Origin: Candidatus Nitrospira nitrosa
GTDB taxonomy: Bacteria > Nitrospirota > Nitrospiria > Nitrospirales > Nitrospiraceae
Length of the DNA: 64,000 bases
Direction of reading: 5' to 3'
NCBI RefSeq assembly: GCF_001458735.1
Contig: NZ_CZQA01000013.1
Location: 62,001 to 126,000, forward strand
The position numbers and the translations under genes are program-made. This document shows positions 1 through 64,000 of this stretch, piece by piece; the first letter of the stretch is position 1; each line of letters starts with the position of its first letter. Under the pieces are notes generated by a model. The model was not told the DNA's origin. It saw only the letters and a list, made by a program, of their open reading frames with translations, and did not search any database.

Positions 1-89
1 CATTACTACAGTTAGGTATCTGACTCCTCACCTTCTGGCATCGTGAGCATCACGAAAAGTTTTACCCTAGAGAAAATAGGATCGCAGTA

Positions 90-1517
90 CTATGCAGCAG
101 CTGGGCCAATTGCTTTTTCGTTCAAGCGAGAGCGAATTGCATAAAAGAGGGCGAGGATTGCAATCCCCTGGACAACGAGGCTCAAAGCGAACGGTGCTAA
201 TTCTACTTGGTCGTTCGCCATTGACCCAAAAGGTGTCAAATAGACCCACTGTTGTTGAGACTTCGGTAGAGTCAAAACAATGAAATAGTACAATCCGATA
301 TAGAGACCACCGGCAACCAACGGCTGCTTAAACCGGTAAAATTGGCACCACTGAAGAAATAAACTATCTCGCATGGCAAAAAGAGCAACGATAATGAGAC
401 TCATGGCTACCCGTTTCATCCCCTCCATGCCAGACCCGGCATCACCGAGCAGCGAAAGATTTGCAAGGCCGTACAACGAAATTGCCACCAAAGCCACTAC
501 GGCTACCCACGGCCACGATATGCCATCCTCTGCAAATATCGCCCATGGCCGCCCTCGTGTACTTCGCCACCATTCCCGCAATCGTTCAGGCGGAGTCAAT
601 GCCATCACACCAATGACATATAACAGAACGGCGTTGAGCAAAAAGACCAGCGTCATGATAACACCTGGAGACTGCGCAGGGGCATCGAGAAATGCATACA
701 ATATCACATTGCAAAATGTGGCGAATCCAATTAGCTGCATACGAGATAGCAATTGGATGTTTTCCGGCTCCTTTTTGATATTCCGGAACAGCATAATGAA
801 GATCCATGTTCCGAACGTCGTATACAGGATACCAGCTGCAACTGCGACTGGAATGGGAAAACCGAACAGCACTGCATCACGGGCATACACATCTCTCCCA
901 TTCCCCAACAATTCAGCCACGACATAAATAGGACTGCCCCCTGCTAGTCCCGGTAGTGGGCTCGAACCTAATCCAGGGAGCAATGAAAGTATAGACAAAG
1001 GGACAAACGCCAACGCGAATCCCGTCTGAAGTTTGTCTGCGAGCATCGAAGACAACAGGGCAACCAACGACAGGAACAGTGCCAAGAAGAACAGGAACAC
1101 ATAGACACTCACAACCTTTATCGGTTCGTACCCCGCCGCCATCCCACTAAGCATCCCAACAGGAATTGTTACTCCAACCGCCACATACCCCCGTAGAGGA
1201 GCCCCATACAGCATTCCCCATATCAACTCTGATGCCGTCAACCGCGTGGTTCTCCAAAAATCGAAGGTCTGAAAGATTCGCTCACGCACCAGCGCTTGGC
1301 CACAAGAGTAGATACACCAGAGGCCGAATCCGAAGAATTGACAGATGATCAACAGATGAAAGAAAAGAAGGTAAAGCCCCACGCCCACTTGTTCCCTGGC
1401 AGCCAGGTCATAGGTCACCGCGCACAACACCAACGGAATGACAACGGCAGCAATAGCGCGTGACGGTCTGAGTAGACCTCGCCTATGACGAACCCATTCG
1501 GGATTGGCCCAAATCAT
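90..1517 (-). CDS. ABC-2 type transporter permease
   Basis: 475-residue integral membrane protein with about a dozen hydrophobic segments spread over its length and no soluble domain. It is most likely the membrane half of an ABC-2 exporter. The ATG start lies 2 nt after the stop of the ATPase gene at 1520-2449, so the two are almost certainly one transcription unit and one transporter. Substrate cannot be read from the sequence; ABC-2 exporters of this layout move drugs, polysaccharides, or serve gliding or copper-processing (NosY-like) functions. The fold and role are inferred from hydrophobicity and neighbourhood, not from a recognised signature motif. Confidence 0.8.
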   Translation of the reverse strand: MIWANPEWVRHRRGLLRPSRAIAAVVIPLVLCAVTYDLAAREQVGVGLYLLFFHLLIICQFFGFGLWCIYSCGQALVRERIFQTFDFWRTTRLTASELIWGMLYGAPLRGYVAVGVTIPVGMLSGMAAGYEPIKVVSVYVFLFFLALFLSLVALLSSMLADKLQTGFALAFVPLSILSLLPGLGSSPLPGLAGGSPIYVVAELLGNGRDVYARDAVLFGFPIPVAVAAGILYTTFGTWIFIMLFRNIKKEPENIQLLSRMQLIGFATFCNVILYAFLDAPAQSPGVIMTLVFLLNAVLLYVIGVMALTPPERLREWWRSTRGRPWAIFAEDGISWPWVAVVALVAISLYGLANLSLLGDAGSGMEGMKRVAMSLIIVALFAMRDSLFLQWCQFYRFKQPLVAGGLYIGLYYFIVLTLPKSQQQWVYLTPFGSMANDQVELAPFALSLVVQGIAILALFYAIRSRLNEKAIGPAAA

Positions 1518-1519
1518 CG

Positions 1520-2449
1520 CTACATCACCCCATGCTGAGACACTTTCATATAGACGTCTTGCACTGTTCTCTGATGCTCCGAGACCGACACCACCTTTAC
1601 CCCTTGCTCAACCAATGTGCGCAGCACAGCCGATACCTCGTCATCGGTTCCATGACATTGCACCCGGACCTCTTGTTTGCCCGTTTCGCTAACCCCGTTG
1701 TACCCTAATCGGCTCAATACCGCGAGGACATGATCGAGTTCGGCGTCGATCCACCGAATCTGAATCAGCCGCTCCGTATCCAAACCCTTTACCATGGCAG
1801 AGACCAGGCCGCTTTTCACAAGTTTCCCCTGCTCCATGATTCCGATAGATGTACATAGTCCATCGAGTTCGGCCAGAATGTGGGATGAAATCAAGATCGT
1901 CGATCCTTGACGCTGCAAAGCTTGTAGTATGTCGCGTAGAGTCATCCGTGCCTTTGGGTCAAGCCCTGAGGCTGGCTCATCGAGAAACAGCACCTTGGGG
2001 CGGTGGAGCATGGCCCGGGCTAATCCGAGCCGTTGCTTCATCCCACGGGAGAGGCCATGGATCAACTCCTGTTCCTTCGCTTCTAGACCAGCTATGTCGA
2101 TGACCTCCCGAATGCGTAACGCAATCTCACCCTTGCGCATCCGATAGGCATTTGCAAAATAGTCAAGATATTCCCAAACTCGCAGATCGTCATATAGTGC
2201 ATAGATGTCCGAAAGATATCCAATGTGTTGTTGGGAAATTTCTGGCATCTGTTGCACATCAACATTGGCGACCTTGATATGCCCGCTAGTTGGAGCCACG
2301 AGTCCACACGCCATCTTGATGGTAGTGGTCTTCCCTGCTCCATTCGGCCCGATGAGCCCAAAAATTTCCCCCTGTGGGATTTTGAGCGTCAGTCCCCCAA
2401 CTGCGGTAAACCTTCCAAACTCTTTTCGTACTGACTCAAATTGGATCAT
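1520..2449 (-). CDS. ABC transporter ATP-binding protein
   Basis: 309-residue ABC ATPase. The Walker A motif GPNGAGKT lies near residue 36, the signature is the variant LSRGMKQR, and the Walker B stretch VLFLDEPASGLD follows, then the H-loop SSH. This is the CcmA/NatA/NosF-like class that works with ABC-2 permeases; the last 80 residues form the usual C-terminal extension. It energises the permease encoded directly downstream (2-nt gap). The 172 bp between this start and nuoN (2450-2621) hold no gene and probably the promoter of the pair. Function as exporter ATPase is secure, the substrate is unknown. Confidence 0.9.
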   Translation of the reverse strand: MIQFESVRKEFGRFTAVGGLTLKIPQGEIFGLIGPNGAGKTTTIKMACGLVAPTSGHIKVANVDVQQMPEISQQHIGYLSDIYALYDDLRVWEYLDYFANAYRMRKGEIALRIREVIDIAGLEAKEQELIHGLSRGMKQRLGLARAMLHRPKVLFLDEPASGLDPKARMTLRDILQALQRQGSTILISSHILAELDGLCTSIGIMEQGKLVKSGLVSAMVKGLDTERLIQIRWIDAELDHVLAVLSRLGYNGVSETGKQEVRVQCHGTDDEVSAVLRTLVEQGVKVVSVSEHQRTVQDVYMKVSQHGVM

Positions 2450-2621
2450 AGACTTCTCTACTGCTCACCTAGGTGTCTTCGCTTATCACGATCTAGCTCA
2501 GTAGGGGCTCACAGTCATACACTTCAGAGACTCGATGGGGTGACACGAAAGAACGGTTAAGTGTGCGGCTCTACACAGTTACCCCACTCATACACCCATC
2601 GCAAAAGGCTCGAGCCCTCGA

Positions 2622-4109
2622 TCATGGCTTCTGCACAGCCACCATGAGGAGGTTGCTGACTGAATTTCGAATCAATTCCATCAGTGGATTAGGATAGACC
2701 CCGAGCATGAGAATGACTGAGGCAACGAAGCCCAGAGAGAACGCTGTCGTCCACCCTGCCGTCTGTGTAGATAGCTCAACCTGTCCTGGAGGCGCAGCGA
2801 CTTGTTCAGGGACTTCACCAAAGAGGGTCACGATCAGTCGCAGGTAGTAGTAGAGGCTGACGACACTGTTGGCGATCAGCGCCAGTACAAGCCACCAGAG
2901 ACCGGCATCGACACCGGCCGCGATCGCATAAAACTTTCCGATGAATCCCGCCGTCACGGGGATCCCAGCCAGCGACAGCAGGCTCAGTGCCAACATCGCC
3001 GCGAGCCAGGGTCTGGTCCAAAACAAGCCTTGATAGTCCTCAAAACGGTTTTTGTCCCCTGCCTCGCTCGAATACACCGTCACCACGCCAAAGGCCCCCA
3101 GCGACATGGCACAGTAGACGATGACATAAAACGTGACGGCTTCGGCAGCAGGAGGACCTCCGGCCAGCAGCGCGACCAGCACATAGCCGAAGTGAGCGAT
3201 GGAGGAATAGGCCAGGAGCCGTTTCACATTCTCTTGCAAGAGTGCAAGGATATTCCCTGTGACCATGGACACCACGGCCAGAAGGCTGAACAGATGGGCC
3301 ACGGCCGGGAGTTCCAACACACCCACCTCAGTAGCAAATCGTAGGAGCAGAGCTACCAACGCGGCCTTGGAGACGGTTGCAATATAGGTCGTGATGGGAG
3401 TCGGCGCTCCCTGGTAGACATCGGGAACCCACATATGAAACGGTGCGAGCCCGAGCTTCAAGGCAATCCCAATCAGAACCAAGACCAGTCCTCCGAGCCA
3501 CAGGTCAGAAACGGAATGCGCCTGTTTCAGGATAGCTCCCACCCCCTGAAACGTCATAGCGCCGCTCTCGAAATACAACAGCGCAAGTCCGAACAGGAGC
3601 AGCGCTGACGCGGTGATGGACAACAGCAGGTATTTCACTGCGGCTTCGAGCGGATGGCGTCTCGTGCGTAAGTACCCGATCAAACTACAGAGGGACAGAC
3701 CGAGGAGTTCGAACCCAAGGAAGAACGAGACGAAGTGCGCCGCCGTGGTGAGAACCAATCCCCCGAAGGTGGCCAGCAGAAGGAGCAGGTAGTACTCCTC
3801 TACACCTTCCTCCTCACGAAACTGGACAATCAAATATCGATACGACAAGGCGATGATGACCATCGTGGTGGTCAAAATGAGTCCCATGTACAACAACGCA
3901 TGTCGATCCACGACCAGCAAGGTCGTCACGGCTCGTGGGGCCACCGTGGCCGCCCAGGGTAATGTTGCCAGCGTGAGCAGACATGACAGAAATGCGAATG
4001 TCGCGATGCGGGCATGGTGTCGCTGAAAGGCAATGGCAAGCATCGTCACCAGGGCAAATGCCCCAAGGGTAAGGATGGGTGACAGGGCAATAAAATCTTG
4101 GAGAATCAT
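2622..4109 (-). CDS. nuoN: NADH-quinone oxidoreductase subunit N
   Basis: Antiporter-like membrane subunit of respiratory complex I, 495 residues and about 14 transmembrane segments. The conserved lysine-containing helices and the stretch GLAPFHMWVPDVYQGAP typical of the proton-pumping antiporter family are visible near the middle. A longer open frame runs to 4283, but the ATG at 4109 is the better start: it gives the usual family N-terminus and overlaps the nuoM stop as ATGA, implying translational coupling. It is the last gene of the 13-gene nuo operon. In nitrite oxidisers complex I may also run in reverse to make NADH (known for the group, not visible here). Confidence 0.95.
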   Translation of the reverse strand: MILQDFIALSPILTLGAFALVTMLAIAFQRHHARIATFAFLSCLLTLATLPWAATVAPRAVTTLLVVDRHALLYMGLILTTTMVIIALSYRYLIVQFREEEGVEEYYLLLLLATFGGLVLTTAAHFVSFFLGFELLGLSLCSLIGYLRTRRHPLEAAVKYLLLSITASALLLFGLALLYFESGAMTFQGVGAILKQAHSVSDLWLGGLVLVLIGIALKLGLAPFHMWVPDVYQGAPTPITTYIATVSKAALVALLLRFATEVGVLELPAVAHLFSLLAVVSMVTGNILALLQENVKRLLAYSSIAHFGYVLVALLAGGPPAAEAVTFYVIVYCAMSLGAFGVVTVYSSEAGDKNRFEDYQGLFWTRPWLAAMLALSLLSLAGIPVTAGFIGKFYAIAAGVDAGLWWLVLALIANSVVSLYYYLRLIVTLFGEVPEQVAAPPGQVELSTQTAGWTTAFSLGFVASVILMLGVYPNPLMELIRNSVSNLLMVAVQKP

Positions 4110-5659
4110 GGGGTGCTCCCCTGCGAGGTCGTGAGATGGGATGACAACAAGGATTCTGACGGCTGACGAGGTGTCGTGGGTAACGCTACTGCAGCTTGCA
4201 CCAGTTGGTTCATGACCGGTTGCGTCATGCTCAACACTGCCTTCGGATAAAGCCCCAGCCAGATCTGTAAGATTGCGATACACAGAACGGTTCCAAAGGC
4301 GACGTTGGACAGGTCCGGAACTGAACGGGTGTCTTGCTGCCGTCCAAAGAAGGTGCGTTGCATCATCCCCAATGAGTACATGGCTGCCATGACCATCCCT
4401 AGCGAGGCCAGAATGATCATGATCGGTTGCCTCGCATAGGAGCCGAACAGGACGAGAAACTCACCGACGAAATTGGCCATGCCCGGCAACCCCAATGAGG
4501 CGCAGGCAAAGAAGAGCGCCATCGTGGCCAGACGTGGCGTCTCGCTCCACAGTCCTCCCATCTGGCCCATCTCCCTCGTCTGGTACCGCTCCTCAAGTGC
4601 GCCGGCCAAGAGGAAGAGGCCGCCGGTGCTCAGCCCATGCGCCACCATCTGCATCACGACTCCTTGCAGGGCCAACTCCGTCCCGGCGAAGGTCCCGAGC
4701 AGGATGAACCCCATATGGCTGATGCTGCTGTAGGCCACCAGTCGCTTGATATCCGTTTGGGCACAGGCCAACAACGCAGCATAGAGAATCCCGACCACAC
4801 CAAGCCCCATCACAATGGGCGTGAAGTCGTATATCGCCTCGGGAAACAAGGGAATCGTGAACCGTAGCAGACCATAGGCGCCGGTTTTCGCTAAGATCCC
4901 GGCGAGAATGATCGTGGCCCCGGTCGGAGCCTGCGTGTAGGTGTCCGGCAGCCAGGTATGAAAGGGAGGAGCCGGTAGCTTTACGAGAAACCCGATGAGA
5001 AAGGCCAGCATCAGCCATCGGGCCATGTCGGGGCTCAGGGTCAGTTCCATCAGATCGGCATAGTCGAAACTCGGTTGTCCTGTTGCCTGTTGATGCAACA
5101 GCGCGAGGGCCACGATCGCAACCAGCAACACCAAGCTCCCCGCTTGTGTGAAGAGGAAAAACTTGAATGAGGCGTGCCGACGTTCTGTATGGCCCCAGAT
5201 GACGATTAGGAGATACATGGGAACAAGCATGAGTTCCCAAAAAAAGAAAAACAGAAACAGGTCGATCGCCAAGAACACTCCAATCACACCGCCCAGCGCA
5301 AGCAGTACATTGCAGTGAAACAATCCGATGCGGGTCTGGATTTCTGTCCAGGAGGCCATCGTTGCAACGACGCCGATGAAGGCCGTCAGGATAATCAGAA
5401 TGAGGCTGAGCCCATCAAGACCCAGATGCAGACTGATGCCCCATCGGGGAATCCAGCTGATGTCACTTTCTACGAGCCAGGCCCCATGGCCTGAGGTCTG
5501 AGTTGCGTGATCACCGGTCCCGAGTAACAATGCAAGGAGACCATCAATCGACAAAGCCCCCAGTGTGATCCACCGAGGGGCCGAGCGCGACTGTCGCTGT
5601 GCCATCCATGCGATGGGCGCGGCGAGAATAGGGATGAGTATGAGCAGCCAGAGACTCAT
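4106..5659 (-). CDS. nuoM: NADH-quinone oxidoreductase subunit M
   Basis: 517-residue complex I antiporter-like subunit with about 14 hydrophobic helices. Family features include the FFFFFWELMLVPMYLLI helix carrying the key glutamate, the segment KLPAPPFHTWLPDTYTQAP, and KRLVAYSSISHMGF. The frame is open further upstream, but the ATG at 5659 overlaps the nuoL stop (ATGA) and gives the normal N-terminus. It translocates protons in the membrane arm between NuoL and NuoN. Length and residues look intact. Confidence 0.95.
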   Translation of the reverse strand: MSLWLLILIPILAAPIAWMAQRQSRSAPRWITLGALSIDGLLALLLGTGDHATQTSGHGAWLVESDISWIPRWGISLHLGLDGLSLILIILTAFIGVVATMASWTEIQTRIGLFHCNVLLALGGVIGVFLAIDLFLFFFFWELMLVPMYLLIVIWGHTERRHASFKFFLFTQAGSLVLLVAIVALALLHQQATGQPSFDYADLMELTLSPDMARWLMLAFLIGFLVKLPAPPFHTWLPDTYTQAPTGATIILAGILAKTGAYGLLRFTIPLFPEAIYDFTPIVMGLGVVGILYAALLACAQTDIKRLVAYSSISHMGFILLGTFAGTELALQGVVMQMVAHGLSTGGLFLLAGALEERYQTREMGQMGGLWSETPRLATMALFFACASLGLPGMANFVGEFLVLFGSYARQPIMIILASLGMVMAAMYSLGMMQRTFFGRQQDTRSVPDLSNVAFGTVLCIAILQIWLGLYPKAVLSMTQPVMNQLVQAAVALPTTPRQPSESLLSSHLTTSQGSTP

Positions 5660-7545
5660 AGCGCGAAGAGACCAAGTAACATCAACGTTCCAACAGCAAT
5701 CGTAGCGGCATACCAGCGGACATGCCCCGTCTGTGTGTGGCTCATCCAGCCATGGCAGGACTCGGCACACACCGCGAGCCACTCGTATCCACGATCAAGC
5801 ATGTCATGAGGATGTCGGGTTAGGGTGACCCAGGGTCGCACGAACAGACGATCATACAATCGATCAAATCCCCAACCTCCTTGCACCAAAGTCATGGAAG
5901 GATGATCCCTGGATTGCTCGGCCCATCGTGTGGCCAGCAGAGAACCGGGCAGGAACAGCAACGCAGCCAGCCCGATCCCGAGGAGGGCCGCGACGGTGAC
6001 GGCCAGTTGCTCGTGCCCCTCACTCCCCTCATCTATGTCTGGCAGCAGTTCCGTCGTAGGGAGAGCATGCGACAAGTAATCACTGAAGACCGTCACATTC
6101 CCGAGAGTGTGAGGCATCTCGAGAAAACCGACGGTCAGCGCCAGAAACGCCAGCACCACCAACGGCATGCGCATGGCCAAACCTGGTTCACCAGTCGGTT
6201 GTGTACGAATCTCTCCAAAAAAGACTCGAAAGATCAGCCGAAAACTATAGAGGCCGGTCAGCATGGCCCCGAATACTGCACCGAACCAGATCCATCGATG
6301 GCTGATGGGTGAGGACCAGACAGACCAGAGAATCCAATCTTTGCTGTAAAATCCAGATGTGATGAGGGGAACACCAGACATAGCCGCAGCCCCGATGAGG
6401 AACGTCCAGAAAGTCCAGGGCAGATGCCGCCGGAGACCACCCATCTTGAAAATGTCCTGTTCGTGGTGAAGGCTGTGGATCACAGACCCAGCCGCCAGGA
6501 AGAGCAAGGCTTTAAAGCATGAATGGGTTAAGAAATGAAACAGCGCGGCAGACCAGGCTCCGACGCCGAGCGCGAGAAACATATAGCCGATCTGGCTCAT
6601 CGTCGAATAGGCAAGCACCCGCTTAATATCGGTCTGCACCAGTGCACTGGAGGCAGCCAGCAGCAACGTCACCAGCCCAAGCACCGCGATTACCTCTTGC
6701 ACCATCGGCGCGAGAGCGAATAGATGATGCATCCGGGCGATGAGATAGACTCCCGCCGTCACCATGGTGGCGGCATGGATGAGCGCACTGACCGGCGTGG
6801 GACCGGCCATGGCGTCGGGCAGCCACACCTGAAGCGGCAATTGCGCCGACTTTCCAACCGCCCCGATCAAAAAGAGCACCGCGACGATCATGGCCAGGTT
6901 TGAGCCCACCGGCCAGGCCTCCACGGCAAGGTCCTGGACCTGTTGAATCGACAAGCTGGTAAATTGCGTGAACAGGATGAAGAGCCCAATGGCAAATGCC
7001 GTGTCTCCGATGCGAGTGACGATAAAAGCCTTCTGCGCGGCGGTGCCGTATTCCGGTTCCCGATACCAAAATCCGATCAACAGATAGCTGCAGAGCCCCA
7101 CCCCTTCCCAACCCAGGTAAAGCAGAAGGAGATTGTCGGCTAACACCAGCGTCAGCATGGCAGACACGAACAGATTCATATAGGCAAAAAACCTGGCGTA
7201 TCCATCATCGTGCGCCATGTATTCGGCTGAATAGAGATGGATCAAGAACCCGACCCCGGTGATCACGGCCACCATCAAGAGGGAGAGCGCATCCAGGTAC
7301 CAGGAAATCCCGACCATCATGCCGGACGTGTCGATCCAATTCCAGAGCGTTTGACGATAGGACTCTTGATCAGGAAAGGTGTCGAAGAAATCTGCGGCGA
7401 CAAGCGCCGTGGTCATGGCAGCCGTCCCCACCGAGCCGCATCCGACGGATGCGATTTGCCGACGAGACAATCGCCCCCCGAAGAAGGCCAACAACAGAAA
7501 GCCGGTGAGCGGAAGAACGGGAATGAGCCACAGTAAGTTAATCAT
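5656..7545 (-). CDS. nuoL: NADH-quinone oxidoreductase subunit L
   Basis: 629-residue distal proton-pumping subunit of complex I. It shows the NuoL signatures GWEGVGLCSYLLIGFW, LPLQVWLPDAMAGPTPVSALIHAATMV (read in part) and KRVLAYSTMSQIGYMF, followed by the C-terminal portion containing the long amphipathic helix and a final hydrophobic helix. The start ATG follows an 88-bp spacer (7546-7633) after nuoK, in which I see no gene. The stop overlaps the nuoM start as ATGA. Nothing suggests truncation. Confidence 0.96.
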   Translation of the reverse strand: MINLLWLIPVLPLTGFLLLAFFGGRLSRRQIASVGCGSVGTAAMTTALVAADFFDTFPDQESYRQTLWNWIDTSGMMVGISWYLDALSLLMVAVITGVGFLIHLYSAEYMAHDDGYARFFAYMNLFVSAMLTLVLADNLLLLYLGWEGVGLCSYLLIGFWYREPEYGTAAQKAFIVTRIGDTAFAIGLFILFTQFTSLSIQQVQDLAVEAWPVGSNLAMIVAVLFLIGAVGKSAQLPLQVWLPDAMAGPTPVSALIHAATMVTAGVYLIARMHHLFALAPMVQEVIAVLGLVTLLLAASSALVQTDIKRVLAYSTMSQIGYMFLALGVGAWSAALFHFLTHSCFKALLFLAAGSVIHSLHHEQDIFKMGGLRRHLPWTFWTFLIGAAAMSGVPLITSGFYSKDWILWSVWSSPISHRWIWFGAVFGAMLTGLYSFRLIFRVFFGEIRTQPTGEPGLAMRMPLVVLAFLALTVGFLEMPHTLGNVTVFSDYLSHALPTTELLPDIDEGSEGHEQLAVTVAALLGIGLAALLFLPGSLLATRWAEQSRDHPSMTLVQGGWGFDRLYDRLFVRPWVTLTRHPHDMLDRGYEWLAVCAESCHGWMSHTQTGHVRWYAATIAVGTLMLLGLFAL

Positions 7546-7633
7546 AGTTGTATGGTGAGGAGTGAGGCGTCAGGTGGACGGAGATGACGAAGATCCAGGA
7601 TGCTCGCCTAACCACTAGCCCCTCACTTTTTCC

Positions 7634-7933
7634 TTATCCCCTCAGCTCGCAAAAGGCATCGGCGTCCAAGGTTCGAAACCGATGTGACAGCTGCAGCACA
7701 ATCCCCAATGCCACAGACACTTCAGCTGCGGCCAGGGTCAGGATGAACAAGAACATGATCTCCCCATCGACCTGTCCCCAGCGGGCTCCTCCGGCAATGA
7801 ATGCGAGCGCGGCGGCATTCAGCATGATTTCAAGCGACAGCAGCATATAGAGAATGTTCCGGCGACTTAATAAGCCGATCAATCCGAGACCAAACAGCAT
7901 GATGGCCAACACCAATGCAGGGGTGCTCAGCAT
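7634..7933 (-). CDS. nuoK: NADH-quinone oxidoreductase subunit K
   Basis: 99-residue, three-helix membrane subunit of complex I. The helix-2 sequence with the conserved glutamate ([11 protein letters not shown]) and the following [13 protein letters not shown] helix with the second conserved glutamate are both present, so the proton path looks intact. It overlaps the end of nuoJ by 7 nt. Length agrees with the family (about 100 residues). Confidence 0.95.
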
Positions 7934-8430
7934 AAGCGCCCTTCTTTCGAGAGCCGACGCCCTAGGTGATAGGCACCGATCAGCCCAGGCAGCAACAGCA
8001 TGGAAGCCAATTCCACCCCGATGATGTAAGGCCCATAGAGGGCGATCGAGATGCCTTTCTGCCTGGTTTCCGCAACAACGCTCGCCGTATGGTCTCCGGT
8101 CGCAATGAGGTATCCCACCTCACCCAAGAGCACCAGCGCCAGGATACTGGGGCCGACCCATGCGTGGGGCGTCATCCACGTCCGCTCCTGTTCAACGGCG
8201 AGCGGCCCGAGGAGCATCACGACAAAGATGAAGAGCACCATAATGGCCCCGCCGTAAATAATGATTTCGAGCGCGGCGGCAAATTGCGCGCCTAAGAGAT
8301 AGAAAATCAGGGCCAGCGCGATCAGTGCCACGACAAGGTAGAGCAGCGCGTGGACGGGATGCACATGCGTGATGACGCGCAGGGTCGCCAAGAACGTCAC
8401 CGCAGCGGCGATATAAAAGAGAACTTCCAT
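7927..8430 (-). CDS. nuoJ: NADH-quinone oxidoreductase subunit J
   Basis: 167-residue, five-helix membrane subunit of complex I. The stretch [17 protein letters not shown] and the pi-bulge helix region [19 protein letters not shown] are characteristic. It lies between nuoI (54-bp spacer) and nuoK (7-nt overlap), in canonical order. It links the quinone module (NuoA, H) with the antiporter chain. Confidence 0.95.
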
Positions 8431-8484
8431 AGCCTCACATCAACACGAGCACTCGTTGCTCAGTCCTCAGCAGGTAACACTGCT

Positions 8485-9027
8485 TCATGGCATCAGGCTC
8501 TTCACATCCACCGGTGGGAGCTCGTTCGCACCCTGTCCCTTATCCTTGTCGCAAGTCCTCACGCCGGCCACACGATAAAAATTATAGTCGTGATACTTGC
8601 CGGTCCCGCTGATAAGGAGATCCTCCTTCTCGTAGACCAAGTTCCGGCGCGCGTATTCGCTCTGTTCGAAATCAGGAATCAGTTGAATCGCATTGGTCGG
8701 ACAGGCTTCTTCGCACATGCCACAATAGATGCAGCGCGAAAAGTTAATCCGGAAGAATTCAGGGTAACGGCGCTCATGAGCCTCTGGACGATCCGCAGCC
8801 TGAAGCGCGATGCAATCAACCGGGCAAACCGCAGAACAGAGGTAGCACGCGACACAGCGTTCCTCTCCATCAGGATCTCTGGTCAGGACGATTCGCCCAC
8901 GCCAGCGTGGGGGCAAATAGGGGCGTTCTTCCGGATACTGAACCGTGACCGGCTTCGTAAAGGTCCGTTTGAAGACGACCCATAACCCTATGACCAGATT
9001 CCGGGCATAGATCCATGTGTTCATCAT
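8485..9027 (-). CDS. nuoI: NADH-quinone oxidoreductase subunit I
   Basis: 180-residue iron-sulfur subunit carrying clusters N6a and N6b. Two ferredoxin motifs are visible, [15 protein letters not shown] and [15 protein letters not shown], i.e. the usual two C-x2-C-x2-C-x3-C sets. It passes electrons from NuoG to NuoB at the quinone site. The N-terminal 45 residues form the amphipathic membrane-contact helix. Neighbours are nuoH upstream (54-bp gap) and nuoJ downstream. Intact. Confidence 0.96.
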
Positions 9028-9081
9028 ACGTACGGCCGTTCCATCAGCATCAGTTTCCTTCGCACAGCATCCGATCCCGAC

Positions 9082-10062
9082 TCACTGCAACATGGTGAAT
9101 TCCGGTGCTCCGGCTTTCCACAACACGATCCCACCGGTCAGCAAGAGATTGATCAACGCCAGCGGCATGACCACCTTCCAGCCGAACGTCAGCAGCTGGT
9201 CAAAGCGGAACCGTGGCCAGGTCGCCCGAATGAGAATGATCAGGACGATGAACCCGAACATCTTCAAGACAAACCACACAGCGGGCGGCAGCCAGGGTCC
9301 GTGCCACCCACCGAAGAAAAAAATGACGGTCATGGCCGAGAGCAGAAGAATACTGAGATATTCGCCCACAAAAAACATCCCGAACTTCATCCCGCTGTAC
9401 TCCGAGTGGTAACCGGCTACGAGCTCGGCTTCCGCCTCGGGCATGTCGAACGGGGTGCGATGCGCTTCAGCCAGTCCGGCCATGAAGAAACAGAGAAACC
9501 CAAAAAATTGAGGAATCACAAACCATTGATGCCGTTGGGCCTCAACAATGTCGCTCAGGTTGAATGACCCAGCCAACAGCACCGTGCCCATCAGCGAGAG
9601 CCCCATAAAGACTTCGTAGCTCAACAACTGGGCGATCGCCCGAAGGCTGCCGAGAAATGCAAATTTGTTATTGGAAGCCCAGCCTCCGATGATGACGCTG
9701 TAGGCAGCAAGGCTCGACATGGCCAAGAAGAACAGGACCCCCACATTGAGATCAGCGACCACGAAATCAGGCGCAACCGGCACTACGGCAAACGACATGA
9801 GTGCGGTAATCACGACGATGGCCGGTGTGATCACAAACACCGCTTTATCGGCGAACGGCGGGATCCAGTCTTCTTTCGTGAAGATCTTGATCATATCCGC
9901 CAACGATTGCAGGCACCCGCCTGGTCCGAGACGGTTCGGGCCGTAGCGTTCTTGCCAGACACCAAGCAGTCGCCGTTCAAGCCAGATCAGCATTCCGGCC
10001 AAGGTCAGGCAACTTCCAAGAATGACGGCGATGGTGACTACGGTGTGGCTCCAATCGATCAT
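9082..10062 (-). CDS. nuoH: NADH-quinone oxidoreductase subunit H
   Basis: 326-residue, eight-helix membrane subunit forming the quinone chamber of complex I. Recognised by RYGPNRLGPGGCLQSLADM near the N-terminus, the acidic loop AEAHRTPFDMPEAEAELV and the segment FFVGEYLSI. The ATG overlaps the nuoG stop as ATGA. Full family length. Confidence 0.96.
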   Translation of the reverse strand: MIDWSHTVVTIAVILGSCLTLAGMLIWLERRLLGVWQERYGPNRLGPGGCLQSLADMIKIFTKEDWIPPFADKAVFVITPAIVVITALMSFAVVPVAPDFVVADLNVGVLFFLAMSSLAAYSVIIGGWASNNKFAFLGSLRAIAQLLSYEVFMGLSLMGTVLLAGSFNLSDIVEAQRHQWFVIPQFFGFLCFFMAGLAEAHRTPFDMPEAEAELVAGYHSEYSGMKFGMFFVGEYLSILLLSAMTVIFFFGGWHGPWLPPAVWFVLKMFGFIVLIILIRATWPRFRFDQLLTFGWKVVMPLALINLLLTGGIVLWKAGAPEFTMLQ

Positions 10063-12818
10063 GCAGCCCTTCGCTTTCCTTCGGTCTTGATCGCCTCAAA
10101 CAGGTCGATCCACGCTGGTACTCTGACGCCGGATACCTCAGGCCCGAGAGACAGACCGACCGTACCCACTGGGGTGGACGATTCGAAGTGAACAGCAAGC
10201 GAGTACGTCTTCCCCTGCCACGCCAGATCAATCGTGCTGTGGTTATCGAGACTCAGCCGTGCTCCATCGGACGGATGCAAGGACAAGAAAGGTTTCGCAA
10301 TCCGTTCCACAATCGCCGGAGATCGATTGCTGAGTTCGTCGCTTCCAAACACGGCAGAGAGGGGAAGCAACAACCACTGCCGAGAGGCCGGTTGAAACGC
10401 GGCTGGAATGGAGATGAACCAAGCCGATGCGTTCGTTGCCACTGGTTCGATCAGCCTCACTCCCGGCATTTCATCGCGTAACGGTCCACCAACTTCATCC
10501 TGATAGGTGTTCAGCGCCTGGATAGAATTCCAGCCCGGAGCCCAGAATTGGGAAATCAACGGAGAGGGCAGCGGTCCTCGGTATCCCTCCATCGTGAAGG
10601 CCAGCGGCGAGTCTTGGTCGACAGGGGGAGGCGGCTCATGCATGGTCAGATGAGAGAGCAGCGACGTACGCCCACTACATCGTTCAGACTGTCTGGGGAA
10701 TTTTTGACCAACCAAACGAAAACTCGCCGATGGTGCGACCTCTCCCATGCGTGCCAGCTCCGGAGCCGTCGTCGCTGTTGCGGAGACCGCATCATCGAAG
10801 GTGCGCCAGGTCGCCACTCCCGATCCACTCTCACCATCCTGGGAGGTGGCGCGGGCCAGATCACTGAGCCATCGCCAACTCTCTTTGACGTCGCCGTTCT
10901 GGACAAAGACTTGGTAAAAGCGCTGGGCTCGTCCTTCTTGATTCACAAAGGTCCCGTTGGATTCCGGACCTGTGGCTGCCGGAAAGAGTACGTCGGCATG
11001 GGCCGTTGTGCGATGCTCAAGGGAATCGATGACCATCACTGTTTGTGCCTTGTCCAAGAAGGCATCGACGGTCGCCTGGTCCGCGCGGCGATACAAGTCA
11101 TTCTCCAGCACGATCACCGTGTCGGCCTTCCCCTGACTGATTGCCTCGAAAGCGTCCCCCATGCTCCCACCACCAAGCAGTGCGAGACCCGCACTATTCG
11201 CCTCCGGGAGCACGAAGCTGAGCCGCGATTGTTTCCCTTGTCGGTGCAACGCCCAGGCAACATTGGCTGCCGCTTCAATCGTCGCCTGAGAGCCACTACC
11301 CGTTCCGGCAATGATCAACGGGCGTTGCGCCTGCATCAGCGCGTCAGCGATGCGCTGAGCGAGGTCTCGTACGTCACTGCCGAGATCTGACACGGTCGGT
11401 GCTTCAGGTCCGATACTACCAGCCACCGCGAATCCCAGTCTGGCGACATCATCCGGTGCGGCGAAATAGCGATCGGTCGCATACTCGTGCAACCACGTCT
11501 GCCGATGGCCAGCCATGAAGAGAGGGCCTCGCCGGTCCTGTACGGCATTGCGCACGGCCGCCTCATCCCAGTGTGGAATCCTCAATTCGTCCACTCGCTC
11601 CATCGGCTGTTGGCGGATGGACTGCAACAGAGCCAGGGCAAGGCGTGGCGCCTCGTTCAAGAGATCAGGCCCAAGCACAAGGACCACATCGGCTTGTTCT
11701 GCATCATGAATAGACGCGGACGGGACCGGTCCATCTCGCAAGACGTTCAGGATCGTGGAGAGCAGCTGTTGTTCCCGTTCATCGATCCCTTGATAAAATT
11801 GCTGCGGTCCGACGAGAGATTGAAGCGCCACATTGGCCTCGAGCGACGCACGAGGTGACCCAATGCCCACAATCCCACGAGACTTTCGTAATCGCTCCGC
11901 GGCGAACTCCAGAGTCTTTGACACGTCCTCCGGCATTCCAGGCTGGATACGGTCCGATCCCGACCGTACAAGAGGACGCTTGATGCGATGGTCGCTATTG
12001 ACATACTCGTAACCAAATCGTCCCCGGTCGCACAAAAAGTAGCCGTTGACCTGACTGTTAAAACGATTGGTGATTCGACGCAGAGTACCGGACCTCTCAC
12101 CAGCGGTCGTATTACAACCAAGACTGCAATGCGGACAAATTGATTGAGCCGCTTGTAAATCCCATTTCCTCGCATAGTGATGGAAGAAGGTTTTGTCGGT
12201 GAACACGCCGGTCGGACACACCTCCACCAGATTACCGCTGAATTCATTCTCCAAAGTGCCGTCCTGCTCCCGGCCGAAGTACAAGGCGTCATGCGCCCCG
12301 AAGACATTGAGATCCCGTCCACCCGCGTAGTCGCGATAGAATCGTACGCAGCGGTAGCATTGAATACACCGGTTCATCTCATGACGAATGAAGGGGCCGA
12401 GTGCCTGGTTACGATGTGTCCGTTTGGGAAAGCGAGAGCGCCGGTACACATGTCCGGTCATGACCGTCATGTCTTGCAAATGGCACTCCCCTCCTTCGTC
12501 ACACACCGGACAGTCGTGCGGATGGTTCACCATCAACCATTCAATGACGGAGGCGCGAAAGGCCTTGGCCTCAGGATCGTCTATAGAGATACGCGTGCCG
12601 TTGGTGGCCGGTGTCATGCAGGACATCACGAGTCGGCCACTCTGATCCTTTTCGTCTTTGAATTGTTTGACGGCACATTGCCGACAGGCCCCGACCGATC
12701 CCATCGCCGGGTGCCAACAGAAGTACGGCACGTTCAACCCATGGCCGAGACAGGCCACCAGTAGATTCTGCCGTTCATCGACGCTATACGACTTGTTATC
12801 AACGATGATGGTCGCCAT
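10059..12818 (-). CDS. nuoG: NADH-quinone oxidoreductase subunit G
   Basis: 919-residue peripheral-arm subunit. The N-terminus carries a [2Fe-2S] motif (C34, C45, C48), then the His-Cys3 cluster motif HPHDCPVCDEGGECHLQD, the tetranuclear motif around CIQCYRCVRF, and CPHCSLGCNTT, which would bind the extra N7-type cluster. A molybdopterin-oxidoreductase-like domain without obvious cofactor use follows, and a long C-terminal extension. I chose the ATG at 12818 (MATIIVDNKS) because the upstream part of the open frame overlaps nuoF; the gap to the nuoF stop is then 4 nt. It receives electrons from NuoF/NuoE and passes them to NuoI. Confidence 0.94.
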   Translation of the reverse strand: MATIIVDNKSYSVDERQNLLVACLGHGLNVPYFCWHPAMGSVGACRQCAVKQFKDEKDQSGRLVMSCMTPATNGTRISIDDPEAKAFRASVIEWLMVNHPHDCPVCDEGGECHLQDMTVMTGHVYRRSRFPKRTHRNQALGPFIRHEMNRCIQCYRCVRFYRDYAGGRDLNVFGAHDALYFGREQDGTLENEFSGNLVEVCPTGVFTDKTFFHHYARKWDLQAAQSICPHCSLGCNTTAGERSGTLRRITNRFNSQVNGYFLCDRGRFGYEYVNSDHRIKRPLVRSGSDRIQPGMPEDVSKTLEFAAERLRKSRGIVGIGSPRASLEANVALQSLVGPQQFYQGIDEREQQLLSTILNVLRDGPVPSASIHDAEQADVVLVLGPDLLNEAPRLALALLQSIRQQPMERVDELRIPHWDEAAVRNAVQDRRGPLFMAGHRQTWLHEYATDRYFAAPDDVARLGFAVAGSIGPEAPTVSDLGSDVRDLAQRIADALMQAQRPLIIAGTGSGSQATIEAAANVAWALHRQGKQSRLSFVLPEANSAGLALLGGGSMGDAFEAISQGKADTVIVLENDLYRRADQATVDAFLDKAQTVMVIDSLEHRTTAHADVLFPAATGPESNGTFVNQEGRAQRFYQVFVQNGDVKESWRWLSDLARATSQDGESGSGVATWRTFDDAVSATATTAPELARMGEVAPSASFRLVGQKFPRQSERCSGRTSLLSHLTMHEPPPPVDQDSPLAFTMEGYRGPLPSPLISQFWAPGWNSIQALNTYQDEVGGPLRDEMPGVRLIEPVATNASAWFISIPAAFQPASRQWLLLPLSAVFGSDELSNRSPAIVERIAKPFLSLHPSDGARLSLDNHSTIDLAWQGKTYSLAVHFESSTPVGTVGLSLGPEVSGVRVPAWIDLFEAIKTEGKRRAA

Positions 12819-12822
12819 AGGC

Positions 12823-14133
12823 CTAGACGAAAGTCTTCTGCTGCGCCGACTTCTTGCTCCAGGGACATCCACCAATAGAGATATGTCGCTCGAAGTCGTC
12901 ACGAAAATATTTCAAGGCCGACTGCAGCGGGGCCATTGCTCCTGGTGCAAGGCCGCAGAAGGTGTGCCCTGGCGCCAGCCATTTCGTGTGCATCTCAAGC
13001 AGCGACAAGTCATCGCTGGTCGCGCGTCCCTCTTCGAGCGCCGTCAAGAGTTTTGCCACCCACGGCAATCCTTCACGACAAGGAGTGCACCAGCCACAGG
13101 ACTCACGAGCAAAGAACTTTTCGAGGTTCAGCACGAATCCAACGGGACAGGTCTGATCATCCAGGATGATCATGGTTCCTGTGCCAAGACGGCCTACGTC
13201 CGGCGGGAATGAAGAAAAATCCAGGGGGAGATCTAGATGCTCCTCGATCATAAAAGCAGTGGAAATTCCGCCTGGCAGCAGGGCTCGAAACCGAACGCCC
13301 TCGGCCATCCCCCCAGCATGCTGCTCCAACAATTCACGCGCACTGGTACCAAACGGCAGTTCCCACCAGCCTGGATTCCGGACGCGTCCACTGATGCCGT
13401 ACATCTTGGTGCCACCATCTTGAGTGCGGCTCAACCGGTGGTACCAATCGGCACCGTGATTGATGATGTGGGGAATGTTGTAGAGGGTCTCGACATTCTG
13501 GACGATGGTCGGCTGCCCCCATAAACCAACCGTCTGTGGGAAGGGAGGTTTCGCTCGTGGAACGGCACGCTTGCCTTCCAATGCGTTGATCAGTGCCGTT
13601 TCTTCTCCGCAAATGTACCGCCCTGCGCTGGAATGGAGATGAAGGTCGAAGCGAAATGTCGTCCCAGGGAGAGACTTGCCCAGATACCCTGCTGCATAGG
13701 CCTCCGCAATGGCCTGATTCAGTCGCTGAGCGGACAGGTGATATTCACCACGCAAAAAGATGTAGCCGACCTCCGCATCCAAGGCATACCCGGCCATGAT
13801 CATGCCCTCGACCAACCCGTGAGGATCTCCTTCCATCAGAATGCGATCTTTGAAGGTCCCCGGCTCCATTTCATCGCCATTGGCGACGATATACTTAGGT
13901 TTCTGAGCATCAGGCCCCATCGGGACGAAGCTCCATTTAGCCCCTGTCGGGAACCCACCTCCACCCCTGCCACGCAATCCCGCTTCGCTCACCAGCCGTT
14001 GTACATCCTTCGGAGCTACCCCAGCAGCCAGCTTCTGGAGGCTGCGATACCCCCCGGTCGCGACGTATTCGCGCAGAAACCTTGGACTCCCATCAGAATG
14101 AAGATGCCGTGTGAGCGGACGTTCACTATTCAT
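12823..14133 (-). CDS. nuoF: NADH-quinone oxidoreductase subunit F (NADH-binding)
   Basis: 436-residue flavoprotein that oxidises NADH with FMN and holds cluster N3. The glycine-rich FMN/NADH motif GRGGGGFPTGAKW lies near residue 54, a second nucleotide-binding segment ICGEETALINALEG in the middle, and the cluster motif ESCGWCTPCREG near residue 340. A 68-bp AT-rich spacer separates it from nuoE. Its presence with NuoE and NuoG means the complex uses NADH directly rather than ferredoxin only. Confidence 0.96.
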   Translation of the reverse strand: MNSERPLTRHLHSDGSPRFLREYVATGGYRSLQKLAAGVAPKDVQRLVSEAGLRGRGGGGFPTGAKWSFVPMGPDAQKPKYIVANGDEMEPGTFKDRILMEGDPHGLVEGMIMAGYALDAEVGYIFLRGEYHLSAQRLNQAIAEAYAAGYLGKSLPGTTFRFDLHLHSSAGRYICGEETALINALEGKRAVPRAKPPFPQTVGLWGQPTIVQNVETLYNIPHIINHGADWYHRLSRTQDGGTKMYGISGRVRNPGWWELPFGTSARELLEQHAGGMAEGVRFRALLPGGISTAFMIEEHLDLPLDFSSFPPDVGRLGTGTMIILDDQTCPVGFVLNLEKFFARESCGWCTPCREGLPWVAKLLTALEEGRATSDDLSLLEMHTKWLAPGHTFCGLAPGAMAPLQSALKYFRDDFERHISIGGCPWSKKSAQQKTFV

Positions 14134-14201
14134 TAGCTTTTATTACTTGCATTTAATGAACTAATATATTTAGCTTAGATACTATAGCTTCATAACTAAC
14201 A

Positions 14202-14666
14202 CTATTTGTATTTATCCATAATTATTTCAACTTTATCAGGCGTCACGTGCCCGTACACATCCTGATCAATCATCAGGGCCGGCGCCCGTTCACAATGCCC
14301 CAAGCACGCGATCGGCAGCACAGTCAGCCGCCCGTCACTCGTCGTCTGCCCAAGGTCGATGCCATAATGCTGCTTGAGCTGCTCGCGAATGCGATCGCAC
14401 CCCATGATCCAACAACTGATGCTGTCGCAGAGAAAGGCAACATGGCGACCGACGGGTTTACGAAAGATGAGGTTGTAGAAGGTGGCAACGCTATCCACAT
14501 CCTCCGCGCTCATCTCGAGCAATTGCGCAACATCGAGCAACGACTCATCGGAAATCCATCCGCGTCGGCGCTGGAGGATTAGCAGCGCATCAATGGTGCC
14601 CGATCGTTTATCCGGGTAATGGTGCAGTGCGTCTGCAAGTTCACGATGTTCAGCATCCGTCAACAT
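14202..14666 (-). CDS. nuoE: NADH-quinone oxidoreductase subunit E
   Basis: 154-residue thioredoxin-fold [2Fe-2S] subunit (cluster N1a). The four ligands fall in CDSISCWIMGC (first pair C-x4-C) and CLGHCERAP (second pair C-x3-C); the extra cysteine in the first motif is not a standard ligand. It partners NuoF. The 3' end and the following spacer are clearly more AT-rich than the rest of the operon. A 106-bp gap separates it from nuoCD. Confidence 0.94.
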   Translation of the reverse strand: MLTDAEHRELADALHHYPDKRSGTIDALLILQRRRGWISDESLLDVAQLLEMSAEDVDSVATFYNLIFRKPVGRHVAFLCDSISCWIMGCDRIREQLKQHYGIDLGQTTSDGRLTVLPIACLGHCERAPALMIDQDVYGHVTPDKVEIIMDKYK

Positions 14667-14772
14667 GTCACGCCCCCGTATCTCTTGAGTCAGACGTTTC
14701 GAGTTTCCAGCCTAAAGCTTCATGTAAATCCACCATGTCAACCTCGAAACCTGAAGCCCGAATCATGGCTGT

Positions 14773-16575
14773 TCACCGATCGACATCAGATAGCACATAG
14801 TCCACGCTTCCAAGAACAGCTAAGAGATCCGACAACAGTTCGCCACGCGCCATAAGCGGCACCATCTGAATATGGGCGAACGAGGGGGTGCGGATTCTTG
14901 TCCGGTATGAGAACTGCGACCCATCACTTGTCAGGTAATAACTGGTCTGGCCTTTGGACGATTCTGTCGAGACTTCCGCTTCACCGGGCGGCAAAATCGG
15001 TCCCCAACTCACCCCGACAAAATGATTGATGAGTGTTTCAATGTCCTGCATCGTATGGTGTTTCAACGGCGGAGTGGCGAGAGGATCGAGTGACGTATAG
15101 GGGCCAGACGGCATGGAGTCGAGACACTGACGAATGATCGCCAGCGACTGTCGCAACTCCAACATATGCACGACCGCTCGGTCATAACAATCACCATTCG
15201 ACGCGGTTGGAACCTCAAAGTCGAACTGCTCATAACCGGAATAGGGACGGACTTTACGCAAATCCCAGGGCAAACCACAGGCCCGCAACATCGGACCAGT
15301 GGCGCCCCATGCAATCGCATCCTCCAGCGATAAGACGCCGATACCGACGGTCCGCTGTTTCAGGATAGGATTGTCCATGACCAGACGTTCATAGTCGTCG
15401 AGTCGGCTAGGAAACCACTCTACAAACTGGCGAACCTGCGCGTCCCACCCAAGGGGAAGGTCTCGTGCAACCCCACCGATCCGAAGCCAATTCGGATGCA
15501 TTCGGCCGCCACAGACGCCTTCGACAATCGAGAGGATGCGCTCTCGATCGTTGAACATGTAGAAAACAGGTGACAACGCGCCCACATCCCCGGCAAACGT
15601 CCCATACCAGACGAGATGACTGGCAATCCGATAGAATTCGGACATCATGACACGGATGACTTGAGCCCGCGGCGGAACTGTAACGCCGGCCAATCGTTCG
15701 ACCGCGAGACAGTACGGCATTTCGTTGAGCACGCCTTGGAGATAATCCACACGATCAGTGTAGGGAATGAAGGAATGCCACGTTTGCCGCTCAGCGATTT
15801 TTTCCTGTGACCGATGATGGAAACCGATATCCGGAACGATGTTCACGATTTCTTCGCCCGCAAGCTGCGCCACCAATCGGAGCACGCCATGTGTGCCCGT
15901 ATGGGCCGGGCCAAGGTTGATGAACATATAATCGAAGTCAGAGTCGCGATCGTGGTAGGTGCGCGCCAAGCCCCAATCCTCAGGCTTGAATTGCAGCGCG
16001 TCCTGCGTCATGACCAGCTTTTCCGGCGGCAATTGGAAGAGCCCGACTTCCGTTGCACGCGAAGGATGATCCTTGCGAAGCGGATGTCCCTCCCACCATG
16101 AGGGCATCAGGAGCCGGCGGAGAAATGGATGTCCCTCGAACCGAATCCCGAACATGTCGAAGATTTCTCGCTCATACCAATTGGCGTTGGGCCACAGATC
16201 GATGCTCGAAGGTAGAGAGAGCGACTCGTCATCAAGTGCAACCTTAATGCGGAGTGACTGGTTCCGATCAAAGGAAAAGAGATGATAAAACACGCTAAAG
16301 GAACCAATCGGCAATCCATCATGATGCTGGCGCAATCGTTCATCCATTGCGCTCAAGTCGAAGAGCATAGGAAACGGACGAGGGATTTCAGACCTGACAT
16401 ACCGGAGGGTTTCACGGATCTTTGCCCTATCAATCCAGATCGTCGGAATATCGTCCTTGGTAGGCTGGACGGCACTCAGCCATCCGCTTGAGCCAAAGCG
16501 GCTTTCGATCTCAGCCACCACGCCAGTCCGTTCACCGGCTCCCATAAGTGGAATGGTCGACGCACGTGGAATCAT
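14773..16575 (-). CDS. nuoCD: NADH-quinone oxidoreductase subunit C/D fusion
   Basis: 600-residue fusion. Residues about 1-190 are the NuoC (30-kDa) domain, ending with the typical [23 protein letters not shown]; the NuoD (49-kDa) domain follows, with [12 protein letters not shown] near the quinone site and the C-terminal DPVMGEVDR-like end here read as [11 protein letters not shown]. Fused nuoCD is known from Enterobacteria and several other phyla. The stop/start overlap with nuoB is ATGA. Together with NuoB it forms the quinone-reduction site. Confidence 0.95.
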
Positions 16576-17279
16576 GGCTTCGGCTTCGAGAGCCCGTTTG
16601 GTTGTCCGGCAAAATGGGAGGAGAGAATATCCGTCCGAGGAAGCACGTCTACGCCTGGATACTCTCGCTGACTCATTCGTTCCGCTCGTTTTTCATCTCG
16701 CATCGAAGGCATGATGGGTTTCTGAACGTCTTGCGGACCGAACCACCACCCCAACGGTCGACGCTCAGATCCAACCATGTTCTGGAGGAGCAGTAGGCAT
16801 TCCATAAACGCGTGCGGCGGCGGGGGACATCCCGGCATATACACGTCCACCGGGATGAATTTATCGACCCCTTGCACAACCGAATAGGCGTCGAACATTC
16901 CGCCGGAGTTCGAGCAGGACCCCATCGAAATCACCCAACGCGGCTCCAGCATCTGCTCGTAGAGCTGCTTGATCACAGGGGCGACCTTCAAAAACACCGT
17001 TCCCGAGACGACCAACACATCAGCCTGCCGCGGTGAACCGCGCGCGACTTCCGCACCAAATCGTGCCACGTCGTACACACTCGTGAAACTCGTCGCCATT
17101 TCGACAAAACAACAGGACAAGCCAAAATTCAACGGCCAGAGGGAACTTTTCCGTCCCCAGGCCAAGAGATCTTGGAGCTTCGCAAAGAGGACCGACTGTC
17201 CGACGACAGCGGTGAGAGGACCGTCGCCGCCCTCGGTCACCCGCACACCTTCCAGTCGTCCGTTACGCCACTCGGTCAT
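16572..17279 (-). CDS. nuoB: NADH-quinone oxidoreductase subunit B
   Basis: 235-residue subunit carrying cluster N2, the last electron donor to quinone. All four ligands are visible: the adjacent cysteines in [12 protein letters not shown], the cysteine in [11 protein letters not shown] and that in [11 protein letters not shown]. The C-terminal tail of about 60 residues is longer than in many NuoB proteins. It overlaps nuoA by 17 nt and nuoCD by 4 nt. Confidence 0.95.
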
Positions 17280-17727
17280 TGGAGAGCTCCGTTGCCTGGT
17301 TCAACTGCGGTTTCTGCCGGTGCCTGGCTCGCGGACGCTGAGCGTGAGCATGCCAATCGAGCGCCCCAGTGAGCCAGAGGTAGGCGAGCGATGCCAGAAG
17401 AATGGAGACAAAGATCGCCACCTCGATAAAGCCCAGCCAGCCGGTTTCCGGGACTGCAACGGCCCAGGCATAGAGGTACGCCGCCTCCACATCAAAGATG
17501 ACGAAAAACATGGCGATCAAATAATACTGGACCGGCGGACGAACCTGAGCGTTGCCGGTTGGCCGAATCCCGCATTCATACGGCACGCCGGTCGCGCTTT
17601 CAGATCGACGTTCAGGTTTCCTCCAGTGCCGTTCCCCCAGCAGTGGGGGAACTCCCAACATGACGGCAATCACCACGGCAACACAGAGCCCGTATACGCA
17701 AATCTGCCAAATAGCATCATCTACCAT
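17263..17727 (-). CDS. nuoA: NADH-quinone oxidoreductase subunit A
   Basis: 154-residue, three-helix membrane subunit; first gene of the operon. Recognised by [33 protein letters not shown], read in two parts here, which contains the conserved quinone-loop cysteine and the FDVE helix. The open frame reaches 17784, but the ATG at 17727 ([12 protein letters not shown]) gives the proper N-terminal helix. The 266 bp upstream (17728-17993) hold no gene and must contain the nuo promoter, which I could not fix by eye. Confidence 0.93.
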
Positions 17728-17993
17728 GGCGACATTTATGTATGTAATTGTGACACACGTGCTTTTTCTCACCTTGGATATCATGTCGGGTGAGGTTTGG
17801 CTTTAAAAAATGAAAATATTGCAATGCTGTCTGAGGGGGGAATGACTTGGACCAGCTGGGCGAAAGACGAGGCTGGATGCTACGTCTGAGAATCCGTCAT
17901 CGATACCAGGTTGGTACCGTTGCCGGTCCTGAACCAGCTCTTCCAGATTTGTGACGGCTTACCTGGGGCTTTCTTGACGTACGTTCCAATAGG

Positions 17994-20645
17994 TCAAACC
18001 GTTCGCTTTGGTGCATGCACTATTCGCTGAACGAACTGTCGTTCTTCGGTATCAGTCCGCACGTCTCCATTCAGGCGTGCGTCAAGTAGTTGGGCAAGGA
18101 TCTGTTTGAACTGCGGACCGGGTTTTAATCCCATGGCTGTAAGATCGGTCCCCGTCAGGTCGAGTTTCACGTGCTGATAGGTCATGAGAAATGCCGAGAC
18201 GTGGCGCTTGACGGCGTCCCCTTTGCTTTTCGCCATGAGGATCAACAAGGTCTCGTCGGATAGCCCCGATAACAGATGATACACCTCTGCCGGTTTGAGC
18301 GGTCGGTTCGATGCCAATCGGCGAATTGCGTGATGACAGCCGACACGCGCCATTTTCAGCCTGGTGGCTTCCTGCTCGGAAAATGGAAAACGCTTGAGCG
18401 TGTCTTTCACACCACTTTCCGGCAGCATTTCCAGAAAACCCATCACGTAGACTAACCAGACGTCCATCTTCCGGTCCAAGTACAGCAGCCGGTACCAATC
18501 GACCGCTTCATCGATCGCATTCAAGAGCTTCTCCAACCGGTCAGACCACGTCAGCTTGGGATGAATGAATCGCAGCAATCCAATCTCCGCCAACCGTTTG
18601 ATGGCCAGCCGTGGCCCCCGCTCGGAGAGGAGCAACTTCAGCTCTTCCAGGAGACGATGACCCGACAGTCGATGAAAGAGGTTCATCTTGACCGCGCCTG
18701 CAATTAACGCGGTGGTGTCCTTGCCCAGACGAAAACCGAATCGAGCTTCAAATCGGATCGCTCGGAACACGCGAGTCGGGTCTTCGACGAAACTGAGTCC
18801 ATGCAGGACGCGGATCACTTTATCATTCAAGTCTCGCTGCCCGCCGTAGAAGTCCAGCACGTCGCCAAACCCCTTCCCGTTGAGTCGAACGGCCAACGCA
18901 TTGATCGTGAAGTCACGCCGATAGAGATCTTTCTTGATTGAACTATGTTCCACCGTCGGCAAGGCCGTGGGATACTCGTAGTACTCCGTTCGCGCAGTGG
19001 CCACATCAAGTTTGAAGCCATCCGGCAACAGCACGATCGCCGTCCCGAATCGCTCATGCACCTTCACGCGAGCTTGTAATACGTCTCCGAGCTTCCGAGC
19101 GAACGCAATCCCATCACCTTCGACGACAAGATCTAAATCGAGATTGTGGATACCGAGCAGCAAATCCCTGACACAGCCGCCGACGACGAATAATGATACC
19201 TCGTTGCGATCGGCTAACTGTCCGGCTTCCTCAAGCAAAGTCACGAGGCGAGACGGCAAACGGCTCTGCAAGAGTCCTCTCACGTTACGGCGTGGCCCTC
19301 CGATCTCGGACTCAGCCTCGTGCGGACCAAGCGTCTTCAATCGGGCCCCCTTCAGCACATCGTCATGTAAGGTTCGCAACAAATCCGTCCGGGTAATGAC
19401 GCCAACGACTTTCGCCTCTTTGAGGATCGGAACACACCGCTGATTACGCTCGATCATGGCCGTTTCGATCTCATGAAATGACGTCTCCGGCTGTGCCGTA
19501 TGGGCGTCGGTTTGCATAATGTCACGCACCGCCATCTTGCCGAGCCTATGAAACAACGCTTTCTGAATCGACTCTCGACTGACGATCCCCCTGTAATGGT
19601 CTTTCTCGTCGAGAATCGGAAAGACATTCAGACCGTAGGTGGTCATCCGCTGTCCTGCTTCAGCGACGGTCGTATCGACTTCGATCGCCTTCACCGGATG
19701 GGTCATGACATCCTGGGCCAGCAACGTCGGACGATAGTGTGTCGTCAGCAGCTGAACGATCTTCTCTTTGACTTCTGAGAGTGTCTGCCCTTTGACCGTG
19801 GCCGCTGCGGCGACGGCATGACCTCCCCCTCTGAATTCCCGCGCGATCCAACCGACGTCAATCTCTGGCCGGCGACTCCTTCCGATCACTTCCACACGAT
19901 CGTCCATCATGACCGCCACGAGAACGGCATCGACCCCTTGTAATTCGGCGAGACGATGCACCACACCGGCCGCCTCGCCTCGACAGCGATCGATCGTGCT
20001 CGTGGACACCAGAACCTTCCGACCTTCCAGGTAGAGCACCTCACCCTGTTCTAAGAAATCATTCAGCAGCGCAACCGCATCCGGATCAAGTGGCGTGTAG
20101 AGAGTGGCCGACACCGTATTCAAATCCGCACCGGCTTCGACAAGGAACGCGCAGGCTTCGAATTCTCGGCTGGTCGTAGAGGCGAATGTAAATGAGCCGG
20201 TCTCTTCATAGAGACCGAGAGCCATCACCGTCGCCTCAAACGGAGTCACCGGGATGTGCCGCCGCTGAAGCTGCTCGATGAGCAACGTCGTCGTGGCTCC
20301 CACTGAGTCCACTACGGACTCTTTTGACCGTCCGTCACAGACCGAATCTGATTCGATATGGTGATCGAAAACCACGACCTCCACTGCTGGGTTCTCGAGG
20401 CAGGATGTGAGCGTTCCGATCCGGCTCGGTTCCTGGGTATCGACCAGGATGAGTCGCGTGATCTGGGTAAGGTCGAGTTCTTTTAGTTTGCTGAGGTCAA
20501 GGTCGTGAACGGAGAGAAAATTACGAACCGCTTCCTGTGCTCCGGCCGGCAAGACCAGCTTGGCTCCGGGATAGAGCTTCCGTGCGGCCACCATCGACGC
20601 GAGACCATCAAAGTCAGCGTTGCTGTGCGTGGCAATGACATCCAT
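17994..20645 (-). CDS. DHH / CBS / tRNA nucleotidyltransferase fusion protein
   Basis: 883-residue multidomain protein. The N-terminal 300 residues are a DHH/DHHA1 phosphoesterase-like domain (THSNADFD at residues 6-13, DHH at 94-96, and a GGGHAVAAAA glycine motif), followed by two CBS domains (about 310-425), then a class II poly(A) polymerase/CCA-adding head with VGGCVRD and the catalytic DLD pair, RRDFTINALA, and the RNA-binding core. Relatives with this architecture exist in Aquificae, cyanobacteria, Deltaproteobacteria and Nitrospirota and act in tRNA 3'-CCA synthesis, often as the A-adding or CC-adding half of a split system. I cannot tell which nucleotide it adds. It is read in the same direction as nuo, but a 266-bp gap separates them. 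Confidence 0.88.
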   Translation of the reverse strand: MDVIATHSNADFDGLASMVAARKLYPGAKLVLPAGAQEAVRNFLSVHDLDLSKLKELDLTQITRLILVDTQEPSRIGTLTSCLENPAVEVVVFDHHIESDSVCDGRSKESVVDSVGATTTLLIEQLQRRHIPVTPFEATVMALGLYEETGSFTFASTTSREFEACAFLVEAGADLNTVSATLYTPLDPDAVALLNDFLEQGEVLYLEGRKVLVSTSTIDRCRGEAAGVVHRLAELQGVDAVLVAVMMDDRVEVIGRSRRPEIDVGWIAREFRGGGHAVAAAATVKGQTLSEVKEKIVQLLTTHYRPTLLAQDVMTHPVKAIEVDTTVAEAGQRMTTYGLNVFPILDEKDHYRGIVSRESIQKALFHRLGKMAVRDIMQTDAHTAQPETSFHEIETAMIERNQRCVPILKEAKVVGVITRTDLLRTLHDDVLKGARLKTLGPHEAESEIGGPRRNVRGLLQSRLPSRLVTLLEEAGQLADRNEVSLFVVGGCVRDLLLGIHNLDLDLVVEGDGIAFARKLGDVLQARVKVHERFGTAIVLLPDGFKLDVATARTEYYEYPTALPTVEHSSIKKDLYRRDFTINALAVRLNGKGFGDVLDFYGGQRDLNDKVIRVLHGLSFVEDPTRVFRAIRFEARFGFRLGKDTTALIAGAVKMNLFHRLSGHRLLEELKLLLSERGPRLAIKRLAEIGLLRFIHPKLTWSDRLEKLLNAIDEAVDWYRLLYLDRKMDVWLVYVMGFLEMLPESGVKDTLKRFPFSEQEATRLKMARVGCHHAIRRLASNRPLKPAEVYHLLSGLSDETLLILMAKSKGDAVKRHVSAFLMTYQHVKLDLTGTDLTAMGLKPGPQFKQILAQLLDARLNGDVRTDTEERQFVQRIVHAPKRTV

Positions 20646-20782
20646 GCAGGCATTGTAGCAGGGACCAGATGTGACACCAAACGGTGAAGCCGGGCTCAGA
20701 TCGACCGGATTCGAGAGGAAATGACAAGGGCGTTGCGAGTAACATCGTCGGCACCCATCAATTCAACGGCATCGTTTCCCAA

Positions 20783-21100
20783 TCAACGATGTCGTGTATC
20801 CCGGCGATCATGCCGTTCTCGCACCAGAGGCCTGGAGGTGTGCTTCTTGGCCGCACCGATCGGTGCGGCCTTTTTCTTGGTCACTGTTTTTGCACGACTC
20901 TCCGTACGATCGAGAGAAGCTGGTTCACGCTCAGGCCGAGCCTCTTCCCGACGATCGAGTTGTCCTCTATCAAAGCTGCGCTCGATCCATTGCCCATGAT
21001 TCATGTTGCCTTGATCGATCGCCTGGGTGTCAGATTGACCATAGACCAGACTGCTCATAAGGATGAACGTCCCACTGAGTGCGATGAGCATACCTTTCAT
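20783..21100 (-). CDS. Small secreted Asp/Arg-rich hypothetical protein
   Basis: Open frame of 105 residues from an ATG at 21100 preceded by a strong GGGGG ribosome-binding site (8 nt upstream). Residues 1-21 look like a signal peptide (MKGMLIALSGTFILMSSLVYG), the rest is highly charged with Asp-Arg and Glu-Arg pairs and a KKKAAP segment. The same composition is seen in the next upstream gene (21244-22197), so the two may be related and co-transcribed from the sigma-factor promoter. A perfect terminator-like palindrome lies inside the 3' part of the frame. No function is recognised; whether the C-terminal third is really translated is open. Confidence 0.6.
   Translation of the reverse strand: MKGMLIALSGTFILMSSLVYGQSDTQAIDQGNMNHGQWIERSFDRGQLDRREEARPEREPASLDRTESRAKTVTKKKAAPIGAAKKHTSRPLVRERHDRRDTRHR
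20849..20870 (+). terminator. Perfect palindrome with T-tract inside a minus-strand ORF
   Basis: An 11-bp perfect inverted repeat (GGCCGCACCGA and its complement) followed on the plus strand by TTTTT. It has the form of an intrinsic terminator in the plus direction, with A5 on the other side, so it could be bidirectional. It lies inside the frame of 20783-21100 (codons for KAAPIGAA). No plus-strand gene ends here. Confidence 0.5.
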
Positions 21101-21243
21101 TTGTCCCCCTTCGAGCGACCATACCAACTCATAGCGCTTTGGACACCCATGATAGCGCAGAGCCTCCACGGCCTGGTGTATCAAGCCAGGCGAGAAACGT
21201 CTACACTTTCAGGGTTTCCTGCGAAGAGGATAACACGTAACAC

Positions 21244-22197
21244 TCAATGATCTCGCCCACTGCCGGAACGATCAGAGCGCTCAAGTCGATCCGGCCGCTC
21301 AATGCGATCGCCTTTCTCTACGCGATCGAGGCGTTCGACTTTATCGGGACGATCGATGCGATCCGATCGATCACCTCCGCCGGACCGGTCCTGCCGTTCA
21401 GATCGATCACGCGAAGACTCTTCTCGACTGTCTCGCCCTCCGCGATCTCCTCGATCACCACCTGACCCGCTCCCAGATCCACTGCGATCGTCATCGTTGA
21501 ACAGACGATCACTGCGTTCCCCACGTCGGACTTGCTCACGAATCGCCTTGAGGCTTGCACGCCCCTCTTCAAAATCCGACCCACGTCGTTTCACTTCTCG
21601 GCTGAGATCCAGAAGCTCAGATGCGCGATACCCCTGCTTCATCCCCTCCCCAACCAGCGCCGCTCCGTCTTTCGAAGGGACTCGTCCCTCTTTCATCACG
21701 GCGAGGCCTTTGGCACCGGCAGCCAGTTCTTCCTGCGTCGCCTTATGGCGGCCATCTTGGGACAGTCGGCTCAACTCCCGCACTTCATCCACCGTGGTTC
21801 CGCGCGAGAGCGCTTCCGCCATGGTTTCAATGGCACGCTGACGATTCCCCTCCTCCATGCCTCGAGAACCTGCTTCTTGTAGGACTTCCTGGGCAGATTC
21901 AAGTCTCGACGTCATCTGCCTGAGCACCGGATCGATCCGCTTGGGTTCAACCCCCTTTGCCAGACCTTCCCTCACCTTGTTCAGTAACGACTCGATGGGA
22001 AGTCCTCGCTCACCAGCCTTGCTGACGTGATCGAGTAGAGGTGCGATCTCGTTCTCTGCACGACCTTGTGCCGAACCAAGTCGAGTGATCGTCTCCCGAT
22101 CCTGAACCGTGAGCGGTTCGGCCCAGACTGAGGGAGCCGTCACCCCAACGATGACGATCAGCACCCCTATCGCGCTATGGATTCGCGTCCTCATCAT
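21244..22197 (-). CDS. Secreted protein with Asp/Arg-rich C-terminal tail
   Basis: 317 residues. A signal peptide ends near residue 26 (SVWAEP). Residues about 30-220 are predicted helical and polar without a recognised domain; residues about 235-317 are a low-complexity tail of Gly-Ser then repeated Asp-Arg, Glu-Arg and Asp-Lys pairs. It starts 4 nt after the stop of the CBM48 lipoprotein (22202-22588), in the sigma/anti-sigma operon. The tail resembles the C-terminus of the protein at 35643-36272, another member of the proposed regulon. Probably periplasmic or envelope-associated; function unknown. Confidence 0.75.
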   Translation of the reverse strand: MMRTRIHSAIGVLIVIVGVTAPSVWAEPLTVQDRETITRLGSAQGRAENEIAPLLDHVSKAGERGLPIESLLNKVREGLAKGVEPKRIDPVLRQMTSRLESAQEVLQEAGSRGMEEGNRQRAIETMAEALSRGTTVDEVRELSRLSQDGRHKATQEELAAGAKGLAVMKEGRVPSKDGAALVGEGMKQGYRASELLDLSREVKRRGSDFEEGRASLKAIREQVRRGERSDRLFNDDDRSGSGSGSGGDRGDRGGRDSREESSRDRSERQDRSGGGDRSDRIDRPDKVERLDRVEKGDRIERPDRLERSDRSGSGRDH

Positions 22198-22201
22198 TCT
22201 C

Positions 22202-22588
22202 TTACCGTACGATCACGACTCCGTTGGTTTGTCCGAATCCATCGGTAACAAAATCTTCAGCTTGTGGCGGCGTGATCCACTGTTTGCCGTCGATCACGTA
22301 CATGAAGGGATACTCCCCGACCTTCAACGGCACAGTAACCGACCAGAGTGCGCCATTGAGGATCGTCATGGGCGTCGCCTCCTTGGCCCAACCATTGAAA
22401 GAGCCGACGAGAAAGACTTGTGTGGCGCCAGGCGCAAGTAAGGTAAATCGTACGGCACCCGCTAATGGCTTGGGCGCACTCGGCTTCATCACCGGCGGCT
22501 TGGTACAGGCCCAGAAGCCGGACAGCAGCATGATCACGATGAGGGTCGTCCGAGGTACGCGGCCAAGTCTTTTCAGTTGTCTGCCCAT
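22202..22588 (-). CDS. CBM48 (glycogen-binding-like) lipoprotein
   Basis: About 128 residues from ATG 22588. A hydrophobic leader followed by a cysteine near residue 25 (SGFWAC) suggests a lipoprotein or secreted form, though the lipobox is imperfect. The rest is one CBM48/isoamylase-N-terminal domain, recognised by VFLVGSFNGWA and GEYPFMYVIDGKQW. The same domain ends the anti-sigma factor upstream; the two share the W-x-x-x-V-PLK-G-Y-x-Y/F-MYVIDGKQW pattern, so one arose by duplication. CBM48 domains bind alpha-glucans in the best-studied proteins; the ligand here is unknown. Confidence 0.78.
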   Translation of the reverse strand: MGRQLKRLGRVPRTTLIVIMLLSGFWACTKPPVMKPSAPKPLAGAVRFTLLAPGATQVFLVGSFNGWAKEATPMTILNGALWSVTVPLKVGEYPFMYVIDGKQWITPPQAEDFVTDGFGQTNGVVIVR

Positions 22589-22641
22589 CTGCCGGAGAGT
22601 ACATACAGCCCAGGCCCGTTGCAAGGGAGGGTCGAGGAAAT

Positions 22642-23325
22642 TTAGATATCGACATCAAGCACCGCATTCTGTGAACCAAATCCGTCGGTGGCTTCCTCAG
22701 TCGCCAGCGGATCGGCAATCCATTGTTTTCCATCGATGACGAACATATATTGGTATCGCCCTGGCTTCAGCGGAATTGTGGCGGTCCACATCCCACCGTC
22801 CGACCGTTCTAGAGGGGTATTTGCTGGATTCCATCCATTGAAGTCGCCGGCGACAGAGACCGATCGTGCTCCGGGTTGAAGTAGGACGAGTCGTACAAAC
22901 ACCTGTGGTGCTGCTTGTGGTGTCCCAGCAGTGATCGTCTGGGCTGGCACCGTCGTGACCGGCACCTCCACAACTCGCTCCGGCATCACCCTCAACAGCC
23001 CCGCCACTGCCACCAAGACAACACAGGCCGCCGCCATCCCCCCGGCGAGATTCCATTCCAGCGTTCGTGGTGTAGTCACAACCGTCCACACCCGCTCCCA
23101 CCAACTCAGCTCCGGTGGGGCAATTTTAGACTTCAACTCATCGAGGAACTTCAACGATAGGCTTAACTTTGGTAAGCGGGCTGCTTCAGCGACGACCATT
23201 TCCAGATTCAGCCAACGCCGACGTAACGCGGGGTCAAGATCAACAGCTTGCAAAAAAGCAACCCGTTCCTCTGGCGAGAGATCATCATCCAAGAAACGCT
23301 GAATCAGGAGTTCCTGTTCGTTCAT
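22642..23325 (-). CDS. Anti-sigma factor with C-terminal CBM48 domain
   Basis: 227 residues in three parts: a cytoplasmic N-terminal helical segment (1-90) of the type found in anti-sigma factors but without the zinc-binding H-x3-C-x2-C motif; one transmembrane helix at about 93-111; and an extracytoplasmic CBM48 domain (about 140-227) with VAGDFNGWNP and YQYMFVIDGKQW. It lies 22 nt after the ECF sigma gene. The layout suggests a one-helix transmembrane anti-sigma factor whose outside domain senses a carbohydrate-like or protein ligand. The anti-sigma role is inferred from position and topology, not from a signature motif. Confidence 0.8.
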   Translation of the reverse strand: MNEQELLIQRFLDDDLSPEERVAFLQAVDLDPALRRRWLNLEMVVAEAARLPKLSLSLKFLDELKSKIAPPELSWWERVWTVVTTPRTLEWNLAGGMAAACVVLVAVAGLLRVMPERVVEVPVTTVPAQTITAGTPQAAPQVFVRLVLLQPGARSVSVAGDFNGWNPANTPLERSDGGMWTATIPLKPGRYQYMFVIDGKQWIADPLATEEATDGFGSQNAVLDVDI

Positions 23326-23347
23326 CTGCTCACCGTCTCGCCATGTC

Positions 23348-23929
23348 CTAGCGCGCAGGGTTCAAAGCCGTCAGATCGCGACTGAGTTGAAGACGCCCTT
23401 TATACACCCGCATTTTCAACGTGTCACCACTCACCCCCAGAATCTCTTCCATCTCCTCGTAGCTGAGGCCTTCGACGTGCTTGAGCACGAAAGCTTCCCG
23501 GTAGAGAGGCGGCAATCGTTGGATCGCCTGTTCCAACTCTTGGCCTACCTGTTGTTGCGACAATAACTCTTCCGGGGTCCGTTCTTCAGCGACATAAAGA
23601 TCCAACACCTCGTCGGCATCCACATCATATGGTCCTTGCCCTGGCCGCTTGGCCCGCAACCAATCCTTGCACTTGTTGGCGGCGATTCGATACAGCCAGG
23701 TCGAAAACTTTGAGTCCGCACGAAACATCGGCAGTGCCTTGAAGGCCGTAAGAAACGCTTCTTGGGCCAGATCCTCTGCCTCGGCCCGGTTTCCCACCAT
23801 CCGATAGGCAAGATTGACGATCGCGGACGCATGTCGATCAATCAGTTGTCCGAAAGCCTCATGATCCTGCTTGAGACTACGGGCGACGAGTTGTGCATCA
23901 TCGGGAATTGCCTGCTGGTCCGGTGGCAT
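23348..23929 (-). CDS. RNA polymerase ECF sigma factor (RpoE-like)
   Basis: 193 residues from ATG 23929 (GGAG 7 nt upstream); a GTG at 23962 would give 204. Region 2 shows VNLAYRMVGNRAEAEDLAQEAF and the promoter-melting FSTWLYRIAANKCKDWLR; region 4 shows LPPLYREAFVLKHVEGLSYEEMEEIL with the helix-turn-helix GVSGDTLKMRVYKGR (motifs read in parts). It heads an operon with the anti-sigma factor and the CBM48 and Asp/Arg-rich proteins. A GTTTAC-N17-GTCTAA element just upstream, repeated at three other loci in the window, suggests autoregulation. Confidence 0.92.
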   Translation of the reverse strand: MPPDQQAIPDDAQLVARSLKQDHEAFGQLIDRHASAIVNLAYRMVGNRAEAEDLAQEAFLTAFKALPMFRADSKFSTWLYRIAANKCKDWLRAKRPGQGPYDVDADEVLDLYVAEERTPEELLSQQQVGQELEQAIQRLPPLYREAFVLKHVEGLSYEEMEEILGVSGDTLKMRVYKGRLQLSRDLTALNPAR

Positions 23930-23992
23930 GCTCCGACTCCGGTTAGTCTGGTCCGATGCCACAGGACCGTCTGCTTTGGCCTACATATTTCA

Positions 23993-24021
23993 TTAGACGC
24001 GGCGCTCCGAATGGCGTAAAC
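23993..24021 (-). promoter_or_regulatory. Putative autoregulated ECF promoter P1
   Basis: Read on the minus strand: GTTTAC, 17 nt, GTCTAA, with CG before the -10 (CGTC being a common ECF -10 core). The -10 lies 64 nt before the ATG at 23929 and 31 nt before the GTG at 23962. Spacer and flanks differ from P2-P4, so the shared hexamers are not simply explained by duplication. Experimental start site unknown. Confidence 0.6.
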
Positions 24022-24045
24022 AGCCTCATACGGCGGCAAGATCGG

Positions 24046-25002
24046 CTAGAACCGATAGCTGGTACCGAGCGAGACAACATAGTCTGGAGCGCCATTTGAG
24101 AGACCGACGGCAACCCCACCATTCAGCCGCCAAGCCGGCGATAGTCGATAGTTCGACGAGAAAAATACATCTCTGGCGTTGGGTAGACCGACTCGAAGTG
24201 CCCGATACTCCTCAAAGTAGACACTAGCCAGCCAATCTTGTGTCAGGTAATACCCCGTCCCTACATCCCACCAATACTGGTTGCGAAGACCGAGTGTACC
24301 GGAGCCATCCGCTCGATTCGGATCGCCGATAAAATTGTACCCCCCGTCGAAAAACACCAGCCAGCTGGTCCCAATAAGCTTGGAGACCTCCACTCCATAG
24401 CCGTGATCAAACTCGCCGGTTCCCAACCCCTGACTCGCATTGGCTGTAGGAAGTTTCAACCGGGCTGTCACCGCAATCAGCGGCACATAGTCCTGCTCTT
24501 CGACGAGATAGTACCGCCCACGCAGAATCACATCACCAATTCCCGTGGTCGTCACCTTCTGTCCCGCAATTCGCGTGGTCGTACCGCAGGGCACATCATT
24601 ACTGTTACCGGAACCGCTGTTATCTCTCCGGCAATTGTCATCTGACCCACCGCCACCACCCGATCCGCTGTTGCTTCCACTGTTATCATCAACACGAAAT
24701 GCGGTATTGCCCACGACGGTCGTGCGTCCGTCGGTGATCGCAGTCACAGAAGGAATGACCAGTGAAACATCTCCTTTTGAAAATAATCGTCTGATTGAGA
24801 AGGGCGCATAGATAAACTCGCTTGTCGTATTCGTTCCGAAATTCCCGTGGCTGTAGCTTGGCGTAAAACTGATTTGCCAGTTTCGCTCAGTCGCCTGCTG
24901 TGGCCGCTTATCAGATGGATCAGCCGCCGATACATGCTCGTCCCACGAGCCCATGATCACTCCCATGGTCGCTGCCATCACGATCATCGTCACCCTATGC
25001 AT
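24046..25002 (-). CDS. Outer-membrane beta-barrel (transporter-like) protein
   Basis: 318 residues from ATG 25002 (a GTG at 25026 adds 8). The signal peptide ends near residue 26 (HVSA). The body has alternating strands such as GDVILRGRYYLVEEQDYVPLI and ends with a terminal phenylalanine, as outer-membrane barrels do. A Gly/Ser/Asn-rich insert with two cysteines lies at about residues 115-140. Function is not recognised; related proteins are annotated as transporter or copper/phenol meta-pathway porins. A decayed copy of its central part lies at 33678-33800, showing past duplication. Confidence 0.75.
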   Translation of the reverse strand: MHRVTMIVMAATMGVIMGSWDEHVSAADPSDKRPQQATERNWQISFTPSYSHGNFGTNTTSEFIYAPFSIRRLFSKGDVSLVIPSVTAITDGRTTVVGNTAFRVDDNSGSNSGSGGGGGSDDNCRRDNSGSGNSNDVPCGTTTRIAGQKVTTTGIGDVILRGRYYLVEEQDYVPLIAVTARLKLPTANASQGLGTGEFDHGYGVEVSKLIGTSWLVFFDGGYNFIGDPNRADGSGTLGLRNQYWWDVGTGYYLTQDWLASVYFEEYRALRVGLPNARDVFFSSNYRLSPAWRLNGGVAVGLSNGAPDYVVSLGTSYRF

Positions 25003-25155
25003 CCTGCTCACCGTCCCTTTCTTCACGAAACATCTATACGTGATTCATTCTCCGGTGCTTCGCAAGACCCCCAAACTCAATTGGCTTTTAGATGGGCCGG
25101 CACCACCACCATGCCTGTGCGGTCGACGCACTTATAGCACACTACGGAGAGAAAT

Positions 25156-25337
25156 CTAGTACCTCTCCTAGCGTTCCGGTCTATGGGGAAGGCTCGGCAC
25201 GCTCAATCCGCTCCATCTGTCCAGGTCGATGCGAATGTTTGATTCTCATCGTGCCGACATTCTCTTTTCATTCATCGCCATAGTGACCAGCGACAGGATC
25301 TGCTCGATCCGACCCACAGAGGTCACCGCCAGCTTTT
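25156..25337 (-). pseudogene. Remnant of an Asp/Arg-repeat gene (3' end)
   Basis: This stretch aligns with the last ~190 bp of the gene at 35643-36272: the stop codon (CTA on the plus strand), the CGTTCCGGTCTAT segment, GCTCAATCCGCTCCAT, and CCGGTCGATGCG all recur in order with small changes and indels. The reading frame is broken. It lies downstream of promoter-like element P2, so it is what is left of a duplicate of the P4 operon. Confidence 0.65.
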
Positions 25338-25339
25338 AC

Positions 25340-25447
25340 CCGATGAGTTTCTGGGCGAGTGGAACTATCGCTTGCCAATAGCAGCATTGACGAAAATAGA
25401 TACGCACATATTTCAAGGGGAGTAGGTGCTTGCTCCTCCCCATCCAA
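25340..25447 (-). pseudogene. Degenerate copy of the 33-residue lipoprotein gene
   Basis: Downstream of P2 there is a strong ribosome-binding site (GGGGAGGAG) but no ATG where the homologous gene at 36336-36437 has one. The following ~50 bp (25361-25412) align with that gene's middle part (ATCTATCTCGTC...GCTGCTGTT). An alternative 35-codon frame from an ATG at 25434-25436 exists but shows no signal peptide. I regard it as decayed. Confidence 0.45.
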
Positions 25448-25461
25448 CTTGATCTGATGAG

Positions 25462-25490
25462 TTAGACGGAGAATGGGGAGAATGGTAAAC
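25462..25490 (-). promoter_or_regulatory. Putative ECF promoter P2
   Basis: Minus strand GTTTAC-N17-GTCTAA, identical hexamers to P4 and P1. The DNA just after the -10 (CTCATCAGA) matches P3/P4 too, so P2-P4 are paralogous promoter regions. The genes directly downstream are decayed; transcription could continue to the barrel gene at 24046-25002. Confidence 0.55.
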
Positions 25491-25612
25491 GGCGCTCTCG
25501 AAAGTGTGAGCTCTGCCTTTGGAGGCAAGGCCCCCCCAAACACCCCCACAACCAATCAGTTCAAGGATGGGCTTGGCATGCAGACTGGGAGAGTCTATAG
25601 TACCGACCTACC
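25491..25612. other. Intergenic spacer before the DUF6502 gene
   Basis: No gene seen. This strip between P2 (reading left) and the plus-strand start at 25613 contains a C-rich run (CCCCCCCAAACACCCCC) and presumably the plus-strand promoter of the DUF6502/DUF5666 pair. No convincing -35/-10 could be fixed. Confidence 0.3.
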
Positions 25613-26437
25613 ATGGCTCACGCCACGCCCGTCCGCGCGCTGTCTGCTGCCACCCGTCAACTGCTACGGCCATTGGTCAGAATCCTTCTTCGAAATAATG
25701 TGTCTCATCGAACGTTTGCCGACTTGGCAAAGCAAGTCTATGTGGAGGTCGCCAACGCTGAGTTCGCAATCCCCGGAAAAAAGCAAACAGTATCCAGGAT
25801 TGCGATCCTCAGCGGATTGACGCGAAAGGAAGTGCAACAGCTCTTGACGCTCCCATCCACTTCTAAATCCATCGTAAATGAAGAATACCATCGAGCTTCA
25901 CGAGTGATCAGTGGTTGGCTGCGCGATCCAAAGTACGGAGATGGGAAGGGACACCCTCGTCCACTTTCCATGGAGGGAAAGGGAGGCTCATTCAGTCAGT
26001 TGGTCAAGCGCTATAGTGGAGATATTCCTGTGCGAGCATTGTTGGACGAACTCATGCGTGTCGGTGCCGTGAAACAATTGCGGGATGGGCGAATTGGTCT
26101 GGTCAGTCGTGGCTATATCCCGCGAAACGGGACCGTACCAAAATTGCGAGTGCTGGGTGCAGATACCGCCGACCTCATTACGACCATTGATCATAATATC
26201 TATGGGAAGCCCTCGAAACCACGGTTCCAACGCAAACTCATGTATGACAACGTCCCGCTCGAGGCCGTCGCGGAGTTTCGGACTCTCGCCGCCGCAGAAA
26301 GCCAGGAGCTCCTCGAGAAGCTTGATCGTTGGCTGGCCCATCGAGATCGCGATGTCAATCCAGTATCGAAGGGAACCGGCCGTGTCCGGGTCGGGCTCGG
26401 AATCTATCACTTCGAAGAGCAGGAACCAGCTGACTGA
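25613..26437 (+). CDS. DUF6502 family protein
   Basis: 274 residues, soluble, no signal peptide. It shows the family start (a conserved LLRPLVRILLRNNVSHRTFADLAK helix, read in parts), then a winged-helix-like segment SRIAILSGLTRKEVQQLL, suggesting a DNA-binding regulator. Proteins of this family are often encoded directly upstream of DUF5666 lipoproteins, as here: the stop (TGA ending 26437) lies 24 nt before the ATG at 26462. Function is not established; a regulatory role is inference. Confidence 0.8.
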   Translation: MAHATPVRALSAATRQLLRPLVRILLRNNVSHRTFADLAKQVYVEVANAEFAIPGKKQTVSRIAILSGLTRKEVQQLLTLPSTSKSIVNEEYHRASRVISGWLRDPKYGDGKGHPRPLSMEGKGGSFSQLVKRYSGDIPVRALLDELMRVGAVKQLRDGRIGLVSRGYIPRNGTVPKLRVLGADTADLITTIDHNIYGKPSKPRFQRKLMYDNVPLEAVAEFRTLAAAESQELLEKLDRWLAHRDRDVNPVSKGTGRVRVGLGIYHFEEQEPAD

Positions 26438-26461
26438 GTGCAACCGGAATCATTCCTCGTG

Positions 26462-27703
26462 ATGGCCGAAATGCGAAAGAAGATCGATCAGAATCTGCTT
26501 ATCGCACTGACGCTGTTCGTCGTGCTGGCCTCGTGCAGCCCTGCTCCAGAGGTCGGTGGTGGTATCGGCGGAACTGGTCGCCTGACCTCCGTCGCCTCAG
26601 GCCCGATCACCGGCTTCGGCAGCGTATTTGTCTCTGGCACAGAGTATGAGACGACGGACGCCTCCATGCTGATCGACGGGCAACCTGGCAACCAGGGCGA
26701 CCTCAAGGAAGGGATGCTGGTGCGCGTCACCGCCACGGTGACGAAACGGTCCGGCACCAACGACCCTCTACTACGGATGGCCGACACACTGGTGTATGAG
26801 GACACGCTGGAAGGATTCGTCCAATTCGTGACGCCGACGGGCTCCCATCTTGTGGTGCTCGGTCAGTCGGTCACGATTACACCAACCACGCTGATTGATG
26901 CCAGCATCCCCGGCGGCACGGTGCGGAATCTCGTGCCGGGTAGAGATCTCGTGGAGATCAGCGGGTTCGTCATGGGAGACGGCGTCATCAGGGCAACCTG
27001 GATCGGCTTAAAAACACTCGATGCGACCACCGCGACTCCGAATTATCAGGTGAAGGGACTCATCACCAATCACAAGGCCGATCAACGCACGTTCGAGGTT
27101 GGCACGCTGACCGTCGAGTACCGAGATGCGGTGGTACAGCAACTGCCTGATCCGTCTCACGGATGGGACGGTGTGATGGTGGATATCGTCGGCAAGCAGG
27201 TCTCACCTGAGCCTCAGAACCGTCTTCATCTCACGGCTACTCGCGTGCGGCTGGAAGAATTGGGGGCATCAGACAGTGAAGACGCCGTGGTAGAGGGATT
27301 TGTGACTCGGGTGCTTAGTTCCGGAAAGTTTTTGCTTGGCAACCTGCAAGTCGTGACAAATACCGAGACCGCCCTTCAAGGAGGCACCAGCACCGATATC
27401 TTCGTGGGGAGGCACCTCGAGGTGCATGGCCGGTTGGTCGGTGGGATCATGACCGCGACTAAACTGGAACTGGAAGATGCGGATCTTCACGGCGTCGTGA
27501 CACAGGTGCTCGCTCCAGATCACTTTGTACTCGAAAATGTGCACGTGCTGACGAACGCCGAGACGATCCTCGAAGGAGGCACTAGTGACGACATCGTCGT
27601 GGGCGTTCACCTGGAGGTCTATGGCTTGGTGGTCGACGGCACCGTGACCGCCACGAAGCTGGAATTCGAACGCGTCACGACACTGCCGGGCACAAGCCCA
27701 TAA
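26462..27703 (+). CDS. DUF5666 domain lipoprotein
   Basis: 413 residues from ATG 26462. The lipobox VVLASC puts the lipidated cysteine near residue 25. The rest is a series of about five beta-rich DUF5666 repeats of about 65-70 residues (for instance GPITGFGSVFVSGTEYET near the start, and later F-V-L-x-N-L/V-x-V-x-T-N-A/T-E-T). The last two repeats (about 27280-27480 and 27490-27690) are clearly similar, pointing to internal duplication. Likely outer-membrane anchored; function unknown. Probably co-transcribed with the DUF6502 gene. Confidence 0.82.
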   Translation: MAEMRKKIDQNLLIALTLFVVLASCSPAPEVGGGIGGTGRLTSVASGPITGFGSVFVSGTEYETTDASMLIDGQPGNQGDLKEGMLVRVTATVTKRSGTNDPLLRMADTLVYEDTLEGFVQFVTPTGSHLVVLGQSVTITPTTLIDASIPGGTVRNLVPGRDLVEISGFVMGDGVIRATWIGLKTLDATTATPNYQVKGLITNHKADQRTFEVGTLTVEYRDAVVQQLPDPSHGWDGVMVDIVGKQVSPEPQNRLHLTATRVRLEELGASDSEDAVVEGFVTRVLSSGKFLLGNLQVVTNTETALQGGTSTDIFVGRHLEVHGRLVGGIMTATKLELEDADLHGVVTQVLAPDHFVLENVHVLTNAETILEGGTSDDIVVGVHLEVYGLVVDGTVTATKLEFERVTTLPGTSP

Positions 27704-28614
27704 CGAATTCTATCAACCGCACTGTGCCCGGACTGGTTTACCGGAGTGTCCCCGTCGCCTCGACGAAGCACCATCTCCACGACCCACATCAGGCCATGGA
27801 CCAATTCTGTCTTGGAGCCGATAATCAGCAATCAAGGCAGACTGACTCCGGACATGAACCCGCTCTCACCGTTCCTGTACTACCAGAATTGCTCTCCACC
27901 TCATCTTTTCCAACCATGGTAGACCGTACCGCATTTTTTCCAGGCGAGATCAATACCGATCTCATGACAAGAAATCGGTGATCTCCGCTCCGCGATCAAT
28001 TCACGTATGAGAGTACCGTTTACCGGTACGAGACGGACAATCGAGGTTCTAGGAAAACGCTCCCCTTCTATCAACGTGGGGCATCTAGAGATGAGGTGCA
28101 GCCCCAGGATCCCATACGGCACACTCGGGTGTAGCTGTGTAGGCATTTCACCATACCACGAGAACTAGCCAGTTCCTCGCGCAACACCATCTGAGCACGC
28201 TTGTCACGGACATAGACTAAGCACCACTAATTGGGATATATTTCCCAAATACTGTGTACGCAGAAGCATTGCGCAAGCGCTTCTGCGGTTTACAGGACAC
28301 GCCTGACATCGATGCAGTTATCTGCCTACGGCAATCCTCTGCTGCCGATGGGAAGCGAGACTGTCTATCACACGGTGTTCTCTCGTTAACCGCCCGTTAT
28401 TCCTGGTGGTCCATACGTGGAGGATGGCGCATAGGGCATATGTGGACGGGATGGCATCGTACTTGCTCTCACTTATTATAAAAATAAAAACATAACCTAT
28501 AAATTCTTAATTATTTCTCATCAAGTATTTATATGATTCTCGTGTTTTACCTATACAATGCTGCCCGCAATGTATGTCTATAAAGTTAGGTCTGCAGAAG
28601 GGAGGAGAGAACGT
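27704..28614. other. 911-bp stretch without a convincing gene
   Basis: Only short frames occur (for example 27901-28146 minus and 28254-28481 plus), with no ribosome-binding site or family likeness that I recognise. The last 100 bp (about 28480-28560) are strongly AT-rich and probably hold the promoter of the cytochrome gene at 28615. A small hairpin, GTACCG-TTTAC-CGGTAC, is present near 28010. Confidence 0.5.
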
Positions 28615-29034
28615 ATGAACACCATTCATGCAGGCATAGCGCTGCTCTTCACACCGCTCGTGCTGTGGCCTGTGACCGGTAGTGCTACGGATCGGAAAAC
28701 TCCAACGGCTCCGCACGAATTTTTGATGAAAACAAATCCTGTAGCCGCGACCGCCGACACGCTGCAAGAGGCCAAGAGCCTGTACGAGAACCGATGCATC
28801 AAGTGTCACGGCACCAGTGGGGATGGACAAGGGTCCGCCACGAAGGACTTAGACGTCAAACCCAGAAATTACACAGACAAATCCCTGATGGAAAAGATCC
28901 CGGACGGGCAACTCTTCTGGATCATCTGCTACGGCAGTGATCCGGACGCCACCGAAATGAAGGGATACAAGAAGAAGCTCTCGGACGAGCAGATGTGGAG
29001 TCTCGTGCACTACATTCGGTCCTTTGGGAAATAG
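28615..29034 (+). CDS. Small periplasmic cytochrome c
   Basis: 139 residues from ATG 28615, with GGGAGGAGAG about 6 nt upstream. A signal peptide covers about 25 residues. One haem c motif CIKCH is at residues 61-65, and a downstream methionine (DATEMKGYKKKL) can serve as the sixth ligand, as in class I cytochromes. The start of the next gene, an outer-membrane protein with its own CxxCH motif, lies 26 nt later. The pair suggests electron transfer across or at the outer envelope. Confidence 0.9.
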   Translation: MNTIHAGIALLFTPLVLWPVTGSATDRKTPTAPHEFLMKTNPVAATADTLQEAKSLYENRCIKCHGTSGDGQGSATKDLDVKPRNYTDKSLMEKIPDGQLFWIICYGSDPDATEMKGYKKKLSDEQMWSLVHYIRSFGK

Positions 29035-29060
29035 CGTATCGCAATCTAGAGGGAGGAATT

Positions 29061-30335
29061 ATGCGTCTTCGCGTGTTGATGTTAGCCGTCATCTTAGGCA
29101 GTCTGGCCTCGGGCCTCGTGGCGCTGCTCGCGCCGCAGGAGGCGGAGGCGATTCCGGCGTTCAGTCGACAAACCGGAGAATCCTGCTCGACATGCCACAC
29201 GGCATTTCCCAAACTGAACCAAACAGGACAAAACTTTCGCACCAATGGCTTTCGCTTTCCCGAGGACAAGGAGTGGTTCGATATCCAGGATATGAAACAT
29301 GTTCCGATTTCGGGCGAGGTCGAGGTTGAAGCGGAATTCACCAAGGAACGCGGGGTGGGTGCCGGGGGCCAAGAGACCCTGTTGAAGATTGATGAAGTCG
29401 CCCTGCTCGCGGGCGCGCCGATCGGGAAAGAGGGCCGGGCGTCCGCGTATGGGGTGCTGGATTTTTCCCAAGGCAATGTCAATGTGGGACAGGCCTATGG
29501 CCAAGTCAATGATCTGCTCGGACAGCAGGGCCATGGTCTGCTCAATGTGAAAGTCGGTCAGTTCGATATCGCCCTCCCGTTTCTCTCTCACTCGCAACGG
29601 GTCATTAAACAGCGTTACTTTGCCCAAGAAGCCCTCGGCATCCTGGGCGCGCGTCGGAACGGCGGCAGTACAGAAGCGGAGGCACCGGAAGTCTACAACA
29701 CCGGGGTGGAGCTCAACGGGCACCTGATCCAAAAAGAGCTGTTGGGGGGCATCACCCATCGCTATGCGATCGGGATCTTTCAACCGAAATCGCTCGGAGG
29801 CATCAATCACTTAGGATTTCCTGGGTTGTATGCGACCTATTCTATTCACTTTCTGGAACGCTTTACGCTGGGCGCCATCTATAAACGCGATGTGGTGACG
29901 TCCGCATTAGATCCCTTTACAGCCGATGGCAAAAAAGGCGTGGACAAGTGGGGCATCGCGGGTGAAGTGAAACTGGGCCCGTTCATCGCCACGGCCGGGT
30001 ATTTTCGGTCCGATGGACTTCCGTCGACGGGTAATGGGGCCCTCACGACCGCCACCCACAACCGGGCCCTCCAGAATTATATGGCGGAGGTCTTGTTTAT
30101 TCCCCACGATATCCCGTTCATCCCCAACAAGAAATTCGTGCTGGGAGGACGCTTCGATCATATCGATCAAGAGCTCGCACAATCTAGCAGTCGCACGACC
30201 CTGATGGGTCGGTACTATATTGCCCCCAGCGTGTACCTTCAGGGAGAATGGCGTGTCCATGACGGAGGCGGGGTGGCGGGCGCCTCATCGCAGGATTCCT
30301 ACGCCGCCCGAGGCTTTCTCGTCGCGCTGTACTAA
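29061..30335 (+). CDS. Cytochrome c-type outer-membrane protein
   Basis: 424 residues from ATG 29061 behind GGGAGGAATT. The signal peptide ends at about residue 30 (AEA). The haem motif CSTCH is at residues 42-46, followed by FPKLNQTGQNFRTNGFRFP. The remaining ~350 residues look like a transmembrane beta-barrel with alternating aromatic strands and an aromatic C-terminal residue. A single N-terminal haem on a porin-like barrel is seen in Nitrospirota and some iron or sulfur oxidisers; an electron conduit is a plausible role but not shown. A truncated paralogue lies at 32325-32654. Confidence 0.82.
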   Translation: MRLRVLMLAVILGSLASGLVALLAPQEAEAIPAFSRQTGESCSTCHTAFPKLNQTGQNFRTNGFRFPEDKEWFDIQDMKHVPISGEVEVEAEFTKERGVGAGGQETLLKIDEVALLAGAPIGKEGRASAYGVLDFSQGNVNVGQAYGQVNDLLGQQGHGLLNVKVGQFDIALPFLSHSQRVIKQRYFAQEALGILGARRNGGSTEAEAPEVYNTGVELNGHLIQKELLGGITHRYAIGIFQPKSLGGINHLGFPGLYATYSIHFLERFTLGAIYKRDVVTSALDPFTADGKKGVDKWGIAGEVKLGPFIATAGYFRSDGLPSTGNGALTTATHNRALQNYMAEVLFIPHDIPFIPNKKFVLGGRFDHIDQELAQSSSRTTLMGRYYIAPSVYLQGEWRVHDGGGVAGASSQDSYAARGFLVALY

Positions 30336-30466
30336 GGTGCGGTGTGACAGAATCCAGTTCGTGATGGGGGGAACATGGGTCGAATCACCCCACCATTTAT
30401 GTATAAAGGTTCGGTGACCATCTTGTACGGTACCGGCACTGAATCGGGGGAGCAGGAATTTCGCGT

Positions 30467-31360
30467 ATGAAGACTCGCATAAAGAGAAGAAGCGTCGGTG
30501 TTCCGTTGCTGGCAAGCGTGGTGTGCCTGTTCATCAGTGCGTGTTCGACGTCTCGCACAGTTGAAGACACCGTCTATGCGGATGGTCCTCGAGGCGCCGT
30601 GTTGCTCCAACATGTGGACGATTCATGGTTCAAGACCGCCCACCCCGTCTCGGTCAGTCCTCTTCTCCTTACCCACGTGTTGAGGGGCATCGAGATTCAA
30701 GCCTCACCCGATGACCCAACCACGGCAATGCGGGTCTTCTCTGAAGAAGAGACCGCCTTTCTGAGTCCACTGATCAGCACGGCGCTCTCTAAAGCAACAA
30801 AGAGTCAGCTCGTGGCCTTCAGAGTGATGCATGGTACAGATCCCCGTGGTGACATGACCGGTGGACTACTGTTTACCCGAGGACGGCTCCTGCATCTGTG
30901 GCTGACTCACTACAGGGTGCCCAGTGTCGGAATAGTCCCGGGCGCCACACTGGATCGTCACGCTCGTCATCCGAAAGGACTGGATCCGCGTCGGCTACGC
31001 TTTCTCCCCGAAACGGTTCAGCAGCCAAGCCTGCATCAACAACCAGACATAATTGACCCGCCTCCACTCGCCACGCTCCTGATTGATTACCAGATGCTTG
31101 CTGCACAATTAAATCTACCCTCTGAGTCTACGCACGCTCAATCTAGCCATGGTGCGGCTCAGTCCGAGCCTGCCATTCCCGCTTCTCAAGAAGCACCATC
31201 TGCGGCCGGCGAAGAAACGCAGGCACTGAAAGAACGGATGAAGGTACAGGCCATTGAACTCGATGCCCTGAAAGAAGAAATGCGGGCGCTGCGAAACAGA
31301 CTCTCCGAGATGGAGGAACCAGCATCAACCCAGATGAAGCCGCGGACGACACCCCGGTGA
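30467..31360 (+). CDS. Hypothetical lipoprotein with C-terminal coiled coil
   Basis: 297 residues; ATG 30467 follows GGAGCAGGAAT. The lipobox VCLFISAC places the lipidated cysteine near residue 26. The middle ~180 residues show no domain known to me; residues about 250-285 (TQALKERMKVQAIELDALKEEM and on) form a heptad-like coiled coil. A remnant with a very similar coiled coil occurs at 31946-32125. It follows the cytochrome barrel gene by 131 bp and may share its transcript. Confidence 0.72.
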   Translation: MKTRIKRRSVGVPLLASVVCLFISACSTSRTVEDTVYADGPRGAVLLQHVDDSWFKTAHPVSVSPLLLTHVLRGIEIQASPDDPTTAMRVFSEEETAFLSPLISTALSKATKSQLVAFRVMHGTDPRGDMTGGLLFTRGRLLHLWLTHYRVPSVGIVPGATLDRHARHPKGLDPRRLRFLPETVQQPSLHQQPDIIDPPPLATLLIDYQMLAAQLNLPSESTHAQSSHGAAQSEPAIPASQEAPSAAGEETQALKERMKVQAIELDALKEEMRALRNRLSEMEEPASTQMKPRTTPR

Positions 31361-31441
31361 AAGGATCCTCGAGGCGTGATCGAAAGGTCGGGTACTTCGG
31401 GATAACCTGTTCCGTCACGCGAGACGAGTGGCCGGACATCG

Positions 31442-31711
31442 ATGGCGACGATTCTGCTTGTGGATGATGACCAGAATCTCCAAGACAGTCTTCGCTCGGT
31501 ACTTGAAGCAGATAGTCATCGAGGCGTGGAGGCTGCGGATGGAGTAAAGGCAATTGCATGCTGGGGCTCGCTCACGTTCGACCTCATCATTACGGACTTT
31601 GTGATACCTCGCATGAACGGGCAGATGGTCATCCAGATCGCTGCGACCCAGCAGCCAATGCTCCCGATTATTCTTATGTCCTGCGGAATAGAGGAATCTA
31701 TACTTTCATGA
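31442..31711 (+). pseudogene. Truncated response-regulator receiver domain
   Basis: 89 residues. The first ~80 follow a CheY-like receiver: the acidic pair DD near residue 8, the phospho-acceptor aspartate in DLIITDFVIP, and the beta-4 strand PIILMS. The chain then breaks off: no conserved lysine, no alpha-5, no output domain. The usual receiver has about 120 residues. The ribosome-binding site is weak. Most likely a decayed gene. Confidence 0.65.
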
Positions 31712-31945
31712 ACTCGGCACCGTTTTCCGTCAATCTGGCATCTCCCAAAACAACTCATCAGGCTCAGCTTCGCGTCTATGTGAGAGACGCCTTCTTATCA
31801 CGTGTCGTCTCCGATCGTCCGTCACAGCCGTGACCGCTGGGGCCGGAGGCACACAAACGGAAGCAGCGAGATTGCCGATACACAAGAAGGCGCCGGCTCA
31901 GGGCAACGAGAGGCCCAGATACCAAGAGTCGATTGAGCGTATGAA

Positions 31946-32125
31946 CCTTTTCGGAAGAGGATGAAGAAGACGGCGGACTTGCATGCGGTGACGAAGGAAG
32001 TGCGGATGCTCCAGAGCCAATCGGTCGACCTCCAGTCATGCTCAACCGTCAAGGTTGGTAACCACACCGACATACTGCAGTCGTGCCACCAAGGAGACGG
32101 TCATGGCGCTCCACAGAGAGTCTGA
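31946..32125 (+). pseudogene. Remnant of a lipoprotein gene (coiled-coil 3' part)
   Basis: The plus-strand frame ending at TGA 32123-32125 begins RKRMKKTADLHAVTKEVRML, which aligns with KERMKVQAIELDALKEEMRAL of the lipoprotein at 30467-31360. Upstream of it the frame is broken by stops. The gap 31712-32324 around it holds no intact gene. Confidence 0.5.
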
Positions 32126-32324
32126 CCGTCTTCCAGGGAGACGCGACGTTGTGAGTCGTCGCCTCTCCCACATATATGACGGCTGAGACTCTTCAGATCA
32201 TAATCTTTTCAGGAGGCCACACCGTGGAAGCGCTCAACGACCATCACCGGCTCAGCTGGCATGCGTACTCAGGAAAGAACCCGTGTACGTTAGAACCTAC
32301 GGTCAATCAGACAAGAGACGCGTC

Positions 32325-32654
32325 ATGGACCTCCGACCGTACATGATCCTCGTGGGGCTGCTCCTGTCCGGAATTGTTCACATGGGGGGTCCATATCCCG
32401 CAGACGCAATCCCTGCCATGAGCCGGAAGACCGGCGAGCCTTGCTCCACGTGCCATGACGTCATTCCAAAACTGAATCACGTTGGTCAGCAGTTTCGCGA
32501 GAACGGACTTAGATTCCCGCACCTCACAGAGCGACAAACCAGTCGAGAGAAGAGACGTATGCCACCACCCTCTTCCAGTGAACTCGGAATTGACGGGATG
32601 ACCAAACAATCCGAGAGGTGTCTGGAGGGTTATCGTGAACACGATGCTCATTAA
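32325..32654 (+). pseudogene. Truncated paralogue of the cytochrome outer-membrane protein
   Basis: 109 residues from ATG 32325. Signal peptide, then IPAMSRKTGEPCSTCHDVIPKLN with CSTCH at residues 40-44, closely matching the N-terminus of the protein at 29061-30335. After about residue 60 the likeness stops and a Ser/Arg-rich tail of ~50 residues ends at a stop codon; the barrel is missing. It could still make a small haem protein, but it looks like a decayed duplicate. Confidence 0.65.
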
Positions 32655-32716
32655 GCACTTAAGGACATATCGGAATCTGTGTACTTGTAATAGAACCGCA
32701 ACCTCCCAGGAACAAT

Positions 32717-33412
32717 ATGGCAACCAAGCACATCCTTCTGATTGAGGCCGACGAACGGATCTCAACTTTCATCAAGCGTGGCCTCGAAACACAAGGTTAC
32801 CAGGTAGACATCGCTGAAAACGGAAACAATGGGATGCTCAATGGCCTCAACCCATACGACCTCATCATCCTTGACCTTCTACTACCCGATATGAGCGGAC
32901 ACGATGTCTGTCAGGCTCTGCGACGTGAACGGATTCAGACACCTATCTTCATCCTGACGGCGAAAGATACATTGGAAGATAAGCTGAGCGGTTTCGCTCA
33001 CGGAGCGGATGACTATCTGGCAAAGCCTTTTGCCTTCGAGGAATTACTCGCACGAATCAAAGCCCTACTCCGTCGGCGGCTCTTTTACGACAAAGAGCCG
33101 AACTCAGTATTGTGCGTCGCCGATCTGAGGCTCGACCAAAGCTCCCGTGAAGTACGCCGAGGGGACACGTTCATAGCCTTGACCAAGAAAGAGTTCGACC
33201 TCCTGGCATTTCTTATGGCTCATCCAAATAAAGCACTCAGTCGCACCGCCATCATAGAACATGTCTGGGGCTACAATTACGAGACCTCCACCAATACCGT
33301 TGATGTGTATGTTGGGTACCTGCGGAAAAAGATCGAGAGTAGCTCACAGCCTAAGTTGATTCAGAGCGTGCGCGATTTCGGGTACAAGATTTCTGATCAG
33401 CGCCCCTCCTAG
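32717..33412 (+). CDS. OmpR-family response regulator
   Basis: 231 residues, full length. Receiver domain (1-~120): acidic residues E-A-D near 9-11 replace the usual DD pair partly (LIEADE), phospho-acceptor in DLIILDLLLPDMSG, conserved T (ILTAKD) and K (YLAKPF). C-terminal winged helix: LTKKEFDLLAFLM, RTAIIEHVWGYNYETSTNTVDVYVGYLRKKI (read in parts), and GYKI. No histidine kinase lies nearby, so it is an orphan here. It follows the truncated cytochrome gene by 62 bp. Target genes unknown. Confidence 0.9.
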   Translation: MATKHILLIEADERISTFIKRGLETQGYQVDIAENGNNGMLNGLNPYDLIILDLLLPDMSGHDVCQALRRERIQTPIFILTAKDTLEDKLSGFAHGADDYLAKPFAFEELLARIKALLRRRLFYDKEPNSVLCVADLRLDQSSREVRRGDTFIALTKKEFDLLAFLMAHPNKALSRTAIIEHVWGYNYETSTNTVDVYVGYLRKKIESSSQPKLIQSVRDFGYKISDQRPS

Positions 33413-33677
33413 TTTCTGCTCCTGAAAGGCGAGTTGGGTCTTCCCTGCTTCTCATTTCGGAAGAAGGTCTGACTGGTTCCCGCTCATCACATCGAATGAA
33501 TCAGAACGTCCTTCGGTTGCTGAAAGGAGGACACCACGAAGGGCAGCTGGTCGCTCAATCTCTTCCATGTCCAGGACGGTGGAGCGGGTCGAGTTTGTCA
33601 GGCAACCGACTTCTTCAGAACGATCGATTCGGTCTGATCGATCTCCTGAAGATTCTTCTCGACAGTCGCGCCCTCCT

Positions 33678-33800
33678 CACCGCTTCCTAACCTCTGACTC
33701 GCGTTCGCCGTGGGAAAGTTCAATCGAGTGGTTATCACAATAAGCGATACATAGTCCTGTTCTTCAACAAGATACGAACCCCTGCAGCATGACATCACCA
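33678..33800 (-). pseudogene. Fragment of the outer-membrane barrel gene
   Basis: The minus-strand reading YLVEEQDYVSLIVITTRLNF and PTANASQRLGSGE matches YLVEEQDYVPLIAVTARLKL and PTANASQGLGTGE of the barrel protein at 24046-25002. Only this ~40-codon piece remains. The DNA adjoining it at 33640-33680 resembles a part of the Asp/Arg-rich gene at 21244-22197 (CTTCTCGACWGTC...GCCCTCC), so the spot is a composite of debris. The rest of 33413-33820 holds no gene. Confidence 0.7.
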
Positions 33801-33820
33801 ACAAGCTGCACACGAGGGGG

Positions 33821-34294
33821 TCACCGGTGATGGCGTCCACCGTGTCCGCGATGCCGATGGCCCCAGTGATCGTCATCAGGTAAAAAATGAAATCCGAATC
33901 CACCAAAGTGAAGGTCAAACCCGAGCCCGGGAACATAGGTATAGCTATATGGGTTATAAGAGTAAGGGACTGGAATCAGGTTTGTCGGAGACCGCTCAGC
34001 CAATCGTCGTTGCAGATCGACTGTTGCGGTGGATTGCCGATCGAGTTGGTCTTGAAGTTGACCGACCGTCCCTTGTTGTGTATGAAGTTTCCCTTCAAGC
34101 TCCGCGATTTTCTTTTGCTGCGCTTCGATGATCACGTTTACGCAACGCGTCTGCGCGTCACCTTCATAGTTGGAACAATCCCATGGTGCTTGCTGGGTTT
34201 CTGCTTCGACCGGAAGCGCAGTGAGCACACACACCAAACTTCCCGCCACAATTACGGCTCGGAGAGCAGAATATCGAACGGTTACCAGAGCCAT
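33821..34294 (-). CDS. Secreted hypothetical protein with coiled coil and His-rich tail
   Basis: 157 residues from ATG 34294, with AAAGGAGAAC upstream. Signal peptide of ~30 residues ending PVEAE. Two cysteines follow (WDCSNYEGDAQTRCVN), then a coiled coil (IIEAQQKKIAELEGKL and on to about residue 95), a Pro/Tyr-rich stretch, and a C-terminus rich in His, Gly and Arg (DDDHWGHRHRGHGGRHHR) that could bind metal. No family recognised. Both neighbouring gaps contain debris, but this gene looks intact. Confidence 0.65.
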   Translation of the reverse strand: MALVTVRYSALRAVIVAGSLVCVLTALPVEAETQQAPWDCSNYEGDAQTRCVNVIIEAQQKKIAELEGKLHTQQGTVGQLQDQLDRQSTATVDLQRRLAERSPTNLIPVPYSYNPYSYTYVPGLGFDLHFGGFGFHFLPDDDHWGHRHRGHGGRHHR

Positions 34295-34783
34295 GATGTT
34301 CTCCTTTTCTGATATCGACAGGCTATCACAAGAAGTTTTCTCTAAGCAGGTCGTTGGTGGACCATTTTCGATCTCTTGTTCGGTGGTGACCACGTTGGCG
34401 TATTGTAGTCAATTGATACAGATGCTCCTACTTAACCCTCTCACTCTGCTTTCTCTCCTCCTACAGCGGGTCCGATTCATCGAGGAACCGCTGGCGCTCT
34501 CGAATTGCGTGATGGTGCTGGTATCAACCGGCACACTCCAGGTCACGATCGTGCTGGTGGTGATCGACGGCACCGGCCTCTGCAGCTCGAAGCCGTTGAA
34601 TGAATTATTGGGGTTTCGGCTTGGAAGCATCTTCGGCCAAAACATCCGCCTTCCAATCGACGTGCGCAGGGCACCACTGCCACACGCCCAATGTGACAAT
34701 TCTTGTGAGGCCCGCTGGAATACAGGCCGAATGATTGACCGAAACCTCGCGATTGACCAGGCGGGTCGAGATCCCGCACCGAT
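34295..34783. other. 489-bp gap, possible gene debris
   Basis: No intact gene. A minus-strand frame at about 34409-34699 has a protein-like stretch (NNSFNGFELQRPVPSITTST) without start signals or a recognised family. It may be the remains of a gene that followed the small lipoprotein at 34784. Confidence 0.35.
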
Positions 34784-35017
34784 TCAATAGGGTTCACCGG
34801 GTATCTTGTTGAGATCGAAATGGGGCACGAAGAAAGCCACGACCGATACGGGCAGCACGGCGATCGACGAATTGTCCGCCCACTTCCCGCCTGAGCAATG
34901 TCCCTCCACTCCGGCGGTATGTTGGGCCTCATTTCGCACCAGCATCGAGGTGCAGCCTGATAGGAGCAGAACCGTGGAAAGAATACACGTACATGTCTTC
35001 GATGGCATGTGCTTCAT
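34784..35017 (-). CDS. Small lipoprotein
   Basis: 77 residues from ATG 35017, with AAGGGAGG at an ideal distance. The lipobox LLLSGC puts the lipidated cysteine at about residue 21, leaving a ~57-residue mature part ending in VVAFFVPHFDLNKIPGEPY, with no recognised domain. The putative ECF promoter P3 lies 30 nt upstream, so it may be a target of the sigma factor at 23.3 kb. Likely located in the outer membrane or periplasm. Confidence 0.7.
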   Translation of the reverse strand: MKHMPSKTCTCILSTVLLLSGCTSMLVRNEAQHTAGVEGHCSGGKWADNSSIAVLPVSVVAFFVPHFDLNKIPGEPY

Positions 35018-35046
35018 CACATCCTCCCTTATCCTTGTCTGAGTGG

Positions 35047-35075
35047 TTAGACGAAGGAATGAACGGATGGTAAAT
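35047..35075 (-). promoter_or_regulatory. Putative ECF promoter P3
   Basis: Minus strand ATTTAC-N17-GTCTAA; one mismatch in the -35 against P1, P2 and P4, same spacing. The -10 is 30 nt before the ATG of the small lipoprotein, so the leader would be short and include its ribosome-binding site. Confidence 0.6.
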
Positions 35076-35642
35076 GAAGCACCACGACCTGACAGCCCTC
35101 GACTCCGGCCATTTCATGCTTCACCGGATCCACTTCTCGGTATCCTCATCGCATCCTCGGCTTTCAAGAAGATGGCCTCTCATTGCGGTAGACTTGATGC
35201 GAACCCCAAAGCGCTGACTCGGCAAGCCAATACGTCAAGGTGCCTTGCGATAAGCTCATCGGAGTACTGTGGCCCAGGCATTGAAAGATTCAATCCCACA
35301 GACACTAGCAGTTACAGATTTAGGAGAAGACGCCGCAGGGAAGGAGAGACTCGTGCGTCCAGGAAGAGAACACTTCAAGAAACAAACCTAGACGCCCGCG
35401 ACAAGAAACGCACGTGGTGTTCGCACTCACCTCGTCACTCTCAACATCTCGACCGTTCTGATCGCCCGCTCCGCTTGATGTAGATTGACGACCCTACAAA
35501 CTGATCACATCGTTACCGCACGTTATTCTCCCAATCTTGAAGCGACCCCCATTAGAGCCTTGAGCAGAAATCAGCCCACTTTCGCACTAGACGAGACAAC
35601 CCCGTCGCCGTTTCCATCCCAAACTGCACTGTCAGACAACGC
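35076..35642. other. 567-bp stretch without a convincing gene
   Basis: A plus-strand frame 35043-35483 overlaps P3, lacks a ribosome-binding site and has arginine-rich shadow-like composition; I do not accept it. No hairpin or repeat was noticed. Confidence 0.4.
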
Positions 35643-36272
35643 CTAGTTTCTTCCAGAACGTTCCGGTCTATCTGGATGCTCTGTACGTTCTGACCGCTCA
35701 ATCCGCTCCATTCGTTCCGGTCGATGCGGGCGGTCCATCTGCATCATGCGCGCATTCTCTCGTCCTTCACGGCCATGCTCGCCAGCCACGTGATCCGCTC
35801 GATCGAGTCCTCGCAGTTCACCACCAGCATTGGAACGATGATCCTCACGCCTCTCGAACCGTCGATCTTCTCGCCCATCCTCTCGTCGATCGAATTGTCG
35901 ATCTTCCCGTCTGTCTTCCCGTCGATCCAACTGCCGATCCGCGCGCCGATCTTCTCGACGGTCAAGACGCCTGTCTTCTCTCCGGTCTGCCCGTCGATCA
36001 TCTTGACGGACATCATCGCCCGCTTGCGCCACCACCATCGCATCTCGGTCACGTCTTCCTGTATGGTCTCCCTCTTCGCGTCCACCCTTCATGGACCCAG
36101 GACCACTGTTGAGTGCCTCCTGGCTACTGTTCAGAGAGCTCGGTCCTCGGTTGTCCGTATGCACGACCGATACTTCCAGCGAACTGCTCATTTTCCCCAC
36201 TGCCGGTGAAGTCAGAATCGACAACCCTGCGATGGTGCCCAACATAATTTCTTTCCAACTGATTCGGTTCAT
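35643..36272 (-). CDS. Secreted Asp/Arg-repeat protein
   Basis: 209 residues from ATG 36272 with AAAAGGAGATT upstream. Signal peptide of ~26 residues (SPAVGK). A middle region (about 75-150) is a near-perfect run of short Arg-Arg-Glu-Asp and Arg-Arg-Leu/Ala-Asp repeats; the C-terminus has Asp-Arg-Pro and Glu-Arg repeats like the tail of the protein at 21244-22197. It follows the 33-residue lipoprotein and promoter P4. The mature protein would be highly charged and probably disordered; a role in binding envelope polymers or metal is only a guess. Confidence 0.72.
   Translation of the reverse strand: MNRISWKEIMLGTIAGLSILTSPAVGKMSSSLEVSVVHTDNRGPSSLNSSQEALNSGPGSMKGGREEGDHTGRRDRDAMVVAQAGDDVRQDDRRADRREDRRLDRREDRRADRQLDRREDRREDRQFDRREDGREDRRFERREDHRSNAGGELRGLDRADHVAGEHGREGRENARMMQMDRPHRPERMERIERSERTEHPDRPERSGRN
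35835..36015 (-). repeat. Tandem short repeats coding for RRED-type units
   Basis: Inside the gene at 35643-36272: repeated CGTCGAGAAGAT/CGATCGTCGA-like units of 12-24 bp, coding for the Arg-Arg-Glu-Asp series. The pattern suggests slippage-driven length change. Confidence 0.7.
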
Positions 36273-36335
36273 CGTCAATCTCCTTTTCTGTCGCGACGAA
36301 GTTGATTTAATTTTAGCCCGCTGTGTCACAGACTC

Positions 36336-36437
36336 CTAACTCATCCTCCAACTCTGCCTCGTCCCAGAGGTACAGCCCAAGAACAGCAGCGATGCTGAGA
36401 CGAGATAGATGCTCAGTTGTGAATGGAATGCTCGCAT
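36336..36437 (-). CDS. Very small lipoprotein (33 residues)
   Basis: Found by reading the minus strand between the Asp/Arg-repeat gene and P4. ATG 36437 follows AGAAGGAGGAGGCT, a very strong ribosome-binding site, and the frame ends at TAG 36336-36338. The peptide is MRAFHSQLSIYL..., with a hydrophobic core and the lipobox LFLGC at residues 18-22; only 11 residues follow the cysteine. Size and layout recall entericidin-type lipoproteins, but there is no sequence proof. P4 lies 31 nt upstream, and the Asp/Arg-repeat gene begins 63 nt downstream. A decayed copy is near 25.4 kb. Confidence 0.6.
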   Translation of the reverse strand: MRAFHSQLSIYLVSASLLFLGCTSGTRQSWRMS

Positions 36438-36467
36438 AGCCTCCTCCTTCTAACCTTGTCTGATGGG

Positions 36468-36496
36468 TTAGACGGAGGGGGGAGAGAAAGGTAAAC
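36468..36496 (-). promoter_or_regulatory. Putative ECF promoter P4
   Basis: Minus strand GTTTAC-N17-GTCTAA. The -10 is 31 nt before the ATG of the 33-residue lipoprotein. Sequence around it (AACCCATCAGACAAGG) is shared with P3 and in part with P2. Confidence 0.6.
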
Positions 36497-36558
36497 GAGG
36501 GGACAGGGAGAAGGCCCCGGCACCGGCCTTGGTCCGGCGCAGGGGATGTCAGGACGCT

Positions 36559-38091
36559 CTACTGTGGCGCAAACAGATATACTGCGCCGCTGATCGATGC
36601 ACCGTTACCAGTCGCTGCTTCATTGGGCGAACCGTTGGTGACACCGGTGAGCGCACTACCTTCTACATTTGCTCCTACGGCTATCTGTCCAGCACTCACA
36701 GACACGCGGTAGCCAAACTGATCACCCGCTTCAGAATTGGATGCCTTCAAATAGACCTGTGGAGTCCAGACGCCGGCACTCCTCGTGAACACATAGGCCG
36801 CCCCGCTGCTGCTGGCACTGTTATCGGCTTGGTTCAAATTCGCCCCTATTCCATTACTGTCTTCGTTAAACGCTCCGATGACCACCGTATCACTGTCCAG
36901 CGCAACACTCGCACCAAAGTTATCACCTGCCTCTGAATTGGAGGCCTTCAGATAGGCCTGCTGACTCCAGACGCCGGCACTCCTCGTGAACACATAGGCC
37001 GCCCCGCTGCCGCTGGTACTGTTGCTTGACTGATCGCCATTGACCCCAGTTGCGTTGCTGTCCTCCAGACTAGCCCCAACTACCAGGGTGTCGCTACTTA
37101 GAGCCACGCTGCCACCAAAGTCATCGCCGATTTGTGCATTGGATGCTTTCAGGTAGGCTTGTTGACTCCAGACTCCCGCACTCCTCGTGAGCACATAGAC
37201 CGCCCCACTATTACCTGCCCCGTTACCGGTCGCCGCCTCATTGGGAGAATTGGTCGTCACACCTGTCAGAGCGCTGTCTTCACCAGAAGCTCCGACGACC
37301 AGCGTTTCACCGCTCAGAGCCACGCTCTTGCCAAATTGGTCACCGGCTTCGGTATTGGAGGCCTTCACGTAGGCCTGTTGGCTCCAGACACCGACACTCC
37401 TCGTGAATACATAGACCGCCCCACTACCGCTGGCACTGTTGTCAGCCTGATTGCCATTGACTCCGGTTGCGTTGCTGGATTCAAACGGAGACCCGACGAC
37501 GAGCATATTCCCATTCAGTGCGACGCTCGTGCCAAAGTTGTCACCGGCTTCGGCATTCGATGCCTTCAGGTAGGCCTGCTGACTCCAGACTCCCCCACTC
37601 CTCGTGAATACATAGACCGCCCCACTACCGCTGGCACTGTTGTCAGCCTGATTGCCATTGACTCCGGTTGCGTTGCTGGATTCAAAAGGAGACCCGACGA
37701 CCAACGTGTCCCCATCAAGAGCGACACTGGTGCCGAAGTTATCACCGGCCCCAATATTGGAGGCCTTCAGGTAGGCCTGCTGACTCCAGACTCCCGCACT
37801 CTTTGTGAACACATAGACTGCACCACTACCGCTGGCGGTATTGTCGGCTGGATTGCCAGTTACGGTACTGTCTTCAAAAGGAGCCCCGACAACCAATGTG
37901 TCCCCATCGAAAGCAATCGCAGTGCTAAACAAGTCACCAGGACCCGTATTTGACGCCTTGAGATAGGCCTGCTGCGTCAACAAGACACCTGAGGAGTCCC
38001 CTCCACTCCCTAGGCAACTAGAGAGTGCCACGGCACCGAGAAAGAGTGCGGAGAGGGTAGCAAACCTACCAATCATCGAGAGGAACGTCAT
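36559..38091 (-). CDS. FG-GAP repeat lipoprotein (seven-bladed propeller)
   Basis: 510 residues from ATG 38091, which is preceded by GGAGG; an in-frame ATG at 38103 overlaps that site. Lipobox ALSSC near residue 26. The mature part has seven repeats of about 62-67 residues, each with AYLKASN...GDxFGxSVALxGDTLVVGAPxEDS, then a Gly-Ser-Gly-A-V/A-YVF strand. Seven FG-GAP/integrin-type blades make a complete beta-propeller. Likely displayed on the cell surface; ligand unknown. Neighbours are the GT2 synthase (131 bp further right) and the small lipoprotein operon. Confidence 0.83.
   Translation of the reverse strand: MTFLSMIGRFATLSALFLGAVALSSCLGSGGDSSGVLLTQQAYLKASNTGPGDLFSTAIAFDGDTLVVGAPFEDSTVTGNPADNTASGSGAVYVFTKSAGVWSQQAYLKASNIGAGDNFGTSVALDGDTLVVGSPFESSNATGVNGNQADNSASGSGAVYVFTRSGGVWSQQAYLKASNAEAGDNFGTSVALNGNMLVVGSPFESSNATGVNGNQADNSASGSGAVYVFTRSVGVWSQQAYVKASNTEAGDQFGKSVALSGETLVVGASGEDSALTGVTTNSPNEAATGNGAGNSGAVYVLTRSAGVWSQQAYLKASNAQIGDDFGGSVALSSDTLVVGASLEDSNATGVNGDQSSNSTSGSGAAYVFTRSAGVWSQQAYLKASNSEAGDNFGASVALDSDTVVIGAFNEDSNGIGANLNQADNSASSSGAAYVFTRSAGVWTPQVYLKASNSEAGDQFGYRVSVSAGQIAVGANVEGSALTGVTNGSPNEAATGNGASISGAVYLFAPQ
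36580..38000 (-). repeat. Internal ~190-200 bp tandem repeats of the FG-GAP gene
   Basis: Seven coding repeats. The two units around 37411 and 37612 are nearly identical over more than 100 bp with a 201-bp period, which points to recent duplication or gene conversion inside the gene. Confidence 0.8.
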
Positions 38092-38222
38092 AGGAGCCTC
38101 CATGTCCGCGGATCCATATTCGAGCTGGATGGGATCGTAGCAGAGGTCCTGACAGAGTCCAGCAAATAGCTGAATTACGTAATTGCTGCCCTACCAGTGA
38201 GCGTAACAACAGAACATAGCAG

Positions 38223-39650
38223 CTAACGCTTTTCAGGATGGGGTTGTTGGGATTGCCACGAAGCTGATCGAATCATATTGCCCCATTCCGCTTTGGTGCC
38301 TCGGATCCACCGGATCAGCCCAATCAGCCTCCAGTAGGAATTGAGTTGCCGGTACCCAAAGTTCTCCACGACCGACACCAGAACGAGCTTGAGAAGATCC
38401 GAGGGTCGCTGGTACAGATGAAAGGTCATTTCTTCCATCAGCAGGGCACTCAGGGACAGGGTGACCCCGAGCCCAATGGCAACCCCCACACAGAGAAGCC
38501 AGACCTGTACGGAGACCAAGCCCAATCCCAGTCCAATCAGCAACAACACATAGCCCAGGATCTCAAAAGCCGGTCCAAACCACTCAAACACCGCCATAAA
38601 CGGAAAGGCCAGCCAGCCGACCGTGCCGCCTTTTGGATGGCAACAGAGTTCGAAGTGCCCTGCGAGGCTGTCGCAGAGTCCGCGTTGCCATCGGATACGC
38701 TGATTCCTGAGCGTGCGATAATCTTCCGGTACTTCAGTCCAACAGACAGGATCCGGCACATAGGTAATCCGATAGGGGAGATCATTGATCCGATGATAAT
38801 GATGGAGCCGCACCACGAGTTCCATATCTTCGCCGATCGTGGCCGTCCGGTAGCCTCCCACTTTCAATACCGCCTCCTTTCGAAATAACCCAAAGGCCCC
38901 TGAGATGATCAACATCGCATTCATCGGAGACCATCCTTGCCGACCGGATAAGAACGCGCGGAGGTATTCGACGGTTTGGAGAAGCGCCAACAGGCTCGAC
39001 GGTAGGCCCACCTGTTTCACGCGTCCTGCTTCAACGGAGCAGCCATTGGCGACACGGATCGTGCCCCCGCAGGCGACCGTACGGTGGTCGAGCAAGAACG
39101 GCTGCACCACGCGATAGAGACTATCCTGGGCCAAGACCGAATCCGCGTCGATACAGCAAAACAATGGATAGACCGACAGATTAATCCCAGCATTTAGTGA
39201 ATCGGCTTTCCCACCGTTTTCTTTGTCGATCACACGAACATTGGCGTAGATCGAGGAGTGATAGGTCGCTCGAATCGGCTGCGTCGGTAGATCGCGGCCA
39301 TATGCTTCAGGAAATGGTTTCAGTTCGAACGCTTGCCGCAGCACATGGATGGTATCGTCCTTCGAGCCGTCGTTGACAATGATGATTTCGAATTCGGGAT
39401 AGCGGAGCTGTAACAAAGATTGAATAGAACTCGCGATTGTGGCGGCTTCGTTATATGCTGGAACAATGATGCTAATTTGCGGCTCATACCCGGTGAACGC
39501 TTGCGGGAAATGCTCCCCCATTCGCTCTTCAAAATACTGGCGTAGCGAGAAAATAGAAATGGCATTGAGCAATAAGTACCCACCCGTCAATGTCACCAAG
39601 TACAGTAGAAATAATGCCTGGGATACACCGTAAATCGATTCCAACGTCAT
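38223..39650 (-). CDS. Family 2 glycosyltransferase (polysaccharide synthase-like)
   Basis: 475 residues from ATG 39650 (MTLESIYG). One N-terminal membrane helix, then a GT-A domain with ISIIVPAYNEA, the substrate aspartates in NDGSKDD and CIDADSVL, the general-base region TIGEDMEL, and the processivity motif QRIRWQRG; four C-terminal membrane helices follow. This is the layout of PgaC/IcaA or NodC-like processive enzymes. The divergent gene starts only 23 bp away and, with the next genes, points to an exopolysaccharide export locus. The sugar polymerised cannot be named. Confidence 0.88.
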   Translation of the reverse strand: MTLESIYGVSQALFLLYLVTLTGGYLLLNAISIFSLRQYFEERMGEHFPQAFTGYEPQISIIVPAYNEAATIASSIQSLLQLRYPEFEIIIVNDGSKDDTIHVLRQAFELKPFPEAYGRDLPTQPIRATYHSSIYANVRVIDKENGGKADSLNAGINLSVYPLFCCIDADSVLAQDSLYRVVQPFLLDHRTVACGGTIRVANGCSVEAGRVKQVGLPSSLLALLQTVEYLRAFLSGRQGWSPMNAMLIISGAFGLFRKEAVLKVGGYRTATIGEDMELVVRLHHYHRINDLPYRITYVPDPVCWTEVPEDYRTLRNQRIRWQRGLCDSLAGHFELCCHPKGGTVGWLAFPFMAVFEWFGPAFEILGYVLLLIGLGLGLVSVQVWLLCVGVAIGLGVTLSLSALLMEEMTFHLYQRPSDLLKLVLVSVVENFGYRQLNSYWRLIGLIRWIRGTKAEWGNMIRSASWQSQQPHPEKR

Positions 39651-39673
39651 CCGTGATTCGAGGCAGACTCGCA

Positions 39674-41290
39674 ATGCATTTCGGCTCGCTCCCTGAATTC
39701 TTACCATCGAGTTGGCTGCACCGACGGGCCGCCGCCTGGGTGATCCTCATCTTAGGATGGCTCTGGCCTTCTATGGCCTTCACCCAAGACTGGATGATCC
39801 CCGGGGAACGTTCGCTGACCGATGTCGAGGAGATCGAATTGGTGTACGCCGGCTCTCAGCCTATTCCCAAAATTATAGTGCGAGGGGGACAGACGGCCAA
39901 TTCATTTGTTCTTTCTTCCCATCGTCCCTCAGGAGACCGACTAGACTTGTTGCCTCAGGCCGGAGTTTCGCACCCTATTGAGGCTTGTCAAGCAACCTGG
40001 GGGAGTCTGGTCCCTCCGCTCCATGTGCGGATTGATCACCGGGGAAGTGCTCCTTGCGGAGTGATGTGGTCGCTGCAAGCGGCCGGCAAACATTTGGACG
40101 CGTTATCATTTCGCACGCTCCGCGTACGCGGGACAACCTCAAGCCCTGTACAAATCGAATTGGTCGATGCGCTGACAAAACCAGAACAGGCTCACGCCGT
40201 CACCGAACGGATTACTGGAAACTTCTCACTCGAGATACCACTGGCCTCCCTCGCGCAACAGGTCGACCTTCAACAGCTTGCTCAGGTTCGACTCGTAACC
40301 GACACTGATACTGACATGATCCTCGACGAACTCGCGTTCGTAGGACCATCGTCCGAACCTCATCCGACTCCAGCCATTGGGTTTTGGTATTGGGACTATC
40401 GCTCGGCGATACGAGATCCAGAGAGCATGGTAGCCGCTTGTCGACAGCAGCACTGCCGACGAATCTTGCTGCAACTGCCCGATCTGCGCGACGCGGACCA
40501 GATCTGGACGGCCTATGCCCAACTCTTCACTCTGGCAAAGGCGGCAGATATTGAACTCCTGGCGCTCGACGGAGCACCGGACATGATCGACCATGCCGCG
40601 CCCTTAATCGACAAGTTGAACCGGTTACTGGAGCTGATAGGAAACCATGGGCCTCCTGCTGTGCAGTTGGACATCGAACCATACCTATTAGAAGGCTTTC
40701 CCGATGACCACACGATTTTTGCTCGCTATCTAGACACCATCGATCGAGTAGCGACTGTCCTGCGAGGCCGAGCGAAACTCTCCGTCGTAATTCCCTTTTG
40801 GTTCTCCTCCACCATTCACGGGCAGCGGCCTCTCGCATTTTCGGTGATGGACCGGGTGGACGAAGTCGCCGTCATGAGTTATCGAACCGGTGTGGACGAA
40901 CTGATGACGATCAGTGACGACATTCTCCGCTACGGGGCACTGGTACATGTTCCGGTCTGGCTTGCCCTGGAAACCACGAACCTGCTCCCCGAACGACATA
41001 TCATCTTGAAACGAGAGCACCGGACGGCTTTGGCAGACGGCGTGCTCGATCCGATCCGACGAATATTGCGATTGGAGGCACCGACACAACAAGAACGACC
41101 AGAGCAAGACCGTATGTGGTTTCGCATCCATCATCAAATCACGGTTCGGCCCGAGCGCATTTCATTCTCAGGTCGTACAGAACACGACGTGCAGCGCACG
41201 ATTACGGATCTGTTCACTCGGATTCATCAATCAAGCTTTTCAGGACTCGTGATTCATGATCTGCCCGGCTACCTGTCGCTCACACGATAA
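39674..41290 (+). CDS. Secreted TIM-barrel glycosidase-like protein
   Basis: 538 residues from ATG 39674. Signal peptide ending near PSMAFTQ. Residues ~45-235 are beta-rich and carbohydrate-binding-like (EIPLASLAQQVDLQQLAQVR and LVTDTDTDMILDELAFVG resemble a family of sugar-binding folds). From ~residue 250 a TIM-barrel-like domain begins (GFWYWDYRSAI), with VQLDIEPYL, like the D-x-E catalytic strand of GH18-type enzymes, and VIPFWFSS. It may trim or process the polysaccharide made by the neighbouring synthase. The enzymatic reading is inference. The stop lies 1 nt before the next ATG. Confidence 0.6.
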   Translation: MHFGSLPEFLPSSWLHRRAAAWVILILGWLWPSMAFTQDWMIPGERSLTDVEEIELVYAGSQPIPKIIVRGGQTANSFVLSSHRPSGDRLDLLPQAGVSHPIEACQATWGSLVPPLHVRIDHRGSAPCGVMWSLQAAGKHLDALSFRTLRVRGTTSSPVQIELVDALTKPEQAHAVTERITGNFSLEIPLASLAQQVDLQQLAQVRLVTDTDTDMILDELAFVGPSSEPHPTPAIGFWYWDYRSAIRDPESMVAACRQQHCRRILLQLPDLRDADQIWTAYAQLFTLAKAADIELLALDGAPDMIDHAAPLIDKLNRLLELIGNHGPPAVQLDIEPYLLEGFPDDHTIFARYLDTIDRVATVLRGRAKLSVVIPFWFSSTIHGQRPLAFSVMDRVDEVAVMSYRTGVDELMTISDDILRYGALVHVPVWLALETTNLLPERHIILKREHRTALADGVLDPIRRILRLEAPTQQERPEQDRMWFRIHHQITVRPERISFSGRTEHDVQRTITDLFTRIHQSSFSGLVIHDLPGYLSLTR

Positions 41291-41291
41291 T

Positions 41292-43121
41292 ATGACGACC
41301 AACCCAGCCTTAAGACGATCAACTCCGAATCGTCCTCCTCTACCGATCATCTGGATCCTTGCTTCGATGCTCTGCGCGGTCGGATATCAACCGGTTCATG
41401 CTACTGATGGGTCATCATCACGCGCGTTGCTCGAGCAAGCCAAACAGCTTGAACAGGATCAGCAGTACCCTGCTGCTATTGAAATCTACCGCACCCTACT
41501 TCGACAAGACCCTGAGAATGACGACATTCGAGCCGCACTCGCCAGACTATTGTCGTGGCAGGGGTCTCATGCCGAGGCTGCACAGCTGTACCGGGAGATT
41601 ATCCGGCGTCATCCAACCGATCTCGACGTCCGAACCGCGTTGGCACGGGTGCTCTCATGGCAGACGGACCGGAAGGAAGCCCAACAACTCTATGAAGCGA
41701 TCTTACAGGAAGACCCTCGGCATGTTGACTCGCTTCAAGGATTGGGAGATCTCCTATTTTGGGAAGAACGTGTCGTAGATGCCCTCTCCTACTACGAAAG
41801 AGCATATGCCATTGGTCAGGATCCGGTGATCGCCGAGCGGATCGCTTCAATCAAACGTGCGCGCCCACCGTTAGACAATCCGCAGCCGACCCTGGCCCCT
41901 GCTTTTACTACAGAGGAGAGAGCGGAGCGCCTCGCACAGGCACAGGCCTGGGAACGGAGTGGCGCATACAGGCAAGCGATGAGTACGTACCAACAGATTC
42001 TGGTTGCTTCTCCGGCTGACGACGACACCCGTGGACACCTCGCGCGCGTTTTGGCACGAGACGGACAGTTAGATGAAGCGGCCTCGCTATACCGCGACAT
42101 TCTCACTCGCCATTCCTCCGATCTCGATGTCCAAATCGGTCTGGCACGTGTGCTGTCGTGGCAAAAACAGTATGCCCCAGCAATCCAGCAGTATCAGGCC
42201 GTGCTGGAACAGGACAGTACGAATCGAGAGGCCTTGCAGGGGTTAGCCGATACCTTGTTCTGGAGTGGAGCTACTCGGGAAGCCACGCATCAGTATGCGC
42301 GCCTCTATCAGTTGACCGGTGATGAAACGGTTGCCGCACGTATGCGAGACATCTCCGCCACACTCGACGCGTCACCACGGGCCCCACTTGGTCTACGCGA
42401 TTCAATCATTCGGTTACCATTCCGCGACTATCTCAAGGTCGGGTACGGTCAGTTTGCCTATTCGCGCGATATCCAAAATGAACGAGATGTCCTGTTCGAG
42501 GTCTCCAAATCCATCGGCGCACAAACCCTGATCGCCCGGGTCGAACCGATCAACCGATTCGGCTTTCATGACACTGTGTTGTCGGCGGAGGGATACAGCC
42601 CCTTGTGGCGTCGAGCCTGGGGGTACCTCGCTGCACAAGGGACGATCAATCCAGACTTTTCGCCCAAGTATTCGTTTGCGGGTGAAGTGACCCAGGGCCT
42701 CGGTCTTGTGCATCCCCTGCTCACGAGGCTCGAGGCCTCACTCGGCTATCGCTACCTGTCCTACAAAACGGATGATATTCACTTGCTCAGTCCGGGATTC
42801 ACCGTCTTCCTCCCCTTTAACTTCTGGCTCACAGAAAAACTGTATTACGTCCCGGAGACCGGCGCCATCACGCTTTCGTCACGGCTGACCTGGCGCCCCA
42901 CCAACCGCCTCCAAGTCTTCGTGTCGGGTTCGTTTGGAACCTCTGGCGAACGGATTGTCGCCACGCAAGATGTGACACGCGTGAGCAGTCGAACCATCCA
43001 AGGGGGAATTGTCTTGCCTGTGGTCGATCGGGTCTCTCTGGAAATCAGCGGATATGATGAAGACCGAGGAGCGCTGTACACCAGACGCGGAGCCAGTTTC
43101 AGCATCATCTACCACTGGTAA
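41292..43121 (+). CDS. TPR protein with YaiO-type outer-membrane barrel
   Basis: 609 residues from ATG 41292. Signal peptide to about residue 37 (VHA), then two sets of TPR repeats (about 40-190 and 215-350; e.g. YPAAIEIYRTLLRQDPENDD, LDVRTALARVLSWQ), and a C-terminal ~230-residue YaiO-family beta-barrel beginning LKVGYGQFAYSRDIQ and ending in an aromatic residue (IIYHW). TPR-plus-barrel proteins such as PgaA and AlgK/AlgE export polysaccharides. With the adjacent synthase and TIM-barrel protein, a role as secretion port is the natural inference. Confidence 0.82.
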   Translation: MTTNPALRRSTPNRPPLPIIWILASMLCAVGYQPVHATDGSSSRALLEQAKQLEQDQQYPAAIEIYRTLLRQDPENDDIRAALARLLSWQGSHAEAAQLYREIIRRHPTDLDVRTALARVLSWQTDRKEAQQLYEAILQEDPRHVDSLQGLGDLLFWEERVVDALSYYERAYAIGQDPVIAERIASIKRARPPLDNPQPTLAPAFTTEERAERLAQAQAWERSGAYRQAMSTYQQILVASPADDDTRGHLARVLARDGQLDEAASLYRDILTRHSSDLDVQIGLARVLSWQKQYAPAIQQYQAVLEQDSTNREALQGLADTLFWSGATREATHQYARLYQLTGDETVAARMRDISATLDASPRAPLGLRDSIIRLPFRDYLKVGYGQFAYSRDIQNERDVLFEVSKSIGAQTLIARVEPINRFGFHDTVLSAEGYSPLWRRAWGYLAAQGTINPDFSPKYSFAGEVTQGLGLVHPLLTRLEASLGYRYLSYKTDDIHLLSPGFTVFLPFNFWLTEKLYYVPETGAITLSSRLTWRPTNRLQVFVSGSFGTSGERIVATQDVTRVSSRTIQGGIVLPVVDRVSLEISGYDEDRGALYTRRGASFSIIYHW

Positions 43122-43132
43122 CGGCAACCGAT

Positions 43133-44239
43133 GTGAGAGAGCAGCGCGTGCTTGCCTTCATCGATACCGACCTTCCACTCGACCTCTGGTATATCAGTGC
43201 GGTCGTGCTGAGCTGCATTATTGTCTTGCTTCTTACCTCCATTCTTCTGTTCCGTCGACACCGCCTGGCGGCCCAACACCGACGACAGCGCGTCATCACC
43301 ACCTGGAAACCGTTGCTGGAACAGTATGTTCAAGAGCCCCTGCACACACTCCCCGCCCTGACACGTCGTGATCATGTGGTCTTCCTCTATCTCTGGAACG
43401 AGCACTATGAATCCATGGGAGACGCGATGATCGCACAGCTGGTCCATGTCGCCCAGAGAGTTGGGAGTCACCATCTGGCAAAAGAGCTGCTGCATTCACA
43501 CCAGCTGAGTCACCGGATGCTTGGAGTCGTCACATTGGGGCGATTACAGGACCAATCAGCCTGGACACCGATTAGCATCTTAGTGACTCATCACAATTCA
43601 TTCTTGGCCTTTAACGCAGCGCAAGCCCTGCTTCGTATCGATCCGAAGGCTGCACTCTCGCTGCTCTTACCCGTTCTTGGCCGACGAGCGGACTGGTCTC
43701 CACTCAAAATTGTCTCCATGCTACAGACAGTAGGACGGGACCTGGCATCTGAAGTCCTTGCACAAGCGGCCATTCAGGGAGATCCCGATATCAGCCCACG
43801 ACTGATCCGCTACCTGCCGGGGACGAAAAGTCAGCGCGGTCTGCCGATCCTTCGTCAATTCCTCCGAGATGAGGCCTGCTCCACCAACATGCTGTCTGCG
43901 AGTCTCTTCGTGTTCGGAGAGTTTCGTGATCCGGCAGATCTCCCGATAGTTCGGCAACACCTGACTCATGAGGCCTGGTATGTCCGAGTGCAGGCTGCAA
44001 CGGCACTGGGAAAGTTGGGAACCGTCGAGGATGAGGACCGGTTGATCGACTTGTTCAATGATGAGCACTGGTGGGTCCGCTATCGGGCGGGAGAAGCCTT
44101 GGTGAGCTTAGAGTCGATGACGGAGGAGAAACTGATGAAATTACAAGAATCGCTCACCTCACCTGAAGCACATGAAATCCTCGCTCCCATCCTGGCAAAA
44201 TTCAGGGCCCGTCGTGCTCCGATTGCGGTCAGGCCCTAG
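43133..44239 (+). CDS. Membrane-anchored HEAT-repeat protein
   Basis: 368 residues from GTG 43133 (a GTG at 43148 is also possible; ribosome-binding site weak). One transmembrane helix at about 18-42 (LWYISAVVLSCIIVLLL), then a helical repeat domain with HEAT/PBS-lyase-like units (WYVRVQAATALGKLGTVEDE, WWVRYRAGEALVSLES). Such proteins act as protein-binding scaffolds. It follows the TPR-barrel gene by 11 nt, in the same operon, so it may organise the polysaccharide machinery. A hairpin begins at its stop codon. Confidence 0.78.
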   Translation: MREQRVLAFIDTDLPLDLWYISAVVLSCIIVLLLTSILLFRRHRLAAQHRRQRVITTWKPLLEQYVQEPLHTLPALTRRDHVVFLYLWNEHYESMGDAMIAQLVHVAQRVGSHHLAKELLHSHQLSHRMLGVVTLGRLQDQSAWTPISILVTHHNSFLAFNAAQALLRIDPKAALSLLLPVLGRRADWSPLKIVSMLQTVGRDLASEVLAQAAIQGDPDISPRLIRYLPGTKSQRGLPILRQFLRDEACSTNMLSASLFVFGEFRDPADLPIVRQHLTHEAWYVRVQAATALGKLGTVEDEDRLIDLFNDEHWWVRYRAGEALVSLESMTEEKLMKLQESLTSPEAHEILAPILAKFRARRAPIAVRP

Positions 44240-44259
44240 TGGGATGTGTGGTATCCCAC
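44239..44259. terminator. Hairpin at the end of the HEAT gene
   Basis: GTGGGAT, a 7-nt loop, ATCCCAC. The arm begins in the TAG stop codon of 43133-44239. No T-tract follows, so it may be a processing or weak termination hairpin. Confidence 0.4.
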
Positions 44260-44371
44260 ACCAGGTTTGCGAAAGGTTGTTTGTTCACCCATCCCACTGC
44301 AGGGCACCTGAGCTTCAACCGGACAGTCTACCAAGAGACCGATTATGCCGGCCTCACAGCATCCCTCGCCG

Positions 44372-44406
44372 TACATCCAGCCTGGGTTCCACCCAGGCTG
44401 GATGTA
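44372..44406. terminator. 16-bp perfect hairpin between convergent genes
   Basis: TACATCCAGCCTGGGT, 3-nt loop, and its exact complement. It lies 10 nt beyond the stop of the minus-strand gene ending at 44416. No clear T-tract on either side. The core CCAGCCTG recurs in the hairpin after the paralogous gene at 49342. Confidence 0.6.
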
Positions 44407-44415
44407 ATATGCGGT

Positions 44416-46464
44416 CTACTGCACAGGACCTGGATTTTTCTGCTTCGAAGTCAGCTGCTTTTTCCAGCTATTGCAGTCTTTGCCCTTGCAGTTCTGAACC
44501 CATTCCTGGACCCAGCCGTTATAGACGTTCGGAACAGCCAGGACGCCCTGTCCCCCCATGCCTGGATTACCAGTCACCGTGTCGTCCTGTACTGCCGAGG
44601 CCGCCCCAGCTAACAACACGCGTCCGACAATCGCGGCATCGCTCGGATCGCCATTCATATCGGGATCAGGATCCACGACGAGCATCACGTTGCTGAACTT
44701 ATTGGCGATATAGGCATAGTACCCGCCTCCTAGCTTGGCACCGTAATTCACACCGTGGCAGCCGGGATCACAAGGTAGCGTTGCCACCACTGTATCTGTT
44801 GTAGGCAAACCAGGCCTGGTATCCACGACCGTAATCGTGGCAGTCAGGGTATTGGCCGTGACCATGTTGGTTCCCTCCGGATTCACCGGCGTCTGAATAG
44901 GCAAAGCACCCACGAACGAACAATCAAGATTTGGAGTGCTTGTTGGGTTAGTTGAGCTATGGCAACCTTCTACTGGATTGTACTTTTCAATCAAATTAAT
45001 CTTCTTGATTTCTGAATTGCTGTTGCTGGCCATATTCATGACCGATATGGTGTTATCAAGAAAATTGCTCACGTAATACTTACTCGAATCCGGCATCATG
45101 CTCGTGGCAATTGGGACAGCACCCGTATTCGGTGTGGCCTCGATTGTGCCAGCCTTGAAATTATACACTGTCGATGTATTGACATTTTCGTTGGGAGTCA
45201 CCATCTCATCCCCTGTCGAACTCATCCAATGACCATGAGGGTGGGTGGCGTTAATAATGTCGGAGTTATCTACGGGTATACTTGTCATCGGAATATCACG
45301 AATAAATTGATTCGGACCCGCGCCATTTCCACCCGCCAATGCATTAAATTCTCGTACGTTATTACCACCATTCTGTGCCACATGCACATAATCGTTATTG
45401 GCCCTCGTCATCACGTGTGAGGGAGCGGGGCCTGCATTCAGTTCACGTATGAGCGCGCCAGTCTTTCTGTCAAACACCGCCAATCGCTCGTCGAACCATT
45501 GCGTCTGATAGATTACTTTTTGCTCTCTATCCGTCCACATGTTGTGGGGATGGTTCATATTGATCTCTGGAAGTGCCACCTTCTTCGTGAGTTTCCAGTC
45601 CGCTCCGTTGATGGCCGTCGCCGTACCGGGCTTTGCCTTCCCCCCTGTCAATTCAAACTGAGTATTAACCCAGATTTCTCCCACCCCTGCCGTTTTCGGA
45701 TTAAATAATTTATTTGCGGAATCTGTGAGATCGACGGTCCCAATCGAAAGCACCGCAGAGAGATCAGCCACAGGGATCTTGTTCCCATCCTTATCATACA
45801 CAATCACTGGCACAGCGGGGAAAGCTGGTGTCCACGTGCTCTTAGTGTAATCTTTCCAATTCCCTGGATCCGTGATGGTAAAGAAGGTGCGCAACAGGCG
45901 AACCGCTAAATCACTGAATGTCGGAACCGTAATGTTATTGACCAGCCTAATCTTTTTGCCGAGGTCCAATCCTTCAGGCGTATTGGGATCATCCACGATG
46001 ACACCTGCGAACATGTAGACGTGGATGTCACAGATGAAGACGTACAGGCCTGGCTCCGTCAACTTCACAGTGGCCACCCCTCCCGGTGCCGGGTGGAGGA
46101 AATCGATGGCCGCCTTGAACGGCATTCCATGTGGGTTTGTGTCATCGGATTTTAGAGGCCACAGCAAGCTCAGCGCCGTATGGATCGTGCTGGCTTCTCC
46201 GCTAAACGAGGGGAACCCCACCGTTTCTCCCGGGGCAATAACGGCGAGAGACCTCTGCTGAGCTCCCCCAATGGATGCTGGCACACACCCGAGTGATTTC
46301 GAGTTGGCCGTGTTTGAACAGGTAAAAAAGTTTCCAGGCCTGTCGCCAGCTTCGAATGAGACGACAGGATCATCGGGAGAAGGAGATTGGGCCTGGGCCA
46401 TGCCAGCTACGCCCAACCCCACCAGCATACTGAGTGCAGCCAATAAGAGATGTCGTATTTTCAT
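44416..46464 (-). CDS. Secreted cupredoxin / beta-propeller protein (copy 1)
   Basis: 682 residues from ATG 46464 (AGGAAGG upstream). Signal peptide ends near residue 26. Residues ~30-160 are a cupredoxin domain: H95, then C145-x2-H148-x2-M151, an amicyanin-like type 1 copper loop. The rest is a YVTN-type beta-propeller (HNMWTDREQKVIYQTQWFDE; THPHGHWMSS; many histidines). C565-x3-C569-H570 (CDPGCHG) near the C-terminus is a possible atypical haem or disulfide site. It shares the whole architecture with the protein at 49342-51177. The multicopper oxidase lies directly upstream (75 bp). Likely a periplasmic copper electron-transfer or redox protein. Confidence 0.8.
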   Translation of the reverse strand: MKIRHLLLAALSMLVGLGVAGMAQAQSPSPDDPVVSFEAGDRPGNFFTCSNTANSKSLGCVPASIGGAQQRSLAVIAPGETVGFPSFSGEASTIHTALSLLWPLKSDDTNPHGMPFKAAIDFLHPAPGGVATVKLTEPGLYVFICDIHVYMFAGVIVDDPNTPEGLDLGKKIRLVNNITVPTFSDLAVRLLRTFFTITDPGNWKDYTKSTWTPAFPAVPVIVYDKDGNKIPVADLSAVLSIGTVDLTDSANKLFNPKTAGVGEIWVNTQFELTGGKAKPGTATAINGADWKLTKKVALPEINMNHPHNMWTDREQKVIYQTQWFDERLAVFDRKTGALIRELNAGPAPSHVMTRANNDYVHVAQNGGNNVREFNALAGGNGAGPNQFIRDIPMTSIPVDNSDIINATHPHGHWMSSTGDEMVTPNENVNTSTVYNFKAGTIEATPNTGAVPIATSMMPDSSKYYVSNFLDNTISVMNMASNSNSEIKKINLIEKYNPVEGCHSSTNPTSTPNLDCSFVGALPIQTPVNPEGTNMVTANTLTATITVVDTRPGLPTTDTVVATLPCDPGCHGVNYGAKLGGGYYAYIANKFSNVMLVVDPDPDMNGDPSDAAIVGRVLLAGAASAVQDDTVTGNPGMGGQGVLAVPNVYNGWVQEWVQNCKGKDCNSWKKQLTSKQKNPGPVQ

Positions 46465-46538
46465 AGAGCCTTCCTTTAGGGTTTTGCCACGTGTGAACAG
46501 CAACTACTCACACATGGCCTTCGTTTCTATCAATTCTA

Positions 46539-48557
46539 CTAGTGAACGTGAAGCTCCGACATCATACCGAACGTGGCATGAGGGAGGATGTGGCAATGGA
46601 ACAGCCACCGCCCCAACCCTCCCCCTTTCGATTTTTTCGCAGTCGGTCGATCATCCAAGGAGACCCTAAACGTAAAGGTATAATTCGCAGGCACATCCAT
46701 GATGTCCCGAAACTCATGATACGGGAAGGTGTAGGTCGGTCCGGTTGTACCCGCTTGCGGGTTCAGGCTCTCCGGCTGAAACGAAAACCCGTGCAAATGA
46801 AACGGATGGTGCGCCCCCGTCGTATTAGTCACCGTCAGCTCCATCACATTGGAGAGCGCTGCATGACGGGCTGACTCAAGGTAAAAAGGATTGCCGCCGC
46901 TGGCCAGACCATCTTTACCTAGACCTGTGAAGTCTCTCGGCATCGGAACCCCGTCAATCGACGCCTGAAACGCACCGTTGTTCGCCCAGAACGTCAGCTG
47001 GATATCTTTATTCGTCGACCCAGCTTCGCCGTTGGAAGGGGTAAGGAGATTATCCGGTGCTGTACTGAGAACCTTAACCATCGCGTTCGATCCCAAATTC
47101 TCAAGCAGGTGGCTACCATTGGCAATGATATATGGAGTAGCCACACTACCATTAATTACCAAGTGCATCACCGGCACGGTCGGAGTCCAGGAGTATGTGG
47201 CTGCCACCCGCTCGAAATCCTCCGTCCAGAGAGTCAGGACTGAGCCGTCCGCTACGGTACCGCTAATGCTCGGAATCTTCGCCACCACATCCGCACGACT
47301 TGCAGGCGGGACCAAAATCTCGCCCTGCCCATACTTAAAATCAAACTCGCCAATCATACCCCCCTCAAGCACCACCCGATCGAGTAATCCTCCCTCTCCA
47401 CCGATTCGAAACAGGTTGACCTGCTCCCCACTGCTGGTCGTCAACCGGAGGCGCATGTAACGGACCGGCGAAGGATTCACAATTTGTAACCGCAATCCCT
47501 GGTCGGCCTTAACCTCAAGTGCATTTGTCAACACACTGGATGAAGAAGCAGCTGGGGCACTAGGACTCCCTCCCCTCGCATCCACCTTCACACCGTTGGT
47601 CAGGACCGTAAACCCTTCACTCATAGAACCAGTCAAACTCGGAGATTGAATGTTCGGAACATCTCCGGCAGTGAATGCCCCCCTTAAATTTCCATTTGCA
47701 TCAAGTGGATACGTTTCGCAGAGAATGAGCGGAGACTGAGTCAAAATATGATTTTGGTAGTTGATCGCCCACGCTTGAATGCCACTGACATGCGGCAGCA
47801 CCGTGTCATCAAATGTGGCCGGGTTGGTCCCCGCTCCAGGAGTGTTGCAGACCGTGATGTCGCTGAGCACCAGCGTCTTGGTTTGTTCTGCCGACGGGAT
47901 CACACCATTATTCCGAAGTTGCGCCTCATACCCCTGATTATCTTCAACAATGATCGATCCGTAGAGTCCTTTTGCCACTTGATTGGTCGACGAGTGGTGG
48001 TGCGGATGGTACCAAAAGATCCCCGGCCGGCTGACGATGAAATCGTAGACAAACTTACCCCCTTTGGGGGCCACTGCAGGTTGAGTCACTTCCGTGCCGT
48101 CACTGGCATTGTTCAATTCGATGCCATGCCAGTGAATACCTGACACATTCGCCTCTGGATCCAAACCTGACTTCTCGAGGTTATTCACAAAATTCACGAT
48201 GACCCGGTCTCCCACCTTGAGCCGAAACTCCGGACCGGGTATTCCAGGCGTCGTACAGTTACTAAGCAGCTTGTCTGAACAGCTCTTAAACGTCATCCCG
48301 TTCGCCATCACTGCCGGGCTGCCAGGCGAAGCGATATTGACAGTTGCCTCGTCTGCCACAATCCAGGTCTCGACGATGGTTGGATCACTATTCCCGTCTT
48401 TAACCTGTGGAACCTCATACGGCCCGACTCCCGTCGTGGCATGTACTGACTCGTTGCCAGCCATACACAACGTGAGCGCCACGGCAGCGACGATGCACGC
48501 TATCCAACCGCGGACGCTCATGACTGTCGCGCAATTACTTGATACACCTTTTATCAT
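46539..48557 (-). CDS. Multicopper oxidase
   Basis: 672 residues from ATG 48557, preceded by AGGGAGA. Signal peptide to about residue 40. All copper-binding motifs are in place: HWHGIEL at 142, WYHPHHH at about 182-188, HPFHLHGF at 584, and HCHILPHATFGM at 654-665, the last with the type 1 cysteine and axial methionine. Laccase/CotA/CueO-type three-domain fold. Substrate (metal, phenol or a partner cupredoxin) cannot be read. Its position between two cupredoxin-propeller paralogues suggests they exchange electrons with it. Confidence 0.9.
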   Translation of the reverse strand: MIKGVSSNCATVMSVRGWIACIVAAVALTLCMAGNESVHATTGVGPYEVPQVKDGNSDPTIVETWIVADEATVNIASPGSPAVMANGMTFKSCSDKLLSNCTTPGIPGPEFRLKVGDRVIVNFVNNLEKSGLDPEANVSGIHWHGIELNNASDGTEVTQPAVAPKGGKFVYDFIVSRPGIFWYHPHHHSSTNQVAKGLYGSIIVEDNQGYEAQLRNNGVIPSAEQTKTLVLSDITVCNTPGAGTNPATFDDTVLPHVSGIQAWAINYQNHILTQSPLILCETYPLDANGNLRGAFTAGDVPNIQSPSLTGSMSEGFTVLTNGVKVDARGGSPSAPAASSSSVLTNALEVKADQGLRLQIVNPSPVRYMRLRLTTSSGEQVNLFRIGGEGGLLDRVVLEGGMIGEFDFKYGQGEILVPPASRADVVAKIPSISGTVADGSVLTLWTEDFERVAATYSWTPTVPVMHLVINGSVATPYIIANGSHLLENLGSNAMVKVLSTAPDNLLTPSNGEAGSTNKDIQLTFWANNGAFQASIDGVPMPRDFTGLGKDGLASGGNPFYLESARHAALSNVMELTVTNTTGAHHPFHLHGFSFQPESLNPQAGTTGPTYTFPYHEFRDIMDVPANYTFTFRVSLDDRPTAKKSKGGGLGRWLFHCHILPHATFGMMSELHVH

Positions 48558-48601
48558 GATACATCTCCCTAATGTGATGACCATCGATCTACTTACACAC
48601 T

Positions 48602-49300
48602 GAAATGAATTCTTCCCTTCACATGACTCGGCTTTTCTATCTGCATCCCGGCCTACCTTAAAAAGTCACCATGAACTTCTCCCCCATACGCTCGACCTTC
48701 TTTTGAGGCACCCACCTCCGCTTCACCACTCCAACTACCCTCCCACACCGCAATCGAATCAACGACAAGACGCCCTCACTCTCTGTCCACCGCCTTATCC
48801 AATTTCGAAAGCGGTCACGCATACCACGTACGACTTCGCACAATCAATATTTCCGCCTAATTAATAATATGCAATACTTACTTTTCTCTTACATGCATCA
48901 TGCAAATTTCATTGTCCTCACAACCGTAGGGGGAATCATGCCCCATGGAGACCATCCTTAACCCTCAATTCACCATTGAGGAACACCACACCTCCTCGGC
49001 GCTTCTGAATCTGGCAAGCAAAATCTGTTCTCAATACCCTTGCGATGAAGTAGTGGGCAGAAGAGTGCCTCGTTTCCCTGCAAATATGTGATTTTCCCAC
49101 TCTACGTCCTGGTGAGACCTGATCACTTCATCCGTTTAGCGCTAGAATCTTTGATTATGTATCTGAACGGATTCAGTATCTAAAGAGATTCACTGGAGCC
49201 CCTCTTCTATTCAGGAGAGAGTCCCTTCTCAAGGAAAACGGTTTGCTGAACTTAAGATCGATGGCGGATGAGAAGCTGAGGGGATTGTAACGGTAGAGGG
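48602..49300. other. 699-bp non-coding stretch upstream of the multicopper oxidase
   Basis: No convincing gene. A 61-codon minus frame at 48658-48843 starts with TTG and is Arg/Trp-rich; not accepted. The part 48840-49000 is AT-rich with a GCATCATGC dyad near 48895. The direct-repeat element at 49156-49191 lies here. Confidence 0.45.
49156..49191 (-). promoter_or_regulatory. Putative regulatory element with two GTATCT repeats
   Basis: TATGTATCT, then GTATCTAAAGAGATTC, the two GTATCT starts being 17 nt apart (49159 and 49176). The same arrangement occurs at 51430-51465, upstream of the paralogous gene. Site type (promoter, operator) is open; it lies 600 nt before the multicopper oxidase ATG. 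Confidence 0.45.
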
Positions 49301-49333
49301 CTGTCCAGCCTGAGCCATACTCAGGCTGGACAG
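49301..49333. terminator. 14-bp perfect hairpin after cupredoxin-propeller copy 2
   Basis: CTGTCCAGCCTGAG, 5-nt loop, and exact complement, 9 nt beyond the stop of the gene at 49342-51177. Same CCAGCCTG core as the hairpin at 44372-44406. Confidence 0.6.
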
Positions 49334-49341
49334 ATGCATGC

Positions 49342-51177
49342 CTACTGAATCGGATTTCGCTGCGTGGGTGTCAACTGATTCTTCCATGTGTCCGGAAGGT
49401 TCTGCACCCACCCATTATAGACGACCGGAATCGTCAGAATGCCCTGTCCCCCCATGCCACGATTGTTCGTGATGGTATCGTCGGTGGCGGTGGCGCCGGT
49501 CGCAGTGAGCAGAATACGGCCGGCAATCTTCGCATCGTCCAGATTGCCGTTATTATCAGGATCTGGATCAACGATAATGAGACTGTTTGAGAACTTGCTC
49601 GAGACGTAGGCGTAGTACCCGCCGCCTTGCTTGGCCCCGTACTGCACGCCATGGCAGCCGGGGTCGCAGCCGAACATTTTAACAACTGTATCCGTTCTCG
49701 GATCGATGAGCAGGATCGTCCCTGTGAGCGTGTTCGCCGTCACCATACTCGTTCCATTGGGCGCGACTGGGGTTTGAATCGGCAACGCTCCGACCGGGCC
49801 GGTGATTACGCCGCTGATCGCGTTGTAGTTTACCAACAGATCGATCGTCCCAATCGGCAATTGTGCCGCAGTATCAATGATCGTGATCGTGCTATCGAGA
49901 AGACTCGCCACATAGGCCTTCTTTGAATCCGGCGTCATGCCCGTCGCAATTGGGAGATTACCAGTCTGCCGGATCGCGTCGATACGGTTATTCGCAAAGT
50001 TGTACTGGGTGCTGTTCGCCGTAAAGGCATTCGGCGTCAGCATCAACTTGCCGTCATGGCTCATCCAGTGGGCGTGAGGCGTGCCTGCTCCAATATTGAT
50101 GCGCCGCTGAACGCCGTTGGCCAATGGAGCCAGCTCCACCACCGAATCGTTGTTCGCTGAACCGTTCAACGCCACGTGGAGCTGATCAGTGTCGACCCGC
50201 GTCATCACATGGGAGGGGGATTCCCCGACCGAGATGTTATTTAAGAATTGGCCGGTCGTGCGGTTAAAGACCGTGAGCTTACTATCAAACCATTGCGTCT
50301 GATAAATCAGATTCTGATTTCGATCCGTCCACATGTTGTGGGGATTGTTCATGTTGATCTGAGGCAATGCCACCTTCCTGGTCGGCACCCAGGTTTGGCC
50401 GCTCACCGCAGTGGCTGTTCCCGGCTTGCTCTTTCCTCTGGTCTTTTCGAACTGTGTATCCACCCAGATTTCTCCAACCGCCTGCGTGGCTGGGTTGAAC
50501 AAGGCATCTTTGGTCTTGTCATTCTCTATCCCCGGTACCATTGTACTCAGGTAGGTATCTAGATTGACGACCGCCCCACCGGTAGCCCGAACATTCACGT
50601 TCGGATACGTGATACGCCAAGGGCCTGGAGCCGTATAGTCCAGCCAGTTTCCAGGATTGGTCGCAATAAAGAACGTGCGCAACAGTCTGGCCGCAAGATT
50701 GCTCGTCGTCGGCACCCCTACACCGGACGGGAAGGTGACCAATGAAATTTGTTCGCCCAGATCCAATCCCTGCGTGGCTAGATCATCCACGATCACCGCG
50801 CCGAACATGTATGGATGAATCTTACAGGTGAAGACATAGAGTCCCGGTGTATGGAGCACCACTTCGTCTGACCCCTTCCGCGGCGCCGTGTCGAACGGCA
50901 TGTTGATGGCACCGGTTGGAAAAATCAGACTGGTTCTGGTGTGAACGGTATTCGACTTGCCGGTAAATCGTACTTCGGTTCCCGGTGTGGCAACCGCCAT
51001 CGACTGAAAGCCTGCTACGGGTCCAGCTGCATTGCGAAACCACGCACCCGGCTCGTCAGTCAGTTCAAATTCGATCCGTGGATCGCCCGCCTGAGCCTGA
51101 TTCACCACTGAAGCGACCGTGGGAACGAAAGCGATGGCCAAACATGACCATACAAATACCATGGCCCTCTTGCTCAT
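49342..51177 (-). CDS. Secreted cupredoxin / beta-propeller protein (copy 2)
   Basis: 611 residues; ATG 51177 follows AGGAGGCAGAG. Signal peptide ends near AQAG (residue 31). The cupredoxin part has H79 and C118-x2-H121-x2-M124; the propeller part has the same landmarks as copy 1 (INMNNPHNMWTDRNQNLIYQ, PHAHWMSHDGKL, VDPDPDNNGN), and C504-x3-C508-H509. It is about 70 residues shorter than copy 1, mainly in insertions. Separated from the multicopper oxidase gene by ~785 bp. The duplication includes the 3' hairpin and possibly the upstream element. Confidence 0.82.
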   Translation of the reverse strand: MSKRAMVFVWSCLAIAFVPTVASVVNQAQAGDPRIEFELTDEPGAWFRNAAGPVAGFQSMAVATPGTEVRFTGKSNTVHTRTSLIFPTGAINMPFDTAPRKGSDEVVLHTPGLYVFTCKIHPYMFGAVIVDDLATQGLDLGEQISLVTFPSGVGVPTTSNLAARLLRTFFIATNPGNWLDYTAPGPWRITYPNVNVRATGGAVVNLDTYLSTMVPGIENDKTKDALFNPATQAVGEIWVDTQFEKTRGKSKPGTATAVSGQTWVPTRKVALPQINMNNPHNMWTDRNQNLIYQTQWFDSKLTVFNRTTGQFLNNISVGESPSHVMTRVDTDQLHVALNGSANNDSVVELAPLANGVQRRINIGAGTPHAHWMSHDGKLMLTPNAFTANSTQYNFANNRIDAIRQTGNLPIATGMTPDSKKAYVASLLDSTITIIDTAAQLPIGTIDLLVNYNAISGVITGPVGALPIQTPVAPNGTSMVTANTLTGTILLIDPRTDTVVKMFGCDPGCHGVQYGAKQGGGYYAYVSSKFSNSLIIVDPDPDNNGNLDDAKIAGRILLTATGATATDDTITNNRGMGGQGILTIPVVYNGWVQNLPDTWKNQLTPTQRNPIQ

Positions 51178-51429
51178 TCTCTGCCTCCTTAGATTGAGTG
51201 GGGTAGTTCATTACAAGACGGCAGCACTGTACCAGTTCAGTCTGTGGGCAAACGTCACATCGTATAAGAATTGACTAAGATTTGACCGTATCACTTGTCT
51301 ATAGATCCCAGGCTATTACCCATGCAAACCGTTTTTAGCGCGGATAGAGCTTGGTACTAATTACACACAATCTGATGACATTTCAGAATGAATATGGCCT
51401 GGTGATTGCCTCGCGCTGATTGCAACTCA

Positions 51430-51465
51430 TATGTATCCAATTTGATGCTGTATCTAAATGGATTC
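51430..51465 (-). promoter_or_regulatory. Putative regulatory element with two GTATC repeats (copy 2)
   Basis: TATGTATCC and GTATCTAAATGGATTC, starts 17 nt apart (51433 and 51450). The second block matches 49176-49191 at 14 of 16 positions. It lies about 255 nt before the ATG at 51177. The rest of 51178-51562 shows no gene. Confidence 0.45.
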
Positions 51466-51562
51466 CTTTTCGTAATCAACGACCATCAGCTATCCACCAA
51501 GCTCTCACATGTTCAACCATGCTGAGACCTGAATAAGTCCGTCAAGGAAAGGGATGATAGGG

Positions 51563-51841
51563 TTAACGCACGTCTTGAAAGAATAGGCGAGGGCGAACCG
51601 GCAGGCGAAACTCGACGTGGAGAATAATATGCAGCCCGCGAACAAAAATTTTCCAAATCCGCATCCTGATGAACATCCTGGTTTCGGTGCCAACCAGTGG
51701 AGAGAGTAACAGCGGTTCGGTCATCTTGATAACCCGCTCACAAAAGGCCACATCTTCCAGTATTGGGCAATCTGGGAATCCCCCGAGTTGCTTGAAGACT
51801 GTGATCGTTGAATTCGCATCAATATGCGAAAGCTTCATCAC
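51563..51841 (-). pseudogene. C-terminal fragment of a family 2 glycosyltransferase
   Basis: The minus frame reads FKQLGGFPDCPILEDVAFCE and then LLLSPLVGTETRMF...FFQDVR and stop, the typical C-terminal third of TIGR04283-type (rSAM-associated) glycosyltransferases, with the ED pair of the catalytic region. The N-terminal two thirds, including the nucleotide-binding part, are missing, and the first 15 codons of the frame do not belong to the family. A remnant, unrelated to the intact synthase at 38223. Confidence 0.6.
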
Positions 51842-51926
51842 GCAACATTTTTACTTTCTCTCGACATGTACCGTTGTTGTTGCACAATACCCCTGTTCAC
51901 ACATGCTATTGACGAGGAGGCACCCG

Positions 51927-52328
51927 ATGCGGACATCTCACACGAGAATTCCTTTCATTCTCCTGGCGAGTCTGATCATACTTTCGATGACTTCCCCATC
52001 CGTCACCTTCGCCGGCTCACAAGACAAGGGGAACCCGGTTGCTCCGCCCTCGGGAGTGGCCTCTACAGACTCTCTTGACTCCATGAAAAGTGCCTATCCC
52101 CTCTCACGTCCCAGTCAATCGACTCCTCAACCTGGTCCAGCATGGAAAACCATTGGGGGCACGATCACGCGCATCAAGGGCGAGGTCTATACGGTCGAAG
52201 ATTACGAGGGAAACCAGATTCACCTGTATGTCAGCCGGGGAACCAAACACCTACGCGGTCAGAAGAAAGTCGGCGACCGGGTACGGGCCGAAATCACCAG
52301 AGACGGCTTCGCGAACTCCATTCAATAG
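51927..52328 (+). CDS. Small secreted hypothetical protein
   Basis: 133 residues from ATG 51927 behind GAGGAGG. Signal peptide of ~30 residues (SVTFAG). The mature part has a Pro/Ser-rich linker and then a compact beta-like domain: GGTITRIKGEVYTVEDYEGN and QIHLYVSRGTKHLRGQKKVG, ending near an acidic-basic VRAEITRDGF. This C-terminal part looks like an OB-fold-type or DUF5666-like beta domain. Function unknown. The long open frame upstream to 51669 is not coding. Confidence 0.72.
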   Translation: MRTSHTRIPFILLASLIILSMTSPSVTFAGSQDKGNPVAPPSGVASTDSLDSMKSAYPLSRPSQSTPQPGPAWKTIGGTITRIKGEVYTVEDYEGNQIHLYVSRGTKHLRGQKKVGDRVRAEITRDGFANSIQ

Positions 52329-52352
52329 GTTGGACTGCCTGGCTGTTTCTAA

Positions 52353-53048
52353 TTATTTGACTGAGCTTGTCACTGGAGCATCAGACGCCTTCAGAAACAC
52401 AATATCCCCGTAATAGGCCACCGCTCGCTCTTTAGTGTTGTCGGTATCCGTCATGATGGCCACGTCGTTGCTCATCGGAGGCTCCTCAATCCAGGCGCCA
52501 AGTCTTTGTGACCCGCTCTCGACCACCACCATTATGACGAAATCCATGTAAGCATTATCGATGATCACGCCGATTGGAATATCTCAAAACAGGGCCTGGC
52601 CCGCCTTATACTTGAGTGTCTTTCCAACACTCACCTTATCAGGATCGTATTCAAACGTGGTGTAGCGTCTGGCCGGATAATCCTCTCTGTCTTTTCTGGT
52701 GGCATCGCTCTTCTGAAGCAAGTTCTCGACCTTCCACCGCCATCGTACGATTGGAAATTCCTTCAGATCGATTCTAACAGCTTTGGTCAGACCCGAAGCC
52801 GAGGCCTCGCTGATGGCCTTGACCATCGTGACACCGCTCTCAGTGATGACTTCGTACTTGGTCTGGGTCGGGATCTTCTTGAAGGTGAGCGGCTTCCAAC
52901 CCTCCGGCAGAACGGCTCCCATCGTCGAGACCGAAAACCTGCCGACCACTTCCGCCAGCGCCAGCTGAGCCCAGACTAGACAGGAGGCGTCGGCCATGGA
53001 GAGCGTTAACAGAATCAGTGCGACTCGGATAGTCTTCCGCATCAGCAT
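52353..53048 (-). pseudogene. DUF3047 family gene, frame-disrupted
   Basis: Two minus-strand pieces: 52584-53048 (signal peptide, then FSVSTMGAVLPEGWKPLTF, VRWRWKVENLLQKSD and YPARRYTTFEYDP) ending in TGA inside GQALF, and 52353-52568, in another frame, continuing AYMDFVIMVVVESGSQRLGAW and AIMTDTDNTKERAVAYYGDI. Together they make a near-complete DUF3047 protein apart from a short loss and frameshift at 52569-52585. The family consists of secreted proteins of unknown function. Unless the shift is a sequencing error, the gene is broken. Confidence 0.75.
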
Positions 53049-53057
53049 GCGGTGCCA

Positions 53058-54611
53058 TCATCGCCGCAACCAGGCAAACAGCTTGGTCAGAAGATTCTTC
53101 GTCCCCTGTGTAAAGTGCGCTTTCCTCCAAAGATTGACGACTTTCTTGTTCACTTCAGCCTGCGTGGGATAGGGATGGATCGTACCGGCGATCGTTTTTG
53201 CCCCGAATCCTGCCTTCATGACAACCGCAAATTCACTGATCAAGTCCCCCGCGTGACGTGCCACGATGGTCGCCCCAAGAATCTTGTCGGTCCCTTTTCG
53301 AATGTGCACCCGAGCAAACCCTTCCTCTTCCCCGTCCAGGATCGCCCGATCTACTTCGCTGAGGTTGTAGGTATAGGTTTCAACTTCGACCCGCTTCTCC
53401 TTGGCATCTTTTTCGTACATCCCGACATGAGCAATTTCCGGTTCGGTGAACGTACACCAGGGCATGTTCAAGGACTCGACATTGGCATAGCCTAAACCAA
53501 GAGGATGCGGGAACAAGGCGTTCTGAATGACGATCTGCGCCATGGCATCAGCCACATGGGTAAACTTGTAGCGCGAGCAGACATCACCCGCAGCAAAAAT
53601 TTTTGGATTCGTCGTTTGCAAGCGCCGATTCACCACAATTCCATTCCGATCGTACTCGACTCCTGCTGCTTCCAATCCAATCCGTTCCACATTCGGGGTT
53701 CGCCCGACCCCGAGCAGAATCTCGTCGACAATGACCGCGTGCTGCTGGGCATGCGACTCAACGGTCAGCCGTTTTCCTCCTTCGACCTTTTCTACCTGCA
53801 AACCCTTCCCGCAACAAAGAAGCTGAATTCCATCACGACGCATCTGCTGTTCGACAATCTCTGCGGCATCTCGGTCCTCGTTGGGCAGAATCCCGTGCGC
53901 CGTTTCAATCAAAGTGACGTGGCTTCCAAACCGTGCGAAGGCCTGCGCCAGCTCGCATCCGATCGGCCCCGCCCCAATGACTCCTAGGCGCTGCGGGAGC
54001 TGGGTGAGAGAAAAGACACTGTCATTCGTCAGATAGTCGACTCCCTGTAAGCCGGGCGTGGTAGGGATCGCCGCTCTGGCCCCTGTACAGACAGCGGCTC
54101 TTGCAAACGTGAGAACCCGATCCCCGGCTGAACCTTCCACTTGGATCGTATCAAAACCAAGAAAACGTCCGCTCCCGATGTACACATCGACCCCAAGGTT
54201 TGTGTAGCGCTGAGCAGAATCGTTCAGGCTGATGCGGGCCCGCAGTTTGCGCATGCGCGACATAACGGCCTCAAAGTCGTACGTCACCCCCGTGGGAATA
54301 TGGAGGCCAAACTCCGTCGCTTTTCTCAGATCCGCCCAAGCCTTAGCGGCACGAATCAGAGCTTTTGAGGGCACACACCCCACATTGAGACAATCCCCAC
54401 CCATCAGATGCTTTTCGATCAGCGCCACTTTGGCACCGAGACTTGCAGCGACCACGGCTGTAATCAGTCCGGCAGTTCCTGCTCCAACCACTACCATGTT
54501 GTACCGACCTGTCGGTTCAGGATTGACCCAATCGGCGGGATGCACATTGCTGACAAGCTGTTGATTCGACTCGTCGTATGGAAGAATCAACGGCTGATAG
54601 TGTTCACTCAT
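53058..54611 (-). CDS. Mercuric-reductase-like FAD-dependent disulfide oxidoreductase
   Basis: 517 residues from ATG 54611. An N-terminal ~35-residue lead precedes the FAD motif VVVGAGTAGLI; the redox pair is C74-x4-C79 (GGDCLNVGCVPSK); the NAD(P)H motif is GVIGAGPIGCELAQAF; the second FAD motif FAAGDVC; and the dimerisation domain holds the HPYPTQAE catalytic pair. It lacks the N-terminal HMA domain and C-terminal Cys pair of true mercuric reductases, so the substrate is unlikely to be mercury. The TVP38 gene lies 63 bp upstream; such pairs (or fusions) are common. Role unknown. Confidence 0.88.
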   Translation of the reverse strand: MSEHYQPLILPYDESNQQLVSNVHPADWVNPEPTGRYNMVVVGAGTAGLITAVVAASLGAKVALIEKHLMGGDCLNVGCVPSKALIRAAKAWADLRKATEFGLHIPTGVTYDFEAVMSRMRKLRARISLNDSAQRYTNLGVDVYIGSGRFLGFDTIQVEGSAGDRVLTFARAAVCTGARAAIPTTPGLQGVDYLTNDSVFSLTQLPQRLGVIGAGPIGCELAQAFARFGSHVTLIETAHGILPNEDRDAAEIVEQQMRRDGIQLLCCGKGLQVEKVEGGKRLTVESHAQQHAVIVDEILLGVGRTPNVERIGLEAAGVEYDRNGIVVNRRLQTTNPKIFAAGDVCSRYKFTHVADAMAQIVIQNALFPHPLGLGYANVESLNMPWCTFTEPEIAHVGMYEKDAKEKRVEVETYTYNLSEVDRAILDGEEEGFARVHIRKGTDKILGATIVARHAGDLISEFAVVMKAGFGAKTIAGTIHPYPTQAEVNKKVVNLWRKAHFTQGTKNLLTKLFAWLRR

Positions 54612-54674
54612 ATCCACGATGCCTGACAAAGGGCATGACACCATCACCTGGTATCCTTGGTTGCGTATAATCAA

Positions 54675-55427
54675 TCAAGAAGCTCTTCCTCCTACCGACT
54701 TTGCAGAAAACTGTTTATACACAACTGGGACCAGTGCCAGCAGTCCTAAGAGCACAAAGGCGCCGATGACATTGAGGGAGGCGATTTCTTTCAGTGAATT
54801 GATCGTCCCAAGTTGACGCCCTGCGTACGCGTACACAAACGAACCAGGAATGATGCCGATTGCTGTGGCAAGGATGTACGTTCCGACAGTGACGCGTGTG
54901 AGTCCGGATACCAGATTGACGACAAAGAAGGGAAAGAGCGGAATCAGCCGTAGGGTCAAGAGATAGCTGAACGCATTCTTCGCAAACCCCTCTTGGAACG
55001 GGCCAAGTCGAGCCCCAAACTTCTGCTCCACCGCATCACGCAAAACATATCGTGCAGTAAGAAAGGCCAGTGTTGCCCCTGTGGTTGCCCCCAGATTGAT
55101 AAACAGAGTCGCCCACCCCGCACCAAACACAAATCCACCGGCTAAGGTCAGAATCACTGCACCAGGAAGTGACAGACCTGTCACCAGGATATAGGTTCCG
55201 ATAAAGATCGCCACGGCAGCGGGAAAGTTAGCGTCCGTGAATGTCAGCAAGCTATCCCGGTTTTCTTTCAAGGCCGTTAAGGAAAGAAATTTCCCAAGAT
55301 CAAGATAGAAGAAGGCCCCAACGGCAAGCACCACCACAATTGCGATAGAGATCTTCCCTAAATTGGAATGGGCAGATTCGCGCTGATTCAAGGCTGGGGT
55401 TGTCATAGCGGCCTCGTGGCGTATCAT
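54675..55427 (-). CDS. TVP38/TMEM64 (DedA-like) membrane protein
   Basis: 250 residues from ATG 55427 behind GGAGGAGG. Six or so hydrophobic segments; the family core GGFVFGAGWATLFINLGATTGATLAFLTARY (read in parts) and LRLIPLFPFFVVNLVSGLT are clear. VTT-domain proteins act in lipid scrambling or small-molecule transport across membranes. It is followed by the flavoprotein gene, probably in one operon. The open frame further up to 55466 lacks a ribosome-binding site. Confidence 0.88.
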   Translation of the reverse strand: MIRHEAAMTTPALNQRESAHSNLGKISIAIVVVLAVGAFFYLDLGKFLSLTALKENRDSLLTFTDANFPAAVAIFIGTYILVTGLSLPGAVILTLAGGFVFGAGWATLFINLGATTGATLAFLTARYVLRDAVEQKFGARLGPFQEGFAKNAFSYLLTLRLIPLFPFFVVNLVSGLTRVTVGTYILATAIGIIPGSFVYAYAGRQLGTINSLKEIASLNVIGAFVLLGLLALVPVVYKQFSAKSVGGRAS

Positions 55428-55569
55428 GGGACCTCCTCCGCTGACTGTCAATGAAATAGGCGACACAGGGTGTTCGTTTCACCATGCTAAGAAACCTTAC
55501 AGAGTCAACTTCAAGAAATCGGTTGCCAGGCCGGATAAGATTTCCGTAGTCTAGCGTGAGGAGGCCAGC

Positions 55570-56214
55570 ATGGACGAATCAAACCGTCTGATAAAGACCA
55601 AAGAACAATGGGCTCGTGCTCGGCGAGGCGGAGAAGAGCGTGAAGTGTTTTATGCCGGAGATGAGCGATTGCCGCCAGGCCAACACCTCGTCGAAAACTT
55701 CCCCGTGCTGGACCTCGGCTTTAAACCAGAAATTCCGTTGAGTGAATGGCGGCTGAGCATCGGAGGATTTGTCACGACCCCTCTGACGTGGACGTGGGAG
55801 CAATTCATGGCTCAACCCCAACTCACCCATCGGTCGGACTTCCACTGTGTCACGTCATGGAGTCGATATGACAACGACTGGGAAGGCGTGACGTTTAAGC
55901 ATATCATCGCCGTCGTGAAACCCCTGTCGCTGGCCCGGTTTGTCCTCTTCAAGTCGTACGACGACTACACGACGAATCTCCCGCTCGAGGCTTGCAACGA
56001 CGATGATGTCCTCCTCGCCCGTCATTGGAATGGCAGCCCCCTCTCCCGAGACCACGGTGGGCCGGTGCGTGTCATCGTCCCGAAACGGTATGCCTGGAAA
56101 GGAGCGAAGTGGGTGAAAGAGATTACGTTTTCCGATAAAGACGAGAAGGGGTTCTGGGAAGTCCGTGGATATTCGAACACCGCACTCCCATGGAACAATG
56201 ACCGTTATGGCTAA
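55570..56214 (+). CDS. Sulfite-oxidase-like molybdopterin protein
   Basis: 214 residues, ATG 55570 following GAGGAGG. One oxidoreductase molybdopterin-binding domain: LSIGGFVTTPLTWTWEQF, FHCVTSWSRYDNDWEGV with the Mo-ligand cysteine C93, and GGPVRVIVPKRYAWKGAKWV. No Tat or Sec signal, and no haem or dimerisation domain, so it is of the small YedY-like/YuiH type but apparently cytoplasmic. Substrate unknown. Its TAA is followed at once by the repeat element at 56215-56336. Confidence 0.85.
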   Translation: MDESNRLIKTKEQWARARRGGEEREVFYAGDERLPPGQHLVENFPVLDLGFKPEIPLSEWRLSIGGFVTTPLTWTWEQFMAQPQLTHRSDFHCVTSWSRYDNDWEGVTFKHIIAVVKPLSLARFVLFKSYDDYTTNLPLEACNDDDVLLARHWNGSPLSRDHGGPVRVIVPKRYAWKGAKWVKEITFSDKDEKGFWEVRGYSNTALPWNNDRYG

Positions 56215-56336
56215 GAGGATGTTGAAAAAATCCTCCAGCGCCGTTGTCGCTTCGCTCAACAGCTCAACGTACCGAGGCGTACACCTCGCAATTTCGCTCG
56301 CTGCGGCCTTGCTGGGCGGCCTTTTTGAACATCCTC
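56215..56336. repeat. 122-bp palindromic intergenic element (MITE/REP-like)
   Basis: Terminal inverted repeats GAGGATGTTGAAAAA and TTTTTGAACATCCTC (14 of 15 pairs), with further inner complementarity between CTCCAGCGCCGTTGTCGCTTCGCTC-type and GAGCGA...GGCCTTGCTGG-type segments, so the RNA would fold into one long hairpin. It starts directly after the TAA of the molybdopterin gene and ends 11 bp before the stop of ydbL, i.e. between convergent genes, where it may end transcription from both sides. From memory, near-identical elements are scattered in Nitrospira genomes. Only this copy was seen here. Confidence 0.75.
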
Positions 56337-56346
56337 CGAACTACGA

Positions 56347-56685
56347 TTATTTTTTGACCCATCCACCTGGCCCCTCAACAAAGTTTCCAGGTCTGGTGTT
56401 CTGAATCGCTTTTTCTCCGGCCAGGGTCTCAACTGAACGAAGATCTGTGCGGTTCCGTTTTGCGATATCCTCATACGCCTGTCGCCGCTTCTGATTCACG
56501 TCCGCTATGACGGCTTGGGCTTCAGTATTGGAAGGATTCACGGCCCCTAGATAGCCGTTAGGCCTTTCACCGACCAGCCCTTTTGCCTTCGCTTCATCCA
56601 ACGACAAGGCAAACGCTGAAAAAGCAACCGCGGTTCCTAGGAGCGTCGTACACACCACAATAGCCAACCGTCGTACCATAGTCAT
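56347..56685 (-). CDS. ydbL: YdbL family protein (DUF1318)
   Basis: 112 residues: signal peptide of ~27 residues, then the DUF1318 pattern LDEAKAKGLVGERPNGYLG, and VNQKRRQAYEDIAKRNRTDL. In E. coli YdbL is a periplasmic partner of YdbH and the lipoprotein YnbE, which bridge inner and outer membranes for phospholipid transport. Here it is third in ydbH-ynbE-ydbL, the same order. Confidence 0.88.
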   Translation of the reverse strand: MTMVRRLAIVVCTTLLGTAVAFSAFALSLDEAKAKGLVGERPNGYLGAVNPSNTEAQAVIADVNQKRRQAYEDIAKRNRTDLRSVETLAGEKAIQNTRPGNFVEGPGGWVKK

Positions 56686-56700
56686 TGTCCCCTCCGATAT

Positions 56701-56913
56701 CTAGAACAGTCCGCTGTCCTTCGACAAGACTTGATCCAGGTCCTTGTCGACTTTCAGTCGTATCTCATGATCGATCTTGACATTGAGATTGATCGTAATG
56801 GGCTTATCCGGCGCCGCGACTTCCACCCGAGGGGTGCACGCGATCATGACAAGCGCCGCAGTACCCCAGAGTAGCGTTCCTGCACATTTCTGCATTATCG
56901 GTCTCGTCAGCAT
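56701..56913 (-). CDS. ynbE: YnbE-like lipoprotein
   Basis: 70 residues from ATG 56913 (GAGG 6 nt upstream; ATGs at 56925 and 56895 are possible). Leader with lipobox VMIAC, then TPRVEVAAPDKPITINLNVK and DHEIRLKVDKDLDQVL, very close to E. coli YnbE as I recall it. In E. coli YnbE forms a beta-strand stack on YdbH at the outer membrane. It lies 15 bp before ydbL and just after ydbH. Confidence 0.88.
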   Translation of the reverse strand: MLTRPIMQKCAGTLLWGTAALVMIACTPRVEVAAPDKPITINLNVKIDHEIRLKVDKDLDQVLSKDSGLF

Positions 56914-56930
56914 GATCAGCCTCATAATGG

Positions 56931-59723
56931 TCAGGGGCGGCTATATTGACGCTCAATCATCCCATGAATATCTTCGATCAACCGGAGACTCTTCAGGAGT
57001 GTCGGAATATGTTCTTGCACCGTGAGATTAAAGTGAATGGGTGGGGTCTGCGTAAGCTCTGGATTCCGGCCCTCCAATCGGGCACTTAAATTTAACATGC
57101 CGGTTTCTTCGTACTTGACCCCCACACGCAACACCTTGTAGTGAAAGTTATTAAGTGCCTGCGCCACGAACTGGAGAGACTGATCGGAGTCTGAAAGCGC
57201 TTTCGAGGACTCTGAGGTTGAGAGGTGTCGTATCACTCCCCCTGGAGGCTGCGCCTCAATGACTCCATCATCCACCACCATGCCCCTTGAGGTAATCGTA
57301 ACCGGGAGCGTCCCATTGAGCGTGCCGGTTCCCTCCAGTCCCCGTTGTTGGTCCACACTGAGAATCTTTGCGAGATCAAGATCGCGTAAGGAAAAGGTTG
57401 TCATGGATGAAGGCGATGCCAAGTCTACCAGAAGACCAGGACTAGTGATCATCCCTCCAAACATTTCACACTGAAGGTCTTTCAGCTCAACGATCGGGAA
57501 TGGATCTGCCAATTTCCATCGTGCCTGATAGGAAGTCTTGATATTGTTCACATCCACACCACTCTGGATGGCCGCTACAAAAAGAGTCGCCGGCTGAACC
57601 ATCATGATGGAATCCGTTCCCTCTGCACGAAGGACCATGGACGTGCTCACCCCCCTCAGTCCGTAATCATGATAGTACCCGGAAACATTCTCCGCTACCA
57701 GCCGCGCCGACGCTGAGATCACCCTGGTGCGGCTAGAGTGGTTTCCAACCGTCTCATCCCAGGTTGCGTCAACTGTGGCACTGATGGTCCCATCAAGAAG
57801 ATCACTCGATGGTCCAACAGCCCTCGTGAGTCTGCTGAGCCGCCGCTCAGCCCCATCAAACCTCACCGGACCGATCGTGCCATGCAACCTGCCGTAAGGA
57901 GTCTGTAGTGATTGCTCAACCCTGGCGGTTACCACCCCTTCATAAGCCGGAAGATCGATCTGTAGGTCCGCCCCAATGTTCGTGTGATCAGCCGAGAACT
58001 TCGTCACCCAATGGCTTGGTGCAGGAATCGTTCCCCCGGCACCCACACTGACTCCAGTAATCACCAACATCCCCCCGGCTGTCCAATTCGTCTCTCTCGT
58101 CTCCATCTCTGGGATGCTGAGCAGCCCCTGAGTACTACTAACAGTTTGACTGCCTATTCTGACGGTAGGAGCCAGAATCGTGGCTGTCAGTGGTCCTGCA
58201 GAGCAGTACCTCGGAATCAGGTCACATTCCACCGTCAGGGGTTCGGAGAGATTCACGGTAGCTCCCGGGACAAAGACCGCACCTTGTCCGATCTGTTTTA
58301 TTGTGATCGAAGACGGCGGTAATAACACCCCCGCGATATGTGCTCGGTCTAGTCGTACAGTCCCCCGAACTCTGCCGGCCGCCTCTTTTGCAGACAGCCG
58401 TTCGGTCAATGCCCCGGGGAGCACTCCTTCCAGTTGATAGGCCCCTTCGACCAAGATCAATTCACTCCCACGTCCTTCAGCCCTGGTGGTTTCGAACGTG
58501 GCGACCACCGGGCCTGATGGCCTGCCGTAGGTCACCTGGAGTGGGCCTTGAGCCACGGTACGGATGGGACGATCTTTCCAGTAGAGCGTCCCCCGTACGA
58601 CATTCTTGTTCTCAATCCGCACCAGCTGATCCCCATGAGGAAGGATCAACCGAACAGCGTCCGGAATAAGACGAGGTTGGGTATTCACTGTAGCTGTAAG
58701 GAAAACACCGGGGCTCATCGCCCACTCCGCCTGCGTGGCATTGCCTGCAAACCTTCCCACATAGGCCAGGGCAATGTCCTTCGCCACGCCTTTCAATGCA
58801 GGAAGGGTGACATTGATACGTACTTGCCCGTCTACACGGGTATGTTCATCTTCCCAGAGGGATCCGAGCGCAGCCTCTGTCGCAGCAACCCCCGCCCAAT
58901 CAAGTGCAACCTGTCCCGTCACCTTCTCCAGTTCCGGTCCGATGGGCACGAGGAGAGCAATGAACGGAGCCAGCTCCTGTACATCCATTCGAAGTTGCCC
59001 ATCGACTTGAATGTCTGAACTACCGGTTGGACGCGATCGGGACTGCCAGGAAACAATCGGTGCTGCCTGTGGCCGCTGTGAGGACAACGTGGCCGACCAG
59101 GTACTGGCCGACTTCCCGGCCACCACGAGGCTATAGGAGCCGGTATCTCTCCCTCGGAATGAGAGATGCCCTCCTACCTCGTTGCCGGTCGAAGTCAGCT
59201 CCCCATCAATCGTGACTTTACGGAGCGGCCCCGTTGCTTGCTCGCGGAACACGGTCAGGCGCTCAAGCTGCAACTCGCCAAAGGGAAGAATGGGAAGAGT
59301 GCGCAGAAGATCGCCCGCCGTCAGCAACCTCCACGGTGACGATTCTTCATCGCTGTTCTCTTCCTCTTGTTTCCCTCCAGTGATGGCTCCTGTCGAATGC
59401 ACGGTCAGCACATGGATGGCCACATCTCTGAGCAGGATCCTATTCGCACGACCTTGAAACAGCAGCCCCATGTCATACTGAATCTCCGCATCAGTAAGGG
59501 AGATCATGAGCCGTTCTTCTCCCAAATCTTGTTGGAATGAGACAACGGGTATGGTCATCTGGGTCCAGCCGGGATACCCGAGCTGAAGGATGACCTGACT
59601 GTACCCATACGCACGTAGCTGGTTGGCTAAGAGATATGAAGCGCCCAATGGTAACAAGAGGTAGCATCCACCCAACAGAACAACAGCCAATAGCACGGCA
59701 ACTTGATAACGTTGGGTTAACAT
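56931..59723 (-). CDS. ydbH: YdbH-like intermembrane lipid-transport protein (AsmA-like)
   Basis: 930 residues, somewhat longer than E. coli YdbH (about 880). One N-terminal membrane helix (VAVLLAVVLLGGCYLLLPLG), then a long repeating beta-groove region typical of AsmA-like bridge proteins, and a C-terminal part with GTLNGTLPVTITSRGMVVDD and GVIRHLSTSESSKALSDSDQ, followed by a tail to MIERQYSRP. The C-terminus meets YnbE in the E. coli model. The stop lies ~18 bp before the chosen ynbE start. Likely moves phospholipid between membranes; the identification rests on order and tail similarity. Confidence 0.82.
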   Translation of the reverse strand: MLTQRYQVAVLLAVVLLGGCYLLLPLGASYLLANQLRAYGYSQVILQLGYPGWTQMTIPVVSFQQDLGEERLMISLTDAEIQYDMGLLFQGRANRILLRDVAIHVLTVHSTGAITGGKQEEENSDEESSPWRLLTAGDLLRTLPILPFGELQLERLTVFREQATGPLRKVTIDGELTSTGNEVGGHLSFRGRDTGSYSLVVAGKSASTWSATLSSQRPQAAPIVSWQSRSRPTGSSDIQVDGQLRMDVQELAPFIALLVPIGPELEKVTGQVALDWAGVAATEAALGSLWEDEHTRVDGQVRINVTLPALKGVAKDIALAYVGRFAGNATQAEWAMSPGVFLTATVNTQPRLIPDAVRLILPHGDQLVRIENKNVVRGTLYWKDRPIRTVAQGPLQVTYGRPSGPVVATFETTRAEGRGSELILVEGAYQLEGVLPGALTERLSAKEAAGRVRGTVRLDRAHIAGVLLPPSSITIKQIGQGAVFVPGATVNLSEPLTVECDLIPRYCSAGPLTATILAPTVRIGSQTVSSTQGLLSIPEMETRETNWTAGGMLVITGVSVGAGGTIPAPSHWVTKFSADHTNIGADLQIDLPAYEGVVTARVEQSLQTPYGRLHGTIGPVRFDGAERRLSRLTRAVGPSSDLLDGTISATVDATWDETVGNHSSRTRVISASARLVAENVSGYYHDYGLRGVSTSMVLRAEGTDSIMMVQPATLFVAAIQSGVDVNNIKTSYQARWKLADPFPIVELKDLQCEMFGGMITSPGLLVDLASPSSMTTFSLRDLDLAKILSVDQQRGLEGTGTLNGTLPVTITSRGMVVDDGVIEAQPPGGVIRHLSTSESSKALSDSDQSLQFVAQALNNFHYKVLRVGVKYEETGMLNLSARLEGRNPELTQTPPIHFNLTVQEHIPTLLKSLRLIEDIHGMIERQYSRP

Positions 59724-60030
59724 GGATAGCCAGTGTTCCGCTTGATAGGAATCGTATGGCCACGGTTGTCAAACAAACTCATCAGCTCTGTCAAGATGTC
59801 TGAATGGCTCTACTTTCTGCTATAGATTGATGAGCCACAGGCCGCGCCCTCTCGTCCCTGCTTCACTCACAGCACGCCAATACCCTCTCTGCAAAGGCGG
59901 GAAGCGTGGTGGGAGGCCTCTACCCCCTGTATTTTTTCTCGCAATTACTGGGACATCTCAGAAGAGTCTACCGTGCACTCATTCTAGGAATGACAGACCA
60001 GAGGTAATTACCAGGCGTATCGCAGCAGAG
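59724..60030. other. 307-bp gap without a gene
   Basis: Between ydbH and the pilin-like gene, both on the minus strand. A plus frame at 59827-60315 overlaps the pilin gene and is a shadow. Probably the ydbH promoter, not resolved. Confidence 0.4.
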
Positions 60031-60603
60031 TCATTTCAAGCAGAAATTCATATCGAGCAATCCATCTGCGGCCACCGTTGCTTCACCGCCTTTTCGACAG
60101 TCTTCCTGCCGCGCTTTTCTCGGTGTTCCCGTGCTCATCTCCGTCTGTCCCTCGAGACTCGAAGACATCCCGATCGGCAGAGACAGAGCCTGACTTTGGC
60201 GGGCCAGTGTTCCAATCTCCTGCTCCTGGAGCGTCGTCCCATCCTTTGTATGCGTCAACACCAGAGCCGGCTGTGTCTGTTTTCCAAAGAGCGGTATGGC
60301 AGCCGCTTGAAATGATCCTCCTCCGTCATCCAACCACACCTCGACCTTGTAGTACTTGAGCGTGGGTAGGAGCGTAAGGCCGATGGCCGTCACATCACCG
60401 GAATAGGTCCCATGATTGGCGTGGTAAACCATTTCTAATCTCTTTACCTCCGCGAGGACCACCTCGGCCTCCACCGCTTTGGCATGGTCGACAAAATGAC
60501 CATGCGATACCATCGCGACTGCGGCAAGAATGCTTAGCATGGCCAGAACGACCAACACCTCGAGCAGGGTGAATCCACCATTTTCCCTTTCTACACACGC
60601 CAT
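60031..60603 (-). CDS. Type IV pilin-like / pseudopilin protein
   Basis: 190 residues. The prepilin cleavage site and hydrophobic helix are clear: GGFTLLEVLVVLAMLSILAA with the conserved glutamate at position +5. The rest carries ETxxxLAEVKRLEMVYHANHGTYS-like spacing (here VVLAEVKRLEMVYHANHGTY), typical of pilins and minor pseudopilins, and two cysteines near the C-terminus (DC, FC). No assembly genes are in the window. It starts 8 nt after the HAMP gene stop. Confidence 0.82.
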   Translation of the reverse strand: MACVERENGGFTLLEVLVVLAMLSILAAVAMVSHGHFVDHAKAVEAEVVLAEVKRLEMVYHANHGTYSGDVTAIGLTLLPTLKYYKVEVWLDDGGGSFQAAAIPLFGKQTQPALVLTHTKDGTTLQEQEIGTLARQSQALSLPIGMSSSLEGQTEMSTGTPRKARQEDCRKGGEATVAADGLLDMNFCLK

Positions 60604-60611
60604 GACATCCT

Positions 60612-61223
60612 TCAGCGCCTATTGACCACCGCTCGAAAATCGAATTGCTGTAACGTCCCGGTGATCTCATCCAGAGCCGCCCGTGCGTCTTTCACACCCA
60701 TAGGCTCAACCTTTTCAATCTTCTGAAGTGCCGCCTGCAAGGCTCGTGTCTGATGATGAATCTGCTCAAACGACCGCTCGATATTTTCCAACGCACAATT
60801 CGCGTGATCAGCCAACTCATCCAGCCGATCGCTCGGACGAAAGCGCATGCGCCAACGAAGGTTTCCCTTTGCCCACTGCTGAAGACTTTCGTCCAGGCGA
60901 GAAAGCGGACCTGCCACACGCCGTGTCACGACAAGACTGAAAATCACAGAACCGAAAAAGAGCACCGGAACCGCAACCCAGACCGTCTTGCTTATGGTCA
61001 ACATCTCTTCAGCTGCTGCCTGCCGCTCCTCCAATGAATCACTCGTATAGAGGGCAACGACGGGCTTCAGATGAGCTCCATAGAAGGCCATCGTAAAAAA
61101 CAATGCCGAATACAGAAACAGCAACAACCCAATCCACGCGGCGTACCCCTTTTGGATTCGATGCACGAAGAATCTGGATCGAGGATCGCTCGTCGACATC
61201 GACGTGTGTGTCACAGTGACCAT
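60612..61223 (-). CDS. HAMP-domain membrane protein (sensor stub)
   Basis: 203 residues from ATG 61223, with GGAGG 8 nt upstream. Two transmembrane helices (IGLLLFLYSALFFTMAFYGA and VWVAVPVLFFGSVIFSLVV) flank a short ~35-residue outside loop; a HAMP domain follows (VTRRVAGPLSRLDESLQQWA), then a coiled coil. There is no kinase, cyclase or MCP signalling domain. With the adjacent pilin-like gene, it may sense or regulate pilus-related events; inference only. Confidence 0.8.
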   Translation of the reverse strand: MVTVTHTSMSTSDPRSRFFVHRIQKGYAAWIGLLLFLYSALFFTMAFYGAHLKPVVALYTSDSLEERQAAAEEMLTISKTVWVAVPVLFFGSVIFSLVVTRRVAGPLSRLDESLQQWAKGNLRWRMRFRPSDRLDELADHANCALENIERSFEQIHHQTRALQAALQKIEKVEPMGVKDARAALDEITGTLQQFDFRAVVNRR

Positions 61224-61385
61224 TCTCATATCCTCCATTCCTTTCGACGTACTATCGAGGACACTGCCCATGCCTACAGTACCACCAAGGCCGCCATCCA
61301 CCAAGAAAATGAATGGTTGCATAGATCGGAGATGGTCAGGAAAAGGTTGGAATCGACGCTGAGATAGGCGTGGGCTGTGTGCAGC

Positions 61386-61601
61386 TTATGATGGCGTGGG
61401 AGAAGCCGCAACAGGGGGCTCTTCGCACTTCTTACAGTTCAGCAGCGTGCCGAGATGCTGCTCACGTCCATGAGCAGTCAGGACCCAGGGGCGGTTGAAA
61501 AACGGGGGGTGATGTCGAACATGCTGTCCATGACCACAGGCCAGATCGGCAACCCAGTCGCCATGCTCGTCTTGATGATAGCCAATGATCGATTGCTGCA
61601 T
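61386..61601 (-). CDS. DUF3565 family protein
   Basis: 71 residues: IIGYHQDEHGDWVADLACGH and GQHVRHHPPFFNRPWVLT, then LLNCKKCEEP. Cysteines and histidines (CGH, HH, C-x2-C) suggest a metal-binding fold. Small conserved protein of unknown function, found in many proteobacteria and Nitrospirota. Stands alone between the HAMP gene and the next lipoprotein. Confidence 0.85.
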   Translation of the reverse strand: MQQSIIGYHQDEHGDWVADLACGHGQHVRHHPPFFNRPWVLTAHGREQHLGTLLNCKKCEEPPVAASPTPS

Positions 61602-61703
61602 GTGGTGCGATCGCTCACAGTTAGATCATGATCCTCAAGAGAGAGAGACCGAACAGCATCGTGGCACACACCGGCAGAAACCCTTCACTGACACTCGCCA
61701 TCC

Positions 61704-62159
61704 TTATCGCTTTTCGAACGGCAATTCCGGTCGTTGAAGCGCAGACACATAGGTCCACTGTTTTTCCTGGTTCTGATCGAAGCTCCCAAGAAAGATCACC
61801 TCTCGATCGAGATGGCGAAATTCCGCAAGGCTGGTCTGACAGTTTTGGGTATCGATGACGCGAGCATCGTACTGTCCGACAACATACACTCGACCCTTCG
61901 CTGCCATGTAGACGTTCCGCCGCCCGGCGTAGCCCGTATCGGGGAACAACTCGGTAGAGGACCGACAACCTCCCGGTCCCTGGATATTCATAGTGAGGGT
62001 GAATCGCTGGAGAAATGGATCGGTGGCCGTTCTCACAATGGCTAATCGCAACTGGAACGCCGTGAGTTCCAGGGACGCGGTTTCTGGAATATTACTATTG
62101 CATCCCATCACAGCCGGCAACATAGCGACCCCGAGCATCACCCATACTGGGACTCTCAC
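61704..62159 (-). CDS. Hypothetical lipoprotein
   Basis: 151 residues from GTG 62159, which overlaps the TGA of the upstream gene as GTGA, hence likely translational coupling. Hydrophobic leader and lipobox AVMGC near residue 22. The body has a beta-rich region (AFQLRLAIVRTATDPFLQRF) and VYVVGQYDARVIDTQNCQTS. No family recognised. The longer frame to 62216 lies inside the upstream gene. Confidence 0.65.
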   Translation of the reverse strand: MRVPVWVMLGVAMLPAVMGCNSNIPETASLELTAFQLRLAIVRTATDPFLQRFTLTMNIQGPGGCRSSTELFPDTGYAGRRNVYMAAKGRVYVVGQYDARVIDTQNCQTSLAEFRHLDREVIFLGSFDQNQEKQWTYVSALQRPELPFEKR

Positions 62160-62704
62160 TTGGCTGGGGATACCTTGGGAGCTGCCCCGATGGCATCCAG
62201 ACCTCCCTGCGCGCAAGCATCATCCAGCTGGGTGCCTGGCGCTCCACCAACCCCGATGCCACCAACCACCTCTCGTCCAATTTCAATAGGAAGCCCGCCA
62301 CCCAACACCAGCACCTCACCATTGATTTCACGAAGCGCCTGAAGCGTGGGAACTTTGGCAATGAGATCGGCAAGCTCACTCGTGGGACGCCGTAGGCTGG
62401 CAGCGGTATAGGCTTTTTTTCGGCTGCTGTCGACTGTATGAGTCCCAGCGCCATCGGCACGTCCCATGGCACGAAGGACGCCGTCACGGTCTACCACCGA
62501 GACACTCACCCGGTAGCCGTCTTTTGTGCAGGTATCTAACGCGGCTTGTATCGCCTTGTTCGCGAGTCCCAAGGGCAATACGGATTCTTTAGGCAATTCA
62601 TCCGCCCATGTGACGGAGAAATAGACGGGACTAATGAGAAGACACAGTGCCATAACGGTAATGACAATTCGATACCCTCGGCTTGATAAAATCTTCATCA
62701 ACAT
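62156..62704 (-). CDS. GlcG/HbpS family heme-binding-like protein
   Basis: 182 residues. Signal peptide of ~34 residues, then the GlcG/HbpS fold: LANKAIQAALDTCTKDGYRV, SVVDRDGVLRAMGRADGAG, SRKKAYTAASLRRPTSEL, and GGGLPIEIGREVVGGIGVGG. Family members bind haem or act as secreted redox sensors. It overlaps the following lipoprotein gene by 4 nt. Periplasmic in all likelihood. Confidence 0.85.
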   Translation of the reverse strand: MLMKILSSRGYRIVITVMALCLLISPVYFSVTWADELPKESVLPLGLANKAIQAALDTCTKDGYRVSVSVVDRDGVLRAMGRADGAGTHTVDSSRKKAYTAASLRRPTSELADLIAKVPTLQALREINGEVLVLGGGLPIEIGREVVGGIGVGGAPGTQLDDACAQGGLDAIGAAPKVSPAK

Positions 62705-62796
62705 ATCAGAGCCTCCACACTATCTGCAGACTACGAATACGTCCTCTTTCCTGTCAAGAGATGGGAAGAATAGCCAGGATTGGTCGGCTCGACGAC

Positions 62797-64000
62797 TTAT
62801 GAAACAGTGGGCCGCTTCTGTCGAACGGAGTTGACTGGATCAGGTGTGGTTCGCAATCCAAGATCTTCAACCATGGCGCGAAGCGGTTCTGCCAGCGACC
62901 AGGCCTGCGCAGGACAGCCGCGTGGAGTATGTGGATGGTCCCCGTCGAAAATCTCCGATATATGATCCAGACACGTCTCATGTAGATTTGCTTCTATCCC
63001 ATTTAGAAATGACCGCGCCTCACGTTTTATCCTGGAAGTGCGCCCGAACGTGTTCAGCCAGGCAGTCACAAAAGCGCCCAACAGAAACGGCCAAACGGTT
63101 CCCTGATGGTACGCACTATCGCGTTCTCTCGGTCCTCCTTCATAGCGTGGCCGATACCGATTGTCTCGCGGTGACAGCGTTCGAAGACCCACAGGAGTGA
63201 GGAGCTGTTCCTTGACGAGCTGAAGCACCCGCATGGCCTGCTCCTTCTTCAGCAAATCATCGCACAGGGAAATGGCATACACTTGATTGGGGCGGATCGA
63301 GGGATCGTCTCCCTCTGGTCCATCAATGGTATCGTATAGATACTGTCCGCGCTGGTACCAGAATCGTGTACGAAAGGATGTGAGGGCTCGTGTTCTATCT
63401 CTCCGGCAATCAGCCGCATAGGCTCGCTCACCAAACTGTGCGGCCAAACGAACGCCGACTTGCAATGCCCGAATCCACAAGACTTGAATCTCTACCGGCT
63501 TTCCATGCCGTGGTGTGACGACCCAATCCCCGATTTTGGCATCCATCCATGTCAGTTGTATCCCCGGCATCCCTCCCGAAATCAGCCCATCGTTATCCAT
63601 TTTGATATTGTATCTTGTGCCTTGACGATAGCCATCGAGAATCTGTTTGATGGCCGGCCAGACAACGGCTCGTACTCGTTTCGAATCCTTGCTGTACGCC
63701 AGATAGCGATCGACGGCGTAGATAAACCAGAGGGACGCATCGATGGCATTGTATTCAGGGTCGTGGCCATGATCAGGGAAGCGATTCGGAACCATGCCCT
63801 CCGACACAAAGGGAACGAAAGATGCAATAATGTCCCAGGCGACCTTGTACTGTCCGGTCACAAGAAAGAGGCCAGGCAATGAGATGAACGTGTCTCGCCC
63901 CCAATCTGCGAACCAAGGATATCCGGCAATCACCGTCTGCTTCGAACCTTGGCGAACCAAGAATGTATCGGCACCTCGCCGAAGTGCTTCGGCAAAGCGG
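62797..64000 (-). CDS. Glycogen debranching enzyme (amylo-alpha-1,6-glucosidase), 5' end outside window
   Basis: At least 401 residues; the frame stays open through the window end (RFAEALRRGADTFLVRQGSK is readable between 64000 and 63940), so the start lies beyond. The GDE C-terminal (alpha/alpha-toroid, GH133-like) domain is clear: AGYPWFADWGRDTFISLPGL, NAIDASLWFIYAVDRYL, WMDAKIGDWVVTPRHGKPVE, AYHQGTVWPFLLGAF. It hydrolyses alpha-1,6 branches of glycogen. It is interesting that the anti-sigma operon 40 kb away carries glycogen-binding-type domains, but no link is shown. Confidence 0.9.
   Translation of the reverse strand, partial: RFAEALRRGADTFLVRQGSKQTVIAGYPWFADWGRDTFISLPGLFLVTGQYKVAWDIIASFVPFVSEGMVPNRFPDHGHDPEYNAIDASLWFIYAVDRYLAYSKDSKRVRAVVWPAIKQILDGYRQGTRYNIKMDNDGLISGGMPGIQLTWMDAKIGDWVVTPRHGKPVEIQVLWIRALQVGVRLAAQFGERAYAADCRRDRTRALTSFRTRFWYQRGQYLYDTIDGPEGDDPSIRPNQVYAISLCDDLLKKEQAMRVLQLVKEQLLTPVGLRTLSPRDNRYRPRYEGGPRERDSAYHQGTVWPFLLGAFVTAWLNTFGRTSRIKREARSFLNGIEANLHETCLDHISEIFDGDHPHTPRGCPAQAWSLAEPLRAMVEDLGLRTTPDPVNSVRQKRPTVS

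Follow-up and report, generated by a model that had tools for sequence, protein, structure and literature searches.

A multicopper oxidase and cupredoxin-propeller pair as a putative copper redox module in comammox Nitrospira, with a split counterpart in Nitrosomonadaceae

The window analyzed here is a 64,000-nucleotide stretch of the genome of Candidatus Nitrospira nitrosa, which carries amoA and is therefore that of a complete ammonia oxidizer (comammox) of the genus Nitrospira. Three genes lie on its minus strand in the order A - MCO - B, with gene ends at 44,416–51,177, slightly inside the interval of 44,372–51,465 from which an earlier note on this DNA had started. Gene A (49,342–51,177, 611 amino acids) and gene B (44,416–46,464, 682 amino acids) each encode a signal peptide followed by an N-terminal type-1 cupredoxin and a seven-bladed propeller, and the gene between them (46,539–48,557) encodes a three-domain multicopper oxidase (MCO) of 672 amino acids. 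A and B are paralogues with 52–54% identity, and a third paralogue, C, is encoded on another contig of the same genome. The composition that the earlier note had read from the sequence, an MCO between two cupredoxin-propeller paralogues, is present in all its parts, and this observation lies far beyond chance.

Each of the three genes starts with an ATG behind a good ribosome-binding site, namely AAGGAGG for A (start at 51,177), GGGAG for the MCO (start at 48,557, an alternative at 48,584 being less likely) and AAAGGAAGG for B (start at 46,464). Since only 74 bp separate the MCO stop from the B start, these two genes probably share one transcript. A is probably a unit of its own, given the 784 bp between it and the MCO and the strong stem-loop directly 3′ of its stop codon (49,301–49,333, minus strand), a perfect 14-bp stem without a T run (MFE −30.9 kcal/mol, folding z = −4.7) that probably ends or protects the A transcript. 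On one side of the locus (38,223–44,239) are genes for a glycosyltransferase, a 566-amino-acid protein without a Pfam match, a TPR and YaiO barrel protein and a HEAT protein, a cluster that also occurs beside propeller genes in other Nitrospira (L036, L063, L064, L120, L163). On the other side, a DUF3047 gene (52,584–53,048) is probably truncated, encoding 154 amino acids compared with about 256 in its relatives (L036, L055), and is followed by genes for a pyridine nucleotide-disulphide oxidoreductase and an adjoining VTT-domain membrane protein (53,058–55,466), which are kept in the same two loci.

The AlphaFold model of B (mean pLDDT 84, pTM 0.88) places the cupredoxin at residues 35–157 (45,994–46,362, minus strand) and the propeller, with seven blades, at residues 257–647 (44,524–45,696, minus strand). 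The C-x2-H-x2-M copper loop pointed out earlier is real, reading CDIHVYM in B and CKIHPYM in A, and is joined by an upstream histidine: the type-1 ligands H95, C145, H148 and M151 (B numbering) are invariant in all 118 aligned relatives, and the complete His, Cys, His, Met set sits on a cupredoxin fold formed by the strands of residues 35–157 of the model. Secretion and a YVTN-like propeller had also been claimed for A and B, and both agree with the signal peptides, the blades of the B model and the YVTN-like matches.

Conservation extends into the hub of the propeller, where H307, H350, H410, H412, Q524, H570, C565, C569, K577, K589 and Y582 are conserved in all 118 proteins or nearly so, and H361 is conserved outside the fusion clade described below. 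According to the strand list of the B model, H307, H350, H410/H412, Q524 and H570 stand at the starts of the innermost strands of different blades, which would place them at one mouth of the channel. A metal may be bound by the His/Cys cluster at this mouth (H307, H350, H410, H412, Q524, H570, C565 and C569), although histidines at the innermost-strand starts are found in ordinary YVTN propellers too and a metal there is not proven.

The oxidase is complete, as the earlier note had stated, with motifs for all four coppers (HWHG, HPHHH, HPFHLHG and HCHILPHATFGMM). Its HxH pairs in the first and last domains and its HCHxxxHxxxxM motif are those of a three-domain MCO. The ligands H151/H153, H193/H195, H593/H596/H598, H663-C664-H665, H669 and M674 are invariant in 16 MCO orthologues, and the MCO was also aligned to laccase 4f7k.

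In Nitrospira, the MCO gene lies directly upstream of B on the same strand in 17 of 17 B loci, each from a different genome (the window, L034–L036, L038, L039 and L054–L064), and conversely all 12 MCO orthologues found in a search of 59 genomes stand beside B. The pair is kept amid changing flanks of at least three kinds, namely glycosyltransferase/TPR, sensor-kinase/ABC and type I secretion clusters. MCO and B are therefore one unit; shared ancestry accounts for part of this pairing within a single genus. No MCO lies near three basal B-like genes, which belong to a palsa Nitrospira (L102), a Nitrospirae MAG (L158) and a Methylomirabilota MAG (L104). An apparent MCO-B fusion, a 1317-amino-acid frame in L062 (= L095):756–4709, was rejected as an assembly gap: the frame runs from a truncated MCO into the start of B through a codon that contains an N.

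The paralogues A and C behave differently from B. The order A - MCO - B is intact only in the window and in L064, and degraded A fragments upstream of two further MCO-B pairs (L036:12693–13382 and L055:6473–6874) show that it was formerly more widespread. Apart from these two loci and two relics, A occurs without an adjacent MCO, none of the ammonia-oxidizer A loci has an MCO beside A, and no locus has one beside C. The propeller protein can thus act without the MCO. One of the two findings that the earlier note had named as speaking against its reading, paralogues that mostly lack an MCO, is thus seen for A and C, though not for B.

A relative of the cupredoxin-propeller is present in 84 of 120 Nitrosomonadaceae genomes, and in 65 of the 120 it takes a long form of 895–983 amino acids (about 930). 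The N-terminal 290 residues of this long form are homologous to two-domain laccases of the PDB (E down to 4e-24), so that it is a fusion of a laccase half with a cupredoxin-propeller. The gene directly before it encodes a partner of about 340 amino acids that is also related to two-domain laccases (E = 5e-21), as in L174:7962–11751. In the 16 loci fetched (L168–L183), the copper ligands are divided in a complementary way. All 16 partners keep SxHxHGVH and YHDHN, the two HxH motifs of domain 1, and lack both the HCH and the cysteine of domain 2. All 16 fusions keep the domain-2 ligands with the type-1 set (HTFHxHAHRW and HCHxxxHxxxxM), and HxH is absent from domain 1 of the fusion in 15 of them, the sixteenth being truncated there. 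The two halves also occur together: partner and fusion are found in 65 of the 120 genomes, partner and an interrupted or contig-edge fusion in 4, and neither in 51, giving 69 partners against 65 fusions with neither half occurring alone. Twelve of the 16 fetched loci also carry a gene for a LuxR-type response regulator by the pair. The fusion was not found in Nitrospira, where the best laccase match among 79 genomes reached 51 bits.

Known two-domain laccases form their trinuclear site where domain 1 of a subunit meets domain 2 of its neighbor. These enzymes (e.g., PDB 8aip and 9ix9) are homotrimers in which each polypeptide carries the full set of ligands, whereas none of the 16 Nitrosomonadaceae loci has all ligands in a single protein; the halves, both of which are homologous to these laccases, together supply all eight histidines of the trinuclear site as well as the type-1 ligands, divided over two proteins of which one is fused to a cupredoxin-propeller. 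Combined with the known geometry, the complementary ligand loss points to an obligate hetero-oligomer. With a mean pLDDT of 52, the AlphaFold model of the fusion is of too low quality for a fold search. Judged from the sequences, the fusion and the split site are strong evidence for a physical association in Nitrosomonadaceae. For the MCO and B of the window, strict gene pairing and homology suggest that the two may associate as well. Considering fusion, split ligands and strict co-occurrence together, oxidase and cupredoxin-propeller very probably belong to one redox complex.

Taken together, MCO and B probably make up a copper redox module outside the cytoplasm, in which electrons run from the cupredoxin-propeller through the oxidase to O2. 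The type-1 copper of the B cupredoxin would pass electrons to the type-1 copper of the MCO, which would reduce O2 to water at its trinuclear site, and the propeller, with its probable metal site at one end of the channel, would be the part that binds the substrate or a partner. The paralogue A might fill this role together with different partners. The Nitrosomonadaceae would build the module as a two-subunit enzyme made of the laccase half of about 340 amino acids and the fusion of about 930 amino acids, with a trinuclear site that forms only at their interface. The substrate is most likely a reduced metal ion or a small redox molecule; the gene surroundings of MCO-B give no clue to it. Such a redox relay is the most economical reading of the function. 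The locus appears to hold an undescribed copper redox module built from known domain families, of which ammonia oxidizers have an unusual split-laccase version: the earlier note had known of no named system of this composition, none was found in the libraries searched, and the literature covered by our search contains no description of the architecture.

Nitrifiers are highly dependent on copper, and no role is known for several of their copper proteins. MCO and the cupredoxin-propeller are a named, testable pair in comammox Nitrospira, with a two-subunit counterpart in cultivated Nitrosomonas. If the proposal is true, this counterpart would be an oxidase that has its trinuclear copper site only where two different proteins touch, and the path of electrons from the cupredoxin-propeller to the oxidase would be fixed by the fusion. 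In phage-infected N. europaea, two multicopper oxidase genes are strongly induced (PMC13356812); from the available part of that report, no link between them and the partner/fusion pair could be drawn.

A bolder version of the module, which we regard as speculative, makes the hub itself catalytic. The hub would then be a new copper, or mixed His/Cys metal, center that oxidizes the substrate and hands the electrons to the type-1 copper and onward to the MCO, and in ammonia oxidizers the oxidase would be an obligate two-subunit laccase with a split trinuclear site and one subunit covalently joined to the propeller.

Alternatively, the MCO might be an ordinary periplasmic copper-detoxifying oxidase of the CueO/CopA type, with B as a copper-loaded accessory or store, so that the pair would protect the cell against Cu(I). 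CueO and CopA (PcoA) share with the MCO the three-domain architecture and the same copper motifs and are among its best profile matches, and cuprous oxidases are common in nitrifiers (PMC13374858). However, the MCO scores 78.1 bits, far below the curated cut-offs of 525 for CueO (NF008205) and 478.95 for CopA (TIGR01480), and membership in either family was rejected. Its neighbor is a cupredoxin-propeller rather than a set of copper-resistance genes, the genes around the pair in the window include neither a copper pump nor CopB, CopC or a copper regulator, and the fused, interface-split laccase of ammonia oxidizers is hard to reconcile with simple protection. We therefore think detoxification unlikely.

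Improbable, too, is a role of the propeller as a non-catalytic scaffold that binds the cell surface or matrix and presents the oxidase extracellularly. Propellers of the YVTN type are typical of surface-layer proteins, and in a structure search with the B propeller the nearest matches were YVTN and lactonase propellers, the best being the surface-layer protein 1l0q (Z 38, 22% identity) ahead of lactonases (Z 32–36). Further, C and two of the MCO-B pairs have RTX-like proteins and type I secretion genes as neighbors, and in Nitrosomonas A is followed by a small RTX-like protein. Yet 1l0q has a propeller in tandem with PKD domains, lacks a cupredoxin and is not known to bind copper, and a scaffold would explain neither the invariance of the type-1 copper ligands nor why every subfamily strictly keeps the His, Cys, Lys and Tyr residues of the hub.

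Library profiles match A and B weakly, through YVTN repeats, the lactonase-type (clade III) N2O reductase L-NosZ (15–32 bits) and hydrazine synthase beta (23–33 bits); PHROG families gave no match. These matches raise the quite improbable alternative that the propeller proteins themselves turn over N2O or NO, at a NosZ-like copper cluster of the hub that the cupredoxin feeds or drains of electrons: like L-NosZ (NF052460), A and B combine a seven-bladed lactonase-like propeller and a cupredoxin in one secreted protein, have histidines at the innermost-strand starts, including a PHxH motif, and overlap NosZ in fold (5i5j, Z 30), but they have fewer hub histidines, score 15.3 (B), 32.5 (A) and 29.2 bits (Nitrosomonas A) against a cut-off of 700, and carry an N-terminal cupredoxin with a type-1 site instead of the C-terminal CuA domain, which in the L-NosZ loci L074, L075, L077 and L078 lies at the C end with C-x3-C. 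In their genomes NosD scores at most 36 bits, compared with 74–83 in L-NosZ carriers, all under the cut-off. The pairing with an oxidase that reduces O2 points to an oxidative role. NosZ membership was thus rejected by score, domain order and the type of copper site among the models tested, and a lactonase-like propeller with a cupredoxin is not enough to annotate a nitrous-oxide reductase.

Hydrazine synthase beta (NF052340; PDB 5c2v chain B) is likewise a periplasmic seven-bladed propeller from a nitrogen-cycle organism and matches B with Z 29.8, but it has no cupredoxin, and the profile scores of A (23.3 bits) and Nitrosomonas A (32.9 bits) fall short of the cut-off of 560. A Z of about 30 is common to unrelated propellers, and kinship with NosZ or hydrazine synthase beta on that ground was set aside.

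The earlier note's interpretation is partly supported overall: the locus is a copper redox locus in which oxidase and cupredoxin-propeller are paired, but the nitrogen-oxidizing role that the note had also considered is not supported, since presence does not follow amoA either in Nitrospira (counts of presence against amoA 22/12/11/14, p = 0.18) or in Nitrosomonadaceae (50/17/34/19, p = 0.23), a test weakened by the frequent lack of amoA from draft genomes of ammonia oxidizers. The whole family is also absent from some genomes with several amoA copies (G300, G320 and G337). Therefore, the module would be an accessory rather than a missing core step of ammonia oxidation.

In the maximum-likelihood tree, A, B, C and the fusion clade are separate, and two divergent B genes (L036, L064) sit on a long branch with unsure placement. 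Orthologues of A with 60–66% identity are found in Nitrosomonas and Nitrosospira; in the scan of named genomes they occurred in Nitrosomonas (oligotropha, ureae, communis, supralitoralis and others) and Nitrosospira multiformis, with scattered cases in Rokubacteria, Chloroflexi, Acidobacteria and other MAGs. The A groups of Nitrospira and Nitrosomonas are close neighbors in the tree, which suggests transfer between the two groups. An A gene in a Nitrososphaera MAG (L106) may be a binning error, and a locus labeled Nitrosospira (L109) has propeller genes identical to those of the Nitrospira genome G057. C (L003 / L046:10077–12170) is a probable lipoprotein (VAGC) and is surrounded by genes for RTX-like repeat proteins and type I secretion, a setting similar to that of the MCO-B pairs in L059 and L090. 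Within about 3 kb on either side of Nitrosomonas A (L110, L119, L133 and others) are genes for DUF6502, DUF5666, an outer-membrane protein and a small RTX-like protein, and DUF5666 and an outer-membrane protein are also encoded beside Nitrospira A (L105, L145, L157).
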